DNA of 64,000 nucleotides from Basidiobolus meristosporus CBS 931.73. Its lineage: Eukaryota; Basidiobolomycota; Basidiobolomycetes; Basidiobolales; Basidiobolaceae. Positions 1 to 64,000 of this stretch are shown here, piece after piece (the first letter of the stretch is position 1; each line of letters starts with the position of its first letter). The notes beneath the pieces were generated by a model. The model made no database searches. It was not told the origin of the DNA and saw only the letters and a list, made by a program, of their open reading frames with translations. The position numbers were made by a program, and so were the translations under genes. The stretch spans positions 62,001-126,000 of the forward strand of contig MCFE01000042.1 of the NCBI GenBank assembly GCA_002104905.1, read 5' to 3'.

Positions 1-826
1 GATATTTCTATTGAGAAGCCCTCCTTGGTTGATGACATGGCCGAAGAAGATGAAGATGAGGATATATCAGACGAACAGTCTGAAGAGTCGGAAAAAGAGG
101 CCAGCTTCGAGGATGATTTCGCTAAAGTTAACAAAGAGCTTAGCACCAAGCTGCGCAAGCGTAAGAAGGTATGGATTGTTGGATTTCAGATATACTTCCA
201 GTACACTCTAACGTGAACGTTTGGATCAATAGGCGGATAACGACTTTGGTGACCTGGATATTCAAGATATTGAATCCCAATCCACCAAGAAGCGCTCGTT
301 GAGAGATTATGTAGCCAAGATCAATCAATCTTCCAACAAGCGTGACATTCGTAACAAATTTGCTGGTGATACTGATATTCCCTACAAATCACGTGACAAC
401 CGTTTCACTAAGACACTGCCCAAGAATATTGGTGGTGGTGATGATGATGACATGGCCGACTTGGGTGTGGATGACAGTGGTGAAGATGATTACTATGAAG
501 AGGTCAAGGAAGCGCTTGGCAAGAAGCGCCAGGAGAAGGCAGAACAAGCAGCCGCTGCACAAGTTAGAGAAACAGAATGGGTCGACGACACAATTGAAGA
601 CGGCGACAAGCGACAAATCAATTATGCTATCCTCAAAAACAAGGGTCTCACACCAAGACGCAAGAAGGAGAACCGCAATCCACGTGTCAAGCACAGAAAC
701 AAGTTCGAAAAGGCCAAGAAGCGCATCAAGTCTATCAAGGCAATTGCCAGTGGCCCCGAAGGAGTGTATTCTGGAGAAAAGACTGGTATCAAGACCAAAT
801 TGGCCAAGAGTGTCAAGCTCGGTTAA
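1..826 (+). CDS. UTP3: UTP3/SAS10 small-subunit processome protein, 3' part
   Basis: C-terminal part of Utp3/Sas10, a nucleolar component of the SSU processome needed for 18S rRNA maturation. The 5' end lies outside the window. Exons 1-168 and 233-826; the intron (169-232, 64 nt, GTATGG...ATAG) joins in phase 0. The visible protein has an acidic Glu/Asp-rich stretch, then the typical Sas10 C-terminal domain: a 'RDYVAKI' segment, 'GDTDIPYKSRDNRF', and the basic tail 'LLKNKGLTPRRKKE..RNPRVKHR..' type block (seen as 'ILKNKGLTPRRKKENRNPR') ending in 'GEKTGIKTKLAKSVKLG'. That tail is the family hallmark. Stop TAA at 824-826. Identification is by recognition of conserved motifs, not by a search. 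Confidence 0.93.
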
Positions 827-1225
827 GCCAATCTCTCATTCGTTACTTTCCATCTCTTGCTCACTTACCCTCGTCATTGTCCTATTTCTATCACGCTACT
901 TACAAGAGCTTGCCAAATCTTCCTTCCTTCATTCACTTCAACTCCCCCTCATGATTACAGCTGCTCTTGGACTAATTTCGCTTGGTCGATGATTGAATTG
1001 GAATTCTTCTTTTCTCGGACACGAGTAAGAAATCTGTAATCTTTGATACTCTCATAATGATTCCTTTGTTATAGACTTTCCCATGAAATAAATTTGCTTT
1101 TTCTGTTTCCCCGTCAACCGCTCTCATTTTCTCATGTATTTATTGTTTTATGTACTGAAATGTTGGACTACTGGCAAGTATTTTAACAATCACTAGTGGG
1201 CTGGTTGTGCCCAACACCATGAACC
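827..1225. other. Intergenic, convergent 3' flanks of UTP3 and the SIP5-like gene
   Basis: About 400 bases between two convergent genes. The T/C-rich stretch after the UTP3 stop looks like 3' UTR, and an AATAAA-type signal occurs in 'gaaataaat' near 1086. I see no further gene. Confidence 0.5.
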
Positions 1226-2687
1226 TTACACCGCTTCTTTTGGTCCATCCTCATTCGAAGGAACTGGATTCTTTACATCGGGGTCAGCGAACGGGTCTTC
1301 GAGCAGAGTGGTGTTTCTGGGCTCGCTGGTGCTTTCGTTATCCGTAGGACACTCGGTAGCGTGGATATCCAAGTTGGTCACCCCGTTTTCGAGCTCCTCC
1401 ACCGGCTCTGGGCTGTGGAGCTCCGCAGTCTCACCGGGTGGCGATGAAGTAGCAGTCTTGTTTTGACGCTGTAGAGCTTCTCGGGCCTCGCGCTGTGCTT
1501 GCTTTTCGTGGCGCTCGCGCTCCTCACGCTCTTGCTCTTCGATAATGCTTTGGCGAATCGCCTCCATGACCATCATCTCCTCCAGATCTCCCCCCATGTG
1601 GCGCAAGTAGCCGTTGTGTTCATGTGTACCGCTGGGGTTACGATTGCTGCCGCTGGGGGTTCGGGGGATGACCAAACGACGGGAGGTGTTCGAACCCTCC
1701 CCAGAAAGAAGACGAGCAGCGTTGGCTATGGTGCGAGCTTGGATTTCGAGACGACGGGCGTAATCGGGGCGAATATCATCTTTGAAGAGAGGGTGAGTTA
1801 CGGCCTCGAAATCAACCGAACCGTGCGAGTAACTGCTTACCACTAGTAACAACATCTGGGTGATTATAGTTGACAGACTTTCGACGGTGATCTTCATCAT
1901 TTGAGTCCGAACTGGCGTTCTGGTTTGGCATGGTGGGTCTCTAAATGGCAGTGTAGTTGAGGTACCGGTCAGCGTAAAGAGATGGAGCAAGTGTAAACCA
2001 TACCAAATCGGTGGATATATTGTGTGAGGTGCTTTGTGATTCGCTAGGGCCTTGGAGATAGAACATAACGTTTTGGGGTGGTTTGTAGAGGACTCCGAAA
2101 TGCGGGCGCACACAGAACGGACATCTGTATTGAAGGGGAATCAAGGAACATAACCGGAAATAGGTGGTTGGGTATGACTGAAGAGGGGGCTGCAAAAAAG
2201 ATACACTGCTGGGGTGCCAGTTGCCTCGGGTCTTTTGATTTGAACGAAGCATTCGGTGCAGATGGGCTGCTCACAGCATCTTGAGAAGTTGATGTTTCGG
2301 GGATAATACTGTACACAAGGTCATGTCAAAAGATGAGACCGCTGCTCAGACAAAAAGGTTTACCACAAATCATCTCACCAAAAAGCAGATGGGACATTCA
2401 ACCGCTCCGCGATAAAGGTCGGCCATGGTGAGCTTTGCTGTACTATCTCTAGATTTTACCGAGCCGCTGCGGTGTTTTGTTCCCTCGTGGGGGTGATTGC
2501 TGGACGGGAGGGTTTTCAGGGAATCGAGGTCAGGCAAGCCCTTGTAGAAGGCAGCTAGCCGTCGTTCTTGGATCAGCTTCTTTACCACTCTGTGATCGAA
2601 ATCCTGGGGACCAGAGTAAACGCCGTAAGGCACAAAGCCTCCACCATCTACACTCTCATCCTCTTTCTTAGTATTCACGTTCCCCAT
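1226..2687 (-). CDS. SIP5-like RING-type zinc finger protein
   Basis: Five exons on the minus strand: 2687-2379, 2308-2205, 2124-2070, 1940-1841, 1779-1226, giving 373 aa in a consistent frame. The N-terminus begins MGNVNTKK and carries '[18 protein letters not shown]', typical of the Sip5 family. The RING-like cysteines run across exons 1-3: 'ECPIC', '[13 protein letters not shown]', then '[10 protein letters not shown]'. The C-terminal part has '[11 protein letters not shown]' and '[15 protein letters not shown]', both found in Sip5 proteins, followed by a charged coiled-coil-like stretch and an acidic low-complexity tail. Yeast Sip5 interacts with the Snf1 kinase/Reg1 phosphatase system; the role here is inferred from family only. 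Intron 2 (2125-2204) has U12-type splice signals (see findings). Confidence 0.88.
2125..2204 (-). other. Probable U12-type (minor) GT-AG intron in the SIP5-like gene
   Basis: On the minus strand the 5' splice site reads GTATCTTTT, one mismatch from the U12 consensus GTATCCTTT. A TTCCTTGAT element at 2140-2148 matches the U12 branch consensus TTCCTTRAC at 8 of 9 positions and sits about 16 nt before the 3' AG. Only this donor gives the phase (2) needed to join the two conserved RING halves in frame. Length 80 nt. Confidence 0.65.
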
Positions 2688-3178
2688 GATTTAGGAGGAG
2701 TTACTTTGGGAAGGGGTGTTTGCTATGTCTGGAAGGGGAAGGCGGCTTTTCTGCAAGGTCAAATTGGTTTACGCAGTTTCAGAAAAACTTGCGGAAATAA
2801 CTAGAAGCGGTACTTCAAATATCAGGTAACAACAACAAATATGAGACTAAGTAGATGGATTGAGCCGGAATGCAGCGTAGGGAATATAAAATGGGACTTT
2901 AAATCCTCCCCCCAAAACGGTTATCATCCAAGTAACCAGCCGAGTCAGGTGACCTGGATCGGGGCCTGATCAAGTTGAAGTGGCAGTAATATATCCTTGA
3001 CAAGCCATTCTGGCACATTTAGTCGAGATCTCTTGAACATTTGGTAAGAACGGGCTGAAGCATCATAATATACATGACATTGAATGGACGTAATATATAC
3101 AAAGAGATTGTGCGAGTGTGTAGAGTCGCAGTGGAAGATAGACCAAGGGGAGTGCTACCGGCTATGAATCTCTAAACT
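2688..3178. other. Intergenic, upstream of the SIP5-like gene
   Basis: About 490 bases between the SIP5-like start and the 3' end of the next minus-strand gene. It should contain the SIP5 promoter. I see no clear gene, repeat or RNA. Confidence 0.4.
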
Positions 3179-3814
3179 CTAACAAGGCATGCTTTTATTC
3201 CCGGTAAACAATATGTGAATAGTGCCCAGGAACCGCCCGCTGGCATTTACTACAATCCTTCTGAAATCCGAAAACCAGCATTTTTTGCTTGGGAGACTGA
3301 GGTCCGGGTCTATCTGTAGTCTACATCCAACGATATTAGAGAATGGGCAGATATGCCATTGGCTGAGAAAGGATGAAGGGCTTACTGTTGCTGTCTTGCT
3401 TAGGGCTTCGTCCCGCTCTAATTCTATATATTCGTTCTTATCCACATCCATGCCCAAAGCTTCTACTTTGAGATGCTCTTCAGGGTTTGCTTTAGCCGTG
3501 GGTTCGGCGAGCCGTGTCTGAGATTTCATTAGGTTTAAATATTCCATAGTATTGTGTAAAGGTGTGTGAGGCGAAGAAGGGGCAGCGTTCGCAAGCTCCA
3601 GGTCCTTTGAATACTGGAAGTCTGGTGGGCAAGTGTTGTGTCGTTTCTACAAATGGGTGGCTTCAGTTAGCTATATTTTATGGTAAGCCTGAATGCGGGC
3701 GGTTAGGGCGACCGACACACTGGAGACGGAACTTACGTTTTGTTGTGAGCCTTCATAATAATCGATCTGGCCAAGAAGCCTTTTACGAAGGTTAGAGTTT
3801 TGATATGTCATCAT
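3179..3814 (-). CDS. Small hypothetical protein, three exons
   Basis: Unrecognised gene. Model: exon 1 3814-3737 (start MMTYQNSNLRKRLLGQ), exon 2 3646-3386, exon 3 3313-3179. Donors are GTAAGT and GTAAGC; acceptors TTTGTAG and CTACAG. The spliced protein is about 157 aa, hydrophilic, with no signal peptide or membrane segment. The second intron is 72 nt, a multiple of three with no in-frame stop, so retention would give a protein 24 residues longer. Canonical splice sites and phase agreement support a real gene; I cannot assign a function. It lies downstream of, and on the same strand as, the mS35 gene. Confidence 0.55.
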
Positions 3815-4165
3815 GATGGGGGAAGTGGAAGATGGGCAATAGATAAGAATCAAACAACAATGCAAAGGTTTCGAAGTGCCATGTGGAAGTGGGGAAAGAA
3901 GAGAAGAAAAATATTTAGTGTATACAAATAGGCGAGCTATCAGCGTTTTCTTGTTTAGAATATTTTGATGAAGTGCATGCGATCTTGATCAGAAACGATT
4001 TTGAACAAATTCTAATTTGTTGGGTGCCAACCAACCCATCACATGGCGAGGCTTGTCATGTCTTGTCTTGGTGCTTTAATTATCAATCTGTTACAGGAGA
4101 GAATAATTGGAAGGATGTGATAAATATGAATGAATCTAGTGAGTTATATGCCAACAGAACACAAT

Positions 4166-4944
4166 CTACTGTGCGGATTTTTTAGGCTTCAACCATTCCT
4201 TGGGGAAGGCAAGGTTCTTCTTGGGCTGGGAATGGGCCTGGAGGGGGATGTCGGCAAATGAATCCGAGGGATTCTGAGAAATCCGAGTTAATAGAGGCTC
4301 ACTCAATGCATTCTACCGAGGATCATTACCTTAGAATGCTCGATAAGCTTATCCAACAAATCCGATGCATGCTTGTAGTTCTGCTCGCGTAGACGGTACT
4401 TCTCGCAGGACAGTTTGAGTTCGTTCTTATCAGCGTTGTAGCGAGGGCCGGCAAGCAGGAAAAGTTTGTGCTTTTGAGTAGCATCAAGGTTAAGGTCGTC
4501 AACGTTGACGGTCAATACCACCTTGCGGGCATTAGGATGGTCTTCGCCAAAATACTCGGTGGTTTTGTAAGCAACAACCTTTCCGACGGACTTTGGTGGG
4601 ACAAAAGGCTTTTGGAATTCTGTAAGCGTAGGGGGGGGGTTGAGTAGGTGATTTGTTAGCATATATCCGAAATAAAAATGCTTACTGGCAAGCTGGGGCA
4701 GTTCGTATTGAGCCTTCTTCAAGTAAGATCTGACATCACGAATGTTCTCAAGCATGTTGTGGCCAAACCAGGTGTGGTCGTTGAAATCATAATCGGGCAG
4801 GTCACCAACGTCTTGTTCGGGAAGCTTGTTACCAGCTCCGGGCTTTGCACGGGCAAGCGCGGTCGAGGTTACAGAAATATGACGCTTGGCCAGCGTGCCA
4901 ATTCGGAGAAGTTGGCTGAGACTGGTTCTAGTGCAAGGATTCAT
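4166..4944 (-). CDS. RSM24: Mitochondrial small-subunit ribosomal protein mS35 (Rsm24 family)
   Basis: Three exons: 4944-4686, 4619-4330, 4273-4166 (218 aa). The start MNPCTRTSLSQLLRIGTLAK was chosen because the following Arg/Ser/Thr-rich stretch without acidic residues is a typical mitochondrial presequence; an upstream in-frame Met adds a hydrophobic stretch atypical of such a signal. Family motifs: 'FVPPKSVGKVVAYKTTEYFGEDHPNARKVVL' region (4500-4600), 'KHKLFLLAGPRYN', and the C-terminal 'FPKEWLKP' encoded by the last exon. The introns are 66 nt (in-frame, no stop) and 56 nt. The protein acts in the mitochondrial ribosome small subunit. Confidence 0.9.
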
Positions 4945-5567
4945 TCTGATTCTACGCTTGAAAATAAAACAGTGCTTTAGAAACGGAGGCACAAACACCA
5001 CGACTAGGTCTCTTCCCAACCTGAATAAATGGCTACAACCACGCTCTTGTCAGATAAAGCAAAGATTCAAATATTTCCACATAGTGAGAAAATTTCTTAA
5101 ACTACCAAGGAGATGATTTGAATGAATGGAGGGTTCATGCGATTTTGGGGACCGTCCATATTTGGACAGTGATTGTAATGATCAATGTCGGGGGTTATCC
5201 TCAAAAGAAAGCCATTATTAGCAAGAGAAGCACATCAATTGTTCTGCTCCAAGCCTGAAATAGCACATTCTTTGTTTCTGCTCCTGGCCTGAATCTAAAT
5301 TCCCGTTCGTTGTGAACGGTAATGGGAGTGAGTGGCGATCAATGGCTTTATGTTGAAGGTGCAGTTGTTGCATCCATGGGCCATTTCAAACAAATTCGAT
5401 ACAATCGCCTATAGTTCGGGGATATACAACGGGATGGTCATGAAACGGCTGGGCTATTTATATGAATGGTCTGCTTGGAATCCAGCGGCACTGGTTGACA
5501 TATTGGTGGAATTGAACCATAGAGCGAGTATTTAAATAGACATTCCTTTACAAATCTCTAATTAGAC
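4945..5567. other. Divergent promoter region between mS35 and the cyclin gene
   Basis: About 620 bases between divergently transcribed genes. Apart from near-repeats around 5230-5290 ('gctcc..gcctgaa') I see no coding potential or RNA gene. Confidence 0.4.
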
Positions 5568-6569
5568 ATGCTTGAGCAATCATCGGCCCAGAATCTCTTG
5601 ACCAAATACTTCCGTGCCTCCAATTCTGATCTAAAATCTAGTTGTGTTGCCTCCAATTCTGCCCTAAAATCTAGTTGTGCTGCCTCCGATCTAAAGCCAA
5701 GCGTCGCCACAACAAATGCCCCGCCCAGCATAACAGAAGATGCTGCACATCAACTTAGACGACACTTGATAGGTATGCTGAGTCATTGGCTGCGACTAGT
5801 CATTCCGGGCTAATGTAGATATCCTGTAGAGATTGCTGCCAAGATAGTCAACTGCCTATTCCAGTGCGGGAAATCCAAAGCACTGGAGTCGGAGGAGCAA
5901 GAGCTCCCGAAGCTGACAGATTTCATTCATCGCCTGCTGCGTCGCACGAAGCTCTCCAACAACAACCTCCTCACAGCGTTGATCTATCTCATCCGGCTGA
6001 AGCAACGCCATCCCGGGTGTAAGGGGGCATATGGCTCGGGCCATCGACTCTTCTTGGCTGCCATAATATGCGCCAACAAGTATCTTCACGATGACGCTTA
6101 CCATAATAAGTCCTGGGCAATAGCGGCAAATGGCTTGTTTACGTTGAGCGAAATCAATCAGATGGAGTCTGAGCTATTGTACTACCTGAACTTCAAGCTG
6201 GTTGTTACCAAGGAGCAATGGCTGGACTTTCTGACATTAATGGAGCCCAAACTATTAAAGAGTTGGGCTCGTCAGGACTACCATGGCCCTAGCGATTATC
6301 TCCTCAGTACCTGTACTGCCAACATCGATGGCCCGTTGGGCAACCTAAATCAAGGTATGCGGCCTTTGCGTTCTGCGCCTCCTTCTTTACACTAACAACA
6401 CCTCACTTAAGAGAAACCGCCCGTAGCCCCAGCATATATAGATATTGGCAGTGTCGTGAAGAACCTGGACCTGGCATTACTGGGTGGGAACAAGGAGCGA
6501 CGTACGAGTGTCCCGACCTTGCCACCAGTTTGGGAGCTTTTGGCACAGCAGAATACAAGATATCCATAG
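5568..6569 (+). CDS. PCL/Pho80-type cyclin
   Basis: Three exons: 5568-5772, 5830-6354, 6412-6569; both introns are 57 nt and phase 1. The protein (~295 aa) starts MLEQSSAQNLL, has a Ser/Ala-rich N-terminal region with two near-repeats ('SNSDLKSSCVA', 'SNSALKSSCAA'), then a cyclin box: 'FIHRLLRRTKLSNNNLLTAL', 'GSGHRLFLAAIICANKYLHDDAYHNKSWA' and 'INQMESELLYYLNFKLVV'. These are the signatures of fungal PCL cyclins that partner Pho85/CDK5-like kinases. The C-terminal exon ends in a short Pro-rich tail. Which PCL subgroup (PCL1/2/9 versus Clg1-like) cannot be decided from sequence reading. Confidence 0.88.
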
Positions 6570-6849
6570 ATATAAATAGACCGCTTAAAGTCAGCTATTT
6601 CTAACCACATGTTCGTGCTATCCTAACCTTGCAGTAGATATTGTCCAAGATGTACATATATAATCACTATTTAAACGGAATTAAAATCTAAATCAGCCAG
6701 CGTTTTCTAGGTCCATCTATGAATTACTCAATTCCACAGTCCAACCGCAGTAACCGGTGCGCTTCTTGGCAAGAGGCTATTTATCAGCTACCAGGGAGCG
6801 GTCTCCTCCAGTTCTTTTCATTCCTTTAATATCTATTGCGAGATCAGCC

Positions 6850-9294
6850 ATGTCCGAAAAAGTTAGTGTTTATTTATACGACCTTTCCAGAGGATTAGCT
6901 AGTTCCTTGTCCGTTCCTCTGGTCGGGAGACAAATCGGTAAAGTTTAGCTCGTCGTGGGCAACAAATCAGCTTGACCTTACCTTGAACCTTTCTCCAGAT
7001 GGAATCTGGTAATTAGGGAAATCAGTGGCTTGATCGCTCACGTATCTGAACGTATGCCGTGTTGCTATTTAGGCATACCTCTATAGTTGTTTACGGTAGA
7101 GAATACTATTTCGGACAAGGAATCATTCATATCTACCCGGTACCCTGTGACGTTGCCTTATTTTCCAAACTACCTAGCTAATTGACATCTATAGGGTACG
7201 ACACACCACGGGGAGCCTTTGAGAGTCCTTGACATGGGCTCAACCGAAGTGCCCAAAGAGCTGTTCTTGGAATACATCGAGCAGCTCAAAAATGTCTACA
7301 CGTAAGCCCATGCAACGAGAGACTGCTTCACTTGACTAGGCGTAACTTTTGATGTACTGTGCCTAGGGCCGATAAATATCATCTACTGGACAACAATTGC
7401 AACACTTTCACCAACGAAGTCTGTCAGTTCTTGACTGGAAAGACTATCCCTGATTACATCACTGGTAAGCTTGTGGTTCTTGGCTCGCAAGAAGACAGCC
7501 CGTTAACGCCTTACGCTCTCTCAGGACTCCCCCAGGACTTCCTAAACACGTAATATGCCGATCATGAGCCATCTAGCGTGAACTCCATTATTCATCGCCA
7601 TTTATTGCACCTTAGACCTCTGGGCCAACAGCTGCGCCCACTTATCGATGGATTTTTCAGACCTGGCAGCCAGAGCGCTTTCATCCCATCAGTCTCTACT
7701 GCTGACGATCAGAACCGACAGGCCCAGCAGGTGGCAACCGAGGAGACGCACGCCGGACTTCTCACATATCCAGACACAGTAAGAGCGGCAGATGCGTTCG
7801 TCAAAGATCACCATGCAAGTGTTCTGTATTTTGGCCAAGCGGAGTCACCGGAATGCCAGCATTTGGAGCCCGAATTTATCCATTTGATCGGACAATACTC
7901 AAAGATCCCCGGCAAAACCATTCATGTCGCCAAGATCGATGTCAAGCGGCACACCGATATCGCCTACGTCTATTCTGCTCGATCTTGTCCACTGATTAAA
8001 TTCTATCTCAAGGGAGAGAAGGTAGTGCCGAGATCTCCGTATCTTTGTCCTGTGATGCTGACCAATTTCGTATCCAGATCAATGAGATCACCCAGCCAAC
8101 CGCTGCTCTGCTCGATAATGCTCTAAAGGCTTTGTACCGACTAGCATATCCTGGTGTGTACGCTCGATTGATGATGTCCCATCGGCCCTCACTAAATCCT
8201 TGTTTCACATTGAACAGCTCATGACCATTTGACTTTGTCCACGAGCACCTTGGAAGCCCTATCGATTTCTCCTATCCAGTGGCCAGAGCGGGAATCTCTG
8301 GCGGAGCTAAAGAAGCTTGCGGGAGAAATGATTCCTAGCTGGACACCTCGCGACGACGCATCTCTTACAACCTTGAAGTTACTTGAAGGTGACGAAAAGG
8401 CCGATCAACAAGAGGTGGCGCAAACCATCGGTAGGCTTCCATAGCTATATTATCCGAGAGAAACGACTGCTAACAGATGAGCCCGCAGTGAAGTTGATTG
8501 ATGCATCGTTGGCAAAAAACTCGGTAGCGTTGGAGGTACTCTCCGAAGTTGCTTTACAAAGTGATGGCGTAAAGGAAATCCTGGCACACGCCGAGCAGCT
8601 CTACGCCATCTTCGAAAAAGACCGATGGACAGACGAGCACGCATTTGTTAGGAAGTCCGTTTTGCATCTGGTAAATTGCCTCGCGCTCGTGTATATCCTC
8701 CGCCACTCTACTCACAATCCCTCAGGCCTGCTCTCTGCTCTCGTCGATCCAAGGGGCCCGTGCGATTCTCACCAAGATGGAGCCACGTCGATTGGTTACC
8801 GAGCTTCTGGTCGACTGCTTACTTGTCGAAGAGGAGGAGATTCGCAAGGCGGCCAGCTTTGTTTTGTATAATATAGCCGTCTGGATCGGACAGGATAGAA
8901 GACAGACATTCGAATTGATCGACCTACCGGAGGGGGTAGCCTTCTCAAATGAAGACACCGAATCGTGGTTGGTCGAGTTGGTCAGTGCCGCTGTCTCCGC
9001 AGTTGAGATGACCACCACAGCTCAAGGTTAGTTGGGGAATGTCGGGTTTGTTGCTCCATAAAATGCACTCTAACTGGCTTCTCACCTTTAGATGCTGGAC
9101 TTGCTCAGAATCTAATTACCTCCCTTGCGCACCTTTTGTTCCTTGGTGATGCTACTGTCATCTCGTTGGCTAGCATCTTGGGTCTGTCTACTTCCTTGGA
9201 GCAGATCGCACACCAAACTGCTGATGCGCCATCGGCTCCACTCATTCAAGAGATCAGTAGTTTGCTTCAGCATGGTGAAGATTTGGAAGAGTGA
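6850..9294 (+). CDS. DeSI/PPPDE peptidase - thioredoxin - PUL domain fusion protein
   Basis: Twelve exons: 6850-6937, 6999-7008, 7073-7139, 7195-7301, 7367-7464, 7525-7549, 7616-8021, 8078-8153, 8218-8430, 8477-8670, 8726-9026, 9092-9294; all phases agree. N-terminal PPPDE (DeSI, desumoylating isopeptidase-like) domain: '[17 protein letters not shown]', the catalytic His in '[17 protein letters not shown]', and the catalytic Cys in '[15 protein letters not shown]'. A thioredoxin-like domain follows ('[22 protein letters not shown]'), without an obvious CxxC pair. The C-terminal third is a PUL domain (helical repeats as in PLAA/Ufd3, which bind Cdc48/p97). The arrangement suggests a Cdc48-linked SUMO or ubiquitin protease; substrate unknown. 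Exon 2 is only 10 nt. Confidence 0.88.
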
Positions 9295-9791
9295 TGGGAA
9301 ATTCCCTCTCTAATAAATCCGGGGCCTGAATAGAGATATCTGTATCTTGATGTACTGTGGTAATAAATCTATGTAGAATATGGATTTTACTTTGAACATT
9401 GCCAAAGCTGGGTAGGTGGTAACCTATGACTGCATCCAACGTATGTACTGTGGTGGTAACACTGAGAACTCATCTCATTGCAGCTAAGCAAAAAACTAGC
9501 CACTTGAGCTATTACCAGCCCCAAAAGCATCCTACTTCTTAGGGTTGCCCAAAAGCCTCCAAACTCTGCATACATGTTCTTGGGATCTCCCTATACATAT
9601 TCTCAGCATTGATTTTATCATGACCATGTAAAAGTATAAAAGTCCCTTTTACATTCTAAAGATCATTGAGTGAGATTCACTCAACATACTTGCTTCCCCA
9701 ATCACTTCTGATATGGCCTCTTGCAGCACAATAGGCTTAGGAAGGTCACAAGAATATGTATGCAAAGCTTGAAGCTTTTGGATGTAGTGAG
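9295..9791. repeat. Gene-to-TE boundary with a copia LTR fragment
   Basis: After the fusion-gene stop about 300 bases show no gene. From about 9620 to 9725 the sequence matches the 3' part of the copia LTR family seen elsewhere here ('gaccatgtaaaagtataaa', 'ccaatcacttctgatat'), in + orientation. It is the left edge of the repeat island. Confidence 0.6.
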
Positions 9792-10136
9792 TGTTGTAAG
9801 AGTCTTGGAGATATTGGAAGTGATTTGGAGAACAAGTAGACTATGTGGTCTTCACTTAATGATTTATTGAATGTAAAAGTAGTATTTATCCTTTTACATG
9901 GTCTTGGCATAACAAGCACATAAAATACTCTTAGGAAGGTCCCAAGAACATGTATGCAAAGTTTGGGGCTGTTTGGACAGCTTTGAGAATTTACATGCTC
10001 TGGGTACCTGGTGTTTTGATGAGAATATTCTAAGTTTCAACAAGCAATTTGATCAGTATTCTTTAAGATCTGTAGGTAATGATCTGAGTCACCAAGTTAG
10101 TTGAGTATTCAGGTGGAATTAAAAATTTTTACAACA
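9792..10136 (-). repeat. Solo LTR, copia family 2
   Basis: 345 bases running TGTTGTAAGAGTCTTGG...TTACAACA. The same family occurs at 10996, 13096, 13837, 22939, 44045 and 44414. No internal region is attached and the flanking bases show no convincing target duplication. Confidence 0.75.
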
Positions 10137-10842
10137 GTATATATGCAGTTTACACCTGAACCATTCATGCAGCTTTGATATTTGCTCCTATGAAAAGTCT
10201 CAAACTTGGAATTCATCTGATTTGCAGCTGGTATTCAACTGGTGTTTTTGGTTCAAAATTTCAAATGCAATTTTTGATGGGAATAATGGGCAGCTAATTA
10301 CCAAATTTGATATGAATGGTACTTGGCCTGGTCTCCTCCTGGAGAGTTTGTTTGCTTGCCTGCTCATAAGCTAACAACAGAGATATTGAGAGTTGTCAAT
10401 ATTGAGATACTTGGAGTTCAGCTGATATTACAATGGTATTTTGCTGGCCTTTTCTTAATTTTTCCTCTTAGGGTTCCCTATGAAAAATAACTGTGATGAT
10501 CCTATCAAAAGGCTGTCACAAAACCTAGATCCTGTCACTTAGATGTATTGATGCCATAAGGACACTGCAAAAATCATTGGAAAAAAATTGCATCTCAGAT
10601 TTTGCAAAAAACTTTGTCAACCCATCTCATCACAACAGTCCCTATATTGTTTTTGATAGGTTCTCTGCCATTTGTCTCACTTTCTGATCCCAAACACTGA
10701 ATCATCTACTTCATTTGTATACATTGATTGGCTGTTGCCTCTTTTTCACACTCCTTACTTCTTGATTCAGCCAATTCTCTTACTTCTCATGCATACAAAT
10801 TGGTTTATTTCCATTGAATATTCAGATGTAGCATTATCATTG
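10137..10842. other. AT-rich repeat-like filler, no gene seen
   Basis: No open frame of note except a 65-codon chance ORF. It is probably decayed element DNA; I could not match it to another part of the window. Confidence 0.35.
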
Positions 10843-10990
10843 ATTGCACTGACCTATACAAGTCCTTAAACCCAACACTAACATTAAGCACAACCTCACA
10901 CTCAACAAGTAATTCCATTAAAATCTACCATGCAACCAGTCTTTCTGCCATAACACCCTTTTCCCATGACTCTTGTAGGTACCCTATGAC
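10843..10990. mobile_element. Fragment of the Tnp2-type transposon end
   Basis: Matches 15527-15660 at the left end of the larger transposon: 'tgacctatacaagtc', 'acactaacattaagc', 'tccattaaaatc.acca' recur in the same order with mismatches. It carries no coding sequence. Confidence 0.6.
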
Positions 10991-10995
10991 TTTAT

Positions 10996-12672
10996 TGTTT
11001 TAAGAGTCTTGTAGATATTTGAAGTGATTGGAAGAACAAGTAGATTATGTGGTCTTCACTTGGTGACTTATTTGATGTAAAAGTAGCAATTATACATTCA
11101 CATGGTCTTAGCATAGGAAATGTGTAGAATATGCTTAGGAAGTCCCAAGAACATGTGTGCATAGTTTGGGGCTGTTTGGACAACTAGAGCTATTTCATGC
11201 TCAGTGTTCCTAATATTTTGGTGAAGATATTCAAAGTAAATCATGACAAGAAATCTGGTCAGTAATCATTAAGATTTGTAGGTATCATCTAAGTGACTAC
11301 ATTTGGTGAATATTTAGGCAGAATTACAAATGTTAAAATACTACCACTCAACTAAATACTAGTCCTAATTGTGACCTAAGATATTCAAATTTGTCTCTAG
11401 CCAATGATTTGGTTAGTATGTCTGCAATCATTTCATCTGTAGGACAGTAAATTAAGTTAACAAAGTTACTCTCTATAGCTTCATGTATGAAATGATGTAT
11501 AATATCCAGGTCCTCAGTTCTAGCATGAAAAGTTAGATTTCTACCTCATTGTATACATCCTCAATTATCTTGAGATAAAGTAATTGGTGCTGTTTGACAT
11601 AAGCCTGAGTTTTGGAAAAGCTTTCTTAACCACATTGCTTTTTTTGTAGCTTCACAGGCTGCCAAATACTTGGCCTATGTGGTGGAAAGTGCTACAGTTG
11701 GTTGCTTTCTTGAATTCAATGAAATTGTTCCTTTACAGTAATTAAAGCTGTGACCTGTTGTGGAACTTCTGTCTTCTACATTTTGTTCCCAATTAGCATC
11801 AGAGTATCCTACAAGAATCTGTTCTGAATCCTTATTGGGTGTACATTACACAGAAGTCAGTAGATCTATTTAGGTATCTAAAAGTCTGTTCAACTGCTGC
11901 AGTATGATCAGATCCATAGTTCTGATTATGCTGGCTGACAACCTGCACAGAGTATAAGATATCTGGACATGTTCCAAATATGATATACATCAGACTGAGG
12001 ATCATAGATTGGTAAGGGAATTCTGACATTTTGGATGATACCAAGCTCCCTTGATTTGGTAGAGTATTGACCAAGTTATGTTTTGGCTCCATTGGGGTAG
12101 CTGCTGTTTTGCAATCTATCATTTGGTACTTTTTAAGTATATCTTGAATATACTTGGACTGGCTTAGGGTGATAGTCTGGGTACACCTGTCTATGGCAAG
12201 CTTTATCCCTAGGTAGTAACTGAGCTCTCCTATATGAGTATCTAGAACTCCGTAGGTAGGCTGGATTTAGTCTTGTCCTAGGTGGCTGTAATAAGATCAT
12301 CCACAATAGAGATAATAGCACCAGGTTTGCTCTATCTGGCTCTTAGTAGATACTACTGTTGGTAGTACTGCTTTAGAAACTCAAAGATTCCAAGTAAGAT
12401 TCTATCTTGCAGTTTCAGGCTCTTGCTGATTGTTTGAGACCATATAGAGATTTTTTAAGCTTGCAGACCAAATTGGGACTATTTTGGTCTGCAAAACCAT
12501 CAGGCTGGTCCATGTACACATCCTTGTCAAGCTCCACATTGAAGAGTGCAGTGTTGACATCTGTTAGATAATTATAAAACTGATATTTGGCTGCAATAGA
12601 AAATATTAATCTGATTGTATTAAACTTGGCCACCAGTGCAAAGGTCTCAGTAGAGTCTAGCCCTTTTGTCCC
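10996..12672 (-). mobile_element. Degenerate copia element B (3' LTR plus pol fragments)
   Basis: A 3' LTR (10996 to about 11338) is followed in minus orientation by decayed pol. RNase H/RT remnants are readable in pieces: 11832-12122 ('DCKTAATPMEPKHNL', 'FPYQSMILSLMYI') and 12415-12633 ('YMDQPDGFADQNSPNLVCKL'). Stops and frameshifts throughout; gag, integrase and the 5' LTR are missing. At 12673 the similarity switches to Tnp2-transposon sequence. Confidence 0.75.
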
Positions 12673-13090
12673 TACAAAAAATAACTAGGTCCTGCAGGTG
12701 GATTCAATCCAGATCAGCCATCAGGATCCTGCAGTGAGTCTGTCATAATGTCGGCAGCTTGGAATTATTGACACTCCACACAATCTTATGATGGGATTGT
12801 GCAACATTTTGCTGATGTAGCTGCCAAATAAAGTAGAAAATATGATGGTGCTCAAGCCATCTTTTGACAAGAAATGCATGGCATTCCAATGGTCTTGATG
12901 TGCTCTTTATTTATCTGCGCAGACCTAGCTGGCTAATACATCCTATTGCTTTTTATGGCAAGAAACTTGATAGTATTCTGATGACCTCATTGCAAACCTC
13001 TACAGGCATTATATTGATAGTATGGCAGCCTACAGCTAGTTCTGTATGAGGCTACTGTACCCCTTTACCAAATGGCATTTTTGTTTTTTA
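12673..13090 (-). mobile_element. Fragment of the Tnp2-type transposon, other end
   Basis: Resembles the reverse complement of 21000-21345: 'gatccacctgtgggacc' versus its counterpart near 12700, and 'caagaaacttgatagtat' against 'atactgtcaagtttcttg'. Non-coding. Confidence 0.55.
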
Positions 13091-13095
13091 CCCCC

Positions 13096-13836
13096 CCTTT
13101 GCTATAAGTGCCATGGAGATATTGATGTGACTGGGAGAACAAGCAGATTATTTGGTTTTTCACCAAATGATTTATTGATTGTAAAAGTAGTATTTATACT
13201 TTTACAAGGTCTTGGCATAATAAGCATGTGGAATAGTATTAGGAAAGTTTTAAGCACATGTGTGTAGAGTTTGGGATGGTTTGGACAACTTATCTAATTT
13301 AGATGTCTGGGTACCTGATATTCTAGAGAAAATATTTTAAGTAAATCCTAACAAGGAATTTGGTCAATATTCTCCAGGATATGAAGATAAAGATCTAGGT
13401 GACTAAGTTAGGTGAATATTTAGGTGGAGTTCTGAATCCTTATAACACTCCATTCAACTAAATGTTCATTCTGACTAGTACTTATTTTGACTTAGGATAT
13501 TCAAATTTCTCTCTAGCTAATAATTTGTGAATATGTCCGCAATCATTTCATCTGTAGGCCAGTAAACTAAGCTAAGTTATTCTCTATAGCTTCACATATA
13601 GGATGATGTCTGATATCTATGTGCTTAGTTCTATCATGAAAATTGTGACTTCTACCTAACTGTATACATCCTTGATTATCTTGAAATAAAGTAACAGATG
13701 TTTTTGATATAGGCCTTAATGCAAAAGAAGCTTTCATAGCCATTTTGCTTCTTTTGTAGCTTCACAGACTGCCAAATACTCTGCCTCTGTGGTAGAAAGT
13801 GCTACAGTTGATTGCTTTCTTGAATTCCATGAAATT
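13096..13836 (-). mobile_element. Copia C: 3' LTR and the end of RNase H
   Basis: LTR at about 13096-13447, then a polypurine-type motif (in reverse, 'cactccattcaactaaatg') and the C-terminal RNase H region to 13836, where the copia A LTR begins. Reading resumes at 23269-24240 (reverse transcriptase), 29271-30870 (integrase to gag) and apparently 43919-44388 (gag start and 5' LTR). Every segment is interrupted by stops. Confidence 0.65.
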
Positions 13837-15526
13837 ATAGTAAAAACTTGTAATTACACCTAAATATTCATATAACTTGGTCACTTTGATCATTATCTTC
13901 AAATCCTAGAGAATACTGGCCAAGTTCCCTGGATGGGATTTACTTGGAATATGTTCACCATAATATTAGGTACCAAGATCCTGAAATTTTCAAAAGCTGA
14001 CCAAGCAACCCCACACTTTGCTCATATGTGCTTAGGACTTTCCTAAGCCTATTCTACATGCTCTCTATGCCAAGATCATACAAAGTTCTAAATACTACTT
14101 TACATTCAATAAATCATTAAGTGAAAGCCACATAATGTACTTGTCTTCCCAGTCACCTCTAATATCTCCAAGACTTTTACAACAGGTTATGAGCCCCAAG
14201 CTGCCATTCTCTGCAATGCTTACCACTGCTATTACTGGAATTTTCCCTCTGCTGAAAAGTTGGATGGATCTAACTACCAAGTGTGGAAGGTAAAGATGAA
14301 GATGCAGCTGAAAGGAAGCAGCCTTTGGGATATTGTCTTGGGAGGAGAGTGCCCTCATAAAGATGTGGGAGAGAAAGCCTTGAAGTACCAGAAGAAAAAA
14401 CAAAGTGCCTTTAACTGGATTTGCCTTAATGTCAAAGAAAAATAGCTAATTCAATGCTCAAGAGAAAAAACCACAAAGAACGCCTGGAAGGCTTTAGAAG
14501 ACACCTACTAGCCATGTTTTGCTACTAAGAAAATGTATTGCAGACCAAATTCTATATTATAAAGATGCTGCCAGGAGAAGAAATGAAAAATCTAACTAGC
14601 AGAATTACCCTGCCAGTGGATGAGATGGGATCTGTTGGTAAACCAACTGCTGATGAGGATGTGATATTTACCATTTTGAATAGCCTGAAAGGCAAGTTTC
14701 AGGGCCTTGTATCAGCCCTAGAGTCCAGAACTGAAGATTTGACCTTAAATGACATATATTGAAGGCTCCTGGAACAAGAATCAGAAAATCAAGCATCAAC
14801 AAGAAGGAAGAAGAAAATGCTTTAATATGCAATGATAACCAACAAAGGAGGTACTCACAACCCTTCAAAGGCAACAGCAACCTGTTTTTGCAAATACAGC
14901 AAAAGGAAAGGACACACATTAGACTGGAGCTTTCAAAAGAGTGATAATCAGCAAAAGATGCCAGAATATGAAAATGCTGCAACAACAGAAGATAGACTAT
15001 TCATATATGCACTTAATATGACCACAAATAAGGATTCTCAGATGTGGCACCCTGACTGTTGAGCATCTCAACACTTTATACACCCAAAAGGACTTTTAGC
15101 TCAATATCAAGAAATTCCATTTAAGAAAGCTTTCTTGGGTGACAATAGAACACTTGATGAAATGGGAGAAGGAACCATCTATGTAAACCTTAGAAGCAGT
15201 GAAGGAAGCCATTCTCTTACTATCAAAGAAGTACCATATATACCAGATATAGCCAAGAACCTACTATCTGTAAGCAAGGCCACTGCAGAAGGACTCAGTT
15301 TCAGCCTTGACAATTCTGGATGCAGGATCACTTATCAAAATGATGCCCATATTGCTTTGGGTATCAGAGATCAGCATCTACATAAGTTGACTTCTATTCC
15401 ATTATATCTGGCAGCCAATATAAGTAACTTAAATGAAGAAACACCAATGCTTTGGCACAGGAGATTTGGGCACATCAATTTTGATTATTTGTGCAAAATG
15501 TTCAGTTATACCTCAATTGCCAATTG
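13837..15526 (+). mobile_element. Copia A: 5' LTR, primer binding site, gag and protease region
   Basis: 5' LTR about 13837-14184 ending AACA, followed directly by GGTTATGAGCCCC (14185-14197), complementary to the anticodon arm of initiator tRNA-Met. Degenerate gag from about 14240 ('LDGSNYQVWKVKMKMQL'), with further open pieces at 14538-14762 and 15135-15526. The last holds 'GEGTIYVNLRSSEG', 'IPDIAKNLLSVSKAT' and the pre-integrase 'LWHRRFGHI'. Stops separate the pieces. Similarity breaks at 15527, where the DNA transposon starts, and resumes near 21346. Confidence 0.75.
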
Positions 15527-15711
15527 TATTGACCTATACAAGTCTCTATACCCTACACTAACATTAAGCTCAACCCCACACTTAACAGGTAGCTCCATTA
15601 AAATCCACCACTCAATAAGTATTTCTGCTGTACACTCTGGTTCCACAACTTTGGTGGGAACCCAACAGCTTTATGCCACTGTTCATTCACTGGTTCTCAC
15701 ACATCCTGGTC

Positions 15712-17561
15712 TTAAGCTGGCACTGCAAGGTCTAGCTCCTCATCTGCCAGTCTTTGCAATAAATTCTTGCAATATTCCAGTGCATTTTCTTGAGCACTGC
15801 TCTTGAAGAAGTGCTGCAACATCTTGGTGTGCCTATCAGTGCTCCAAAACTCCACTGAAGGCAATGTGATAGTCTTTTGAGCTCTTGACATTGTAGCCTT
15901 GCCTGTCAGCAGGATCTCCACTCTGTCAACAATAGAGAATGTGGAGGCTGTAGAGGCTGTGGTAGACAAATTGCCTTTTTCAGCAAACTCATCTACCTTG
16001 CTGGGGTGTAGCTCATCTGACTGCACTTCCAACTTCTTTGAAAACAGCTGTTTTTGTGTTGGTAATTCTTCTTGGCTATGATGGGATTCAGTCTGTTCCT
16101 GGCTTGCGGTGTTAATTGGTAAGAACTGCAGTTTTTCTTGCATGCCTCCCTGTCTCAGGCTTTGGTAGACATTTTTCCCTTTACCTTTTTGTTTATCACT
16201 GCCAGGTCTTTCACTGCTGCTTAGTCTAAGTGCTTCTTATATAGAACTATGTTTTCTCCTGGATAAATTCTGCTCTGATGCATCTGTTTTGGCCTTCTTG
16301 TCCCTTGCTGGAGCTCTTCTGGGAATCTGACATTTCTTTTCTGCTTATTTTGAGCTCCCAACTGTAGTTATGACAGGCTCCTGTAAAAGCTGCTGGTTTT
16401 TATCACTGCCAAGTCCTTCACTCATACTTTGACCGGGTGCTTCTTGAGTGGTACTATGCTTTTTCCTTGATAAATGTTATGCTGGTGTATCTGTGTCTGT
16501 CTGTTTGTCCCTAATTGGCACTCTTCCAGCTACCTGACATCTCTTTGATGCTTGTCTGGAGCTTTTGACCCTGCTTGTAACAGCCTCTTGAGGAAGCTGC
16601 TGGTTTTTAGCCATGGCACCCTAGTTCTTCTGCCTTTGATAGTTTCTGCTATTCTTAAGATACTTTCTAGGCACACCAATGCTGGCCCAAAATCTGTTTG
16701 CATGCTTGAATCCAGGATAATGCTCATGGAACAAGTCAAGTGCATTCTGCTTAGCTTTGAGTTCCTGATGGTCCCATGGTAGGCCAGCCTTAAGGTGATG
16801 GCATGCTAGACTTCTGATGGCCTCTTGTATATTAGCCCACTCTTCATTATTGCACTCAATGGCTTCACAGATCTTCAATGTCTTTTGATTTTTAGGCTTT
16901 GGTATAAACACCACACTGTCTCCCTCCCATGCTGTGATAGGTTTCTCTGTGGGCTTTATCTTTGGGCACTGTTGTTGCGCTTCAAAGACTGTACAGTATT
17001 CCTCTGCTGTTATGTTGGGAAATGGCTCAATTCTTGGCTGTGACATTAGCTACTTGAGTTCCTTCTTTGCAGCAAAAATACTGCTTTCTCTACCTGGGAT
17101 ATTGATTGCTCTACATGTATTATTTGCTCATCCTGTTTCTGGGCTATTTCCTGATTTCTCTGGGCCATTGCATCTATCCTATCAGCCACTCCACCTAACT
17201 ACTTAATTAATGCTTTGGTAGGAGCTGACAACATACTTCCTAATATGGGTGGTGGTGATGTTATCATGCCCACTTGCTGATCTTCAACAGAGGGTACTGC
17301 ATTTGCTACATTCTCATCTGCCTGAGCATAACAGTCAGCTTGTGGCTCCACATAGGTTCTCAATTGCCTACTTGACTGAGAGCCTGAGGAGTCCACATAA
17401 TTACCTTCAATGGGCACACTGTCCACAGGGCCTTTTTTGGATGTAGCCCTGCTTGTTGCACTGAATGTCAAAGCAAGCTGTTGTCCAACTGTTCTTCTGT
17501 TGCCATCAGCAGTGGGGTTTGGTTGAGAACCAGACAACTTTGCTTTATTTTTTGGCGGCAT
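15712..17561 (-). pseudogene. Accessory ORF(s) of the Tnp2 transposon
   Basis: Three open pieces on the minus strand: 17561-17199 (starts MPPKNKAKLSGSQPN, Gln/Ser-rich), 17046-16621 (contains 'ITAWEGDSVVFIPKPKNQKT' and 'FHEHYPGFKHANRFWASIG') and 16143-15712 (Gln/Glu-rich). They lie divergent to the transposase, as the second gene of CACTA-type elements often does. A damaged copy of the middle piece occurs across 33109-33176 and 38115-38304. Function unknown; possibly a DNA-binding partner of the transposase. Stops separate the pieces, so I treat them as broken. Confidence 0.5.
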
Positions 17562-17783
17562 ATATATGGAAGTAAGTCAAACCAAAGGGGAAATAGTGTT
17601 ACATATACATGTGTATGTGGTGCCACAAATTTATTTTTAATGCTTACAATGGTGGGTCATAATTAAATCTTACATTCATGTAGGTGCAATGTCTCAAATG
17701 CAAGACTGTCTTAAGTTCACATGAGTATTGACCAAAAAGTGATATAATAGCATTAGTTTGTTGAAGGTCAAATTGTTTGCCCC

Positions 17784-20700
17784 ATGGACATGACTACTTT
17801 GATGCAACACTGTAAGAGAAGAGAAAAAAGATTATGTGGCTATTGTGGCAAGCCTATCAGCCATGAAGCACACAGACAGTATAGGAAGAATTACAAGGAT
17901 CATGACAAGTGTTTTGCCACCCAAGTCATATTTGACCATTCATTGGTCACTACTGTACCAACATTATCTTGCTGGCCAGTTGATACTTCTATATTGGCAC
18001 CTGGCTGTCTTTGTCACCTTGCACAAACTGAGTCAGGTGAGTTTGTGACACCTTTAGGCTCACCTCAGCCTTCTGAATATGGCACGCAGAGTGATAGCTC
18101 TGACAATGAAGGTTCACTGATGGATTTTGAGGCTATCTCCTCTAACAACAGTATCACATATGAGCCTGGTCAAATCCCTATATGCAGTTAGATAACACCT
18201 GTTGAAACAAGTGCCAAGGATACTTTATGGAGCCAAGTGAGCCCAGTAATCCATCTACTGGAGAATGAAGTAATCTTGTGGCTAAAGAAGTGGTGCGTTG
18301 TAGAGGTACTCCAGGGAGAAGCTACACAACTCAAGGTGTGTGAGGTGTCTGATGGGTGCAATAACCTCTGTGTCTAAACTGCTGGTGTCTTTGTCAATAT
18401 GTCACTATTGTAAAAGCTCCTGCTTCTCTAGCTTCCTAGGTGCTCCAAGTGTCTCCAAAGGCCTCTGTGTGTCTTGTGCACTACCCTGAAAAGCTCCTTG
18501 ATGGCAGGTCTGAGATGTACTGTTGTAGGCATCAGTGGAATTCTTGATGACATCACTATTAGCTAAAAATATGCCAAGAATGTCCTAGAGGGTTCTAAAA
18601 GGCGCAGCACATCCAGCCAATCAGGTATCAGTAGTCTGAAACCTGTGCAGCATAGAAATACCATATATGGTATTGAAATGATAGGGATGGTAACATAGAC
18701 TTAGGTCATGTGTCACAGGTACTGACGTGGGTACTTGCCTTATGTAGATACATATACTGATCATAAAGCTGAATAACATCTGGGATAACTAATGCTAATA
18801 GCTAATCAGGGTAAACATCATATGGGGATAATACTGATAATATGGGCAAAAGAAGAATGGGAAAATACTGATAAGATAAAATATGAATAAATACATCATA
18901 ATGACTATATGAATTAACTTGTCTGTAGGAGGTATGTTTACCCTACTACAGCATTTCCACTAGTATCAGTAATGGGGGCTTTGAGGATTTATTACTACTT
19001 CTTGCCAAAATCATACCAGGATGCAACTTACCATGTACATGGTACAAGTGGACAACCGTCATGTGGCTGGCAACATATGATCTAGAGACTGTGCTGATTC
19101 CAGCATGTGTTAACAGTTGCATGGCATTCACATCCAAAAATGCTACCATTGCAATGTGTCCAAATTGTCAGGAATCCACCACCATTGAGGGAAAACATTG
19201 TTCACACTCCAGATATATTCAAGTCATACCCCATCTGAGGAAGCTGATGCAGTCCAACAAGTATTGCAAAGCTATAAAGTACCATACCTAGTATCAATCA
19301 AGCACAAACATATCCAATATATTTGATGGCAAACATTACAAACAGCTAAGAAGCACGGGCTACTTTGAAGGTATGTATGGCCATGCCTTTGCTTTAGCAC
19401 TTGATGGATTCTCATTAAACAGATACTCTACCAGCAAATCCTGCTGGCCACTGATTCTCATCAATCTGAATCTGCTGCCCATCTTACAGTATCAGAGAAA
19501 TAATCTGATGGTAGTCTCACTAGTATCTGGGCCTAAATCACCATCCTACCTGGATAGCTACATGTATCCATTGCTGGATGAGCTTTGTATGCTTTCCTGC
19601 AGGATAACAGTAAATGGCTGTTGAGTAAAAGCATATACTATTATCTGCATTGGAGATACCCCAGCCATCAGCAAGATAGCAGGTTTTTCCGGGCACAATG
19701 GATGGTATTGCTGTTGAATATGTGAGATCCAGGGGATTTACTCCATAACTCACACACATTATTATTATCCAAACACCAGCACTAAGAACATCATCTTTCC
19801 ACAGAGAGAATGTATAGAAGTAAGCATGCAATTGCAGCAAAGTTGGCAAGCTATAATCCATTGGCCAGAACATGGAATCAATTGGAAACCAGAGATACTT
19901 AAGATAGAGGGTATCTGTTGGAGCAAAAGCTTTCTACTGGGAGCAATGCATTTGCTTTTCAACAATATTCCTATACTGATGACCAAGTTGTACATGGGCA
20001 TTTTAAGCTAAATGAGCCCTTTGAGGTACCAGAGACATTTGAAAGAATTGGCAAGATATTACAGAGTGTCTGCTACCCTAAGTACTTCTCATGAGCTCCA
20101 ATTAATATTTATATACATATGCAATAATACAAATGCAAAGACTGGATGAACTGGATATGTATTTATTTAAGTGGTGTTCTGAAGCCATTCTTACCCAGAG
20201 TACATTGGAAGCACTGGGAGTCATATGTGGACATTGTAGGAATAAGACAAGTCAAGTTGTATGTACTACCATATAATAATCTCATCAAGAATATTACCTT
20301 CAAGTCCATCATGGATGTGATGAGTTGGCACATGGAGGACAGCCAGAAAGAGTTGGAAAATACTGAGGACAAATGTGCCCATGGAGACACCTATGCCTAT
20401 GGCATTAAGAAGCCAAGCAGCTCCAATGTGTGGGCAATCAGTTAAGAAATGCAAACTTGGGTTGGGTGCAACAAGCAACTAGTTTTTATCAGGAAAACTC
20501 TACCAAGATATGCTGGATTTCTCATGGTCACCAGCCAACTTCTATACCATTCAATATGGAGTTCACACAAACAAAAGCCAGAGGGCACCTATAGTGGGGA
20601 CTGGAATCCAGCAGGGAGAAGGAACATATTGGCTAAATACCAAGAAGTTCTTTGCGGATATTCAGGAGGTATTCATGGCAGAAGTGGCAACAACCAAGCA

Positions 20701-20901
20701 TATGTTTGCAAGATGATATGTTACCAGCAGTACAAGGTATATGGCAACTCTGCAAGTATCACACTAAAAAGCCATAAAGTTAAGGTGATAGAAGTATGTC
20801 AATTGCAGCAGGTGTGTGTGTTTGTAGAGGTTAGTAAGCAGGAGGCCATAGTTTTTTTTGATTCAAACTATATGTGGAATACCCAACATAGCAGTGGGTA
20901 A
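17784..20901 (+). pseudogene. Tnp2-family transposase (Transposase_21), degenerate
   Basis: N-terminal piece 17784-18191 carries 'CGYCGKPISHEAHRQYRKNY'. After a decayed stretch, 19061-19291 has 'CPNC' followed by 'YIQVIPHLRKLMQSN'. Then 19320-19620 shows the core 'FDGKHYKQLRSTGYF', 'ALALDGFSLNRYS', 'CWPLILINLNLLP' and 'SGPKSPSYLDSYMYPLLDEL'; 19640-20010 has 'GDTPAISKIAGFSGHNGWYCC' (first 20 of that block shown in part) and 'GAMHLLFNNIPILM'. This order is diagnostic of the Tnp2 transposase of CACTA elements. In-frame stops (for example near 19622 and 19720) show it is dead. Confidence 0.75.
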
Positions 20902-21345
20902 GCAAACAAAGAGGGGTGATTCTACAGTGGAATATATGATTTGCACAAGGGGAGGCAGAAAAAGGAAATACCATTTGGTAGATTGGTACAGTAGCATTAT
21001 ACAGATCCAGCAGTAGGCCATTATACTGCCAATATAATGCCATCAGAGTCTTGCTGCAAGGCCATCAAAATACTGTCAAGTTTCTTGCCATATAAGGCAA
21101 TTGGATGTCCTGGCCAACTGGATCCACTTAAAATAGTTGTAGAGCACTAAAAGACTGCAACAGTACCATGCAAATATTGTCACAGCACTGTAAAATTAGC
21201 AAAACACCATCATAATCCCATCATAAGATTGTTAGGAGGGTCACTAATTCCAAGCTGCTGGTATTTTGAAGGTCTCTAAATGGGATCTTGACAGGTGATC
21301 TGGATTGGATCCACCTGTGGGACCAAATTATTTTTCACAGGGCAA

Positions 21346-23268
21346 TTGTGGCTCAGCCTGAATTAGTGCCCAGAAATATCCTAGAAGTGACATTATAGTA
21401 TCAAATGCCTGGAGATTCTACTGGACAAGAAATAGCCAAAATTACTATATCAATGAGGGTACAAACCTAGCCCACACCTATTGAGTCCGTGTTGATGAGC
21501 CCCAGACTGTAAAGGAGGCCCTATATAGCTCTCAGACAAGGCTTTGGAGATCTGCAACTGCTGAGGAATATCAGGCCCTGACTGAAAAGCAAACTTGGGA
21601 CTAGGTCAAATTACTAATTGACCAAAATCAATTGGATGCAGATGGGTCTTTAAGACAAAGTGCAAGGCTCATGGTACAACTGAAAGATAAAAAGCAAGAC
21701 TTGCAGCCAAAGGATACTTTCTAACAAAAGGACTTAGCTATATAGAGACCCTTGCACTAGTAGCCAAGTTTAATTCCTTCTGATTAATATTGGCTGTTAC
21801 AGCCAAAAATCTGTTTTCTATACATCAAACAGTAGTAAAAACTACATTCTTGAATAGAAAGCTTGATGAGGGCATGTATATAGACCAGCCTGATAGGTTG
21901 GCTGACCAAGATAACTACCATTTGATCTGCAAGCTTGAAAAATCTCTATATGGTCTCAAATAATCACCAAGAGCCTGGAATTGCAAGATAGATTCTTATT
22001 TGGAATCTGTGATTTCCAAAGGAGTTCAAGATGTCCAATCTAGGAGAGCTTAGTTACTACTTGGGGATAATGTTCTCTATAGACAGAAGTACCCAGACTA
22101 TCACCCTAAGCAATCCAAGTATATTCAAGATATACCTAATAAGTACCAAATGGAATACTATAAACCAGCGGCTACCCCAATGGGGATAAACCTTAACTGG
22201 GTCAAAACTTAACCATATTGAGACACCTTGGTGCCATCTGAATGCTCTGACTTTCCTTATTGATCTATGGTTGGCAGTCTGATGTATATCATGCTTGGGA
22301 CATGTCCAGATATCTCACATTCAGTAGGAATTGCCAGCTAGCATAATCAGAACTATGGATATGATCATTTTGCAGCAGTTAAGAGGATTTTTAGACACCT
22401 AAAAGCAGCTGCTGATATATGCCTAAGATATACTTATAAGGATTCAGAACAGTATCTTGTGGGATACTCTGATGCTGATAGGGGACAAAGTTTAGAAGTC
22501 AGAAGATCCACCACAGGAGACACCTTTTTTTACTGTCAAGGAGCAATTTCATAGAATTCAAGAGAGCAACCAACCCTAGCACTTTCTGCCACAGAGGCAG
22601 AGTATAGGGAGGCCTTTGAAGCTGCAAAAGAAGCAATGTGGCTAAGAAGCTTTTATAGATTTAAGCCTATGTCAAAAAACACCAATTACTTTGTTTCAAG
22701 AGAAATAAGGATGTATACAATTATGTAGAAGTTGCACTGTTCATGCTAGAACTAAGTACATAGACATTGGACATCATTTCATATGTGAAGTGATAGAAAA
22801 TAGCTTGGCTAAATTAGCTTGCTATCCTATGGATGAAATGATTGCAGACATATATACCTAACCATTAGCTGGAGACAAGTTTGAATATCTTAGGTCAAAA
22901 TCAAGACTAATCAGTATAAACATTTAGCTTAGTGGGAGTGTTGTGAAAATTTGTAAATCTACCTAAATATTCACATAGCTTAGTCACTTAGATCATTACC
23001 TTTAAATTCTAAAAAACACTGTCTAAATTCCTTGTCAGGATTTGCTAATAATATTTTCACCAAAATAGCAGGTACCCAGCATATGAAAATCTCAAGGTTA
23101 TCCAAACAGCGCCAAACTTGGCACACATATTCTTGGTACCTTTCTTAGCGTATTTTATGTGTTTATAATCCCAAGACCATGTAAAAGTATAAATACTTCT
23201 TTACATTCAATAAATCATTAAGTGAAGACCACATAATCTACTTGTTCTCCCAATCACTTCCAATATCA
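21346..23268 (+). mobile_element. Copia A: RT, RNase H and 3' LTR
   Basis: Continuation of copia A after the DNA transposon. Decayed reverse transcriptase readable near 21540-22000 and RNase H near 22200-22900 ('ATEAEYREAFEAAKEAMWL'-like). A purine-rich tract (22926-22938) precedes the 3' LTR, 22939 to about 23268, which lacks its last ~20 bases where copia C sequence begins. Confidence 0.7.
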
Positions 23269-24240
23269 TTAGTGTATCTTGAATATACTCAGACTGTCTT
23301 AGGGTGATAGTCTGGGTTCTTCTGTCCATAACTGAGTCCTCATAGATTGGATTTCTTGAACTCTCTAAATAGGCTGGATTTAGTCTCTTCCAATGTATTT
23401 AGGTTATTAGTGGCTATAATTAGATCTTCTACATATAGAGCTATAGGAGTGAAATTGCTCTATCTGGCTTATAATATACACTTTAGTCAGAATTGCTCCT
23501 TTTGAAACTTAAAGATTTCAAATAAGATTCTAGCTGGCAATTCCAGGCTTTTGGTGATTGTATGAGTGCATATAGAGATTTTTTAAGCTTACAGACTAAA
23601 TGGGTGTTATCTTGGTCAACAAACCTATCTGGCTGGTCCTTATACATCTCCTCATCATGCTTTTTGTTCAAAATGCAGTTTTTACATCCATATGATGTAA
23701 TAGAAACTTACATTTGGCAGCAATGCCAACATTGATCTGATGAATTAAACTTGAGTACTGGTGTAGAGGTCTCACTATAGCCAATTCCTTTTGCTTGAGA
23801 GTATCCATTGGCTACAAGTCTTACTTTGTATCTTTTAGCTGTACCATCAATGTTATATTTTGTCTTGATGACCCATCTGCATCCATTTGAATTGCTCTAC
23901 ATTGCTTACTTGACAAAGTCACAAGTCTGATTTTTCATCAGGGCCTGACACTCCTCAGTTGTTGAAGAACTACAAAACCTTGTCTGAGGGCTTTCTAAGG
24001 TCTCTGTTACAATGTGCACCCTTGTTGATATAGAGATTTGGGCTATTTCTGGTCATTTGGATCTCCTGGTTTGTGATTCCAAATTATCACTTCTATGATA
24101 ATGCCAGGCACTGACTCAGACTGAACCATGGTTGTAGAGTCCACCAGATTGATAAAGTGGACTTGAGATCAGATTTTTGTCATCAGCTAAAATAATTTCT
24201 TGGCATATACTCTACACCCAGATATTCTTAGATATTCTTC
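23269..24240 (-). mobile_element. Copia C: reverse transcriptase segment
   Basis: Minus-strand copia RT remnants, clearest at 23483-23671 ('YKDQPDRFVDQDNTHLVCKL'). It continues copia C from 13836 with several hundred bases missing, and ends at the solo gypsy LTR at 24241. Confidence 0.65.
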
Positions 24241-24669
24241 TGTTACAAGTCTTGGTATAAGAGTTGCAGAGGATTAGGGTGTTGCAATTTAAGAAGTGAT
24301 TTGGATATAAGGAACTTATCAAGAAACAGTGATAATAGTTGAACTGTTGCTTGTTCATAAAGAAGCTCAGTATTTATACCTTTGTAGAAGTAATACAGCT
24401 GCAACACTAAGTAGGGAGGGTTTCTCAATATTCAGGAGCATTCTGTAACAGTTTCAGGGTTAGTACATAATGTTTGGTAATAGTGCTAATTTGATCCTGA
24501 CTATAGGGGAATAATCATAAGATCATATATCTAGAGAAAGTGGCAAAGTTAAGGCAATAAATGAGTCCTACAGTGACTAAGACTAGCCTAGAATTGTTAA
24601 GTAAATTTTTAGCTGCTGAATGATACCAAATAGTCCAATATTTCAACACTCCCCCTCAACTAAATAATT

Positions 24670-27600
24670 TCATAATCCCAATTTCTCTCTAAGGATCTCA
24701 AACTGTGGCCTAGCTAGTGGTTTTGTCAATATGTCTGCCACCATTTTGTCAGTTGGGCAGTAAACCAGCTCTACTAAGTTATTTTCTACAGCTTCCCTCA
24801 CAAAGTGATGCTGTATATCAATGTGCTTAGTTCTGGCATGATTAGTAGGATTTCTAGCTAATGAAATACAACTTTGATTATCCTTGTAAATACATGTTGG
24901 TTCACCTGAATTAAAACCTAAGTCTTTGAATAATTTTTGTAGCTATATAGCCTCCTTAGTTGCTTGACATGCAGCCATATATTTGGCTTCAGTTGTAGAT
25001 AGTGCCACAGTTGGTTGTTTCTTGCAACTCCAAGTAATAGCTGCACCAGCATAAAGAAATACATAGCCTGTGGTAGAGCATCTGTCAATCAAATCCCTAC
25101 CCCAATCTGAATCACTATAACCATCAAATTTTTGCCTATTAGCTGCTCCAGAGTATTCCAATACCATATTTATGGTACCTTGTAGATATCTGAAAATCTG
25201 CTTAACTGCTGCAATTTGATCTGATCCATAATTCTGCATAAATTGACTGACTATTCCAACTGCTACTGCAATATCATGACGTGTAGACACCATCAAGTAC
25301 ATTAGGCTACCAACCATTGATTGATAGGGAAAGTTTTGGTCCATATTTGAGCCGTTTTCATCTATAACTGGCTGAGATTTGCTTAATCTCAGGTTATTGT
25401 CCATAGGGGTTGCTGCAGGCTTGCAATTTTCCATTTTGAAGCGTCTAAGAATGTCCCTGATGTACTTAGACTGATTCAGCACAATTTTCTGCGTAGGTAT
25501 GTCAAATTTGACCTCAATTCCAAGAAAATAGCTCAATTTTCCAAGATCTTTCATCTCAAACTTGCTGAAGAGATCTGATTTCGTCTGTTTAAGTGCCTCT
25601 TGATCACTTGTAGCTATAATTAGGTCGTCCACATAAAGAACTAGGATGATCACAACCTTTTTGAGCTGTTTCACATATATACTGTGATCTGCAGTGCTAC
25701 GAGAGGACCCAATTTCCTCTAGATATGTGTCAATCTTGTTATACCATGCTGTGGGTGCCTGCTTAAGCCCATACAACAATTTTCTAAGTTTGCACACCTT
25801 ATGGGGGCTTTTTGGATCGGTAAAACCTTCTGGTTGCTCCATATATATAGTTTCTTGCAAATCCCCATTTAGAAAGGCTGTTTTGACGTCCATTTGGTGT
25901 AGATCTAGACTGTGTACAGCTGCCAGGGCTAGAACTGTCCTGATAGAGTTAAACTTGGCAACCGGAGCAAATGTTTCCTTAAAGTCTAGTCCCTGGATCT
26001 GGGAATAGCCTTTAGCTACCAATCTAGCCTTGTACTTATCAACGGCACCATTTGAGGTTATCTTGATCTTGTAGACCCATCTACATCCTATTGGCTTTCT
26101 CCCATTTGGTAAATCTACCAGTTCCCACGTTTTTGCCTTGATCAGTGATTGGTACTCCTCCTGCATGGCTTGTTGCCACTTAGTAGCATCTGGACCTTGC
26201 ATTGCCTGTTCCAGATTCTGAGGTATGGCACATAAGGCAGGATAAGCTTCTTCATGATCATTGGATGTCTGCCACCAGGATCCAGGAGCATTTCTTATTC
26301 TGGTAGATCTCCTAACTGGGATAATCTGTTCTGATCTGGAACTGGTAGAAGTATCTTCCTCATTTGTGTCGATTGCATCATCAGGCAGCTGGCCAATGAT
26401 TTCTGTGGCTTTCTGATCTGAATTCTCCTCAAATACAACGTCCCTGCTCTTGATCAGCTTCTGAATTTTGCCATCATACACTCTATACCCTTTAGTATCT
26501 TTAAAATACCCAAGAAAGATCCCTTTTCTACTCTTTGGTTCCAACTTTGAGCGTTTTTTGTCAGGGATGTGATAAAAAACATCACTGCCAAAGATCCTGA
26601 GGTGCTGGAGATCTGGTTTTTTGCCTGTATATGCTTCAAAGGGTGTAGAATCACGTAGTGCTGTTGTTGGGCATCTGTTCTTGATGTATACAGCGGTAGC
26701 AACAGATTCAGCCCAAAACTTGTAGTCCATTCCCTTATCATGTAGCATAGATCTTCCCATCTCTACTATTGTACTATTTGCACGTTCTGCTACTCCATTT
26801 TGCTGTGGAGTATGAGGAACTGTGGTCTGTTGAAGTATACCAGTAGACAAGCAGTATTTTGCAAACTACTTTGAGCAGTATTCTCCTCCATTGTCACTTC
26901 ATAGTACCTTCAATTTACACCCAGTTTGCGTTTCTGCCATGTTCTTAAAGTGCTTAAACGTCTCTAAAGCTTCATCCTTTGTTTTGAGGAAGTACACCCA
27001 TGTATATCTTGTCTTGTCATCAATAAACGTCATAAAGTATCTCTTGGCTCCAAAGGACAGTGTTCTCATGGGGCCACATATGTCTGAGTGTACAATAGCC
27101 AATATTTCGGTAGTATTGATGCCTTCTGAGCTCTTGAAACGTTGCCTAGCTTGCTTGCCATATGAACATTCCTTACAAACATTCAATTTGATCGGAATTG
27201 AGTATTTTAGGCCCAAAACAAGCTGATTTTTCACCAATTGGCTCATTTTCTGTTCCCCTATGTGTCCTAGCCTCCTATGCCACGTCTCCCAGTTGGTTTC
27301 ATCAGTTTCAGCAATGTTGACATACTCAGGTACAAGGATCTTGCATTGTAACTTGTATATATTGTGATCTCTGATTCCCAAAGCCAATTTTTGTCCATTT
27401 TCACTCAATATTGAGCAGCTCAGCTTAGTAAAAACAAATTTCAGTCCCTGAGTAGTTGCTTTACTGACTGAGAGTAGGTTCTTAGCTATTCCAGGTACAT
27501 AGAGTACGTCAGTCAGTTTTGCTGTTGTTGCCCCTGAGTTATCACTCATATTTAGTTGTATAGACCCACTAGCGGTAGCTTCCAATGCAGAGTTATCTCC

Positions 27601-28530
27601 CAGATAAACCTTTCTTATGGGAATAGTCTTTAAGTTGCTGAACCAATCCTTTATACCACAAATATGCTGTGATGCTCCAGAGTCAATATACCATTCATTA
27701 CTTTGGTTACTTGCACTCTCTTGTACAGTGACAAATAACTGTTCATCAGTAGTTATATGGTTTGCCTGCTCCAGTTTCTGTTTTTTGTCTGCTTGTTTCT
27801 TCTTGCATTCTCTTGCCCAGTGTCCTGGCTTCTTAGAGTGGTTACAGCAGCCAGGTTTTCTTCGGTTTTGTTGCTTTCCCTTCTTTTCTGTATGCCTTTC
27901 TGAACTGAATAAAGCATTATCTTCAATTTTCTCTGCTTGATCATTATGTCTGAGTTCTTCATGGAGAAGTCTTCCTTTGACATAGTCTAAAGTCAAGTTG
28001 TCTTCTCTGCTTTCAAAAGAAAGTATGAGTGGCTCATACTCGTCTGGTAGGCTGCAAAGCAGACAGAGTATCTTTTCTTCATCATCTACACCAGCATTAA
28101 TACTGTAAAGTTCTTCTGCAAGTGTCTCCATTCTGGTAATGAGTTGTAGCATGTCATCATCTGGCTTTTTTCTCATGTTGAAGAACTTTTGTTTCAAATA
28201 AAGCTTGCTTGATACTGACTTTGCTCTAAAGATCTTCTCTAAGGATTCCCATGCTGCTTTGGCAGTATTTGAGGCATGGATTTGTCCAATGAAGGAGTCT
28301 TGCACATTGATGCATATTGCATTGAAGGCCTTTCTCTCCTTCTCTTGAAACTTCTCCACATCTTCTGCTGTTCCTTTGGGCTCAACTTCCTTTCCTGTTA
28401 CTATGTTCCAAAGCTTTCTTTCCTCAAGGTGGATCTGCATCTTGATTCTCCAAAGTCTGTAGTTCTTCCCATCAAACCTCTCCTTTACAGGGAAGATGTT
28501 GGTATTGCTTTGTTTGCTGGTAGAAGTCAT
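24670..28530 (-). pseudogene. Copia-1 gag-pol polyprotein with three in-frame stops
   Basis: A single frame of 1286 codons plus stop from the ATG at 28530. Order: gag with a zinc knuckle whose second Cys is Ser ('CCNHSKKPGHWAREC'), aspartic protease 'YIDSGASQHI', pre-integrase 'WHRRLGHI', integrase, then RT 'VLYVDDLIIA' and RNase H 'ALSTTEAKYMAACQAT'. Premature stops: TGA at 26899-26901 (within the integrase SDNGGEY motif), TAG at 26866-26868, and TAG at 24943-24945 where copia elements normally have Trp. No frameshifts seen. Order and family are certain; activity is excluded unless stops are read through. Confidence 0.88.
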
Positions 28531-28553
28531 CTTTTAGAATAGATTAAGGCAAT

Positions 28554-28567
28554 CAGGGCTCATAACC
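28554..28567 (-). other. Primer binding site of Copia-1 (half-tRNA type)
   Basis: On the minus strand, GGTTATGAGCCCTG directly follows the 5' LTR. It is complementary to the anticodon stem-loop of initiator tRNA-Met, not to a tRNA 3' end. Drosophila copia and yeast Ty5 use this priming mode. Confidence 0.8.
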
Positions 28568-29270
28568 TGTTGCAATTTAAGAAGTGATTTGGATATAAGG
28601 AACTTATCAAGAAATAGTGATAATAGTTGAACTGTTGTTTATTCATAAAGAAGCTCAGTATTTATACCTTTGTAGAAGTAATACAGCTGCAACACTAAGT
28701 AGGGAGGGTTTCTCAATATTCAGGAGCATTCTGTAACAGTTTCAGGGTTAGTACATAATGTTTGGTAATAGCGCTAATTTGATCCTGACTATAGGGGAAT
28801 AATAATAAGATCATATATCTAAAGAAAGTGGCAAAGTTAAGGCAGTAAATGAGTCCTACAGTGACTAAGACTAGCCTAGAATTGCTAAGTAAATTTTTAG
28901 CTGCTGAATGATACCAAATAGTCCAATATTTCAACATAGGGAGGCTAGCTAGAATTGTATTCACTAAAACTTGAACTGATCTTTATTGAGGTTCCAGCAG
29001 CTTCTTATATACATTTTGCCAGATGAATTGCTGACTAATTGTAATTCCTAATGTAGGCTATGGCTGATGACTCATTTGATTTCATCATCATCACCCAATA
29101 AGACTCTACTTATTGTATCTATTTCCGTCTGATAAGGACCTGCTGATTCATTTGCTGACTAATGCTACTGATTTGATAGATCAAACAGATATACTGATAA
29201 GCTAAACATATAACTAGTTGATTTGACTAAAACTGATCTAACTTAAACACTCAAGTGGCAGATCATAACA

Positions 29271-30870
29271 CTTCACTTGGTCTGTATTCATAACATGCTT
29301 CAAGTGGATCAGAATCACAAAGTACTCTGTTATAACCCCTACTTTTAAAATATACATATGCGGCATATGATAATTATTGATCATGGATCATAGATTTTGC
29401 CACATCAATTACTGATTGCATGCACATTCTGCTACTACAGTTTGCAATTGGGAGTATTGCATAGTAGTCTCTTGCTTTATCTCACAAATTTGCAGAAGAG
29501 GTAGAAGAGTTTTGAGCTATATTCTCCACCATTGTTGGAGCATATTTTCTTGATTTTTTTACCAATTTCTCTCTCCACCATGGCTTTAAGCTCCCTGAGC
29601 ATAGACAGAGCATCCTCCATTCTTTCCATGAAGTAGACACATATGTATCTTGTATGATGATCAATACAAGTGCTCAAATACTTCATCCCACCCAAGGATA
29701 AATTTTGCATAGGTCTACACAGATCCAAGTGAATCAAACTCTATTTCTTCTTAGTCTTTATTAGCAGAGAGATCTTAAACATTCCCCTGGCTTGTTTACC
29801 ATATATGAAGGCTTCACTGTACTACAAACTAGCTGGGGGATCAATTATTACTCTGAAAATTAGTAAATATTTGGTAGTTTTGCTTTAATAATCAAAACTG
29901 ATGTGTTCAAATCTCCTGTGTTAAAGCATTGGTGAATCTTCAGTCAGGTTACTTATATTGGCTTCCATATATAATGGATTAGAAGTCAGTAGTCCAAATT
30001 CTGATCTCCAATATCCAAAGCAGTATGGGCACCATTTGATCAGTAATCCTGCATCCAGAGCTGGCTAAGCTAAAACCAAGTCATTCTGTTACTGCCTTGC
30101 TTACAGATAGTAGAAACTTGGCTATTTCTGGTACAAAGCGTACTTCTTTGATGGTCAGCGTATGACTTTCTTCACTGCGCCTAAGGTTTACATGGATAGA
30201 TCCTTCTCCCACTGTATCAAATGTTCTATCATTACCCATGAAAACCTACTTGGAATTTCTTTATGTTTGTAAAGAGTTGCTTATCATCATATTTAGTGCA
30301 GATTTAGGTAGGGTCTGATGATTGTCTTTCCTTTTGCCGCAGTTACAAGACAGATTGCTATTTTCTTTAAAGGGTCATAGGCATATCCTTGCTTAGTTAT
30401 TGCTGACTATTAAAGCATTTTCTCCTTCCTTCTTGTTGAGCTTGATTTTCTTGATTTTTCTTCCATGAGCCTTCCATATATACAATATGAGGTCAAACTT
30501 CCAGTTCTGGAATCTAAGGCTGACATGGCCATGAAACCTATGTGTCAGGCTATTCAGGATGGTAACTATCATGTACAAATCAGAGGTAGGTATGTTGACA
30601 GATTCCATCTCTTCCACTAGCAGAGTAATTTGGTTAATTAGATTTTTCATTTCTTCTCCTGGCAGTGACTTTGTAGTAACATATTTTTGTGTAAGATACA
30701 TTTTCATAGCAGCTGAACACAACTGAGAGGTGCCTCCTAATGCCCTACAAGCATTCTTAGCCACTTTTGCTCTTGGGCATTGAATTAGCCATTGTTCTTT
30801 TATATTTAAACAGATGCTATTGATGGCACTCCATTCTTTCTTATGGTACTTAAAGGATTCCACTCCCATA
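29271..30870 (-). mobile_element. Copia C: integrase to gag segment
   Basis: Minus-strand remnants: integrase core at 29477-29737 ('IHLDLCRPMQNLSLGGMKYL', 'CIDHHTRYICVYFMERMEDA', 'NNGGEYS') and gag at 30393-30869 ('WSAINSICLNIKEQWLIQCP'). The gag N-terminus is cut at 30870 by Tnp2-transposon copy 2; sequence matching the missing part occurs at 43919-44044. Confidence 0.65.
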
Positions 30871-33176
30871 TTTTTAGAAGGGTATTATATTGAATGAGGT
30901 AGAAATTGGCTTGGGACTGGGTGAAGCCCAGCATACCTTGGTAAAGTTGTCTCAAAACAACTAGTTGCTTGTTGCATCCAACCCAACTCTGCATTTCTTA
31001 ACTGAATACCCACACATTGGGGCTGCTTAGTTTCTTAATGCCAATGACATAGGTGTTTCCATGCCCAAATCTGTCATTGGCATTTTCTAACTCTTCTAGC
31101 CTGTCCTCCATTTGCCAATTCATCACATCCATGAGAGACATAAAGGTAAGATTCTTAATGAGACTGGATATGACAGTACCTGAAAATTGACTTGTCTTCC
31201 TATCTCCCCACACATCCGCTCCATCAGAAACTCCCAAAAGGTGAAGCAAAGCCCAACATTTTCCACTCACCTAGCAAGATGGAGTAGAGAATGAATACAG
31301 TAGCAGCCAAGATCTACACATTCACCTTTATGCTTGCAGTATAGCTGCTCAAATCCTATCACAACCTCCCTTACATAAAAGCTGCTGAGGTGTCAAGTTG
31401 GCATAGGTAATTTGCTTCTGGGTAAATACTCCTACAATGTCAACATATGACTCCCAATGCTTCAAATGTATTCTTGATAGAAATGGCTTGAATGGGCCAC
31501 TAGCATAAATACATATCTAGTTGTTCCAGTCCTTACATTTGCATTCTTGCGTATGAATATGAATATTGATTGGAGCTGGTCTGAAGTACCTTTAGCTGCA
31601 GACACCCTGTAATATATAGCCAACTCTGTAATATCTGGCCAGTTGTTTCAAATTTCCCTGGTATCATAAGGGGCTCATTCAGCTAGAAATACCCCATGTA
31701 CAACTTGGTCATGAATATATGGATATTATTGGAGAGCAAATGCATTGCTCCCAGTGGACAGCTTTTGCTCTAAAAGATACCTCCTCTCTTAAGTAACTCC
31801 AGTTTCTATCTAATTCAATATTCTGGCCAATTGATTATAGGTTGCCAACCTTGCTGAAATTGCATGCTGACTTTGATATGTTCTCTCTGTGGGTAGATTA
31901 TGTTTTTAGTGTTGATGCTTGGTTATTAATATTATGTGAGAGTTATGGAGTAAATCCCTGGGATCCCAAACATTCAACAGCAATACACTACATTGTGCAC
32001 AGAAAAGCCAGCTATCTTTCTGATGGCAGGGGTATCTTCAATGCAGACAATACAATGCGCTTTGATCTAATGGCCATTTAGTGGTATCCCACTGGAAAGC
32101 ATACCAAATTCATCCAGCAATGAATACAGGTATCTGTACAGGTTGGATGGTAATCTAGGCTCAGATATTAGTGAGACCACCATAGATTTCTGCAAAATAC
32201 CATAGGATAGGCAGCAGACCAAGGTTAATGAAAATCAGTGGTAAGCAGGACTTGCCGTTAGAGTACTTGTTCAATGGGAACCGTTCAAGTGCTAAGGCAA
32301 AAACATAGTCAAACATGCCCTAAAAGTAGCCCTTGCTTCTGCGTTGTTTGTAATAATTGCAGTCTAATATATTGAAGATGTTTGTGCTTGATTGATACTG
32401 AGTGCAGTAATATATAGCTTTGCAATATTTATTAGCCAGCATGAACTTCTTTAAATAGGGTGTTACTGGAACATATCCAAAGTGTGATCAATGTTTTCCT
32501 CCTTTGGTGGTGGATTCATGACAAGTTGCACACCTTGCAATGATGATATTTTCTGATGTGAATATCATGAAGCTGTTAACACATGCCAGTATCAGTGCAG
32601 CCTCTAGATCATATGTTGCCAGCCTCATGACAGCTGTCCATTTGTACTATGCAGATGGTAAGTTGCATCCTGGAATAATTTTTACAAGGGGTAGGTGTAA
32701 ATCTCAGGCCCCCGTTACTGATATTTGTGGAAACACGCCACTTCACTAGCCACAACATCACATCAGTCACCAGCAAATGGTGTGCTGGGCTCACTTGGTG
32801 CCATAAAGTCTCCTTGGTGTTTTTTCTGCAGTCTTTGTCTCAATGCATATTGGGATTTGGCTGGGCTCATACAGCAATACTGTTGTTAGAGGAGATAGGC
32901 TCAGAATCCATTAGTAAGCCTTCTTCTTCAGAGCTATCACTCTGTGTGCCATATTCATAAGGCTGAGATGAGCCTAAAAGCTTTGTAAACTCACCTGACT
33001 CAGTTTGTGCAAGGTGAAAGCATGGGCAAATAACTTGTGTAGAGTAACCATTATCCCAGGTAGGGAATATATTATATTTGCTGCAATGAAGGAACTTGAG
33101 TAGCTCAGTGTCACAGCCAAGAGTTGAGCCATTTCCAGTATAACAGTAGAGGAAAACTGTATGGTTTTTGAAGCTC

Positions 33177-33544
33177 TGTTATGATCTGCCGCTTGAATGT
33201 TTAAGTTAGATCAGTTTTTAGTCAAATCAATTAGTATATGTTTAGGTTATCAGTATATCAGTATTATCTATGAAATCAGTAGCATTAGTCAGCAAATGAA
33301 TCAGCAGATCCTTATCAGACAGAAAAAGATATATTAAGTAGGATCTTATTGGGTGATGATGATGCAATCAAATGAGTCATCAGCCACAACCTACATTAGG
33401 AAATACAATTAGTCAGCAATTGATCTGGCAAAATGTATATAAGGAGCTGCTGGAACCTCAATAAAAATCAGTTCAAGTTTTAGTGAATACAATACTAGCT
33501 AAACTCCCTATTCCTCTACAACTCTTATACCAAGACTTGTAACA
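33177..33544 (+). repeat. 5' LTR of the intact gypsy element
   Basis: TGTTATGATCTGCC...CTTGTAACA. Contains a TATA-like 'tgtatataagg' and an 'aataaaa' near its end, consistent with promoter and polyadenylation functions. Confidence 0.95.
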
Positions 33545-33602
33545 TTGGTAGCAGCGATAACCAGAAACCTCCCTCCTGAAGAAAGAAGAAAACACCCTCA
33601 AG

Positions 33603-36600
33603 ATGTCGGACAATCAAGAATGGAAGAATGCCATGCAGCAAATCCTGGCCCAACAGCAACAGCTACTCCAGATCCTCAGCCAACAGCAACAAGGAATGAC
33701 TACCATGGCTCAGAGCCAGCAAAGCCCTATCAAGAGCAACTTTAGTGTGAAGGTCAACCGGTACCATGGCAGAGTCAATGAAAACCTGGGAACTTGGCTC
33801 TTTCAGATTGAAGAAGCTTTTAAAGCTAAAGGAATTGCTCCAGAGAGCAAGTTGCATTATGCAGCTTCTTACCTGGCAGATGCAGCTTTACAGTGGTACC
33901 ACAACAAGATCAGGTCAGCTACTATGATGGGATGCTCTACAATCTCTACCTGGGATGAGTTTGTGTCGGAAATTCAGGATGCTTTTGAACCTCCACACCA
34001 GCAGACACTACTAAGAAGGAAGTTAAAGACACTCAGACAGAAAGGAATGGTGCAAGAATACATCTATGAGTACAGATGTCTACTTGGACAAATTGAAAGA
34101 ATGGACCCCTTGGATCAAGTTGAATACTTTATTGATGGGTTGAAAGAAAGAACTCGCAAGGAAGTCAATTACCGAAGACCTCAGACTATTGAAGAAGCCA
34201 TCAAGATTGCCATTGACTATGACTCAGCTATGTTTGGAGTTGGGAAGCCTACAGTGACTAGTCAGAAAGGCTATAATCATTATGAAAGAAGACAATCAGA
34301 AGCAGTACCAATGGAAATAGACGCTATGCAGAAGAATCCCTCCTCAGAAGAATGCAAGAAGAGAGGACTTTGCTTTAATTGCCACCAGCAGGGACATATT
34401 GCAAAATACTGCCCTCAGAGAAGAAATGGACACCAGCCAACAAGAACCTTCAACCATATTGAATCCCATGAACACAATAATGAGGAAGATGAGCTTGAAG
34501 AAGACTCGGAACTCACCTTCCATATGACAGAAGAGTACTTGTCCCAAATGACTTCAAACTCAGGGAAGTTATTGTACCTGAATGGAGCAATCAATGGAGT
34601 ACCTGCCAAGATCATGATTGACTCAGGAGCATCGCATGAGTACATGTCAGAGCAATTTGCTTTGAAAGCTGGAATCAACTCGGAACCTACCAAATCAACT
34701 TCAGTCTCCACAGCAGATGGGAACTCCCACATAATCAACCGTATTACCCAGCCAGTAAGAATGAAGATCAATGACTATGAAGAAGACCTACAGGCTTATA
34801 TATTTGGGAACTGCAAGTTTGACCTTGTACTTGGGAAAACCTGGCTATTTTGTCGTAATCCATCAATCAACTGGAGAACCCATGCTACTCAGATCCAAAA
34901 AGACAACAAGACCTATGAGCTATTACCTGCCAGGCTGGATTTCAACTTGGTCAATTCCAGTGTGTGTGAGACAAGTGAACTTAGCAAGACCCAGTTCTGT
35001 AGAGCACTTAGAAAAGGTACCCAGATGTTCCTCATGGCGGTATTACAGGAGGATTCCTCTATCCCAGCACCCCAGCAGGTCCAGACTCTCTTGAAGAAAT
35101 ATTCAGACGTGTTTCCAGATGAGCTTGTAAGCCTACCACCAGTCAGAGACGTGGATCATGCCATTGACACAGGAGATAGCCCTCCAGTGAGCAAGACACC
35201 TTACAGAATGAGTCCATTGGAATTGGAGGAAATGAAGAAACAAATTGATCAGCTATTGGAGCAAGGATACATCAGGCCCAGCAAGTCACCTTGGGGAGCA
35301 CCAGTGCTTTTTGTGAAAAAGAAGGATGGAACACTTAGGATGTGCATTGACTACAGAGCCCTGAACTCAGTTACCGTCAAGAATAAGTACCCCATACCTC
35401 GGATTGATGAGCTTTTGGACCAACTTAATGGAGCCACTATTTTCAGCAAGATCGACCTCATGTCAGGATACAACCAGATTAGGGTGAAACCAGAAGATAT
35501 CCCTAAGACAGCATTCAGGACCAGATATGGACATTACGAGTACTTAGTCATGAGTTTTGGCCTCACTAATGCCCCTGCAACATTCATGACGCTGATGCAG
35601 ACTGTCTTTCAGGAGTACTTAGACAAGTTTGTGATAATCTACCTGGATGACATATTGATATACAGCAAGACAGAAAAGGATCACATGGTGCACATTGAAA
35701 AGGTCTTGAAGAAACTAAGAGAGAACAAGCTATACGGCAAGCTAGCCAAGTGTGAATTCTTCAAGGAACACGTAGAATATCTGGGACACATAGTGACTAG
35801 CACAGGAGTAACCTTAGACCCCAAGAAGGTGGAAGTAATCAAGAATTTGAAGCAGCCCCATAGCATATCAGAACTCAGATCCTTCCTTGGAATGGTTTCC
35901 TATTATCGGAGATTTGTCAAGTCATTTGCAAGTATTGCAGCCCCTTTAACTGATATCCTCAAGAAAGAGAATACCTACAAGTGGGACATAGCTTGTGAGA
36001 CTGCCTTCCAGACGCTAAAGAATGAACTTGCTAAGTTACCAAGCTTAAGAATACCAGACTTCAGAAAAGAGTTCACTCTATGCACAGATGCTTCAGATTA
36101 TGCAATTGGTGGAGTGCTGAGCCAAGAACACGAGGGAAAGGACTACCCTGTTGCCTTTGAATCCAAGAAACTGAACTCAGCAGAACAAAACTATCCAGTC
36201 CATGAGAAGGAGATGCTTGCTATAATACACTGTTTGAAGACATGGAGATGCTATATTGAAGGAGTCAAATGCACTGTGAAGACTGATCATGCCTCCCTCA
36301 AGTATATATTTACTCAGAAGGTACTCTCTAGAAGAATGACAAGATGGAGTGAATACATTCAGCAATTTGACCTGGAGATTGTCTACTGCCCTGGAAAAAA
36401 CAACACGGTTGCTGATGCCTTATCAAGATTAGATCAAGTTGCACAACTCAACTTGGTGCATGAATCAGATTGGCCTAGCCTATTACCAAAGTACTTGGAG
36501 GACCAAGCCATTCCTAATGAGGTGGATGAAGATATCAAGAAGATAATCCGGGATGAAGCCAGCAAATTTGTTGTACAGGATGAAACACTCTACCGAATTG

Positions 36601-37736
36601 TTGATGGAAGCCCTATTGCCTATTGTCCTTATGTTGCTCGCCTGGATTTAATACATAAGCTACACAATGGATATGGACATCTTGGGATTGAAGGAACCTA
36701 TAGCCTTGTAAAAGCCAGAGCATGGTGGCCCAGAATGAAACAAGACATTGAGAAGCTAGTAAAAACATGCCCAAACTGCCAAATCAATCAAGGCCAGCCA
36801 CAAAGAATTGCCGAACTCTTCCCTTTGGAGCCTGTAAGACCATTTGAGAGATGGGGAATTGACTTTATTGGAAGACTGCCAACTACCAGGAAATGTAACC
36901 GTTGGATCCTAGTAGCTATTGACCATGCCACTAAATGGCCAGTTGCTAAAGCCGTACCAATAGCCAGTGAACAAGAAGTTGCAAGTTTCATTTACCATGA
37001 GATCCTGATGAAGTTTGGATGCCCTGTGGAGATCTTATCCGATAGAGGTGCAAACTTTATGGCAAAGACATTAGAGGCTTACCTGGAAATGCAGCAGATC
37101 AGACACTTGAAAACCTCGGCATATCACCCCAGAACTAATGGAGTCACTGAGCGGTTTAATGGATTATTTGGAAAAATGCTGACTAAGTATGCAAATGGAG
37201 TTGTCAGTAGATGGGATGAGTATATAGACCAAGCACTCTTTGCATGCAGAGTCAGAGTACACAACACCACCCAGCAATCACCATTTTACTTAGTTTATGG
37301 ATGTGAACCTAGGATTCCAGGAGATCTCACACAACCCAAGCTTACAGATGCCTTAGAAGATGAACTTAGTCAGCCAAGTAGACACCAGCAACTGGAACAA
37401 AGACGTCAAGAGGCACAGACCAAAGTATCTCAAAGTGCAGAAAAGATGAAGCAGAGATTTGATAAGACTATAGCACCAGAAGCATTGACAGTTGGGAACT
37501 TTGTATTGCTAAGAAACAACACTCGGAAGAAGTTTGAGCCACAATGGACAGGACCATTCAAGATCATCAGAGAATGTCCATTTGCAACTTACCAACTGGT
37601 GGACAAGCAAGGTAATATCCGGGAAGACTTAGTGCATAGGGACAGACTCAAGCTTGCAAGACTTGCTGATAATACTGAACCATCAAGATATTGGTATCAC
37701 AAGAAAAGAGATTCAGGAGAACTCTCTCAACTTTAG
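33603..37736 (+). CDS. Ty3/gypsy gag-pol polyprotein
   Basis: 1377 aa, no interruptions. Gln-rich N-terminus, then gag (about residues 60-200), a CCHC zinc knuckle '[14 protein letters not shown]' (about 257-270), aspartic protease '[12 protein letters not shown]' (about 340), reverse transcriptase with 'YLDDILIYS' (about 680), RNase H '[12 protein letters not shown]' (about 825), an integrase zinc domain with 'CPNCQ' (about 1055), and the integrase DDE core: 'GIDFIG', 'SDRGANF', 'GVTERFN' (about 1085-1180). The C-terminus has a GPY/F-like 'WTGPFKI' motif but I see no chromodomain. Gag and pol are in one frame, so no frameshift is needed. Confidence 0.96.
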
Positions 37737-37746
37737 TAGGGGAGAA

Positions 37747-38114
37747 TGTTATGATCTGCCGCTTGAATGTTTAAGTTAGATCAGTTTTTAGTCAAATCAA
37801 TTAGTATATGTTTAGGTTATCAGTATATCAGTATTATCTATGAAATCAGTAGCATTAGTCAGCAAATGAATCAGCAGATCCTTATCAGACAGAAAAAGAT
37901 ATATTAAGTAGGATCTTATTGGGTGATGATGATGCAATCAAATGAGTCATCAGCCACAACCTACATTAGGAAATACAATTAGTCAGCAATTGATCTGGCA
38001 AAATGTATATAAGGAGCTGCTGGAACCTCAATAAAAATCAGTTCAAGTTTTAGTGAATACAATACTAGCTAAACTCCCTATTCCTCTACAACTCTTATAC
38101 CAAGACTTGTAACA
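37747..38114 (+). repeat. 3' LTR of the intact gypsy element
   Basis: Identical by eye to 33177-33544 over all 368 bp. Confidence 0.95.
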
Positions 38115-38304
38115 GCTCATCAACAGTACCCAAAAATGAAGCTCAGAGTAAAACCTATTGCAGCCTGGGAGGGAACAACTGTGGTGATTATATCCAATCC
38201 TGGAAATCAAAAGACATTGACAATTTGTGAAGCCATTGAGTGAAGCAATGAAGAGCTGTGTAATCACCAAGTGACCTTCAGAAGTCTAGCATGGCATCAG
38301 CTTA

Positions 38305-38827
38305 AGCACAGTACAACTTGCAGCACTGGCATTAGCTAATTCTAGCTGTGGGCACTTTATGGTACCCAACTCAGCAGCAGTCATCATAGCAATCATCCCA
38401 GCATGGGTCACAGCAATCATCATAGCAAGGATCATAGCAGGGATCACAGCATGGATCACAGCAGGGATCACAGCATGGGTCACAGCAAGGATCACAGCAA
38501 GGATCACAGCAAGGGTCACAGCAAGGATCACAGCATGGGTCACAGCATGGGTCACAGCAGGGATCACAGCAGTCATCATAGCAGGGATCATAGCAAGGAT
38601 CACAGCAGGGATCCCAGCAATCATCATAACAAGGATCATAGCAGGGGTCACAGCAATCATCATAGTCATAGTATGAGTAGCCTCTCTTCTGAACTTTGCT
38701 GGTACCTGCATCTGCCTGACCATGGGGAAGGGAGAGTGTGGTTCCAAGGAAAAGAACACCAACAACAGTGGCCAGTGAGAGATTGCTGAAAGAGAACTTC
38801 ATTTTAACTAAGAGAAAGAGATGAGTT
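38305..38827. repeat. 523-bp duplicated segment, copy 1
   Basis: Identical by eye to 39501-40023, direct orientation, offset 1196. It holds the whole repeat-protein gene with 66 bases of 3' and 25 bases of 5' flank. Outside it the two copies share nothing on either side. Confidence 0.95.
38371..38802 (-). CDS. Secreted Cys-Asp-Pro-Cys tetrapeptide-repeat protein, copy 1
   Basis: 143 aa, no intron. Residues 1-25 form a signal peptide (MKFSFSNLSLATVVGVLFLG). A short propeptide ends in Lys-Arg at 39-40, a Kex2-type site. The mature part (103 aa) starts with a Tyr-rich GYSYYDYDD and then consists of about 23 tetrapeptides of the form C-[C/Y/W]-D-[P/D], ten of them pure CCDP in a row in the middle. 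The DNA is a 12-bp minisatellite. A Cys occurs at least every fourth residue, so dense disulphides or metal binding are plausible; no function is known to me. The start was set at the ATG that gives the signal peptide; an in-frame upstream ATG (38859) would mask it. A TATAAAA-like box lies at 38826-38832, and TTTCTCTTAG before the ATG could be an intron acceptor. Confidence 0.75.
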   Translation of the reverse strand: MKFSFSNLSLATVVGVLFLGTTLSLPHGQADAGTSKVQKRGYSYYDYDDCCDPCYDPCYDDCWDPCCDPCYDPCYDDCCDPCCDPCCDPCCDPCCDPCCDPCCDPCCDPCCDPCCDPCCDPCYDPCYDDCCDPCWDDCYDDCC

Positions 38828-38979
38828 TTTATAGGAATACCACTAATGAGTTGAGGCAAGATAGGATGATGCTATACCAGTGGTGACCATTTGGACTTAA
38901 ATACTTTTTCTCCTTGCCAGTCATCTCCACTAACAGAGCCTCAGATATGTTTCTATGGCACTGTGATCACTATAGACCC

Positions 38980-39051
38980 ATCAGTAAATCAGGCCCAGCT
39001 GCCATCAGTAAATCAGGCCCAGCTGCCATCAGTAAATCAGGCCCAGCTGCC
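38980..39051. repeat. 24-bp tandem repeat, three copies
   Basis: Three perfect copies of a 24-bp unit beginning atcagtaaatcaggccc, in the spacer between the two duplicated genes. Confidence 0.95.
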
Positions 39052-39119
39052 ATGCTATCTCTATGATTGTTTTGTTAGCCCACCTAGGTATTATCAGATT
39101 TGCCATGAGATCTATCAGT

Positions 39120-39200
39120 AGTGATGTCTGGCAGTTGGGTTTAGAGCTGGGCCTTAGTGCTTCAGGTGCAGGGTTCCATTCCCACAAGCTCCATAATTCT
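39120..39200 (+). other. Possible tRNA-derived (SINE-like) sequence
   Basis: 'TGGCAGTTGGG' (39129-39139) resembles a pol III A box and 'GGTTCCATTCC' (39172-39182) a B box (GGTTCGANTCC), about 40 bases apart as in tRNA genes. No full cloverleaf is evident, so this is not called a tRNA. Confidence 0.25.
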
Positions 39201-39500
39201 GGCAGAAATGAAGGTCAAGTCAGTGATGTAAAAGTAGGCTGGTTTGCAAGAATATTTTAAACCACAGATTCATTTTTGTTGCCCAGACCCAAGTAAAAGC
39301 TAGTGTAGGCTGACTAACCCTAAACAGCAGCTTTCTTTTTTGTACTCCACTTGTTTATGCCCTGATGATGGGAGAGTGCTTGATAAATAAGAGCCACATG
39401 CTGATCCCTGAAATCACAATCTATCATATATACATATCAGCTAACAAGAGTGACTTTATTCAAAATTGCAGACATTGAGTAATTTAGGTGATGCAAAACC

Positions 39501-40023
39501 AGCACAGTACAACTTGCAGCACTGGCATTAGCTAATTCTAGCTGTGGGCACTTTATGGTACCCAACTCAGCAGCAGTCATCATAGCAATCATCCCAGCAT
39601 GGGTCACAGCAATCATCATAGCAAGGATCATAGCAGGGATCACAGCATGGATCACAGCAGGGATCACAGCATGGGTCACAGCAAGGATCACAGCAAGGAT
39701 CACAGCAAGGGTCACAGCAAGGATCACAGCATGGGTCACAGCATGGGTCACAGCAGGGATCACAGCAGTCATCATAGCAGGGATCATAGCAAGGATCACA
39801 GCAGGGATCCCAGCAATCATCATAACAAGGATCATAGCAGGGGTCACAGCAATCATCATAGTCATAGTATGAGTAGCCTCTCTTCTGAACTTTGCTGGTA
39901 CCTGCATCTGCCTGACCATGGGGAAGGGAGAGTGTGGTTCCAAGGAAAAGAACACCAACAACAGTGGCCAGTGAGAGATTGCTGAAAGAGAACTTCATTT
40001 TAACTAAGAGAAAGAGATGAGTT
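39501..40023. repeat. 523-bp duplicated segment, copy 2
   Basis: Same sequence as 38305-38827. Its 3' gene flank continues into an AATAAA signal (39455-39460, minus strand) that copy 1 lacks; its 5' flank lacks the TATA-like box that copy 1 has. Confidence 0.95.
39567..39998 (-). CDS. Secreted Cys-Asp-Pro-Cys tetrapeptide-repeat protein, copy 2
   Basis: Protein identical to the copy at 38371-38802: signal peptide, Lys-Arg processing site, Tyr-rich start of the mature part, and the Cys/Asp/Pro tetrapeptide array ending in DDCC. It has an in-frame polyadenylation-type AATAAA about 107 bases after the stop. Upstream of the shared 25 bases the sequence belongs to a dispersed repeat also found near 29311. 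Identity over a fast-mutating minisatellite implies a very recent duplication or conversion. Whether both copies are expressed cannot be seen. Confidence 0.72.
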   Translation of the reverse strand: MKFSFSNLSLATVVGVLFLGTTLSLPHGQADAGTSKVQKRGYSYYDYDDCCDPCYDPCYDDCWDPCCDPCYDPCYDDCCDPCCDPCCDPCCDPCCDPCCDPCCDPCCDPCCDPCCDPCCDPCYDPCYDDCCDPCWDDCYDDCC

Positions 40024-40140
40024 AATCATAAAGTATTCTGTTGTAACTCCTATTTAAGGTATACCACTGTGGCAGCTGATTTTGCCCATGAGTTACAGGA
40101 TAATCTTAAATCATGGATCATAGAACTCATCATATCAATC
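40024..40140. repeat. Dispersed repeat shared with 29311-29440
   Basis: 'aatcataaagtattctgttgtaactcc' (first 20 shared loosely) and 'atcatggatcatagaa' have counterparts at 29311-29400 with mismatches. Probably part of a decayed element. Confidence 0.5.
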
Positions 40141-40399
40141 ATTGATTTGATTGCTCATTCTTCCACTCCATTTAACAATGGGGAGCAGAGCTTAGTGTAT
40201 CCTGCATTATCCCATACGTTTTGCTGATGTGGATGAAGAGTCTTGAGGTGGTAAAGTACTCAAGGTTCTTGTGGTCACCAAAGATCTTTATCTTTTAGGC
40301 TGCACCATCAAGGTAGTGTCTCCATTGTTCAAAGGCAACAATGATTGCAAGTAGTTCCTTATCATAGATATCTTAGTTTACCTCAGCTGGAGTAAATAT

Positions 40400-42048
40400 T
40401 CAGGAGTAGAATGCAATAGGGTGTAGTACATTCTTATCATTGTACTGGGGAAGGATTGCACCAAGTGCAAAGTCAGAGGCATCAGCTTCTATGATAAATG
40501 GTTTCTCAAGGTCAGGGTGAGTAAGCAGGGGAGTGTACAGGAAGGATTTTGTGATGGAATTAGAGGACTTGGACTGTTCCTCATTCCAGGCAATGGGCAG
40601 ATTCTTCTGGGTGAGCATTGTCAACAGAGTGACTATTCTGGAGTAGTTGGCAATAAATCTACACTAGAAGTTGGCAAATCCAATGAAGGACTGCACATCT
40701 TTTACGGAACAGGGAGTTTTCCACAGCCAGATGGCTTCTACTTTCTTGGGGTCCATTCTTGTTTCATTTGAGCTGACAAGATAACCTAAGAACTCAATTT
40801 CTTTCTGGTCAAGCTCACATTTCTACAGTTTGGCATAGAGGCCAGCTGTGTCAAGTTTGGTCAAGACTTTCTTGACATGAGGGTTATGTTCTTCTTGGGT
40901 CTTGGAGTAGATCAAGATGCCATCAGGGTAGATAACCACAAATTGGTGAAGGTATTCATGGAATATGTCATTCATCAGGTGTTGAAAGACAGCTGGGGCA
41001 TTGGTGAGACCAAATGGCATAACTTTATACTCAAAATGACCATATCTTGTTCTGAATGCAGTTTTCCATTCATCACCAGGCTTGATCTTGACAAGGTTAT
41101 ATGCTCCTCTGAGGTCAATCTTAGTAAATACTTTGGCAACAGAGAGTTGATCCAACAGGGTGTTGATCAGGGGCAAAGGGTACTGGTTCTTGATTGTGAT
41201 CTTATTCAGTGCACAGTAGTCTACACACATTCTTAGAGTACCCTCCTTTTTTTTGACACAGAGGATTGGGGCACCAGCTGGGGACTTGGAGTGCTGAATA
41301 AAACCTTTCTGGAGGTTTTCTTGAATATAGCCATGGATTTCTTTCAACTTGGGTTGCAAGAGGTTGTAAATAGGACCAAAAGGTGGGGATTTTCCTTCTT
41401 CAAGGTTGATGGGACAATCATAGGGTCTATGGGCTGGGAGTAGTTTGGCTTTCTTCTTGTCAAAGACATGGGCAAACTCTTGATATTTGGCAGGTATTCC
41501 ATTGGAGGGGGTTCCTTCAGTGATGATGGGCTCCTGAGTCTGGGGTAGCTTAGGAAAGGATACTTCTTTACCTGAAAAATCAGGTGGTTTCATGGAGTTG
41601 ACATGGTGGATTCTGGGAATGTCAGGATTTTGGTCTTCCAGTTGATAGCTGGGTTATGGTGACTAAGCCATGAGCTTCCAAGGACTATGGAGTAGTGGGG
41701 AGAGTTGATGATGTTGAAGGCTAGTGTTTTGTGGTGGCCAGTACTGGACAGCTGGAGTAGACATGTCTCATGAGTAACAGCACTGGAAGAGAGGGACCTT
41801 CCATCAATAACTTCTACTTGGACAGGACAGGATTTCAGGACAGTGGGGATTTTGTGCTTCTGGACAAATGACTGGTCAATGAAACAGGAGGAAGCACCAG
41901 AATCTATGAGGGCAAGGACACAGACAGGGCTGGATTCAGGGAGGTGGATGTTGACAGGCATTTTTAAGGACTGGATGGACTTGGTAGTGTATGATGTTTC
42001 TTGAATGTGCTGTATTTTCATTGGAGGTTCCAGTTGCAAGCCTGTCAT
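40400..42048 (-). pseudogene. Protease-RT-RNase H region of the truncated gypsy element
   Basis: Protease ORF 42048-41590 ('ALIDSGASSCFIDQ'), RT ORF 41593-40823 ('[20 protein letters not shown]', '[12 protein letters not shown]', and 'YPDGILIYS' where YLDDILIYS is expected, a mutated active site), and an RNase H fragment at 40624-40400 ('IEADASDFALGAIL'). Gag ends two bases before the protease ATG and the protease stop overlaps the RT ATG as ATGA; the three frames differ. The mutated YxDD and missing 3' half show it is dead. Confidence 0.8.
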
Positions 42049-42050
42049 TG

Positions 42051-42977
42051 TTACTGGACATGGGAGTTTCCTGATAATTTGGGTGAAGATTGTTTACAGG
42101 ATGATTGCAGGAGCTTGAAGCTGGACTTCTTGTTAGGACAAGACTTAGCAAAGTGGCCTGGCTGGCCACAGTAAAGGCAGAGGTTTGCCTGCTGATGTCT
42201 AAATCTTTCTTCTTTTGTGAGTTTCTTATATTTAGCACTGTCAATTTGCATAGGATCATCAGGCTTAGTATTGGGTGACTGGATTACTGGGAAGGAGGTT
42301 GGCTGATAAGTATGTTGGAATTTCAGTTTCTTCTGGAAAAGACAATAGTCACATTGGATTACTTGATGCATAGCTTCACCCAAGGTGGTTGGGTCATGGA
42401 GAGTGAGAAGTAGGTCACTGACTTCATCATTAAGCCTATCTTGAAATTGACTAACCAGGGCAGCGTCACCCCAAAGGGTCAAATCACTGGCTAGTAGCTG
42501 GAATTCAGAAGCATACATGGATGCAGGTCTGTTTCCTTGCTTCAAGCTCTTGATCTTGTTGGCAGCAGTTCTGGCTTGGTCAATGTTGCCAAATGTTAGC
42601 TCCATTTCTTTGAGGAAGGCATGGTAGTTGCTGAGTAGAGCAGAGTTGGTTTCCACCAAAGTGGAGAACCATTTCTGGGCAGCTCCAGTCAGCAGGTTAG
42701 AGATATAACTAACTTTTGCTTGATCTGTTGGGAACCAATTGGGTTGTAGTGACAAGTGGTTTTTCACTATGCTGATGAAGCCTTGGAATTCATTCTGGGA
42801 GCCATTGAGCTTGGTAGTGGAAGTGATCTTGGGATCATGGTAGGAGGGAGCCTGGATAGGCTGTTGAGCATTTTGGCTCTGGAGCTGAGCAACAGAGTTT
42901 CTGAGGGCTGCATTGTCTTGTTGCAGCCAGGCAAAGGCAGCCATGAGACTTGCAAAGTTAAACTCTGGGCTGGACAT
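42051..42977 (-). CDS. Gag of the truncated gypsy element
   Basis: 308 aa, starts MSSPEFNFASLMAAFAWLQQ with a coiled-coil-like N-terminus, followed by a retrotransposon gag domain ('KVSYISNLLTGAAQKWFSTL', 'FGNIDQARTAANKIKSLKQG') and a CCHC knuckle 'CLYCGQPGHFAKSC' near residue 270. Open throughout. Confidence 0.88.
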   Translation of the reverse strand: MSSPEFNFASLMAAFAWLQQDNAALRNSVAQLQSQNAQQPIQAPSYHDPKITSTTKLNGSQNEFQGFISIVKNHLSLQPNWFPTDQAKVSYISNLLTGAAQKWFSTLVETNSALLSNYHAFLKEMELTFGNIDQARTAANKIKSLKQGNRPASMYASEFQLLASDLTLWGDAALVSQFQDRLNDEVSDLLLTLHDPTTLGEAMHQVIQCDYCLFQKKLKFQHTYQPTSFPVIQSPNTKPDDPMQIDSAKYKKLTKEERFRHQQANLCLYCGQPGHFAKSCPNKKSSFKLLQSSCKQSSPKLSGNSHVQ

Positions 42978-43918
42978 GTCCTGGTAGCAGGAGGCAGAGA
43001 AGTCTCTGGGACTTGTTCAGGAATACTGGATATTGCTAGCTAATTTGTGGTTATAAAGCCACTAGTTTGTCAAGAATACAATTATTGAGCCACAATCCCC
43101 AACTTTGAATAAGTTAGCATCACTTCAGAAGGTACTGGCTTTAATGTTCTTTGATAGAGTATTGTACTAAAGCTTCCAATACTGTAACAACTGTAAACTA
43201 CACCAGCAGAGTAATAAAGTGAATGAAGCTTTGGCCATAATCTTACAAAGATAAAGTATCTTTTCCTTAAGAGGACAAGACTAGGGAAAGATTCAGGGTG
43301 ATACTTATAGTAGGTATTCCTTTACAAGTACTTTTCAAGAACTTTGGGTAGAAGGCAGAGATCCACAGGTAAGTCAAGAGTAGTCTGATAAAACTGTTAT
43401 GAATAGACACAAGGCAGGAAAGTAGGGCTAGGCAAGGCAAGACCAGAAAAGGACTTAGGTGTGGATCAACAAGGCAAGGTGTGTTTCCAAGGCAAGGCAT
43501 TTATTCAAGACCTGTGTTTATCAGACTGAGGAATACATAAGGGGGATAGGACTATATATACTTTTTGGCTATACTGATGCCAAGAGATATTAGCTAATAC
43601 TAATGGGTTGTGGGGTGAGGCACAGTAAGTGTGCCAAGATAGAATATACTAAGAACAGACTGGAATATCACATGGAGATATGTCAGGGGTCAGCTGATCA
43701 TGCAACCAGGTAAAATGACATGTAGTTACCATATATGGCATGGGACTACATAAATTCTAATGGGAAGCTTCCATAGAATGTTCTAATGTGTAATGTTGAC
43801 TTGGAGCTTTCAAGAAGTTGCTAGATTGTAGTACAACTTTCTAGAAGGAACTGAGATTTCTTCACTGACTTGATTTGCCTAGATAATTGGAGACCAGGGA
43901 TGTCATGCAATCATGACA

Positions 43919-44388
43919 CTAGCAGCATCTTTATCTTCACCTTCATGCTTGTTAGTTAAATCCATCCAACTTTTCAGCCAAGGGGAAAATTCCAGTTATG
44001 CAGCAGTAGACATCAAGAGAGTGACATGCTTGAGGCTCATAACCTGTTGTAAGAGTCTTAGAGATACTGAAAGTGATTGAGAGGACAAGTAGATCATGTG
44101 GCTTTCACATAATGATCTATTGCTTGTAAAAGTAGTATTTATACTTTTACATGGTCTTAGCATAGTAAACATAAGGAATAGGCTTAGGAGGGTCCCAACA
44201 GCATGTGTGAAAAGTTTGGGCTGTTTGGACAACTATGGGAATCTTCATGGTCTGAGTACCTGATATTTTGGTGAGAATATTCCAAGTAAATCCCAGCAAG
44301 CAATTTGGTCAGTATTCTCTAAGATTTGAAGGTAATGATCTAAGTGACTAAGGTGAATATACAGGTGGAATTGCAAATTTTTGTAACA
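43919..44388 (-). mobile_element. Copia 5' end: LTR, primer site and gag start
   Basis: LTR 44045-44388 (TGTTACAAAAATTTGC...TACAACA on the minus strand), then the primer-site complement 'gaggctcataacc' (44032-44044) and the first ~110 bases of gag, cut at 43918 by the truncated gypsy. By family, orientation and missing part it fits copia C. Confidence 0.65.
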
Positions 44389-44413
44389 ATATGCGTATTT
44401 AGTTGGGTAGGAG

Positions 44414-44756
44414 TGTTGTATATTTTATATTTGCACATAAATATTCACCTTAGTCACTTATATCATTATTTACAAATCTTTGAGAATACTGACCAAATCC
44501 CTTGTTGGGATTTACATGGATCATTTTCATCAAAATATCAGGTACCTAGAGCATGAAGTCTTGATAAGTTGTCCAAATAGCCCTAAAATTTGTCACACAT
44601 GTGCTTGGGGCCTTTAGAGACATATTGATGTGTTTTTATGCCAAAATCATGTGAAAGCACAAGCACTACTTTTAATTCAATAAACTATGAGGTAAAAGTC
44701 AGATAATGCTACCTGTTCTCCTGATCACTTCCTGTATCTCCAAGAATCTTACTACA
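44414..44756 (+). repeat. Solo copia LTR
   Basis: TGTTGTATATTTTATATTTG...AGAATCTTACTACA, + orientation, preceded by the purine-rich 'gtaggag' typical of a 3' LTR context but with no internal region attached. Confidence 0.7.
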
Positions 44757-46395
44757 TCTACTTAGCATATTCTGTTGCTCATTGTAATAGGTATACCAGA
44801 ATCATTTGCTAACACAGTGCTATTGTGCAAACTTAGAGTCATGCAGGATAATACATTAATCCTGTGTTAGTGTAGACTTATACCAACTAGCTAACCATAC
44901 ACATGCAACAGCAAGTAACATATACCAGTTTATATAATTACTGTAGCTGAGTGAAAGTGTTGTAAGTACTTTGCTTGGCCCTAAACCATCTATATATGCT
45001 AAGATTCTACTTGGCTAAAGTTTGCCTAAAAGTACAACCACTTTATATGGACCCAATAAAAAAGAAATGAATACCAGGCAATTCTTTTAGTCCTCCAAAC
45101 AGCTTTCAACACTACCTAGACTTTTGCCAGAAGGAAGCCTTGCATATATCTTGGCCTCAGGGTTGGGGATTACAGGAAAGTACAACGCAGAGGGTTGTGT
45201 TTTAAACCTTTTAAGTTAACCATCCATGTGTGTCACTTGAAGTCCAGCCTCTAAATTTCCCTTTGGTCCAAGACAGAAATTATGCGGAGTCAACAGAATG
45301 GACTAGCTACGAAATCCCACCTTAGCTGCATAGGTATGCTATGTGCCATTGTTGACTGAAGCCTGCTCAGATAGGTTCTTTGCCCAGCGGGTATGACTTG
45401 GTGTAGTATAGGTAATATAAAACTAGACAACCTTGGCACCTAAAACCCATCCCGCGGCATCGGGCGGCCCTGGGGAAAGGGGGCTCTGCTTGGTTTATCT
45501 GATTGAAGGCGAACCAGGAAATGAGGGGCTGTCAAGGGGGGGGGATTGGATGATGTATTTACGGTGGTGGGAATTGCAATATCCGGGAAGGTTCATAGCT
45601 GAATGATTCTTCACTACCATCACTCCTCCCCGCAACAAAAAAGAAAATCAGATCGGATTTAGGGGCGTGGTGTGTGATACGGAGTTTTGAAGGAGTGGAG
45701 CCGAACCGGCGAGCTCGGAACCAACCAAACCACCAAGCCTAGGAGTGAACGGGTCGAAGTAGGTCAGTCGTATCGTCGTACGACCCGACCATCTTTGGCA
45801 TCAATCTGACCATCCGAAGAGGCAGGTTATCAAGGAATCGCCATGGATACTTGAACCTGGGGGACCACAGGGACCGTACCACGGTGACGGGTCGAATCCA
45901 AAAGAAATCCACCACCCCCTCCCACGTGGGCCAATCTGGATCCATCCTAGCTATGGTCAGTTTTGGGAAGACGACCCAGATCATGATCGGCCTGCAACCG
46001 ACATGGCGTCATTCAGTGACAATAAATGGGGAACGACAATCATGCATCCATTCCATCCCCCCGCCAATAATCTGACTGATCGGACCGGGATTTTCGGCGT
46101 TTTCCGAGGATGGCAAATCCCAATCCAGATGGCACTACAGTGAGCCAATCGATATCCAGTCCATCCTTATCAGATGGTAATGCGATGGATGAAATACAGC
46201 GCTGATTAGAAATCAGTATGGGATGCCAAGAGAGCGGGCGAAAGGATGGAGAAGGGGAAGGGGAAGGGCAAGGGCAAGGGCAAAGGAAGATGAGGTCTCG
46301 TTTGGATTGGAAAAGTGGTGTTTATTGGAGCGACATAACAAAATTAGAAACGTGGCGGGAATGTTGTACAATGGTTGAGAGGGAGTTGGGTAGAA
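44757..46395. other. TE-to-gene boundary, 3' side of ERG25
   Basis: 44757-45430 is AT-rich, probably decayed repeat. From about 45440 base composition becomes more balanced, like the gene blocks. Short ORFs (for example 45739-45984, minus) show no recognisable domain. 46242-46292 is a purine-rich simple repeat (ggaaggggaagg / gggcaa units). No gene is called. Confidence 0.4.
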
Positions 46396-47553
46396 TTATT
46401 TCATCTTCTTGGATAACTTGGCCTTCTCCGCCTCTTGCTTCTTGCGGTAGTTCTTGTACTTGATGTCGGTACCGAAGAGATGGTCCCAGATACGGAAGGA
46501 GGATGCGTAGTTGTTGACGAAGAACTGGTGATGGTAGTCGTGATGATCGGCACCTAGGGATGGGGGGTTAGGATGGGCGGGGGAGGAAGGTTCGTGTGAA
46601 GGCCATGCTTACCACTCCAGATGGGGCACCAGTGACGTGCGGAGAAGGGGAAATCGTATCCAGAGTGGGAGTCGACTGCCTGGATCAAACGACCGGTCAT
46701 CCACAAAAGAACGGTGACTACGTGGAGATCGCCGGTGCACAAGATCCAGATAAGTGGGCCACCGAAGGTTCCCATGGCGAGAAGCATGGTTTCGGCGGGG
46801 TGGGCGTATTCAGCAGCCTACACGGGTGGCGATCAGCAAGGTGACTGGAATTCCTGGAAATCTCCGAAACTTACCAAACCGAAGGGGGCGGTGAACTCGT
46901 GGTGAACCTTGTGGATGTACTTGTAGAAGAAGCCCCAATGGAAGAGACGATGGGCCCAGTAATGGTAGAAATCTTCGAACAAGAAGAACCACATCAATTG
47001 GATGGCCATTTGGAAGCTGGGCGGAAGGATTAGTCATCGGGGACGGGGACGTGGACGAGCAGTGATGCGACAACTTACAGGCTGGGGAAAGGATCGGTGA
47101 TCTTCATGCCAAGAAGCTCGGCACCGGGGTGGAAAGCGAGGATCATGGGGAGTTGGACGAAGTGGTTCTGAATGAGAACGCTCTTCAAGCATTTCCAACG
47201 CAGGGCACTGGTAACCGGTTTGTTCTGGTAAACGAAGGAATTTAGCCCGGCGTGGAGGGGGGCGTCTCGCACAACGCGTACTTACAGGCTGGATCTTGTA
47301 CTTGTCGCAGGCGGGAATGTGCTCAGCGATCCAGAATGGCACGTAGCGTCCATAGTAGAAGAGCTGATGACTGATGAAGGTGACCGCGGCGAGCACTACG
47401 GCAGGGTTGTTCCCTTCGAATAGAGACAGCCACCAGGACTCGAAAATGTTGGGCTGGTAATCAGAGATCACGGTGGTTCCGTTGAACGACCTTCAAGACA
47501 TTATTAGCACTGTGGGTAAAGGCAAGAGCTGCATCACAGAAAAGAACCTACAT
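46396..47553 (-). CDS. ERG25: C-4 methylsterol oxidase
   Basis: Membrane-bound non-haem di-iron oxidase of the ER that oxidises the C-4 methyl groups of 4,4-dimethylzymosterol in ergosterol synthesis. Exons (minus): 47553-47552, 47490-47286, 47224-47079, 47016-46875, 46817-46613, 46553-46396; 285 aa, near the family length. All three fatty-acid-hydroxylase His boxes are present: 'HRLFHW', 'HKVHH' and 'HHDYHHQ'; also 'YWAHRLFH', 'SAEYAHPAE'-like '[11 protein letters not shown]' and '[13 protein letters not shown]'. The Lys-rich C-terminus (KLSKKMK) could be an ER-retrieval signal. The start codon is split: AT is in exon 1 and G begins exon 2 ([12 protein letters not shown]). Upstream of the exon 2 boundary the unspliced frame hits TGA at once, and exon 2 has no Met near its start. 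Confidence 0.95.
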
Positions 47554-48330
47554 CGTAGAGAGTGTGCCGAGAGAAGATGTACGGGAACGAAATTCCTCGT
47601 GATCTTCTTATAAGAAGAATCCATCGAAAGGCCAGACTGGCCGATGGAATGGAGCGTTTCCTGTTAGGGAAGATGGCAATATCAGCTTATGCTTGGCAGA
47701 ACCGAACACTGTACCGGCAACAAATATTTCAAGGAATGCAGCGATCAAGATACTACGAGCCGCCGTTACCTGTTTCAGAAAGCCTCACGATTCAAAGCCG
47801 ATCCATCCTCTAATGCACTGTATCGCGAGGCAAGGAGAGCTGTTAGTTTCTCGGCCTTGGATCTAGACGTGAGTCGGCTATACTTGGCCTCATCAACAAT
47901 ATGATAATGACCCAAATGGGCGGGCTGATTGGGCCAATTAAATTGGCGTGATCGCATACAATGCACAACCAAATTCCAGGATCACCTAACCAACAGCTTG
48001 CATGGATTACTCTTGATTACTTATTTAACGACCACTCTCTTTGGTCTGGATTTCCTGGCAATGGGCCCTTCCGGATATCTTTCGGTAGGGCAAGTGCCGG
48101 GGACAAACAGTCGTATTTATAATCACTTGGCAGTCACCACTCCAAGTGCCGTCAAATATATCAATGCCTACGTTCTAGATGCTCCCCAGGTTAGCCTTAG
48201 TCGTGCACTAGATTCGACTTGATTCTTTATTATAGCTACAAGGGAAGAAAGGCTTAACAGCAAGCTTTACACAAATTGAACAGATCTTGGTGACTGGGAT
48301 GGCATCAAAACAGTGGCTGTGGGCACGAAG
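47554..48330. other. Intergenic, ERG25 upstream region
   Basis: About 780 bases between the ERG25 start and the RhoGAP gene 3' end. An ATG at about 47624-47626 (minus) opens a short upstream frame that would run into the ERG25 start region after splicing. No other gene is seen. Confidence 0.4.
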
Positions 48331-50174
48331 TTAGGGATCCTCGGTCTGCCTGCTGGATGGGAGATAGGAGGAGTATCGCTTGGAATTGGCTGGACTGCGC
48401 TGCTGCTCCCCACTCACACCCGCTCGGTAGAGTTGTCTAGGCGCCATCGACGTGGGGCGCTCCATACGTCTCCTGTTTATCCAGGTTTCCAAATCAACCT
48501 CGGAGTCGGATGGTTTGGGTTTGGCGTATTTCCCGTTTGGATTCTTGGCAATAGGGTACATATCCTCCGGGAAGACAGTGTCTACGTACTCGATGCAGAG
48601 GCGAACAATACTTCCGACTGTTCCACCTCCTACTGTGCATAAGGAAACGTCTACCAGAGGGTTTCCGCTGCGCACAAGGTTCGGGGACCAAACTACGGCT
48701 AGATTGTATGGCGTCATGAGATTTATGGAGCTCTTGGCAGAGATATCACTCATGAGCCGGAATATTTGTACAAGTAGCAGGAGCATGGGCTTGGAAAGGT
48801 GTGGGAAAATGTTGCGTCGAATGTACTGAATAGACTCCATGTCATTTCCACAGCTTCCCATCTCTCGAATCAGCTCGTAAATGTCTGCAGGGAACGCCGG
48901 TGTGGGTAGCTCCCGGAAAAACATCTTTAACAAGACCGCGGCGACATGAATCCCGTAGTCGTCCAGATTTAATGAATTGCCTGCAAGGGGTTCAATTAAC
49001 GTTCACACCGGATTCAAGCGGCGGTCTACCTACCTCGATTGTATATCTCTTTGGCCTCTTTCAGCGACCTTGAGGCCGGCGAGCGTCGGAATATACCCTC
49101 CACCTCAATTCCTGGCATATGAAATCTCAATACTCCCGCACCGTCAAGTACTCGTGGAAACACAACAAACCATTGACTCTTATAAACTCTATACAGTCGC
49201 AGAAGAACTCCGGCAACCCCAGTTCACCTTCCTGGCCCATCATAGTCTCTATTGGCACGCCGAAAGCTTGCGGCGTAAAGGAAGTCTTGTCTTGATTAGA
49301 AGGAACAATAATCTGAGATTCAAATTGGAAATTGAACCTGACAAACAATCGTGACACGTTAGCACCACCAACAGAAATGGGTAAACCCACTGAGACATCT
49401 TACTCGTAAACGGCATCCGGTATTTGAATTTGCTGGATCGGTACATAGCTAGCCAACTTTGATAAAGTTTCAACGTAGACCACTTTTTTGGCGAACTTCG
49501 GGCTGCTGAAATCGTTAGTATGGAGCGTGAAGGATTCTTATGTAGAAAGGCCAACCTGACTACGACGTTCATCATGTCCAGAATAAGTCGGGGCCAGCGC
49601 GAGGGATGGACTACATAAAGATTCTTGAGATTCTTTTTGTATCTAAAGGCGCGGTTAGTTCCTCTTGTCATTCGGTTACAGGTGCTGACCAAGAAACGGG
49701 CTTACTTTCGGCTAAGCTTGCTGTACGCTTTGAATAACCAGACCCAACTTGGGCGGTACGTGGCACCGCCAGAAAATAGCACCACGGTATAATCACTCTC
49801 AACGAACTGATCGAGCTTTGCCAGGATCAGACTAGAATTTAAAGAAACTCGCGGGTTTAAAAGAAGTGATGCATATGGGTGTGAGAGAACCAGTGGAACA
49901 TACGCGAGCATCTGATCGTAATCAACAACTTTCGGGTTTGGTAAGCTACAGGCGCTGAATACCAGCATAGGTTTACTTTCAAGGTCAACACCTGTTGTTT
50001 GGTGCAAGGTGAGTATCGGAATAAGACAGCTTGGATAGTTCTTCGGCTACCTGACTGGTATATGATCTTCGTGTTGACCAGCTCTGAAAGCTCTTCATCT
50101 GATTGAGCGTTGAGTGCTGAGCTACTGCTACTGGAAGCAAAAGAGCGTAGCCCACTGAAACTAAACCCACTCAT
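48331..50174 (-). CDS. BCH/Sec14-domain RhoGAP (p50RhoGAP/ARHGAP1-like)
   Basis: Seven exons: 50174-50051, 49991-49706, 49642-49556, 49505-49404, 49337-49171, 49111-49034, 48980-48331; 497 aa. Start at MSGFSFSGLRSFASSSSS. Residues ~45-190 form a CRAL-TRIO/BCH lipid- or GTPase-binding domain ('YTVVLFSGGATYRPSWVWLF', 'KNLYVVHPSRWPRLILDMMN', 'KFAKKVVYVETLSKLASYVP'). After a linker comes the RhoGAP domain: Arg-finger region 'GIEVEGIFRRSP', 'LKMFFRELPTPAFP' and 'LMTPYNLAVVWSPNL'. The C-terminal ~80 residues are basic and Ser-rich. It should switch off Rho/Cdc42-type GTPases; the target GTPase is unknown. Confidence 0.92.
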
Positions 50175-50954
50175 ACTATCGAAAGGATCTTGAGTGTCCT
50201 GCGGATGATTGTAGGTTGGTTGAAAGGAGTTTAGAGGCGAAAACAAACTTGAGGGACGACCTGATCGTAAGTATACTACAAACTTAACTATTGTGCGATC
50301 AAGTTGACATAGCTAAACGCATTAGTTGTTAATAGGAGCATAAATCGGTGGGACCCAACGCAGAATCGAAATGTAAATAAAGGAAAGGTTAAATGGATCA
50401 ACTGGGTTTAGGTATGATCGTGGTATTGGATAATCACACCATGTTCGTGCGATCATTAATAGCGCAACGCTTGTAGAACACTGGTAGTACCTATGTCTTA
50501 CTTGATATTAGTAAACAACCGTGGATGAAAATGTAGACGGGATGAAGACGGTCCGAATATTTATCCAATCCTTTCGTTTCTCACATCTTATAGAAATGTA
50601 ACTATTACATATGGCTAGTCATTGCTGGTAATACCAATGATGATGGCAGCTGGTAAATCGCCCAATTCCCCTATCTCACCTCGTAGCCAATGCCCAGTAT
50701 CCAAAAACATGAATCACACAGAGAAAGCGCTACGGCAAAGGATGAGCACCAGAGATGTGATGGAAGTAATTAGATTTAGCCTCTAGCAGAAGTTAATGTT
50801 GCACAAGGGTTTCTTGTTGGTCATAGGGATCCCGGGATTGGATGATGGCACAAACATAAGGTTAGGTTTAAGTTTGGGGTAGCGTACCCAGAATAATATA
50901 AAGCCACGCAGCGTGTCCATGTCAAGCACCTGCTGGCACTCGACTTCCATCATT
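50175..50954. promoter_or_regulatory. Divergent promoter region, RhoGAP / MFS transporter
   Basis: 780 bases between divergent starts. 'ataatataaagcc' (about 50892-50904) lies some 50 bases before the transporter ATG and could be a TATA element. No ORF of note. Confidence 0.4.
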
Positions 50955-52287
50955 ATGCCAAACGTGAGTGATCCGGAAAAATCGGACGAGTTTCAATCTG
51001 AGAAGTTAACCCTTGATGAGGATTCTAAACTCGACGTTCCTCCAGAAGGTGGCTATGGATGGGTGGTGGTGCTTTCGAGCTTTCTAATCCACTTTGTCGT
51101 TCTCGGCGTCCAATACTCCTGGGGTATTTATCAGCAGTATTACCTATCACACACCTTTGCTGGTCGCGTGAAAGCTTCGTCACTATCGTTGGTTGGGACT
51201 ATCGGTGCTGCTGCCATGCCCATATGTGGCATCGTGACTGGCCGATTGGCAGATAGGTACGGGTTTAAACTCATCGCTTTTTGCGGAACAGCAACCCTCA
51301 CCTTAGGCCTGATACTTGCCTCCTTTGCAAAGGAATTATGGCACCTGTACCTTACTCAGGGGCTGTTGTATGGAGTTGGCAGCTCTCTATGCTTCTTCCC
51401 CGCAATCAGCGTCCCATCACAGTGGTTTAAGCAGAGGCGTGGATTGGCAGTGGGTATTGCTGTCTCCGGCTCAGGTATAGGCGGATTGGCTTTGGGCCCA
51501 GCCACCGACAGGCTGATCTCAAGCTTGGGCCACCAATGGGCTCTACGGGTTACTGGAATCTTCTCGTTTGTACTGCTTAGTGTAGCATGCATCCTCTTGC
51601 GAACCAGAGCCAAGACCAAGGTGAACAGCCCAATCATTGACGTAAAGTTATTCAAAAACCCAAAATTCATCATCATGTGCCTTGGTGGAGTGACATTTAG
51701 CTTTGGCTATCTGATCCCCATGTACTATATTCCTGACTACGCTTCGTCCATCAGCCTTTCGGCCAGCTCTGGTGCTCTGATAGTTGGGCTCCTGAACGGC
51801 GCCTCCGCCTTGGGTCGAGTGTTGCTTGGCACGGCGGCGGATAGATTTGGCCGGCTGAACCTTCTGGTGTTCTGTATGCTGGTTGGATCCTTGTCCACCC
51901 TGATTATCTGGCCGAATGCGGGCTCTTTTGCACCGCTTCTGATCTTTGCTCTCCTGTTCGGGTTCACCGCAGGCGGGTTCATCAGCTTGTTTCCGGTGGT
52001 GATTGCTAATATATTCGGTAAGTGGAGCATACAGTGAGTTTCAGTGATGATTCGTGGTAACACAAGCCTCTCTAGGGTTGGAGAATCTCGCCACAGTGAC
52101 TGGCCTGGTTTATGCGTCCACGGGTGTTGGGAACCTCGCTGGGTCGCCCACAGCAGGCGCGCTTCACGATAGCACCTCTGACTATCTGCCTGTGATCTTA
52201 CTCTCGGGCGTTACGATGGTATTCGGTACGCTGGTCAACTTTGGGTTGCGTATGATGGTCGAGAGGAAGTTGTTCGCAAAAGCCTAG
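50955..52287 (+). CDS. MFS transporter, monocarboxylate porter (MCT/SLC16-like) family
   Basis: Exons 50955-52017 and 52076-52287 (58-nt intron, GTAAGT); 424 aa. Start taken at MPNVSDPEK; an upstream in-frame ATG at 50919 would add 12 residues. The hydrophilic N-terminus is followed by the MCT signature 'DVPPEGGYGWVVVLSSF' in TM1. About 12 membrane helices; 'GRLADRYGFKL' between TM2 and TM3 and 'GRVLLGTAADRFGRLN' in the second half are MFS loop motifs. Probable H+-coupled uptake of a small organic acid at the plasma membrane; fungal relatives carry varied substrates (riboflavin, carboxylates), so the substrate is open. Confidence 0.92.
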
Positions 52288-52626
52288 AATTCAGTGAATA
52301 ATACGTGTATATAATCCATTAATAAAGTTCTGCTACTCCTGCCTTGAGGATTGTTCTATGTATCCATAATAGGATGACCGGAAGTTTCCTACACAATGGC
52401 GATAATAAATCAATCCAGCTAGCAAATCCAGCTAGCACAGTATAATTAAGGAGGAAGAAAAGGGGATCTGCTTGCTTGCTTTCAACTCCCGACCCAATCG
52501 ATAAATACTTGTCATCTGGCATTATTTACCCCGCGTTCTCTTATCGAACTTTTATACAACCTGTGCTCCCTTTACGCTTCGTACCTTCCCACAACGTTTG
52601 ATCGCTTTGTTTGCGTCTTGTAGAAT
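52288..52626. other. Intergenic, MFS 3' end to membrane-glycoprotein gene
   Basis: About 340 bases. 'tccattaataaag' near 52316 provides an AATAAA polyadenylation-type signal for the transporter. Nothing else seen. Confidence 0.5.
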
Positions 52627-54168
52627 ATGCGACTGCCTGATGTCGCGGAAGTAGCATTGACGTGGTTTGTTCTGCTCCTGGGCATCTTTCCTGCTGAACC
52701 TTCACCGCTTTCGACTGTCATAAAGGTTCGTGATATCGGTCTCAGAAAAAACGATGGTAAATAGAGTTGCTGACCCATGGTTTCTTGGCTGTATTTGACA
52801 CGATTCCCCAATCCGATTTAGTGGCAGCTCTAACTGAACAATGTGGCCCGGACATCTATTGTTTACCCAAATTCAACGTCACCTGGACCATGGGTAGCGT
52901 AGGGCTGTTAAGGTGGAACCCGAACTATCCGACCTTCAGAGTCCAAGGCTTTGTTGACATACGTTTGTACGAGATGACCAACACACGCAAGCCAGTCAAG
53001 GAGTGGCTCAACATAACCAATGAGGATGGTTTATGGTCCATCAATCTAGATCACTCAAGTGGCATTTTCCCCGAGGTCTTCAGGCGCCCCAAGAACACAA
53101 CGGTGACTCGACATTACCGGTTTCTAGTGACTGCCAACAGCGACCCTATCGAGGGAAAACAAAAGGGCCCCATTTTCACCATAGAAGGTGAGTCTGCCTT
53201 CCCACTCGTTGGCGCAACTGATCACTCACTTAACACCGCTTCGTAGACCCGCCGCCGCCTGAAGAAGTGAACTCCAACCCCCTACATTTTGCTCTCCCTA
53301 TATCCAACAATTCCTTATTGATCCATCCTGAGGGCACCAGCTCCAGTGCAGCTCCACATACCACTGTTGACCCCGACAAGTCCCAAACAGACGAATTCTC
53401 CAGCGCAGATGCCACCAAGTCCTCGGATAAACCCCCAAGATCCTCTCCGTCGTCTGGCACCGTTGTCGGGATAATCGCTGGCACGTCGATTGGCCTTATG
53501 CTTCTCATTGGATATCCTTTAATTCCGAATCTCTTTGAATTCACTCGTTTGCCTTGTATATTTGTATGGTGCCTTAACTCGCAGCTTTTACGCTAATTTA
53601 TTATCTTATTCGACACTGCGATCGAGCCAATTTCGTCAGAAGAGCCAAATCCCTGAACCAAAATCAATCCAACTTCCCGCCAATGATCGAGACCCACCAC
53701 CAGAACCTCTCGCGCTATTCTGTGGCAGGGTACGCCAGCACCGAAGCTTTCCTCCCCACCAGTGACCATGAGAATCGAAGTCACTCCTATAGCAACCATG
53801 ATCAGCACATCCTGGCCGCTCTGCCAAACAATTCGTCCGGCGCCAACCAGCTCTCCCCAACTGAGCAAGATTTTGAGCCTGATCCCTTACGCCTGACGGT
53901 AAAAGATGCTCAGCTGATAGCGGAAACGTACAGGAGGCTGCTAAGAAAACCTAGCTGGAATGCTGACGAAGGAAAAGATTTGGCAAAACGCAACACATAC
54001 ACAGACGAGCTATTACGACGAGAGCTCCAAGCCGATGGGAAGGGGGTGAAACAAGTGAATACCGCACCCACTATAATAGTAGTGAATGAGGAGCAAAAGC
54101 TGAACCGGACCAGTATGATGTCAGTGGGGCATTTGGAGGAACTGCCTAGCCCAACCAGAATGATATAG
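52627..54168 (+). CDS. Orphan single-pass type I membrane glycoprotein
   Basis: Four exons: 52627-52756, 52822-53187, 53247-53511, 53592-54168; about 445 aa. N-terminal signal peptide (hydrophobic 'LTWFVLLLGIF'). The extracellular part has several N-glycosylation sequons (NVTW, NITN, NTTV, NNSL), paired Cys ('EQCGPDIYCL'), then a Ser/Thr/Pro-rich stalk. One TM helix 'VVGIIAGTSIGLMLLIG|LIYYLI' is interrupted by intron 3 and completed by splicing, followed by Cys/Arg-rich stop-transfer and a cytoplasmic tail of ~190 aa. The layout resembles fungal cell-wall sensors but I recognise no family. Intron 3 (53512-53591) is AT-AC with U12 signals; no GT-AG intron of usual length gives a continuous frame there. 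Confidence 0.75.
53512..53591 (+). other. U12-type AT-AC intron
   Basis: 5' splice site ATATCCTTT matches the U12 AT-AC consensus perfectly. Branch element TGCCTTAAC (53570-53578) is 8 of 9 to TTCCTTAAC. The intron ends in AC (53590-53591), 14 bases after the branch adenosine. Removing these 80 bases joins phase 2 to phase 1, makes a Gly codon and restores the transmembrane helix and the following 192-codon frame. Confidence 0.85.
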
Positions 54169-54761
54169 CTTGTTGGGCCAGACGATACATGCAATTTTGA
54201 ATGAAAGATACGCTTCGTTGAAGAGATTTTGTCGTCTCAGCTGGTCTACGGTGTCCAGGCTACTCTCGATGAATCAATATTGGCAACACCTATTTGGTCA
54301 GAAACCCCCTGCCAAGAGGCAAATTGAAATACGCTTTGATATCCCCGATCCTCGGGAAACGAACTCAACCATGGATTGATGGTTGCAAGGGTAATTAATG
54401 GACATTTCGGGACATTTACCAACAACATCTTTGATGAATGCGTGTTACGTAATAAAATCCCGATTAATCTTATTATCAAAAATATCGGCACTGGTGGTTG
54501 TTGGATGGAGAAAGGCATACGCCTGTGTCATTGATTGGCGGTTAGCGCGTAAAAATAGCCCAAATGTTAGGATGGTTGATGGAGATTCAATTTGCGCAGA
54601 GTTAAAGTTACTAAGGTAAGATTCCATGCAAGTATTGGACTTTTCGGTCAAGCCAACTAGCGCGATCTTATTGGTGATCCATTGATACATTCTGTCAGGT
54701 CAACTCAATTCGAAGGATAAAACTCGACTACCGTAAACTAGCCCTTCAGTGTGTACTGAAA
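54169..54761. other. Intergenic, upstream of GMPPA
   Basis: About 590 bases with no convincing gene. Short ORFs near 54250-54620 have no recognisable features. Confidence 0.4.
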
Positions 54762-56429
54762 ATGTCTTGTAAAGCAGTTATTCTAGTTGGTGGTCCTTCT
54801 CGTGGCACCCGGTTTCGCCCACTCTCTCTCAACGTCCCCAAACCTTTGTTCCCCGTCGCTGGCCAACCCATCTTGTATCATCATGTCTGCGCACTCGCGA
54901 AAGTTCAAAACCTTACTGAAATTCTGATGATTGGCTTCTATGAAGACTCCATCTTCACCAGCTTCATCGATCGCATCAACTTCGAATTCCCTCATCTCAA
55001 GATCACGTAAGTACAGTTTGAAGTATTTTTCCTCTGTTTGGCTGATGTAGTTAACGGTGGACATATTCTATTATTCTAGCTACCTTCGGGAGTATCAAGC
55101 TCTTGGAACTGCAGGTGGTATTTATCACTTCAGAGATAAAATTCTTCTTGGCGCTCCTAGCAACTTCTTCGTTCTGAATGCCGATGTGTGCTGCTCCTTC
55201 CCACTTAACGAAATGATGGCTTTCCACAATGAGAAAAACGCCATGTGTACCATCTTGGGCACCAAGGTAAATCCCAACCCCATGAGAGTTTGAGAAGTTC
55301 GCCAGAATTGAAGCCTTTGCAATCGATTTGACAGGTCGAAAAGGCCACTGCTAACAGATTCGGTTGTATCGTGGCCGAACCTGAAACCAACGAAGTTCTT
55401 CACTACGTAGAAAAGCCCGAGTCCTTCGTCAGTGACCTTGTGAGCTGTGGTATCTACCTGTTCCAGCGTTCCATCTTCACTGAGATCAAGCACGCTGTAG
55501 AGAAGAAGGACGAAGAGTATCCTTTAACTATATGATAGCTAGCATTCGAATTGGGAATCCTGTTTGTTACAACCCTTAATTTAATGCCTCCATAGTGTTA
55601 TTGATAACGAGGCTGGATTCGTTGAAGAAAGTACCGAGCGTCTTCAATTGGAACAAGACATTTTCCCAAGATTGACTGCGCAGAAAAAGATGTTCGTGTA
55701 CTCGTCCCGAAGCTTCTTCAGTCAGATCAAAACTGCGGTGTAAGCTTAGAACCCATTCGAGTTGTTGGTGGCCCTTTCAAAACTAACGTTTGGTCGTTCC
55801 AACCTTCATCCTATCAGGTCCGCATTACCTGCCAGCAACCTTTATCTCCGAGAGATGTATGAGAACTCCCCAGAGAAACTGGCACGTACTTCGCAACATG
55901 GACCAGAAATTGTCGGGGCTGTTTACATTCATCCTTCAGCCAATGTCCACCCAGAAGCTAGAGTAAGTGTTCCAAACTGCGGAGCAAACTGCGATCCATC
56001 AAGTCTAACCATAGCTAAACTTGGTTTTAGATTGGGCCCAATGTTTCGATCGGCCCTCGTGCAGTAATCGGCAAAGGTGTTAGAATCAGAGATTCCATCA
56101 TTCTTGATAATGTGGAGATTCAGGTGGGTTGATTGACATGCATGCGTGACCTGGCAAATACTAACATGGTTTATCCCATTTCCCAGGATAACAGTTGCGT
56201 TCTTTGGAGTATTATCGGTTGGAGCTCTCGTATTGGCACTTGGGCTCGTGTTGAAGGCACCCCAATGGACAACTACAACGCCACCGTCACTCAGAACGGC
56301 GTCAAGATCCAGTCGATCGCAATCCTTGGCAAGGAGGTCAACGTTGATGACGAGGTGGTCATTCGCAACTGTATCGTCCTCCCTCACAAAGACCTTACCA
56401 TCAACTGTCACAACGAAATTCTACTATAG
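54762..56429 (+). CDS. GDP-mannose pyrophosphorylase, alpha (GMPPA) type
   Basis: Seven exons: 54762-55006, 55080-55266, 55335-55516, 55596-55739, 55818-55962, 56031-56123, 56187-56429; 412 aa. N-terminal nucleotidyltransferase domain: '[20 protein letters not shown]' is the GMPPA form of the nucleotide-binding loop ([12 protein letters not shown]), then '[12 protein letters not shown]', 'GTAGGIYHF' and '[10 protein letters not shown]'. The C-terminus is a left-handed beta-helix ('[20 protein letters not shown]', '[16 protein letters not shown]') ending 'CIVLPHKDL'. It acts in GDP-mannose supply for glycosylation and cell wall; alpha-type subunits are regulatory in animals. Intron 3 has U12-type signals. 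Confidence 0.94.
55517..55595 (+). other. Probable U12-type GT-AG intron in GMPPA
   Basis: 5' splice site GTATCCTTT is the exact U12 GT-AG consensus. A weaker branch element ACCCTTAAT (55572-55580) lies about 16 nt before the AG. 79 nt; joins exons in frame (phase 2). Confidence 0.7.
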
Positions 56430-56714
56430 ATACAAATTCAACTACAGAGTGATCTCACTAAAATTCCATAATAAATCCTTGATTTTTATCGACCGACGAG
56501 GGTCATTGCGGGTGGCATGGAATTTTTCTTTCTCAAAACAAATTCCGATTTCTTCCTTGTTCAAAACAACCACAACAATAGCATTAGACTACTTTGGCGT
56601 GACGAACTCGTGTGCGAGACCGGATTTTGTTATTGTCGCTTTTTGCTAGAATTCACATAGATACGCACCACTGCAATCCCCATATCACTTGTTCGGTTCT
56701 ATAATTTATATCCA

Positions 56715-58941
56715 ATGTTACATGAATTACTCTTGGCGTTGTCGGGACATCCGGGAGATATCTTCGTTTTGCACTTGACGGATTCTTCGACCACCCCAGT
56801 CTTCCGAATTCCTGAAGATTTCACTTTTCTACACCCGTCAGAGAAAGGGGCCTTGGAACAGTTGGCTCAGCTAGGTGGCTGGTACAGAAGAGTCAAAACA
56901 TTTACAGAACAGCATCGTTCTAAAGAGTGGTTGAGCGGGTCGTCAAGGGTCAAGCTTCCCCACGGTGCGTACTTTCAAGGATTTTGCCAAGGAATTCGCC
57001 AAGCCTTAAAGGACTATGAAGACGCGATCGTGGAGCTGGAAGGGCGCATTCTGAAACAAACGTCATCTCAGACCCCTTTAAGTTTGATCTCCTCCTGGCT
57101 GTCACCCTTCTTTTTCATACTCCCTCACCTAGATAGTCTGGTTGGTTTGATTGAGGAAAAGCCCGATCTCTATCACGGAGGTCGTCTGCTCTCCCTGCTG
57201 GCTTCCAAATGCGAGTCAGGTGTGAGTGAGGTTAGGGAGACTATGCTCAAATTAACGCAACACGTGAGAAAAGTATTCTATCAACAGATCACCTCTTGGA
57301 TTGTTTATGGTACATTGGCTGACCCGCACGGAGAATTCTTCGTGAAGCGATTGAGTAGTGTTCATTTTGCACCTAACTCTAAGGAGGCCCACGAAACTAG
57401 CTACTCGCAGTTAGAGAACGACAACTTTACTTTCCAGAAGCTATTCACCCTTGACACCAAGCAAATTCCCGATTTCATCCCCATCAAAGTAGCCAACTCA
57501 ATCTTATTTGTTGGACAGTCAGTCTACACCATCAGGATGGCCAATATTAGCCAGGTACACTCCATTCCGACGTTCCTCACCTCTAAGCATTTGAAGCTAC
57601 TTCTCGAATTGAGCAAATCTCCGGTGTACCGTGGAATAGAGTTGGAATCTGTGGTATTGGAGATTCGAAAGGATGTTTCGGAATGGCTTTGGAAGGTGGT
57701 TCTGGTGGGTGAAAAAACTCTGGGCTGCTTGGAGGTTTTCCGAAAGTTCTTTCTTCTCGGGAGTGGCGACTATTTCTTGCAACTTATCGAATCTTTTGAG
57801 GCATTACGTACAGCACGACAGAAGGAGATGCGCAAGGTGGTCATCAAGGAACAGGAACTCAATGCAATGATGATACAATCGTCGGTTGGCACATCGGTCG
57901 AGGATGACCCTACTCTAGAGAAGTTGTCATTTAGAGTAACTCCAGCGTCAACTAAACCCGGGTACGACTCGCATAAAGACGAGTTAAGTGACACACATAG
58001 TCCCAGTAACTTGTACAACGATCTTCTCCTGTTTGGATCACGGATTGAGCTTCAATATTCCATATCATGGCCTATGGATTTGATATTTACTGATGTCGAG
58101 ATGGAACGTTACAATGCTTTGATGAGCTTCTTGCTGGTTTTGAGACGTACCCATAATCGCCTGCAGAAGGTCTGGATGCTCGGGAACGCCGTGCGCCGAC
58201 AGGACCTTCGTTGGCAATGCAAAGGCCGTCTCCATGACGAAAGTCGTTTTTACGAGCCCAAGGAAATGGCCCACGATGAAAGGATGTGGCGACTTCGAAC
58301 AAAGATGCTTCATTTTGTAGATTCCATATGGTCCCACGTTCAGGTTAGCAATATTCAGTTTATTGGTCCCATTATTGAAGCTAAGCCAACCTTATCCCTA
58401 TAGACCGACGCTATTGAAACGTGCAGCACTGACTTCTCAGAGCTGATTCGTGCCACCGCCTTAACTCAACCTGGGGAAGTCTCAATTGAAGGCTATCGGG
58501 GCTCTACTAAGCCACTACACGATTTTGAAGATATCCGCTCAGCGCACTCCCTTCATCTGGACCAGCTCTTTGCAGCGTGCCTATTGTTCTACCGACCATT
58601 AAGCTTGGCCTTGAGAAAAATATTCGTCACATGTGACACGTTCTGTAATCAACTGGAGAAAGGGCTGTCCTCGGATTCCAAAATATTCCATTTTGAGGAG
58701 AATGAGCATCCGGTCGAGCGAATTGAGCAGGTAAGAATCAATAAGTCTATGATGAAACCACCAGCTACTTATCCATCTACATCAGGAATTCGGGGAGCAA
58801 AGCGAATTTTTCTTCCGTACAGTGTCAGATATGAATCGACAAGGAGGCTCCAATACCGGACCTGCTCGTCATCTCGACCAACTTCTACTCCGGTTGGACT
58901 TCAACAACACATATTCCTTGGCGCGAACCACGCTTAATTGA
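56715..58941 (+). CDS. Gamma-tubulin complex component 4 (GCP4)
   Basis: Three exons: 56715-58343, 58404-58730, 58786-58941; 703 aa, close to animal GCP4. The N-terminus 'MLHELLLALSGHPGDIFVLH' followed by 'DFTFLHPSEKGALEQLAQLG' is diagnostic for GCP4. GRIP1 includes 'FYQQITSWIVYGTLADPHGE' and 'EFFVKR'; GRIP2 includes 'LQYSISWPMDLIFTDVEMER' and 'YNALMSFLLVLRRTHNRLQKVW'. It builds the gamma-tubulin ring complex with GCP2/3 at microtubule-organising centres. Yeasts lack GCP4, so its presence fits filamentous or early-diverging fungi. Confidence 0.95.
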
Positions 58942-60148
58942 TGTATAAATGCTGTTTCGGATCCCGCCACTTCGTGAATGCATGCATGTAAATAAATGTC
59001 TAATCGCATCATTTAGCTCTGGCTCGTGGCCTGCTCCACCCTTTGGTCGTATATATGGTAGTTTATTCATTGCCCTCCAGCAGTGTTTCCTTTACCCAAA
59101 CCGACAAATGTTCAGCGGGCAATTTAAGGATTCGGGGAATTCGGTGGGGTTTTATCATATTAGATAAAGATTTGTGTACAGGAGCGTAAACGAATTTGCA
59201 GATCATGACCCTTTAAAAATCGATCGTGTTTGGCGCTCTTTTACGCATTCAATGCATAACTTTTCTAGCTGTTCAAAGTCATGGGATAGATAGGTTCTCA
59301 TGGAAACAGAATGGCAGCTACAGTTTAGCGGATAATCGTTGCTCCATTACACTTGAGGCTAGCCGCATACACGCTCTTCAGGCGCGGAATAAGCGATTCT
59401 CGCTGTATAGTCCAAGACAATAGACAGCGTAAGGCCAGAATTAGCTTAAAACTCGATATTCATGTCAGTAGCGACAGCAGTGATAAGAAAGGGAGAAATG
59501 ATGAAATGCCACACGCGAATACCTGGTCCCTGAGTACTTGCCTTAAGGACAAGATTGCCACACTTATAGTGGACTCCAACATCATCTTGATTGCTGTATA
59601 TAACGGTTTACTCTTTTCTACCCCCCTCTGGCATTCAAATACCTATACCTGCTGATTCTGATAAATCCATTAATCAATCCATCAGCAGTATGGCCACCCC
59701 TACTCTACCGCTGTTTACGCTAAATGCTCCCAAAACTTGGGCTACGCTGGATGGTTACTGCAACAACATTTCGAACCAATTATACGCTGGGAGATACATC
59801 TAAAAATTCCCCTCGTTATCATTATTATATACTCAGTGATATATCGAAGCGGCTTTAGATGGCTTAACCAAGTCTGAAGGTAAGTTGGTGGTTTGGGGGT
59901 CGCAAGTTGCGGTCCTCAGGCTGGTTGGATGTCGAAAATCCAAACTCTCCTGGATATCGATCTCACTCTTGACAAGAAATATTTACAAGTAACACAGCTT
60001 GGAGTGAACTTGTAGGTGGAGCATTGTTGATAAAAGTGTGTATGTACGTTTATATTCATTGTATGTATATATGAAATTTTTTCAGTAAACTTCAATACTT
60101 TCTAGCTAGTTGGAAATCAAATGACTTAAACGTGGTGACTAGTTAGTA
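58942..60148. other. Gene-poor stretch between GCP4 and MED31
   Basis: 1.2 kb with only short ORFs, for example 59690-59803 (38 codons starting MATPTLPLFTLNAPKTW), too short to support. The flanks are convergent 3' ends. I see no RNA gene or repeat. Confidence 0.4.
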
Positions 60149-60830
60149 TCAAGGTCCAGAACCACCAAAAGCAATGCTAGCATCTGGGATACTTGGATTT
60201 GTTTCCTCCGTCTTCTGTACGCCTAACTCTTCGTTATTTGGAGGCGGATGCCTGAAATACAACCAATGATAATACTGTCGCTGATGAACAAAGGTTGCTA
60301 CCTCTTGCTTCAATATAGCTTCACGGAAAGATTCCCTTTGTAGCATATCAAGAAAATAGAGAGCATGAGGGTAGCTAAAGTGGTGGAAAGTGAGTAAGAA
60401 TCGACAACGAAAAACACGGATTATGTCACATCGACCCTCAGTCCTATCGTAGAAAAACTTACACGACGAACTTTGCATATTCAGGTTTCTTCCAATACTG
60501 TAGGTACTCCAGATAGTTCAAAAAGGCAGCATTTTTAAAATACTCCTGTTGTGCTAGATCTAAACATTTTGACATATTTAAAAGGGAGTTGCTTAGTGCT
60601 GCGTATTTGTTCAACGAATAAGGTAGCTAATTATTACAGTTTAGATACCACGGGTTTGCCAAGCACTGAACAAATTCGAGCTCCACTTGGAAGCGTTCCT
60701 TGTTAGGATCGATGGGAGGCTCAGACTCGGGTTGAGTCTCGCCAGTGGCTTCGGCGTTGTTTTCTGAGCGAACCTCTGCTAATTCATTAGCGCTGGGTAC
60801 ATCTACAGGCTGCTCACTTGAAAGCTCCAT
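60149..60830 (-). CDS. MED31: Mediator complex subunit 31
   Basis: Exons 60830-60638, 60559-60463, 60374-60149; 171 aa. The start MELSSEQPVDVPSAN is followed by an acidic low-complexity leader longer than in yeast Soh1. The Soh1/MED31 domain is complete after splicing: 'RFQVELEFVQCLANPWYLN', 'YFKNAAFLNYLEYLQYWKKP', 'YPHALYFLDMLQRESFREAI' and 'ATFVHQRQYYHWLYFRHPPP'. It sits in the Mediator middle module and helps RNA polymerase II initiation. Introns are 78 and 88 nt with canonical sites. Confidence 0.95.
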
Positions 60831-61676
60831 CTAGCGAGGCCTCGTATATTGCACGTTTGGACTAAATAGTATGAGCAATATATATCTACCTTCATAGATT
60901 AGCATTTAATAGTGAATGAAATTTTTCTTTAGTTAACCGTAAATCAGTAATAATCGCCCAAAATAGACCTAGTACGATTAAACCCTAGAAATCAACAAAA
61001 GTCTGTAAACGTTGACCATTTTGTTGATAGAATCCGAAGGCTTATGTCAGAAACACTAACGCTTATGACCACCACTACTTTTCCGCATCAGAATACATGG
61101 CTCTCAATCCAATAAATAGCACGCAAACGCCATCTCCTACAAGAACTAAGCCTCCCCATTCTTATAGGTGATGTATCACAAGTAAATAGATCCATTCTCA
61201 AGTCGTCAGGTGGATCATAAACAAATATCTCGGATTGACTACAATCCCAGGTCTGGGCAGAAAAGTGAGTGGAAACCTGATTTCCCCTATCTATTAAATA
61301 TGAGAATTGTGATGTTTTTGGCTTCGTCACTTTAGCCAGTTTTATACTTATTGGACTGCGCTTTTAACAGGTTCATCGCTCAATTGATAAGCATTGTCAC
61401 TTGGCCTTCGCAACACTCATTGTGTTTAAATTCCCATATTTAACCATCGTGTGTAATTGCCTCTCTTCCATATCTATATTCTGTTAAGGGCACCAAGCAA
61501 AGATTGTGACGCCTGCTATTCCTTATTACAGTCTTCACCTCAGTCTTCTATAGTTTTGTGCAAAAGTCGATATTGCATTGCAGTCGTCAACCCGATTGCC
61601 GATCGCTATCAGTTCCGGAAACACCGGTCTATCTGCCCTTTGACACTTTATGTCAAGAAGTCAATACCTCAATACT
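60831..61676. other. Intergenic, MED31 to tail-anchored-protein gene
   Basis: About 850 bases, divergent promoters. A minus-strand open stretch 61330-61088 (80 codons, no ATG) has ordinary composition but no recognisable domain; it could be a decayed exon. Confidence 0.35.
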
Positions 61677-62904
61677 ATGCCTGGAAATAACCACAACAGC
61701 AAACGTGAACGTTTCACCAATGAGCTGGACCTGGAGGAGTTTGCGCAGGAATGGTCTAGTGGTTGTGCCACTCCAGTAAGCATCACAAGTATGTTGTAGA
61801 TACCTTTTCTCTGCAGGTTTTAGCAAGCTAACATTGAAACCGGTAACCGTAAGATTCATGGATTCAGATATCCAGTCGAGAAATGTCCTCTGCCTCTGAA
61901 GCGGAGGAAGAGGAAGAAATTGAAGAGGAGGTCAATGACCCATTTAGTCGACGTCGTACCCATATTGGTCTCGAAGAGACTTTACTCAAAGCAAGGTATG
62001 CTTGTGTGCACTCAGAAATGATTGGTGCTATGATTTTGTAACTAAAATTCGCCCTGGATACCAGCCTACACTCGCTCCTGGCGACCACCTCCACATCAGC
62101 CATCCCAAGGAAAAAAGCAAAGAAGAGCTATACGCACAGCACTTCGCTTGCTGCTTCAACTCCAATTCCTGTGCCTCAGCTCAACGGCTCGCCTCCGATG
62201 CTACCACTACCCTCCAGCCTCCCAAATTCGCCTTCGATGGGCGGAATTCCTAATATGCTTCTAAATAACGAGTCTGATGCTTTCAAACATCCCATCGAGC
62301 GAACAGCCAGCAGAACATCAGCCTGTATGGATGAAAATATGCCACAGGCAATATTGCTGGATGAATGCGGGTTCGAAGAGGCCATTTCGCACGACATCAC
62401 CGAAGTGGAGAAGCCAGAGCTTTTACACGACGGACCTTCTGCGCAAGCATGTAAGCCAGGGATCCCACATACGTTGGCAATGTGTTGGGATCGAGCCAGA
62501 CGGCCAACACCACCATCCGCTCTCGTGGACGTCATTGCATCGGACGGTTTGCTACGTAACCACGTAGAAAACCACCCAGTGAAAAGAAAACGAGAGATCT
62601 CAAGTCAAAGCAAGACCAAGCCGAGTCATAAAACACGTAGTAAAAGGTACCTCTGATTCGGAATAGCGTAGTAAACGATGTTTCTCATCTAATGCATACT
62701 CATAGCAGGAAGGAGGACGTCACCATGCGTCTCTGGATGGCAGCACTGATCTCAGTTGCACTGTTTGGCACCGGGTTTTCAGTAGGATTTGGCGCAGGGT
62801 ATGTACACGTACGCGCAAGTGTGAACCGTGGATATATGCTAACGAGAAACCTTCCTCGCCACAGGTATTTCCTGCGCTACTCTCGATTCTACGCCACCTC
62901 ATGA
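61677..62904 (+). CDS. Orphan tail-anchored membrane protein
   Basis: Five exons: 61677-61775, 61868-61995, 62065-62646, 62709-62798, 62865-62904; 312 aa with all phases consistent. Start MPGNNHNSKRERFTNELDLE. Acidic region (S-E-A-E-E-E-E-E-I-E-E-E), Ser/Thr/Pro-rich middle with 'PIPVPQLNGSPPMLPLPSS', a basic patch 'KRKREISSQSKTKPSHKTRS', then a C-terminal hydrophobic helix 'LWMAALISVALFGTGFSVGF' ending 12 residues from the C-terminus (YFLRYSRFYATS). The layout is that of a tail-anchored protein with a large cytosolic or nuclear domain. No family recognised. Confidence 0.68.
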
Positions 62905-63485
62905 TCAAGACAACGCAATTTTTGGAGACATATGGACAACATAGCCTTGTGGCTGTATTTGCTAGATCTATGGACAATGTAACCTTGCAGCTAATCTTGA
63001 TGGCTAATTTATCCTAAGCTTAAGTCATCATTGCCACCCTAACCGCATACCACAGCCAAATAAATCACCATCACGTACACAGCCAAATAAATCACCCATC
63101 TAATCATGATTAAGAAATCACTATGCTGCATACCACCGATGATGAAGACTAGATGGGCACCATTGCGTACGGCACCCCTCAAACTCAAATAGATTAATCG
63201 CCCCACCCAAAGGCCGGATTTGGACGTAAGACTATTTTTGATCACGACCCTGATCAACCAGCATTTGGCTTTTCCATTTATTATGACTATTCATCGATTT
63301 TTTTTTCTTTTTTCTTCACGCTGCTTTTTACCCCATTTCAAATCGGATTATTCAATCAAGGATAAATTCCCTCGTGTCCCTTTGGTCTTTAACCACACGT
63401 TTCATTTTATTCGGTTGTGTACTCTATAAAGGAAACGGACTCCCCTGTATCTCCATACTTTCGTCGTGAAACTACTTCCTTTAAT
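62905..63485. promoter_or_regulatory. Promoter/5' UTR region of the DBP2-like gene
   Basis: About 580 bases. 'tactctataaagg' (63420-63432) is a TATA-like box about 60 bases before the ATG. Pyrimidine-rich stretch 63297-63330. Short direct repeats ('cacagccaaataaatcacc') at 63051-63098. Confidence 0.5.
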
Positions 63486-64000
63486 ATGTCCAACTACGGT
63501 TCCTCTTATAATTCCTACAGCTCTAGCTCTTACGGGGGCTCTGGATATTCCAACGGTGGCTCCTACTCCAAGCCGTCTTACGGTTCCTCCTATTCACGTC
63601 AATCTTCCTCTAACTATGATCGTGGAAGTGATCGCTCTTACGACGATGGAAGTCGTCGTGAACGCAAGAGCTATGACTCGAGAGACAGAGATGGCTATCG
63701 TGGAGGCTCATACGGCTCCAGCCGCGGCCAAGGCTACGATAGCCACTATGGAGGCGGTGGTTCGCGTATGTCCGACGCAGGACAAGGCCTTCGCAAGCCT
63801 GAATGGAATCTAGAGGAGCTTCCTAAATTCGAAAAGAACTTCTACGTTGAGCACCCTCAGGTCTCCGCTCGTTCCGACGAGGAGATCGAAGAGTTCCGTA
63901 AGAAGAATGAAATGAAGGTGTTCGGAAACGGGATTCCCAAGCCTGTCACCTCCTTCGAGGAAGCCAACTTCCCCACCTACGTGTTGAACGAGATTCAAAA
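63486..64000 (+). CDS. DBP2: DEAD-box RNA helicase, Dbp2/DDX5 family, 5' part
   Basis: N-terminal 171 codons; the gene runs off the window. Start MSNYGSSYNSYSSSSYGG. The first ~95 residues are a Ser/Tyr/Gly-rich, Arg-containing low-complexity region of the kind that promotes RNA binding and phase separation. Then the family-specific pre-helicase region: 'LPKFEKNFYVEHPQV', 'RSDEEIEEFRKKNEMKVFG' and the Q-motif approach 'IPKPVTSFEEANFP'. The helicase core lies beyond 64000. Role: mRNP remodelling, rRNA processing and nonsense-mediated decay in the family. No intron in the visible part. Confidence 0.93.
   Translation, partial: MSNYGSSYNSYSSSSYGGSGYSNGGSYSKPSYGSSYSRQSSSNYDRGSDRSYDDGSRRERKSYDSRDRDGYRGGSYGSSRGQGYDSHYGGGGSRMSDAGQGLRKPEWNLEELPKFEKNFYVEHPQVSARSDEEIEEFRKKNEMKVFGNGIPKPVTSFEEANFPTYVLNEIQ

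Follow-up and report, generated by a model that had tools for sequence, protein, structure and literature searches.

Which intron interrupts the membrane helix of the gene at 52627-54168, and which of two splicing machines would remove it? The gene lies on the plus strand of a 64,000-base window of Basidiobolus meristosporus CBS 931.73 DNA (the whole stretch analysed, C669:62001-126000 in the assembly). The public model K493DRAFT_334152 places a 29-nt GT-AG intron at 53556-53584 here, whereas a preliminary description proposed an 80-nt AT-AC intron of the U12 type at 53512-53591. The minor spliceosome, which would remove the latter, is a second splicing machine that has been lost in most fungi. 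The best explanation of the whole locus, which we hold with high confidence, is that the AT-AC intron is functional and U12-dependent, that its host encodes a single-pass surface protein belonging to a Psg1-like family that has expanded in Basidiobolus, and that gene duplication carried an ancestral intron into at least 11 genes, with two to three clean losses.

Signals of the intron and its host gene

The intron at 53512-53591 (plus strand, phase 2) begins with the 5′ splice site ATATCCTTT (53512-53520), which matches the expression [AG]TATCCTT, carries the branch site TGCCTTAAC at 53570-53578, and ends in the 3′ splice site AC (53590-53591). The genome's own U11 could form six contiguous pairs, one of them G-U, with ATATCCTTT. 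The branch site agrees with TTCCTTAAC at eight of nine positions and can pair with the U12 stretch GAGUAAGGA: the predicted duplex with the genome's own U12 has -5.2 kcal/mol, against -6.6 for TTCCTTAAC. The distance from the branch A (53577) to the last intron base (C53591) is 14 nt, still short though slightly beyond the optimum of 11-13 nt given for U12-type introns in PMC3584512. The 14 nt that the preliminary description placed before the terminal AC hold for the branch A and the last base, not for the nine-base motif, which ends 11 nt before AC. The pattern ATATCCTTTN{40,70}CCTTAACN{6,14}AC has one match in the 64,000-base window and none in 100 dinucleotide shuffles, and the GT-AG minor-intron pattern GTATCCTTN{38,68}CCTTRAC has none within the 64-kb window. 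The junction left by removal of the AT-AC intron, GG|G in phase 2, gives the peptide ...GTVVGIIAGTSIGLMLLIG-LIYYLIRHCDR..., while with the intron kept in the frame stops at 53594-53596.

By the known pathway of minor splicing (PMC3584512 and PMC8199999, also for the spacing), U11 would recognize the 5′ site by pairing with AUAUCCUUU and U12 would pair with the branch site. Next to join would be the U4atac/U6atac.U5 tri-snRNP; U6atac would replace U11 at the 5′ site, and excision would unite the codon GG|G and the two halves of the membrane helix.

The host gene starts with a signal-peptide-like first exon (52627-52729), whose 3′ end is tentative, the public protein implying about 52725 by codon count. 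An exon for the extracellular, Psg1-like domain follows at 52822-53187; its 5′ end is uncertain and lies earlier in the public model. After an ordinary GT-AG intron (53188-53246), whose junction is identical in the public protein, come an exon encoding a Ser/Thr-rich stalk and the first part of the membrane helix (53247-53511), the AT-AC intron, and an exon encoding the helix remainder, basic residues and a tail with a LRLTVKDAQLIAETYRRLLRKPSW motif (53592-54168). Judged from their translations, the neighboring frame at 50883-52287 resembles an MFS monocarboxylate transporter and that at 54678-56067 a GDP-mannose pyrophosphorylase. The host protein matches the profile of Psg1 (Ykl077w, PF14610) weakly along its extracellular domain: 21.2 bits over 47-252, reaching into the helix, for the AT-AC-spliced protein, and 18.0 bits over 64-179 for the public model. 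Both values lie below the curated cut-off of 30.1 bits, which two of six other scanned proteins reach (P0012, 32.0; P0008, 30.1), so that the window protein is called Psg1-like only.

Minor spliceosome components and the U6atac box

The preliminary description held that this organism keeps U11, U12, U4atac and U6atac, and a search of the assembly (89.0 Mb, 1311 contigs) bears this out: all four snRNAs, including the U12 and U6atac for which a search had been proposed, are matched over their full models in the same genome, and none of the four has a match in 14 control genomes (0/14 each). Two of the four exceed the Rfam gathering score, namely U11 (two copies, 76.8 bits) and U6atac (63.2 bits, cut-off 33); U12 (46.9 bits) and U4atac (43.4 bits) stay below their score of 53, which counts against functional U12 splicing. 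Stem II between the genome's own U4atac and U6atac is intact, with 13 contiguous pairs, one of them G-U, and U11, which keeps AAAAAGGG, is normal. The U11 genes on C215 and C738 (excerpts L012 687-820 and L013 1501-1634) have the same sequence and the same near flanks; they are perhaps haplotype copies in the assembly.

The proposed search for minor-spliceosome proteins covered 35K and 31K and found the former. A U11/U12-35K gene is found as three colinear stretches at C957:170111-170940 (query 7-43, 68% identity; 105-142, 47%; 135-166, 72%), two of which lie outside or reach past the RRM; the exon reading is our own. The best match of the 35K query is another RRM protein on C857 (32% identity, in the RRM only), a point against the assignment, so that the call is based on the weaker but colinear C957 stretches. 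The 31K protein (ZCRB1) was not found in the genome, where its 21 matches, two of them inspected more closely, were to the general RRM only; this too counts against the minor-spliceosome reading.

A further objection comes from U6atac itself. The only gene found (C779:39963-40096, minus strand; excerpt L010 1501-1634) has AGUCG in place of AAAGG in its 5′-splice-site box: it starts with GUGUUGAUACGAGUCGAGAGAAAGUUAGCA, while the consensus is GUGUUGUaUGAAAGGAGAGAAGGUUAGCA. In other respects it is like RF00619, with its score well above the cut-off, the GUUAGCA core, the partner strand for U4atac stem II and a T-run at its end; with TTATAAG 23-29 nt upstream as well, it resembles a Pol III gene. 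It differs in carrying AGUCGAGAGA at the place of AAAGGAGAGA in the Rfam consensus. U4, C5, U8 (by G-U wobble) and U9 of the 5′ splice site can pair with this RNA in the usual register, but C6 and U7 cannot, facing C and U of U6atac. The best U6atac/5′-site duplex drops from -6.4 kcal/mol to -2.3, a value reached in another register. A shifted register with 7/9 pairs (longest run, 4) was considered and dropped; the consensus U6atac offers a similar one. No second U6atac copy was found in the assembly at up to 3 mismatches, the single match being the C779 gene.

Tentatively, the U6atac box may have drifted, AAAGG having become AGUCG. In that case U11 alone would maintain and recognize CCTTT, and U11 would hand over to U6atac through a broken helix that lacks the C6 and U7 pairs. 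This proposal has somewhat less than an even chance of being right. Alternatively, a canonical U6atac copy may be absent from the assembly, or the U6atac stretch may be misassembled. Incorvaia and Padgett reportedly found in 1998 that the pairing of U6atac with the 5′ splice site is required in human cells; a drifted box, if true, would relax this pairing.

Public models, paralogues and the origin of the intron

The AT-AC-spliced protein finds K493DRAFT_334152 (P0001) as its best match, with 93% identity over 100% of the query. P0001 carries the 17 residues YPLIPNLFEFTRLPSFT, for which one junction accounts, that of the 29-nt GT-AG intron, which starts 44 bases into the AT-AC intron. The preliminary description stated that a GT-AG reading here would need an intron of only 29 nt; this proved too narrow, as the frame is preserved by introns of 38 nt (53547-53584), 71 nt, 80 nt and longer as well. 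Such alternative in-frame readings leave extra residues in the protein, or delete some of the helix or of what follows it. An open frame by itself says little about the junction, since many other intron pairs preserve it too. Hydropathy was likewise dropped as proof of it, the annotated protein being nearly as hydrophobic over a 21-residue stretch (2.09 vs 2.17). Of the claim that AT-AC removal restores frame and helix, therefore, the open frame through the helix stands, while neither property proves the junction. What settles it is the comparison of paralogues, which supports the AT-AC intron.

The paralogues were gathered by protein similarity (searches with P0003 and P0012), not by the intron. 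They comprise 17 loci, or 15 distinct genes with each of the near-identical pairs C893/C646 and C626/C166 taken as one. Of these loci, 12, representing 11 of the 15 genes (C669, the window gene; C427, C778, C893/C646, C749, C1068, C379, C1091, C538, C486 and C280), share the position of the AT-AC intron in the helix and its phase, 2; the other five loci (four genes: C542, C365, C957 and C626/C166) are intronless, and the helix is read straight through. All 12 intron-bearing loci have ATATCCTTT, CCTT[AG]A[CT] and AC; intron positions 1-9, the branch CCTT and the final AC are invariant in 11/11 genes, and the branch A lies 8-15 nt from the intron end. Since all 12 introns were recognized by a donor-motif expression ([AG]TATC[CT]T or ATATCCTT), this invariance would be partly built in by the search, but at the five other loci this intron is missing altogether, so that the family has no member with a diverged donor. 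At C427 and C1091, where the frame stayed open with two or more ACs, the AC with the best helix fit was chosen. Conservation does not extend to the intron interiors, which align at a mean identity of 0.72, as against 0.70 after shuffling (55 pairs, sd 0.075, one shuffle per pair).

Six public models of intron-bearing members were tested for the AT-AC junction, which fits three of them (P0004, P0007 and P0012). At C749 (P0012) it is the sole fitting junction; at C778 (P0004) and C1091 (P0007) one-base shifts with CA-CA or TA-CT ends fit too. The models of the window gene, P0003 and P0005 do not use the AT-AC junction, which counts against the AT-AC reading. P0003 (C427) reads through the motif and has a 37-nt GT-AG intron further on, and P0005 (C646) uses a 196-nt GT-AG intron, by which the membrane helix is lost.

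Could the public model be right, with the major spliceosome removing the 29-nt intron at 53556-53584 and YPLIPNLFEFTRLPSFT really present in the helix region? P0001 has exactly the sequence that this junction generates, the reading keeps an open frame, and the hydropathy maximum of its product is almost unchanged. The insert, however, is absent from all other aligned members, P0003 reads through the same motif (GYPL) and then differs in sequence, ATATCCTTT is kept at the boundary in eleven genes, and the six tested models are mutually inconsistent at this junction; this possibility is therefore very improbable. The B. ranarum relative P0002 also has no inserted peptide and is one residue longer at the junction. 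These comparisons point to errors in the public models at the window gene and in two paralogues (P0003 and P0005). The major (U2) spliceosome might instead remove the AT-AC intron, as it does some rare AT-AC introns elsewhere. But the intron has a complete 5′ site and branch site of the U12 type, spaced as in such introns, and the genome has all four minor snRNA genes, which makes this extremely improbable. The AT-AC intron of the preliminary description is thus confirmed by its signals, by the unique match in the window and by the agreement of the paralogues; its splicing by the U12-dependent machinery is predicted.

The history of the intron was read from a family tree (IQ-TREE, LG+G4, 267 columns, midpoint root). 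There the intronless C626/C166 join the intron-bearing C280/C486 (support 100), and the intronless C957 and C365/C542 join C749/C379/C1068 (100; inner node 78). As far as sequence comparison can tell, this favors a single intron that was present in the family's ancestor, spread as the genes duplicated and was cleanly lost two to three times, on a midpoint-rooted tree with one deep node at 52. Independent gains in several paralogues, or a single gain after the intronless members had split off, could be imagined from the fact that the intronless members fall in two parts of the tree, that some nodes are weak (52, 78, 82 and 87) and that the root is a midpoint root, no outgroup outside Basidiobolus having been found. 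Position, phase and motif are, however, identical in 11 genes across the tree, and both intronless groups are nested with intron bearers at support 100, so that such gains are unlikely. In a search reaching only relatives that share short exact words, the window protein had 12 matches at E ≤ 0.001, every one of them a B. meristosporus or B. ranarum protein. Minor introns are also carried by the duplicated SCN and CACN1 ion-channel genes (PMC2831892), which likewise keep U12-type introns across a gene family; the present family differs in being fungal, in being restricted to Basidiobolus among the 12 matches, and in the clean losses of some members.

Minor introns in the genome of Basidiobolus

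Minor splicing has been described as lost in Ascomycota and Basidiomycota and present in Rhizopus and Phycomyces (PMC2846911). For B. meristosporus, 249 minor introns have been reported (Larue and Roy, 2023; PMC10639083), so that the core claim is already published. RNA-seq of strain CBS 931.73 has likewise been used in published work (PMC7466969). That survey used annotated introns and left out those shorter than 30 nt; with a 29-nt intron in the public model, the AT-AC intron is probably absent from the 249. It resembles published U12-type introns in its 5′ site, branch site, spacing, non-zero phase and the presence of four minor snRNAs, and differs from the 249 in being absent from the public gene model. 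No description of the intron-sharing family or of the altered U6atac was found in passages of the cited literature. In a literature search, Basidiobolus was found with the minor spliceosome in PMC10639083 alone and with U6atac in that paper and a springtail genome paper, and no paper linking it with Psg1 was found. New here are the mismatch of the public model at the window gene, the intron common to 11 of 15 paralogues, and the apparent change in the U6atac box.

Genome-wide counts were made for the AT-AC subtype. The pattern ATATCCTTN{40,70}TTCCTTAAC has 16 matches, against two for the reversed pattern. By our reading, an AT-AC splice flanked by open frames is obtained at 11 of the 16 (the upstream run being short, 21-31 residues, in L015, L018 and L023); among these, L016 and L028 are members of the window gene's family and L024/L029 are near-copies. 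Two others (L017, L020) fit AT-AC or AT-AG, and three (L022, L026, L027) are unconvincing. From their peptides, L020 is presumably in a gene like that of an inositol polyphosphate kinase, L025 in one like VPS33 and L014/L015 in one like that of a MyTH4-domain protein. The pattern ATATCCTTTN{38,68}CCTTRAC has 78 matches against three when reversed, all counted, although several are identical copies on two contigs; nine of the 78 belong to the window gene's duplicated family.

Part of the high number of minor introns reported for Basidiobolus can be traced concretely to this one family. The altered U6atac, if real, would be a natural test of how much 5′-site pairing the minor spliceosome needs.
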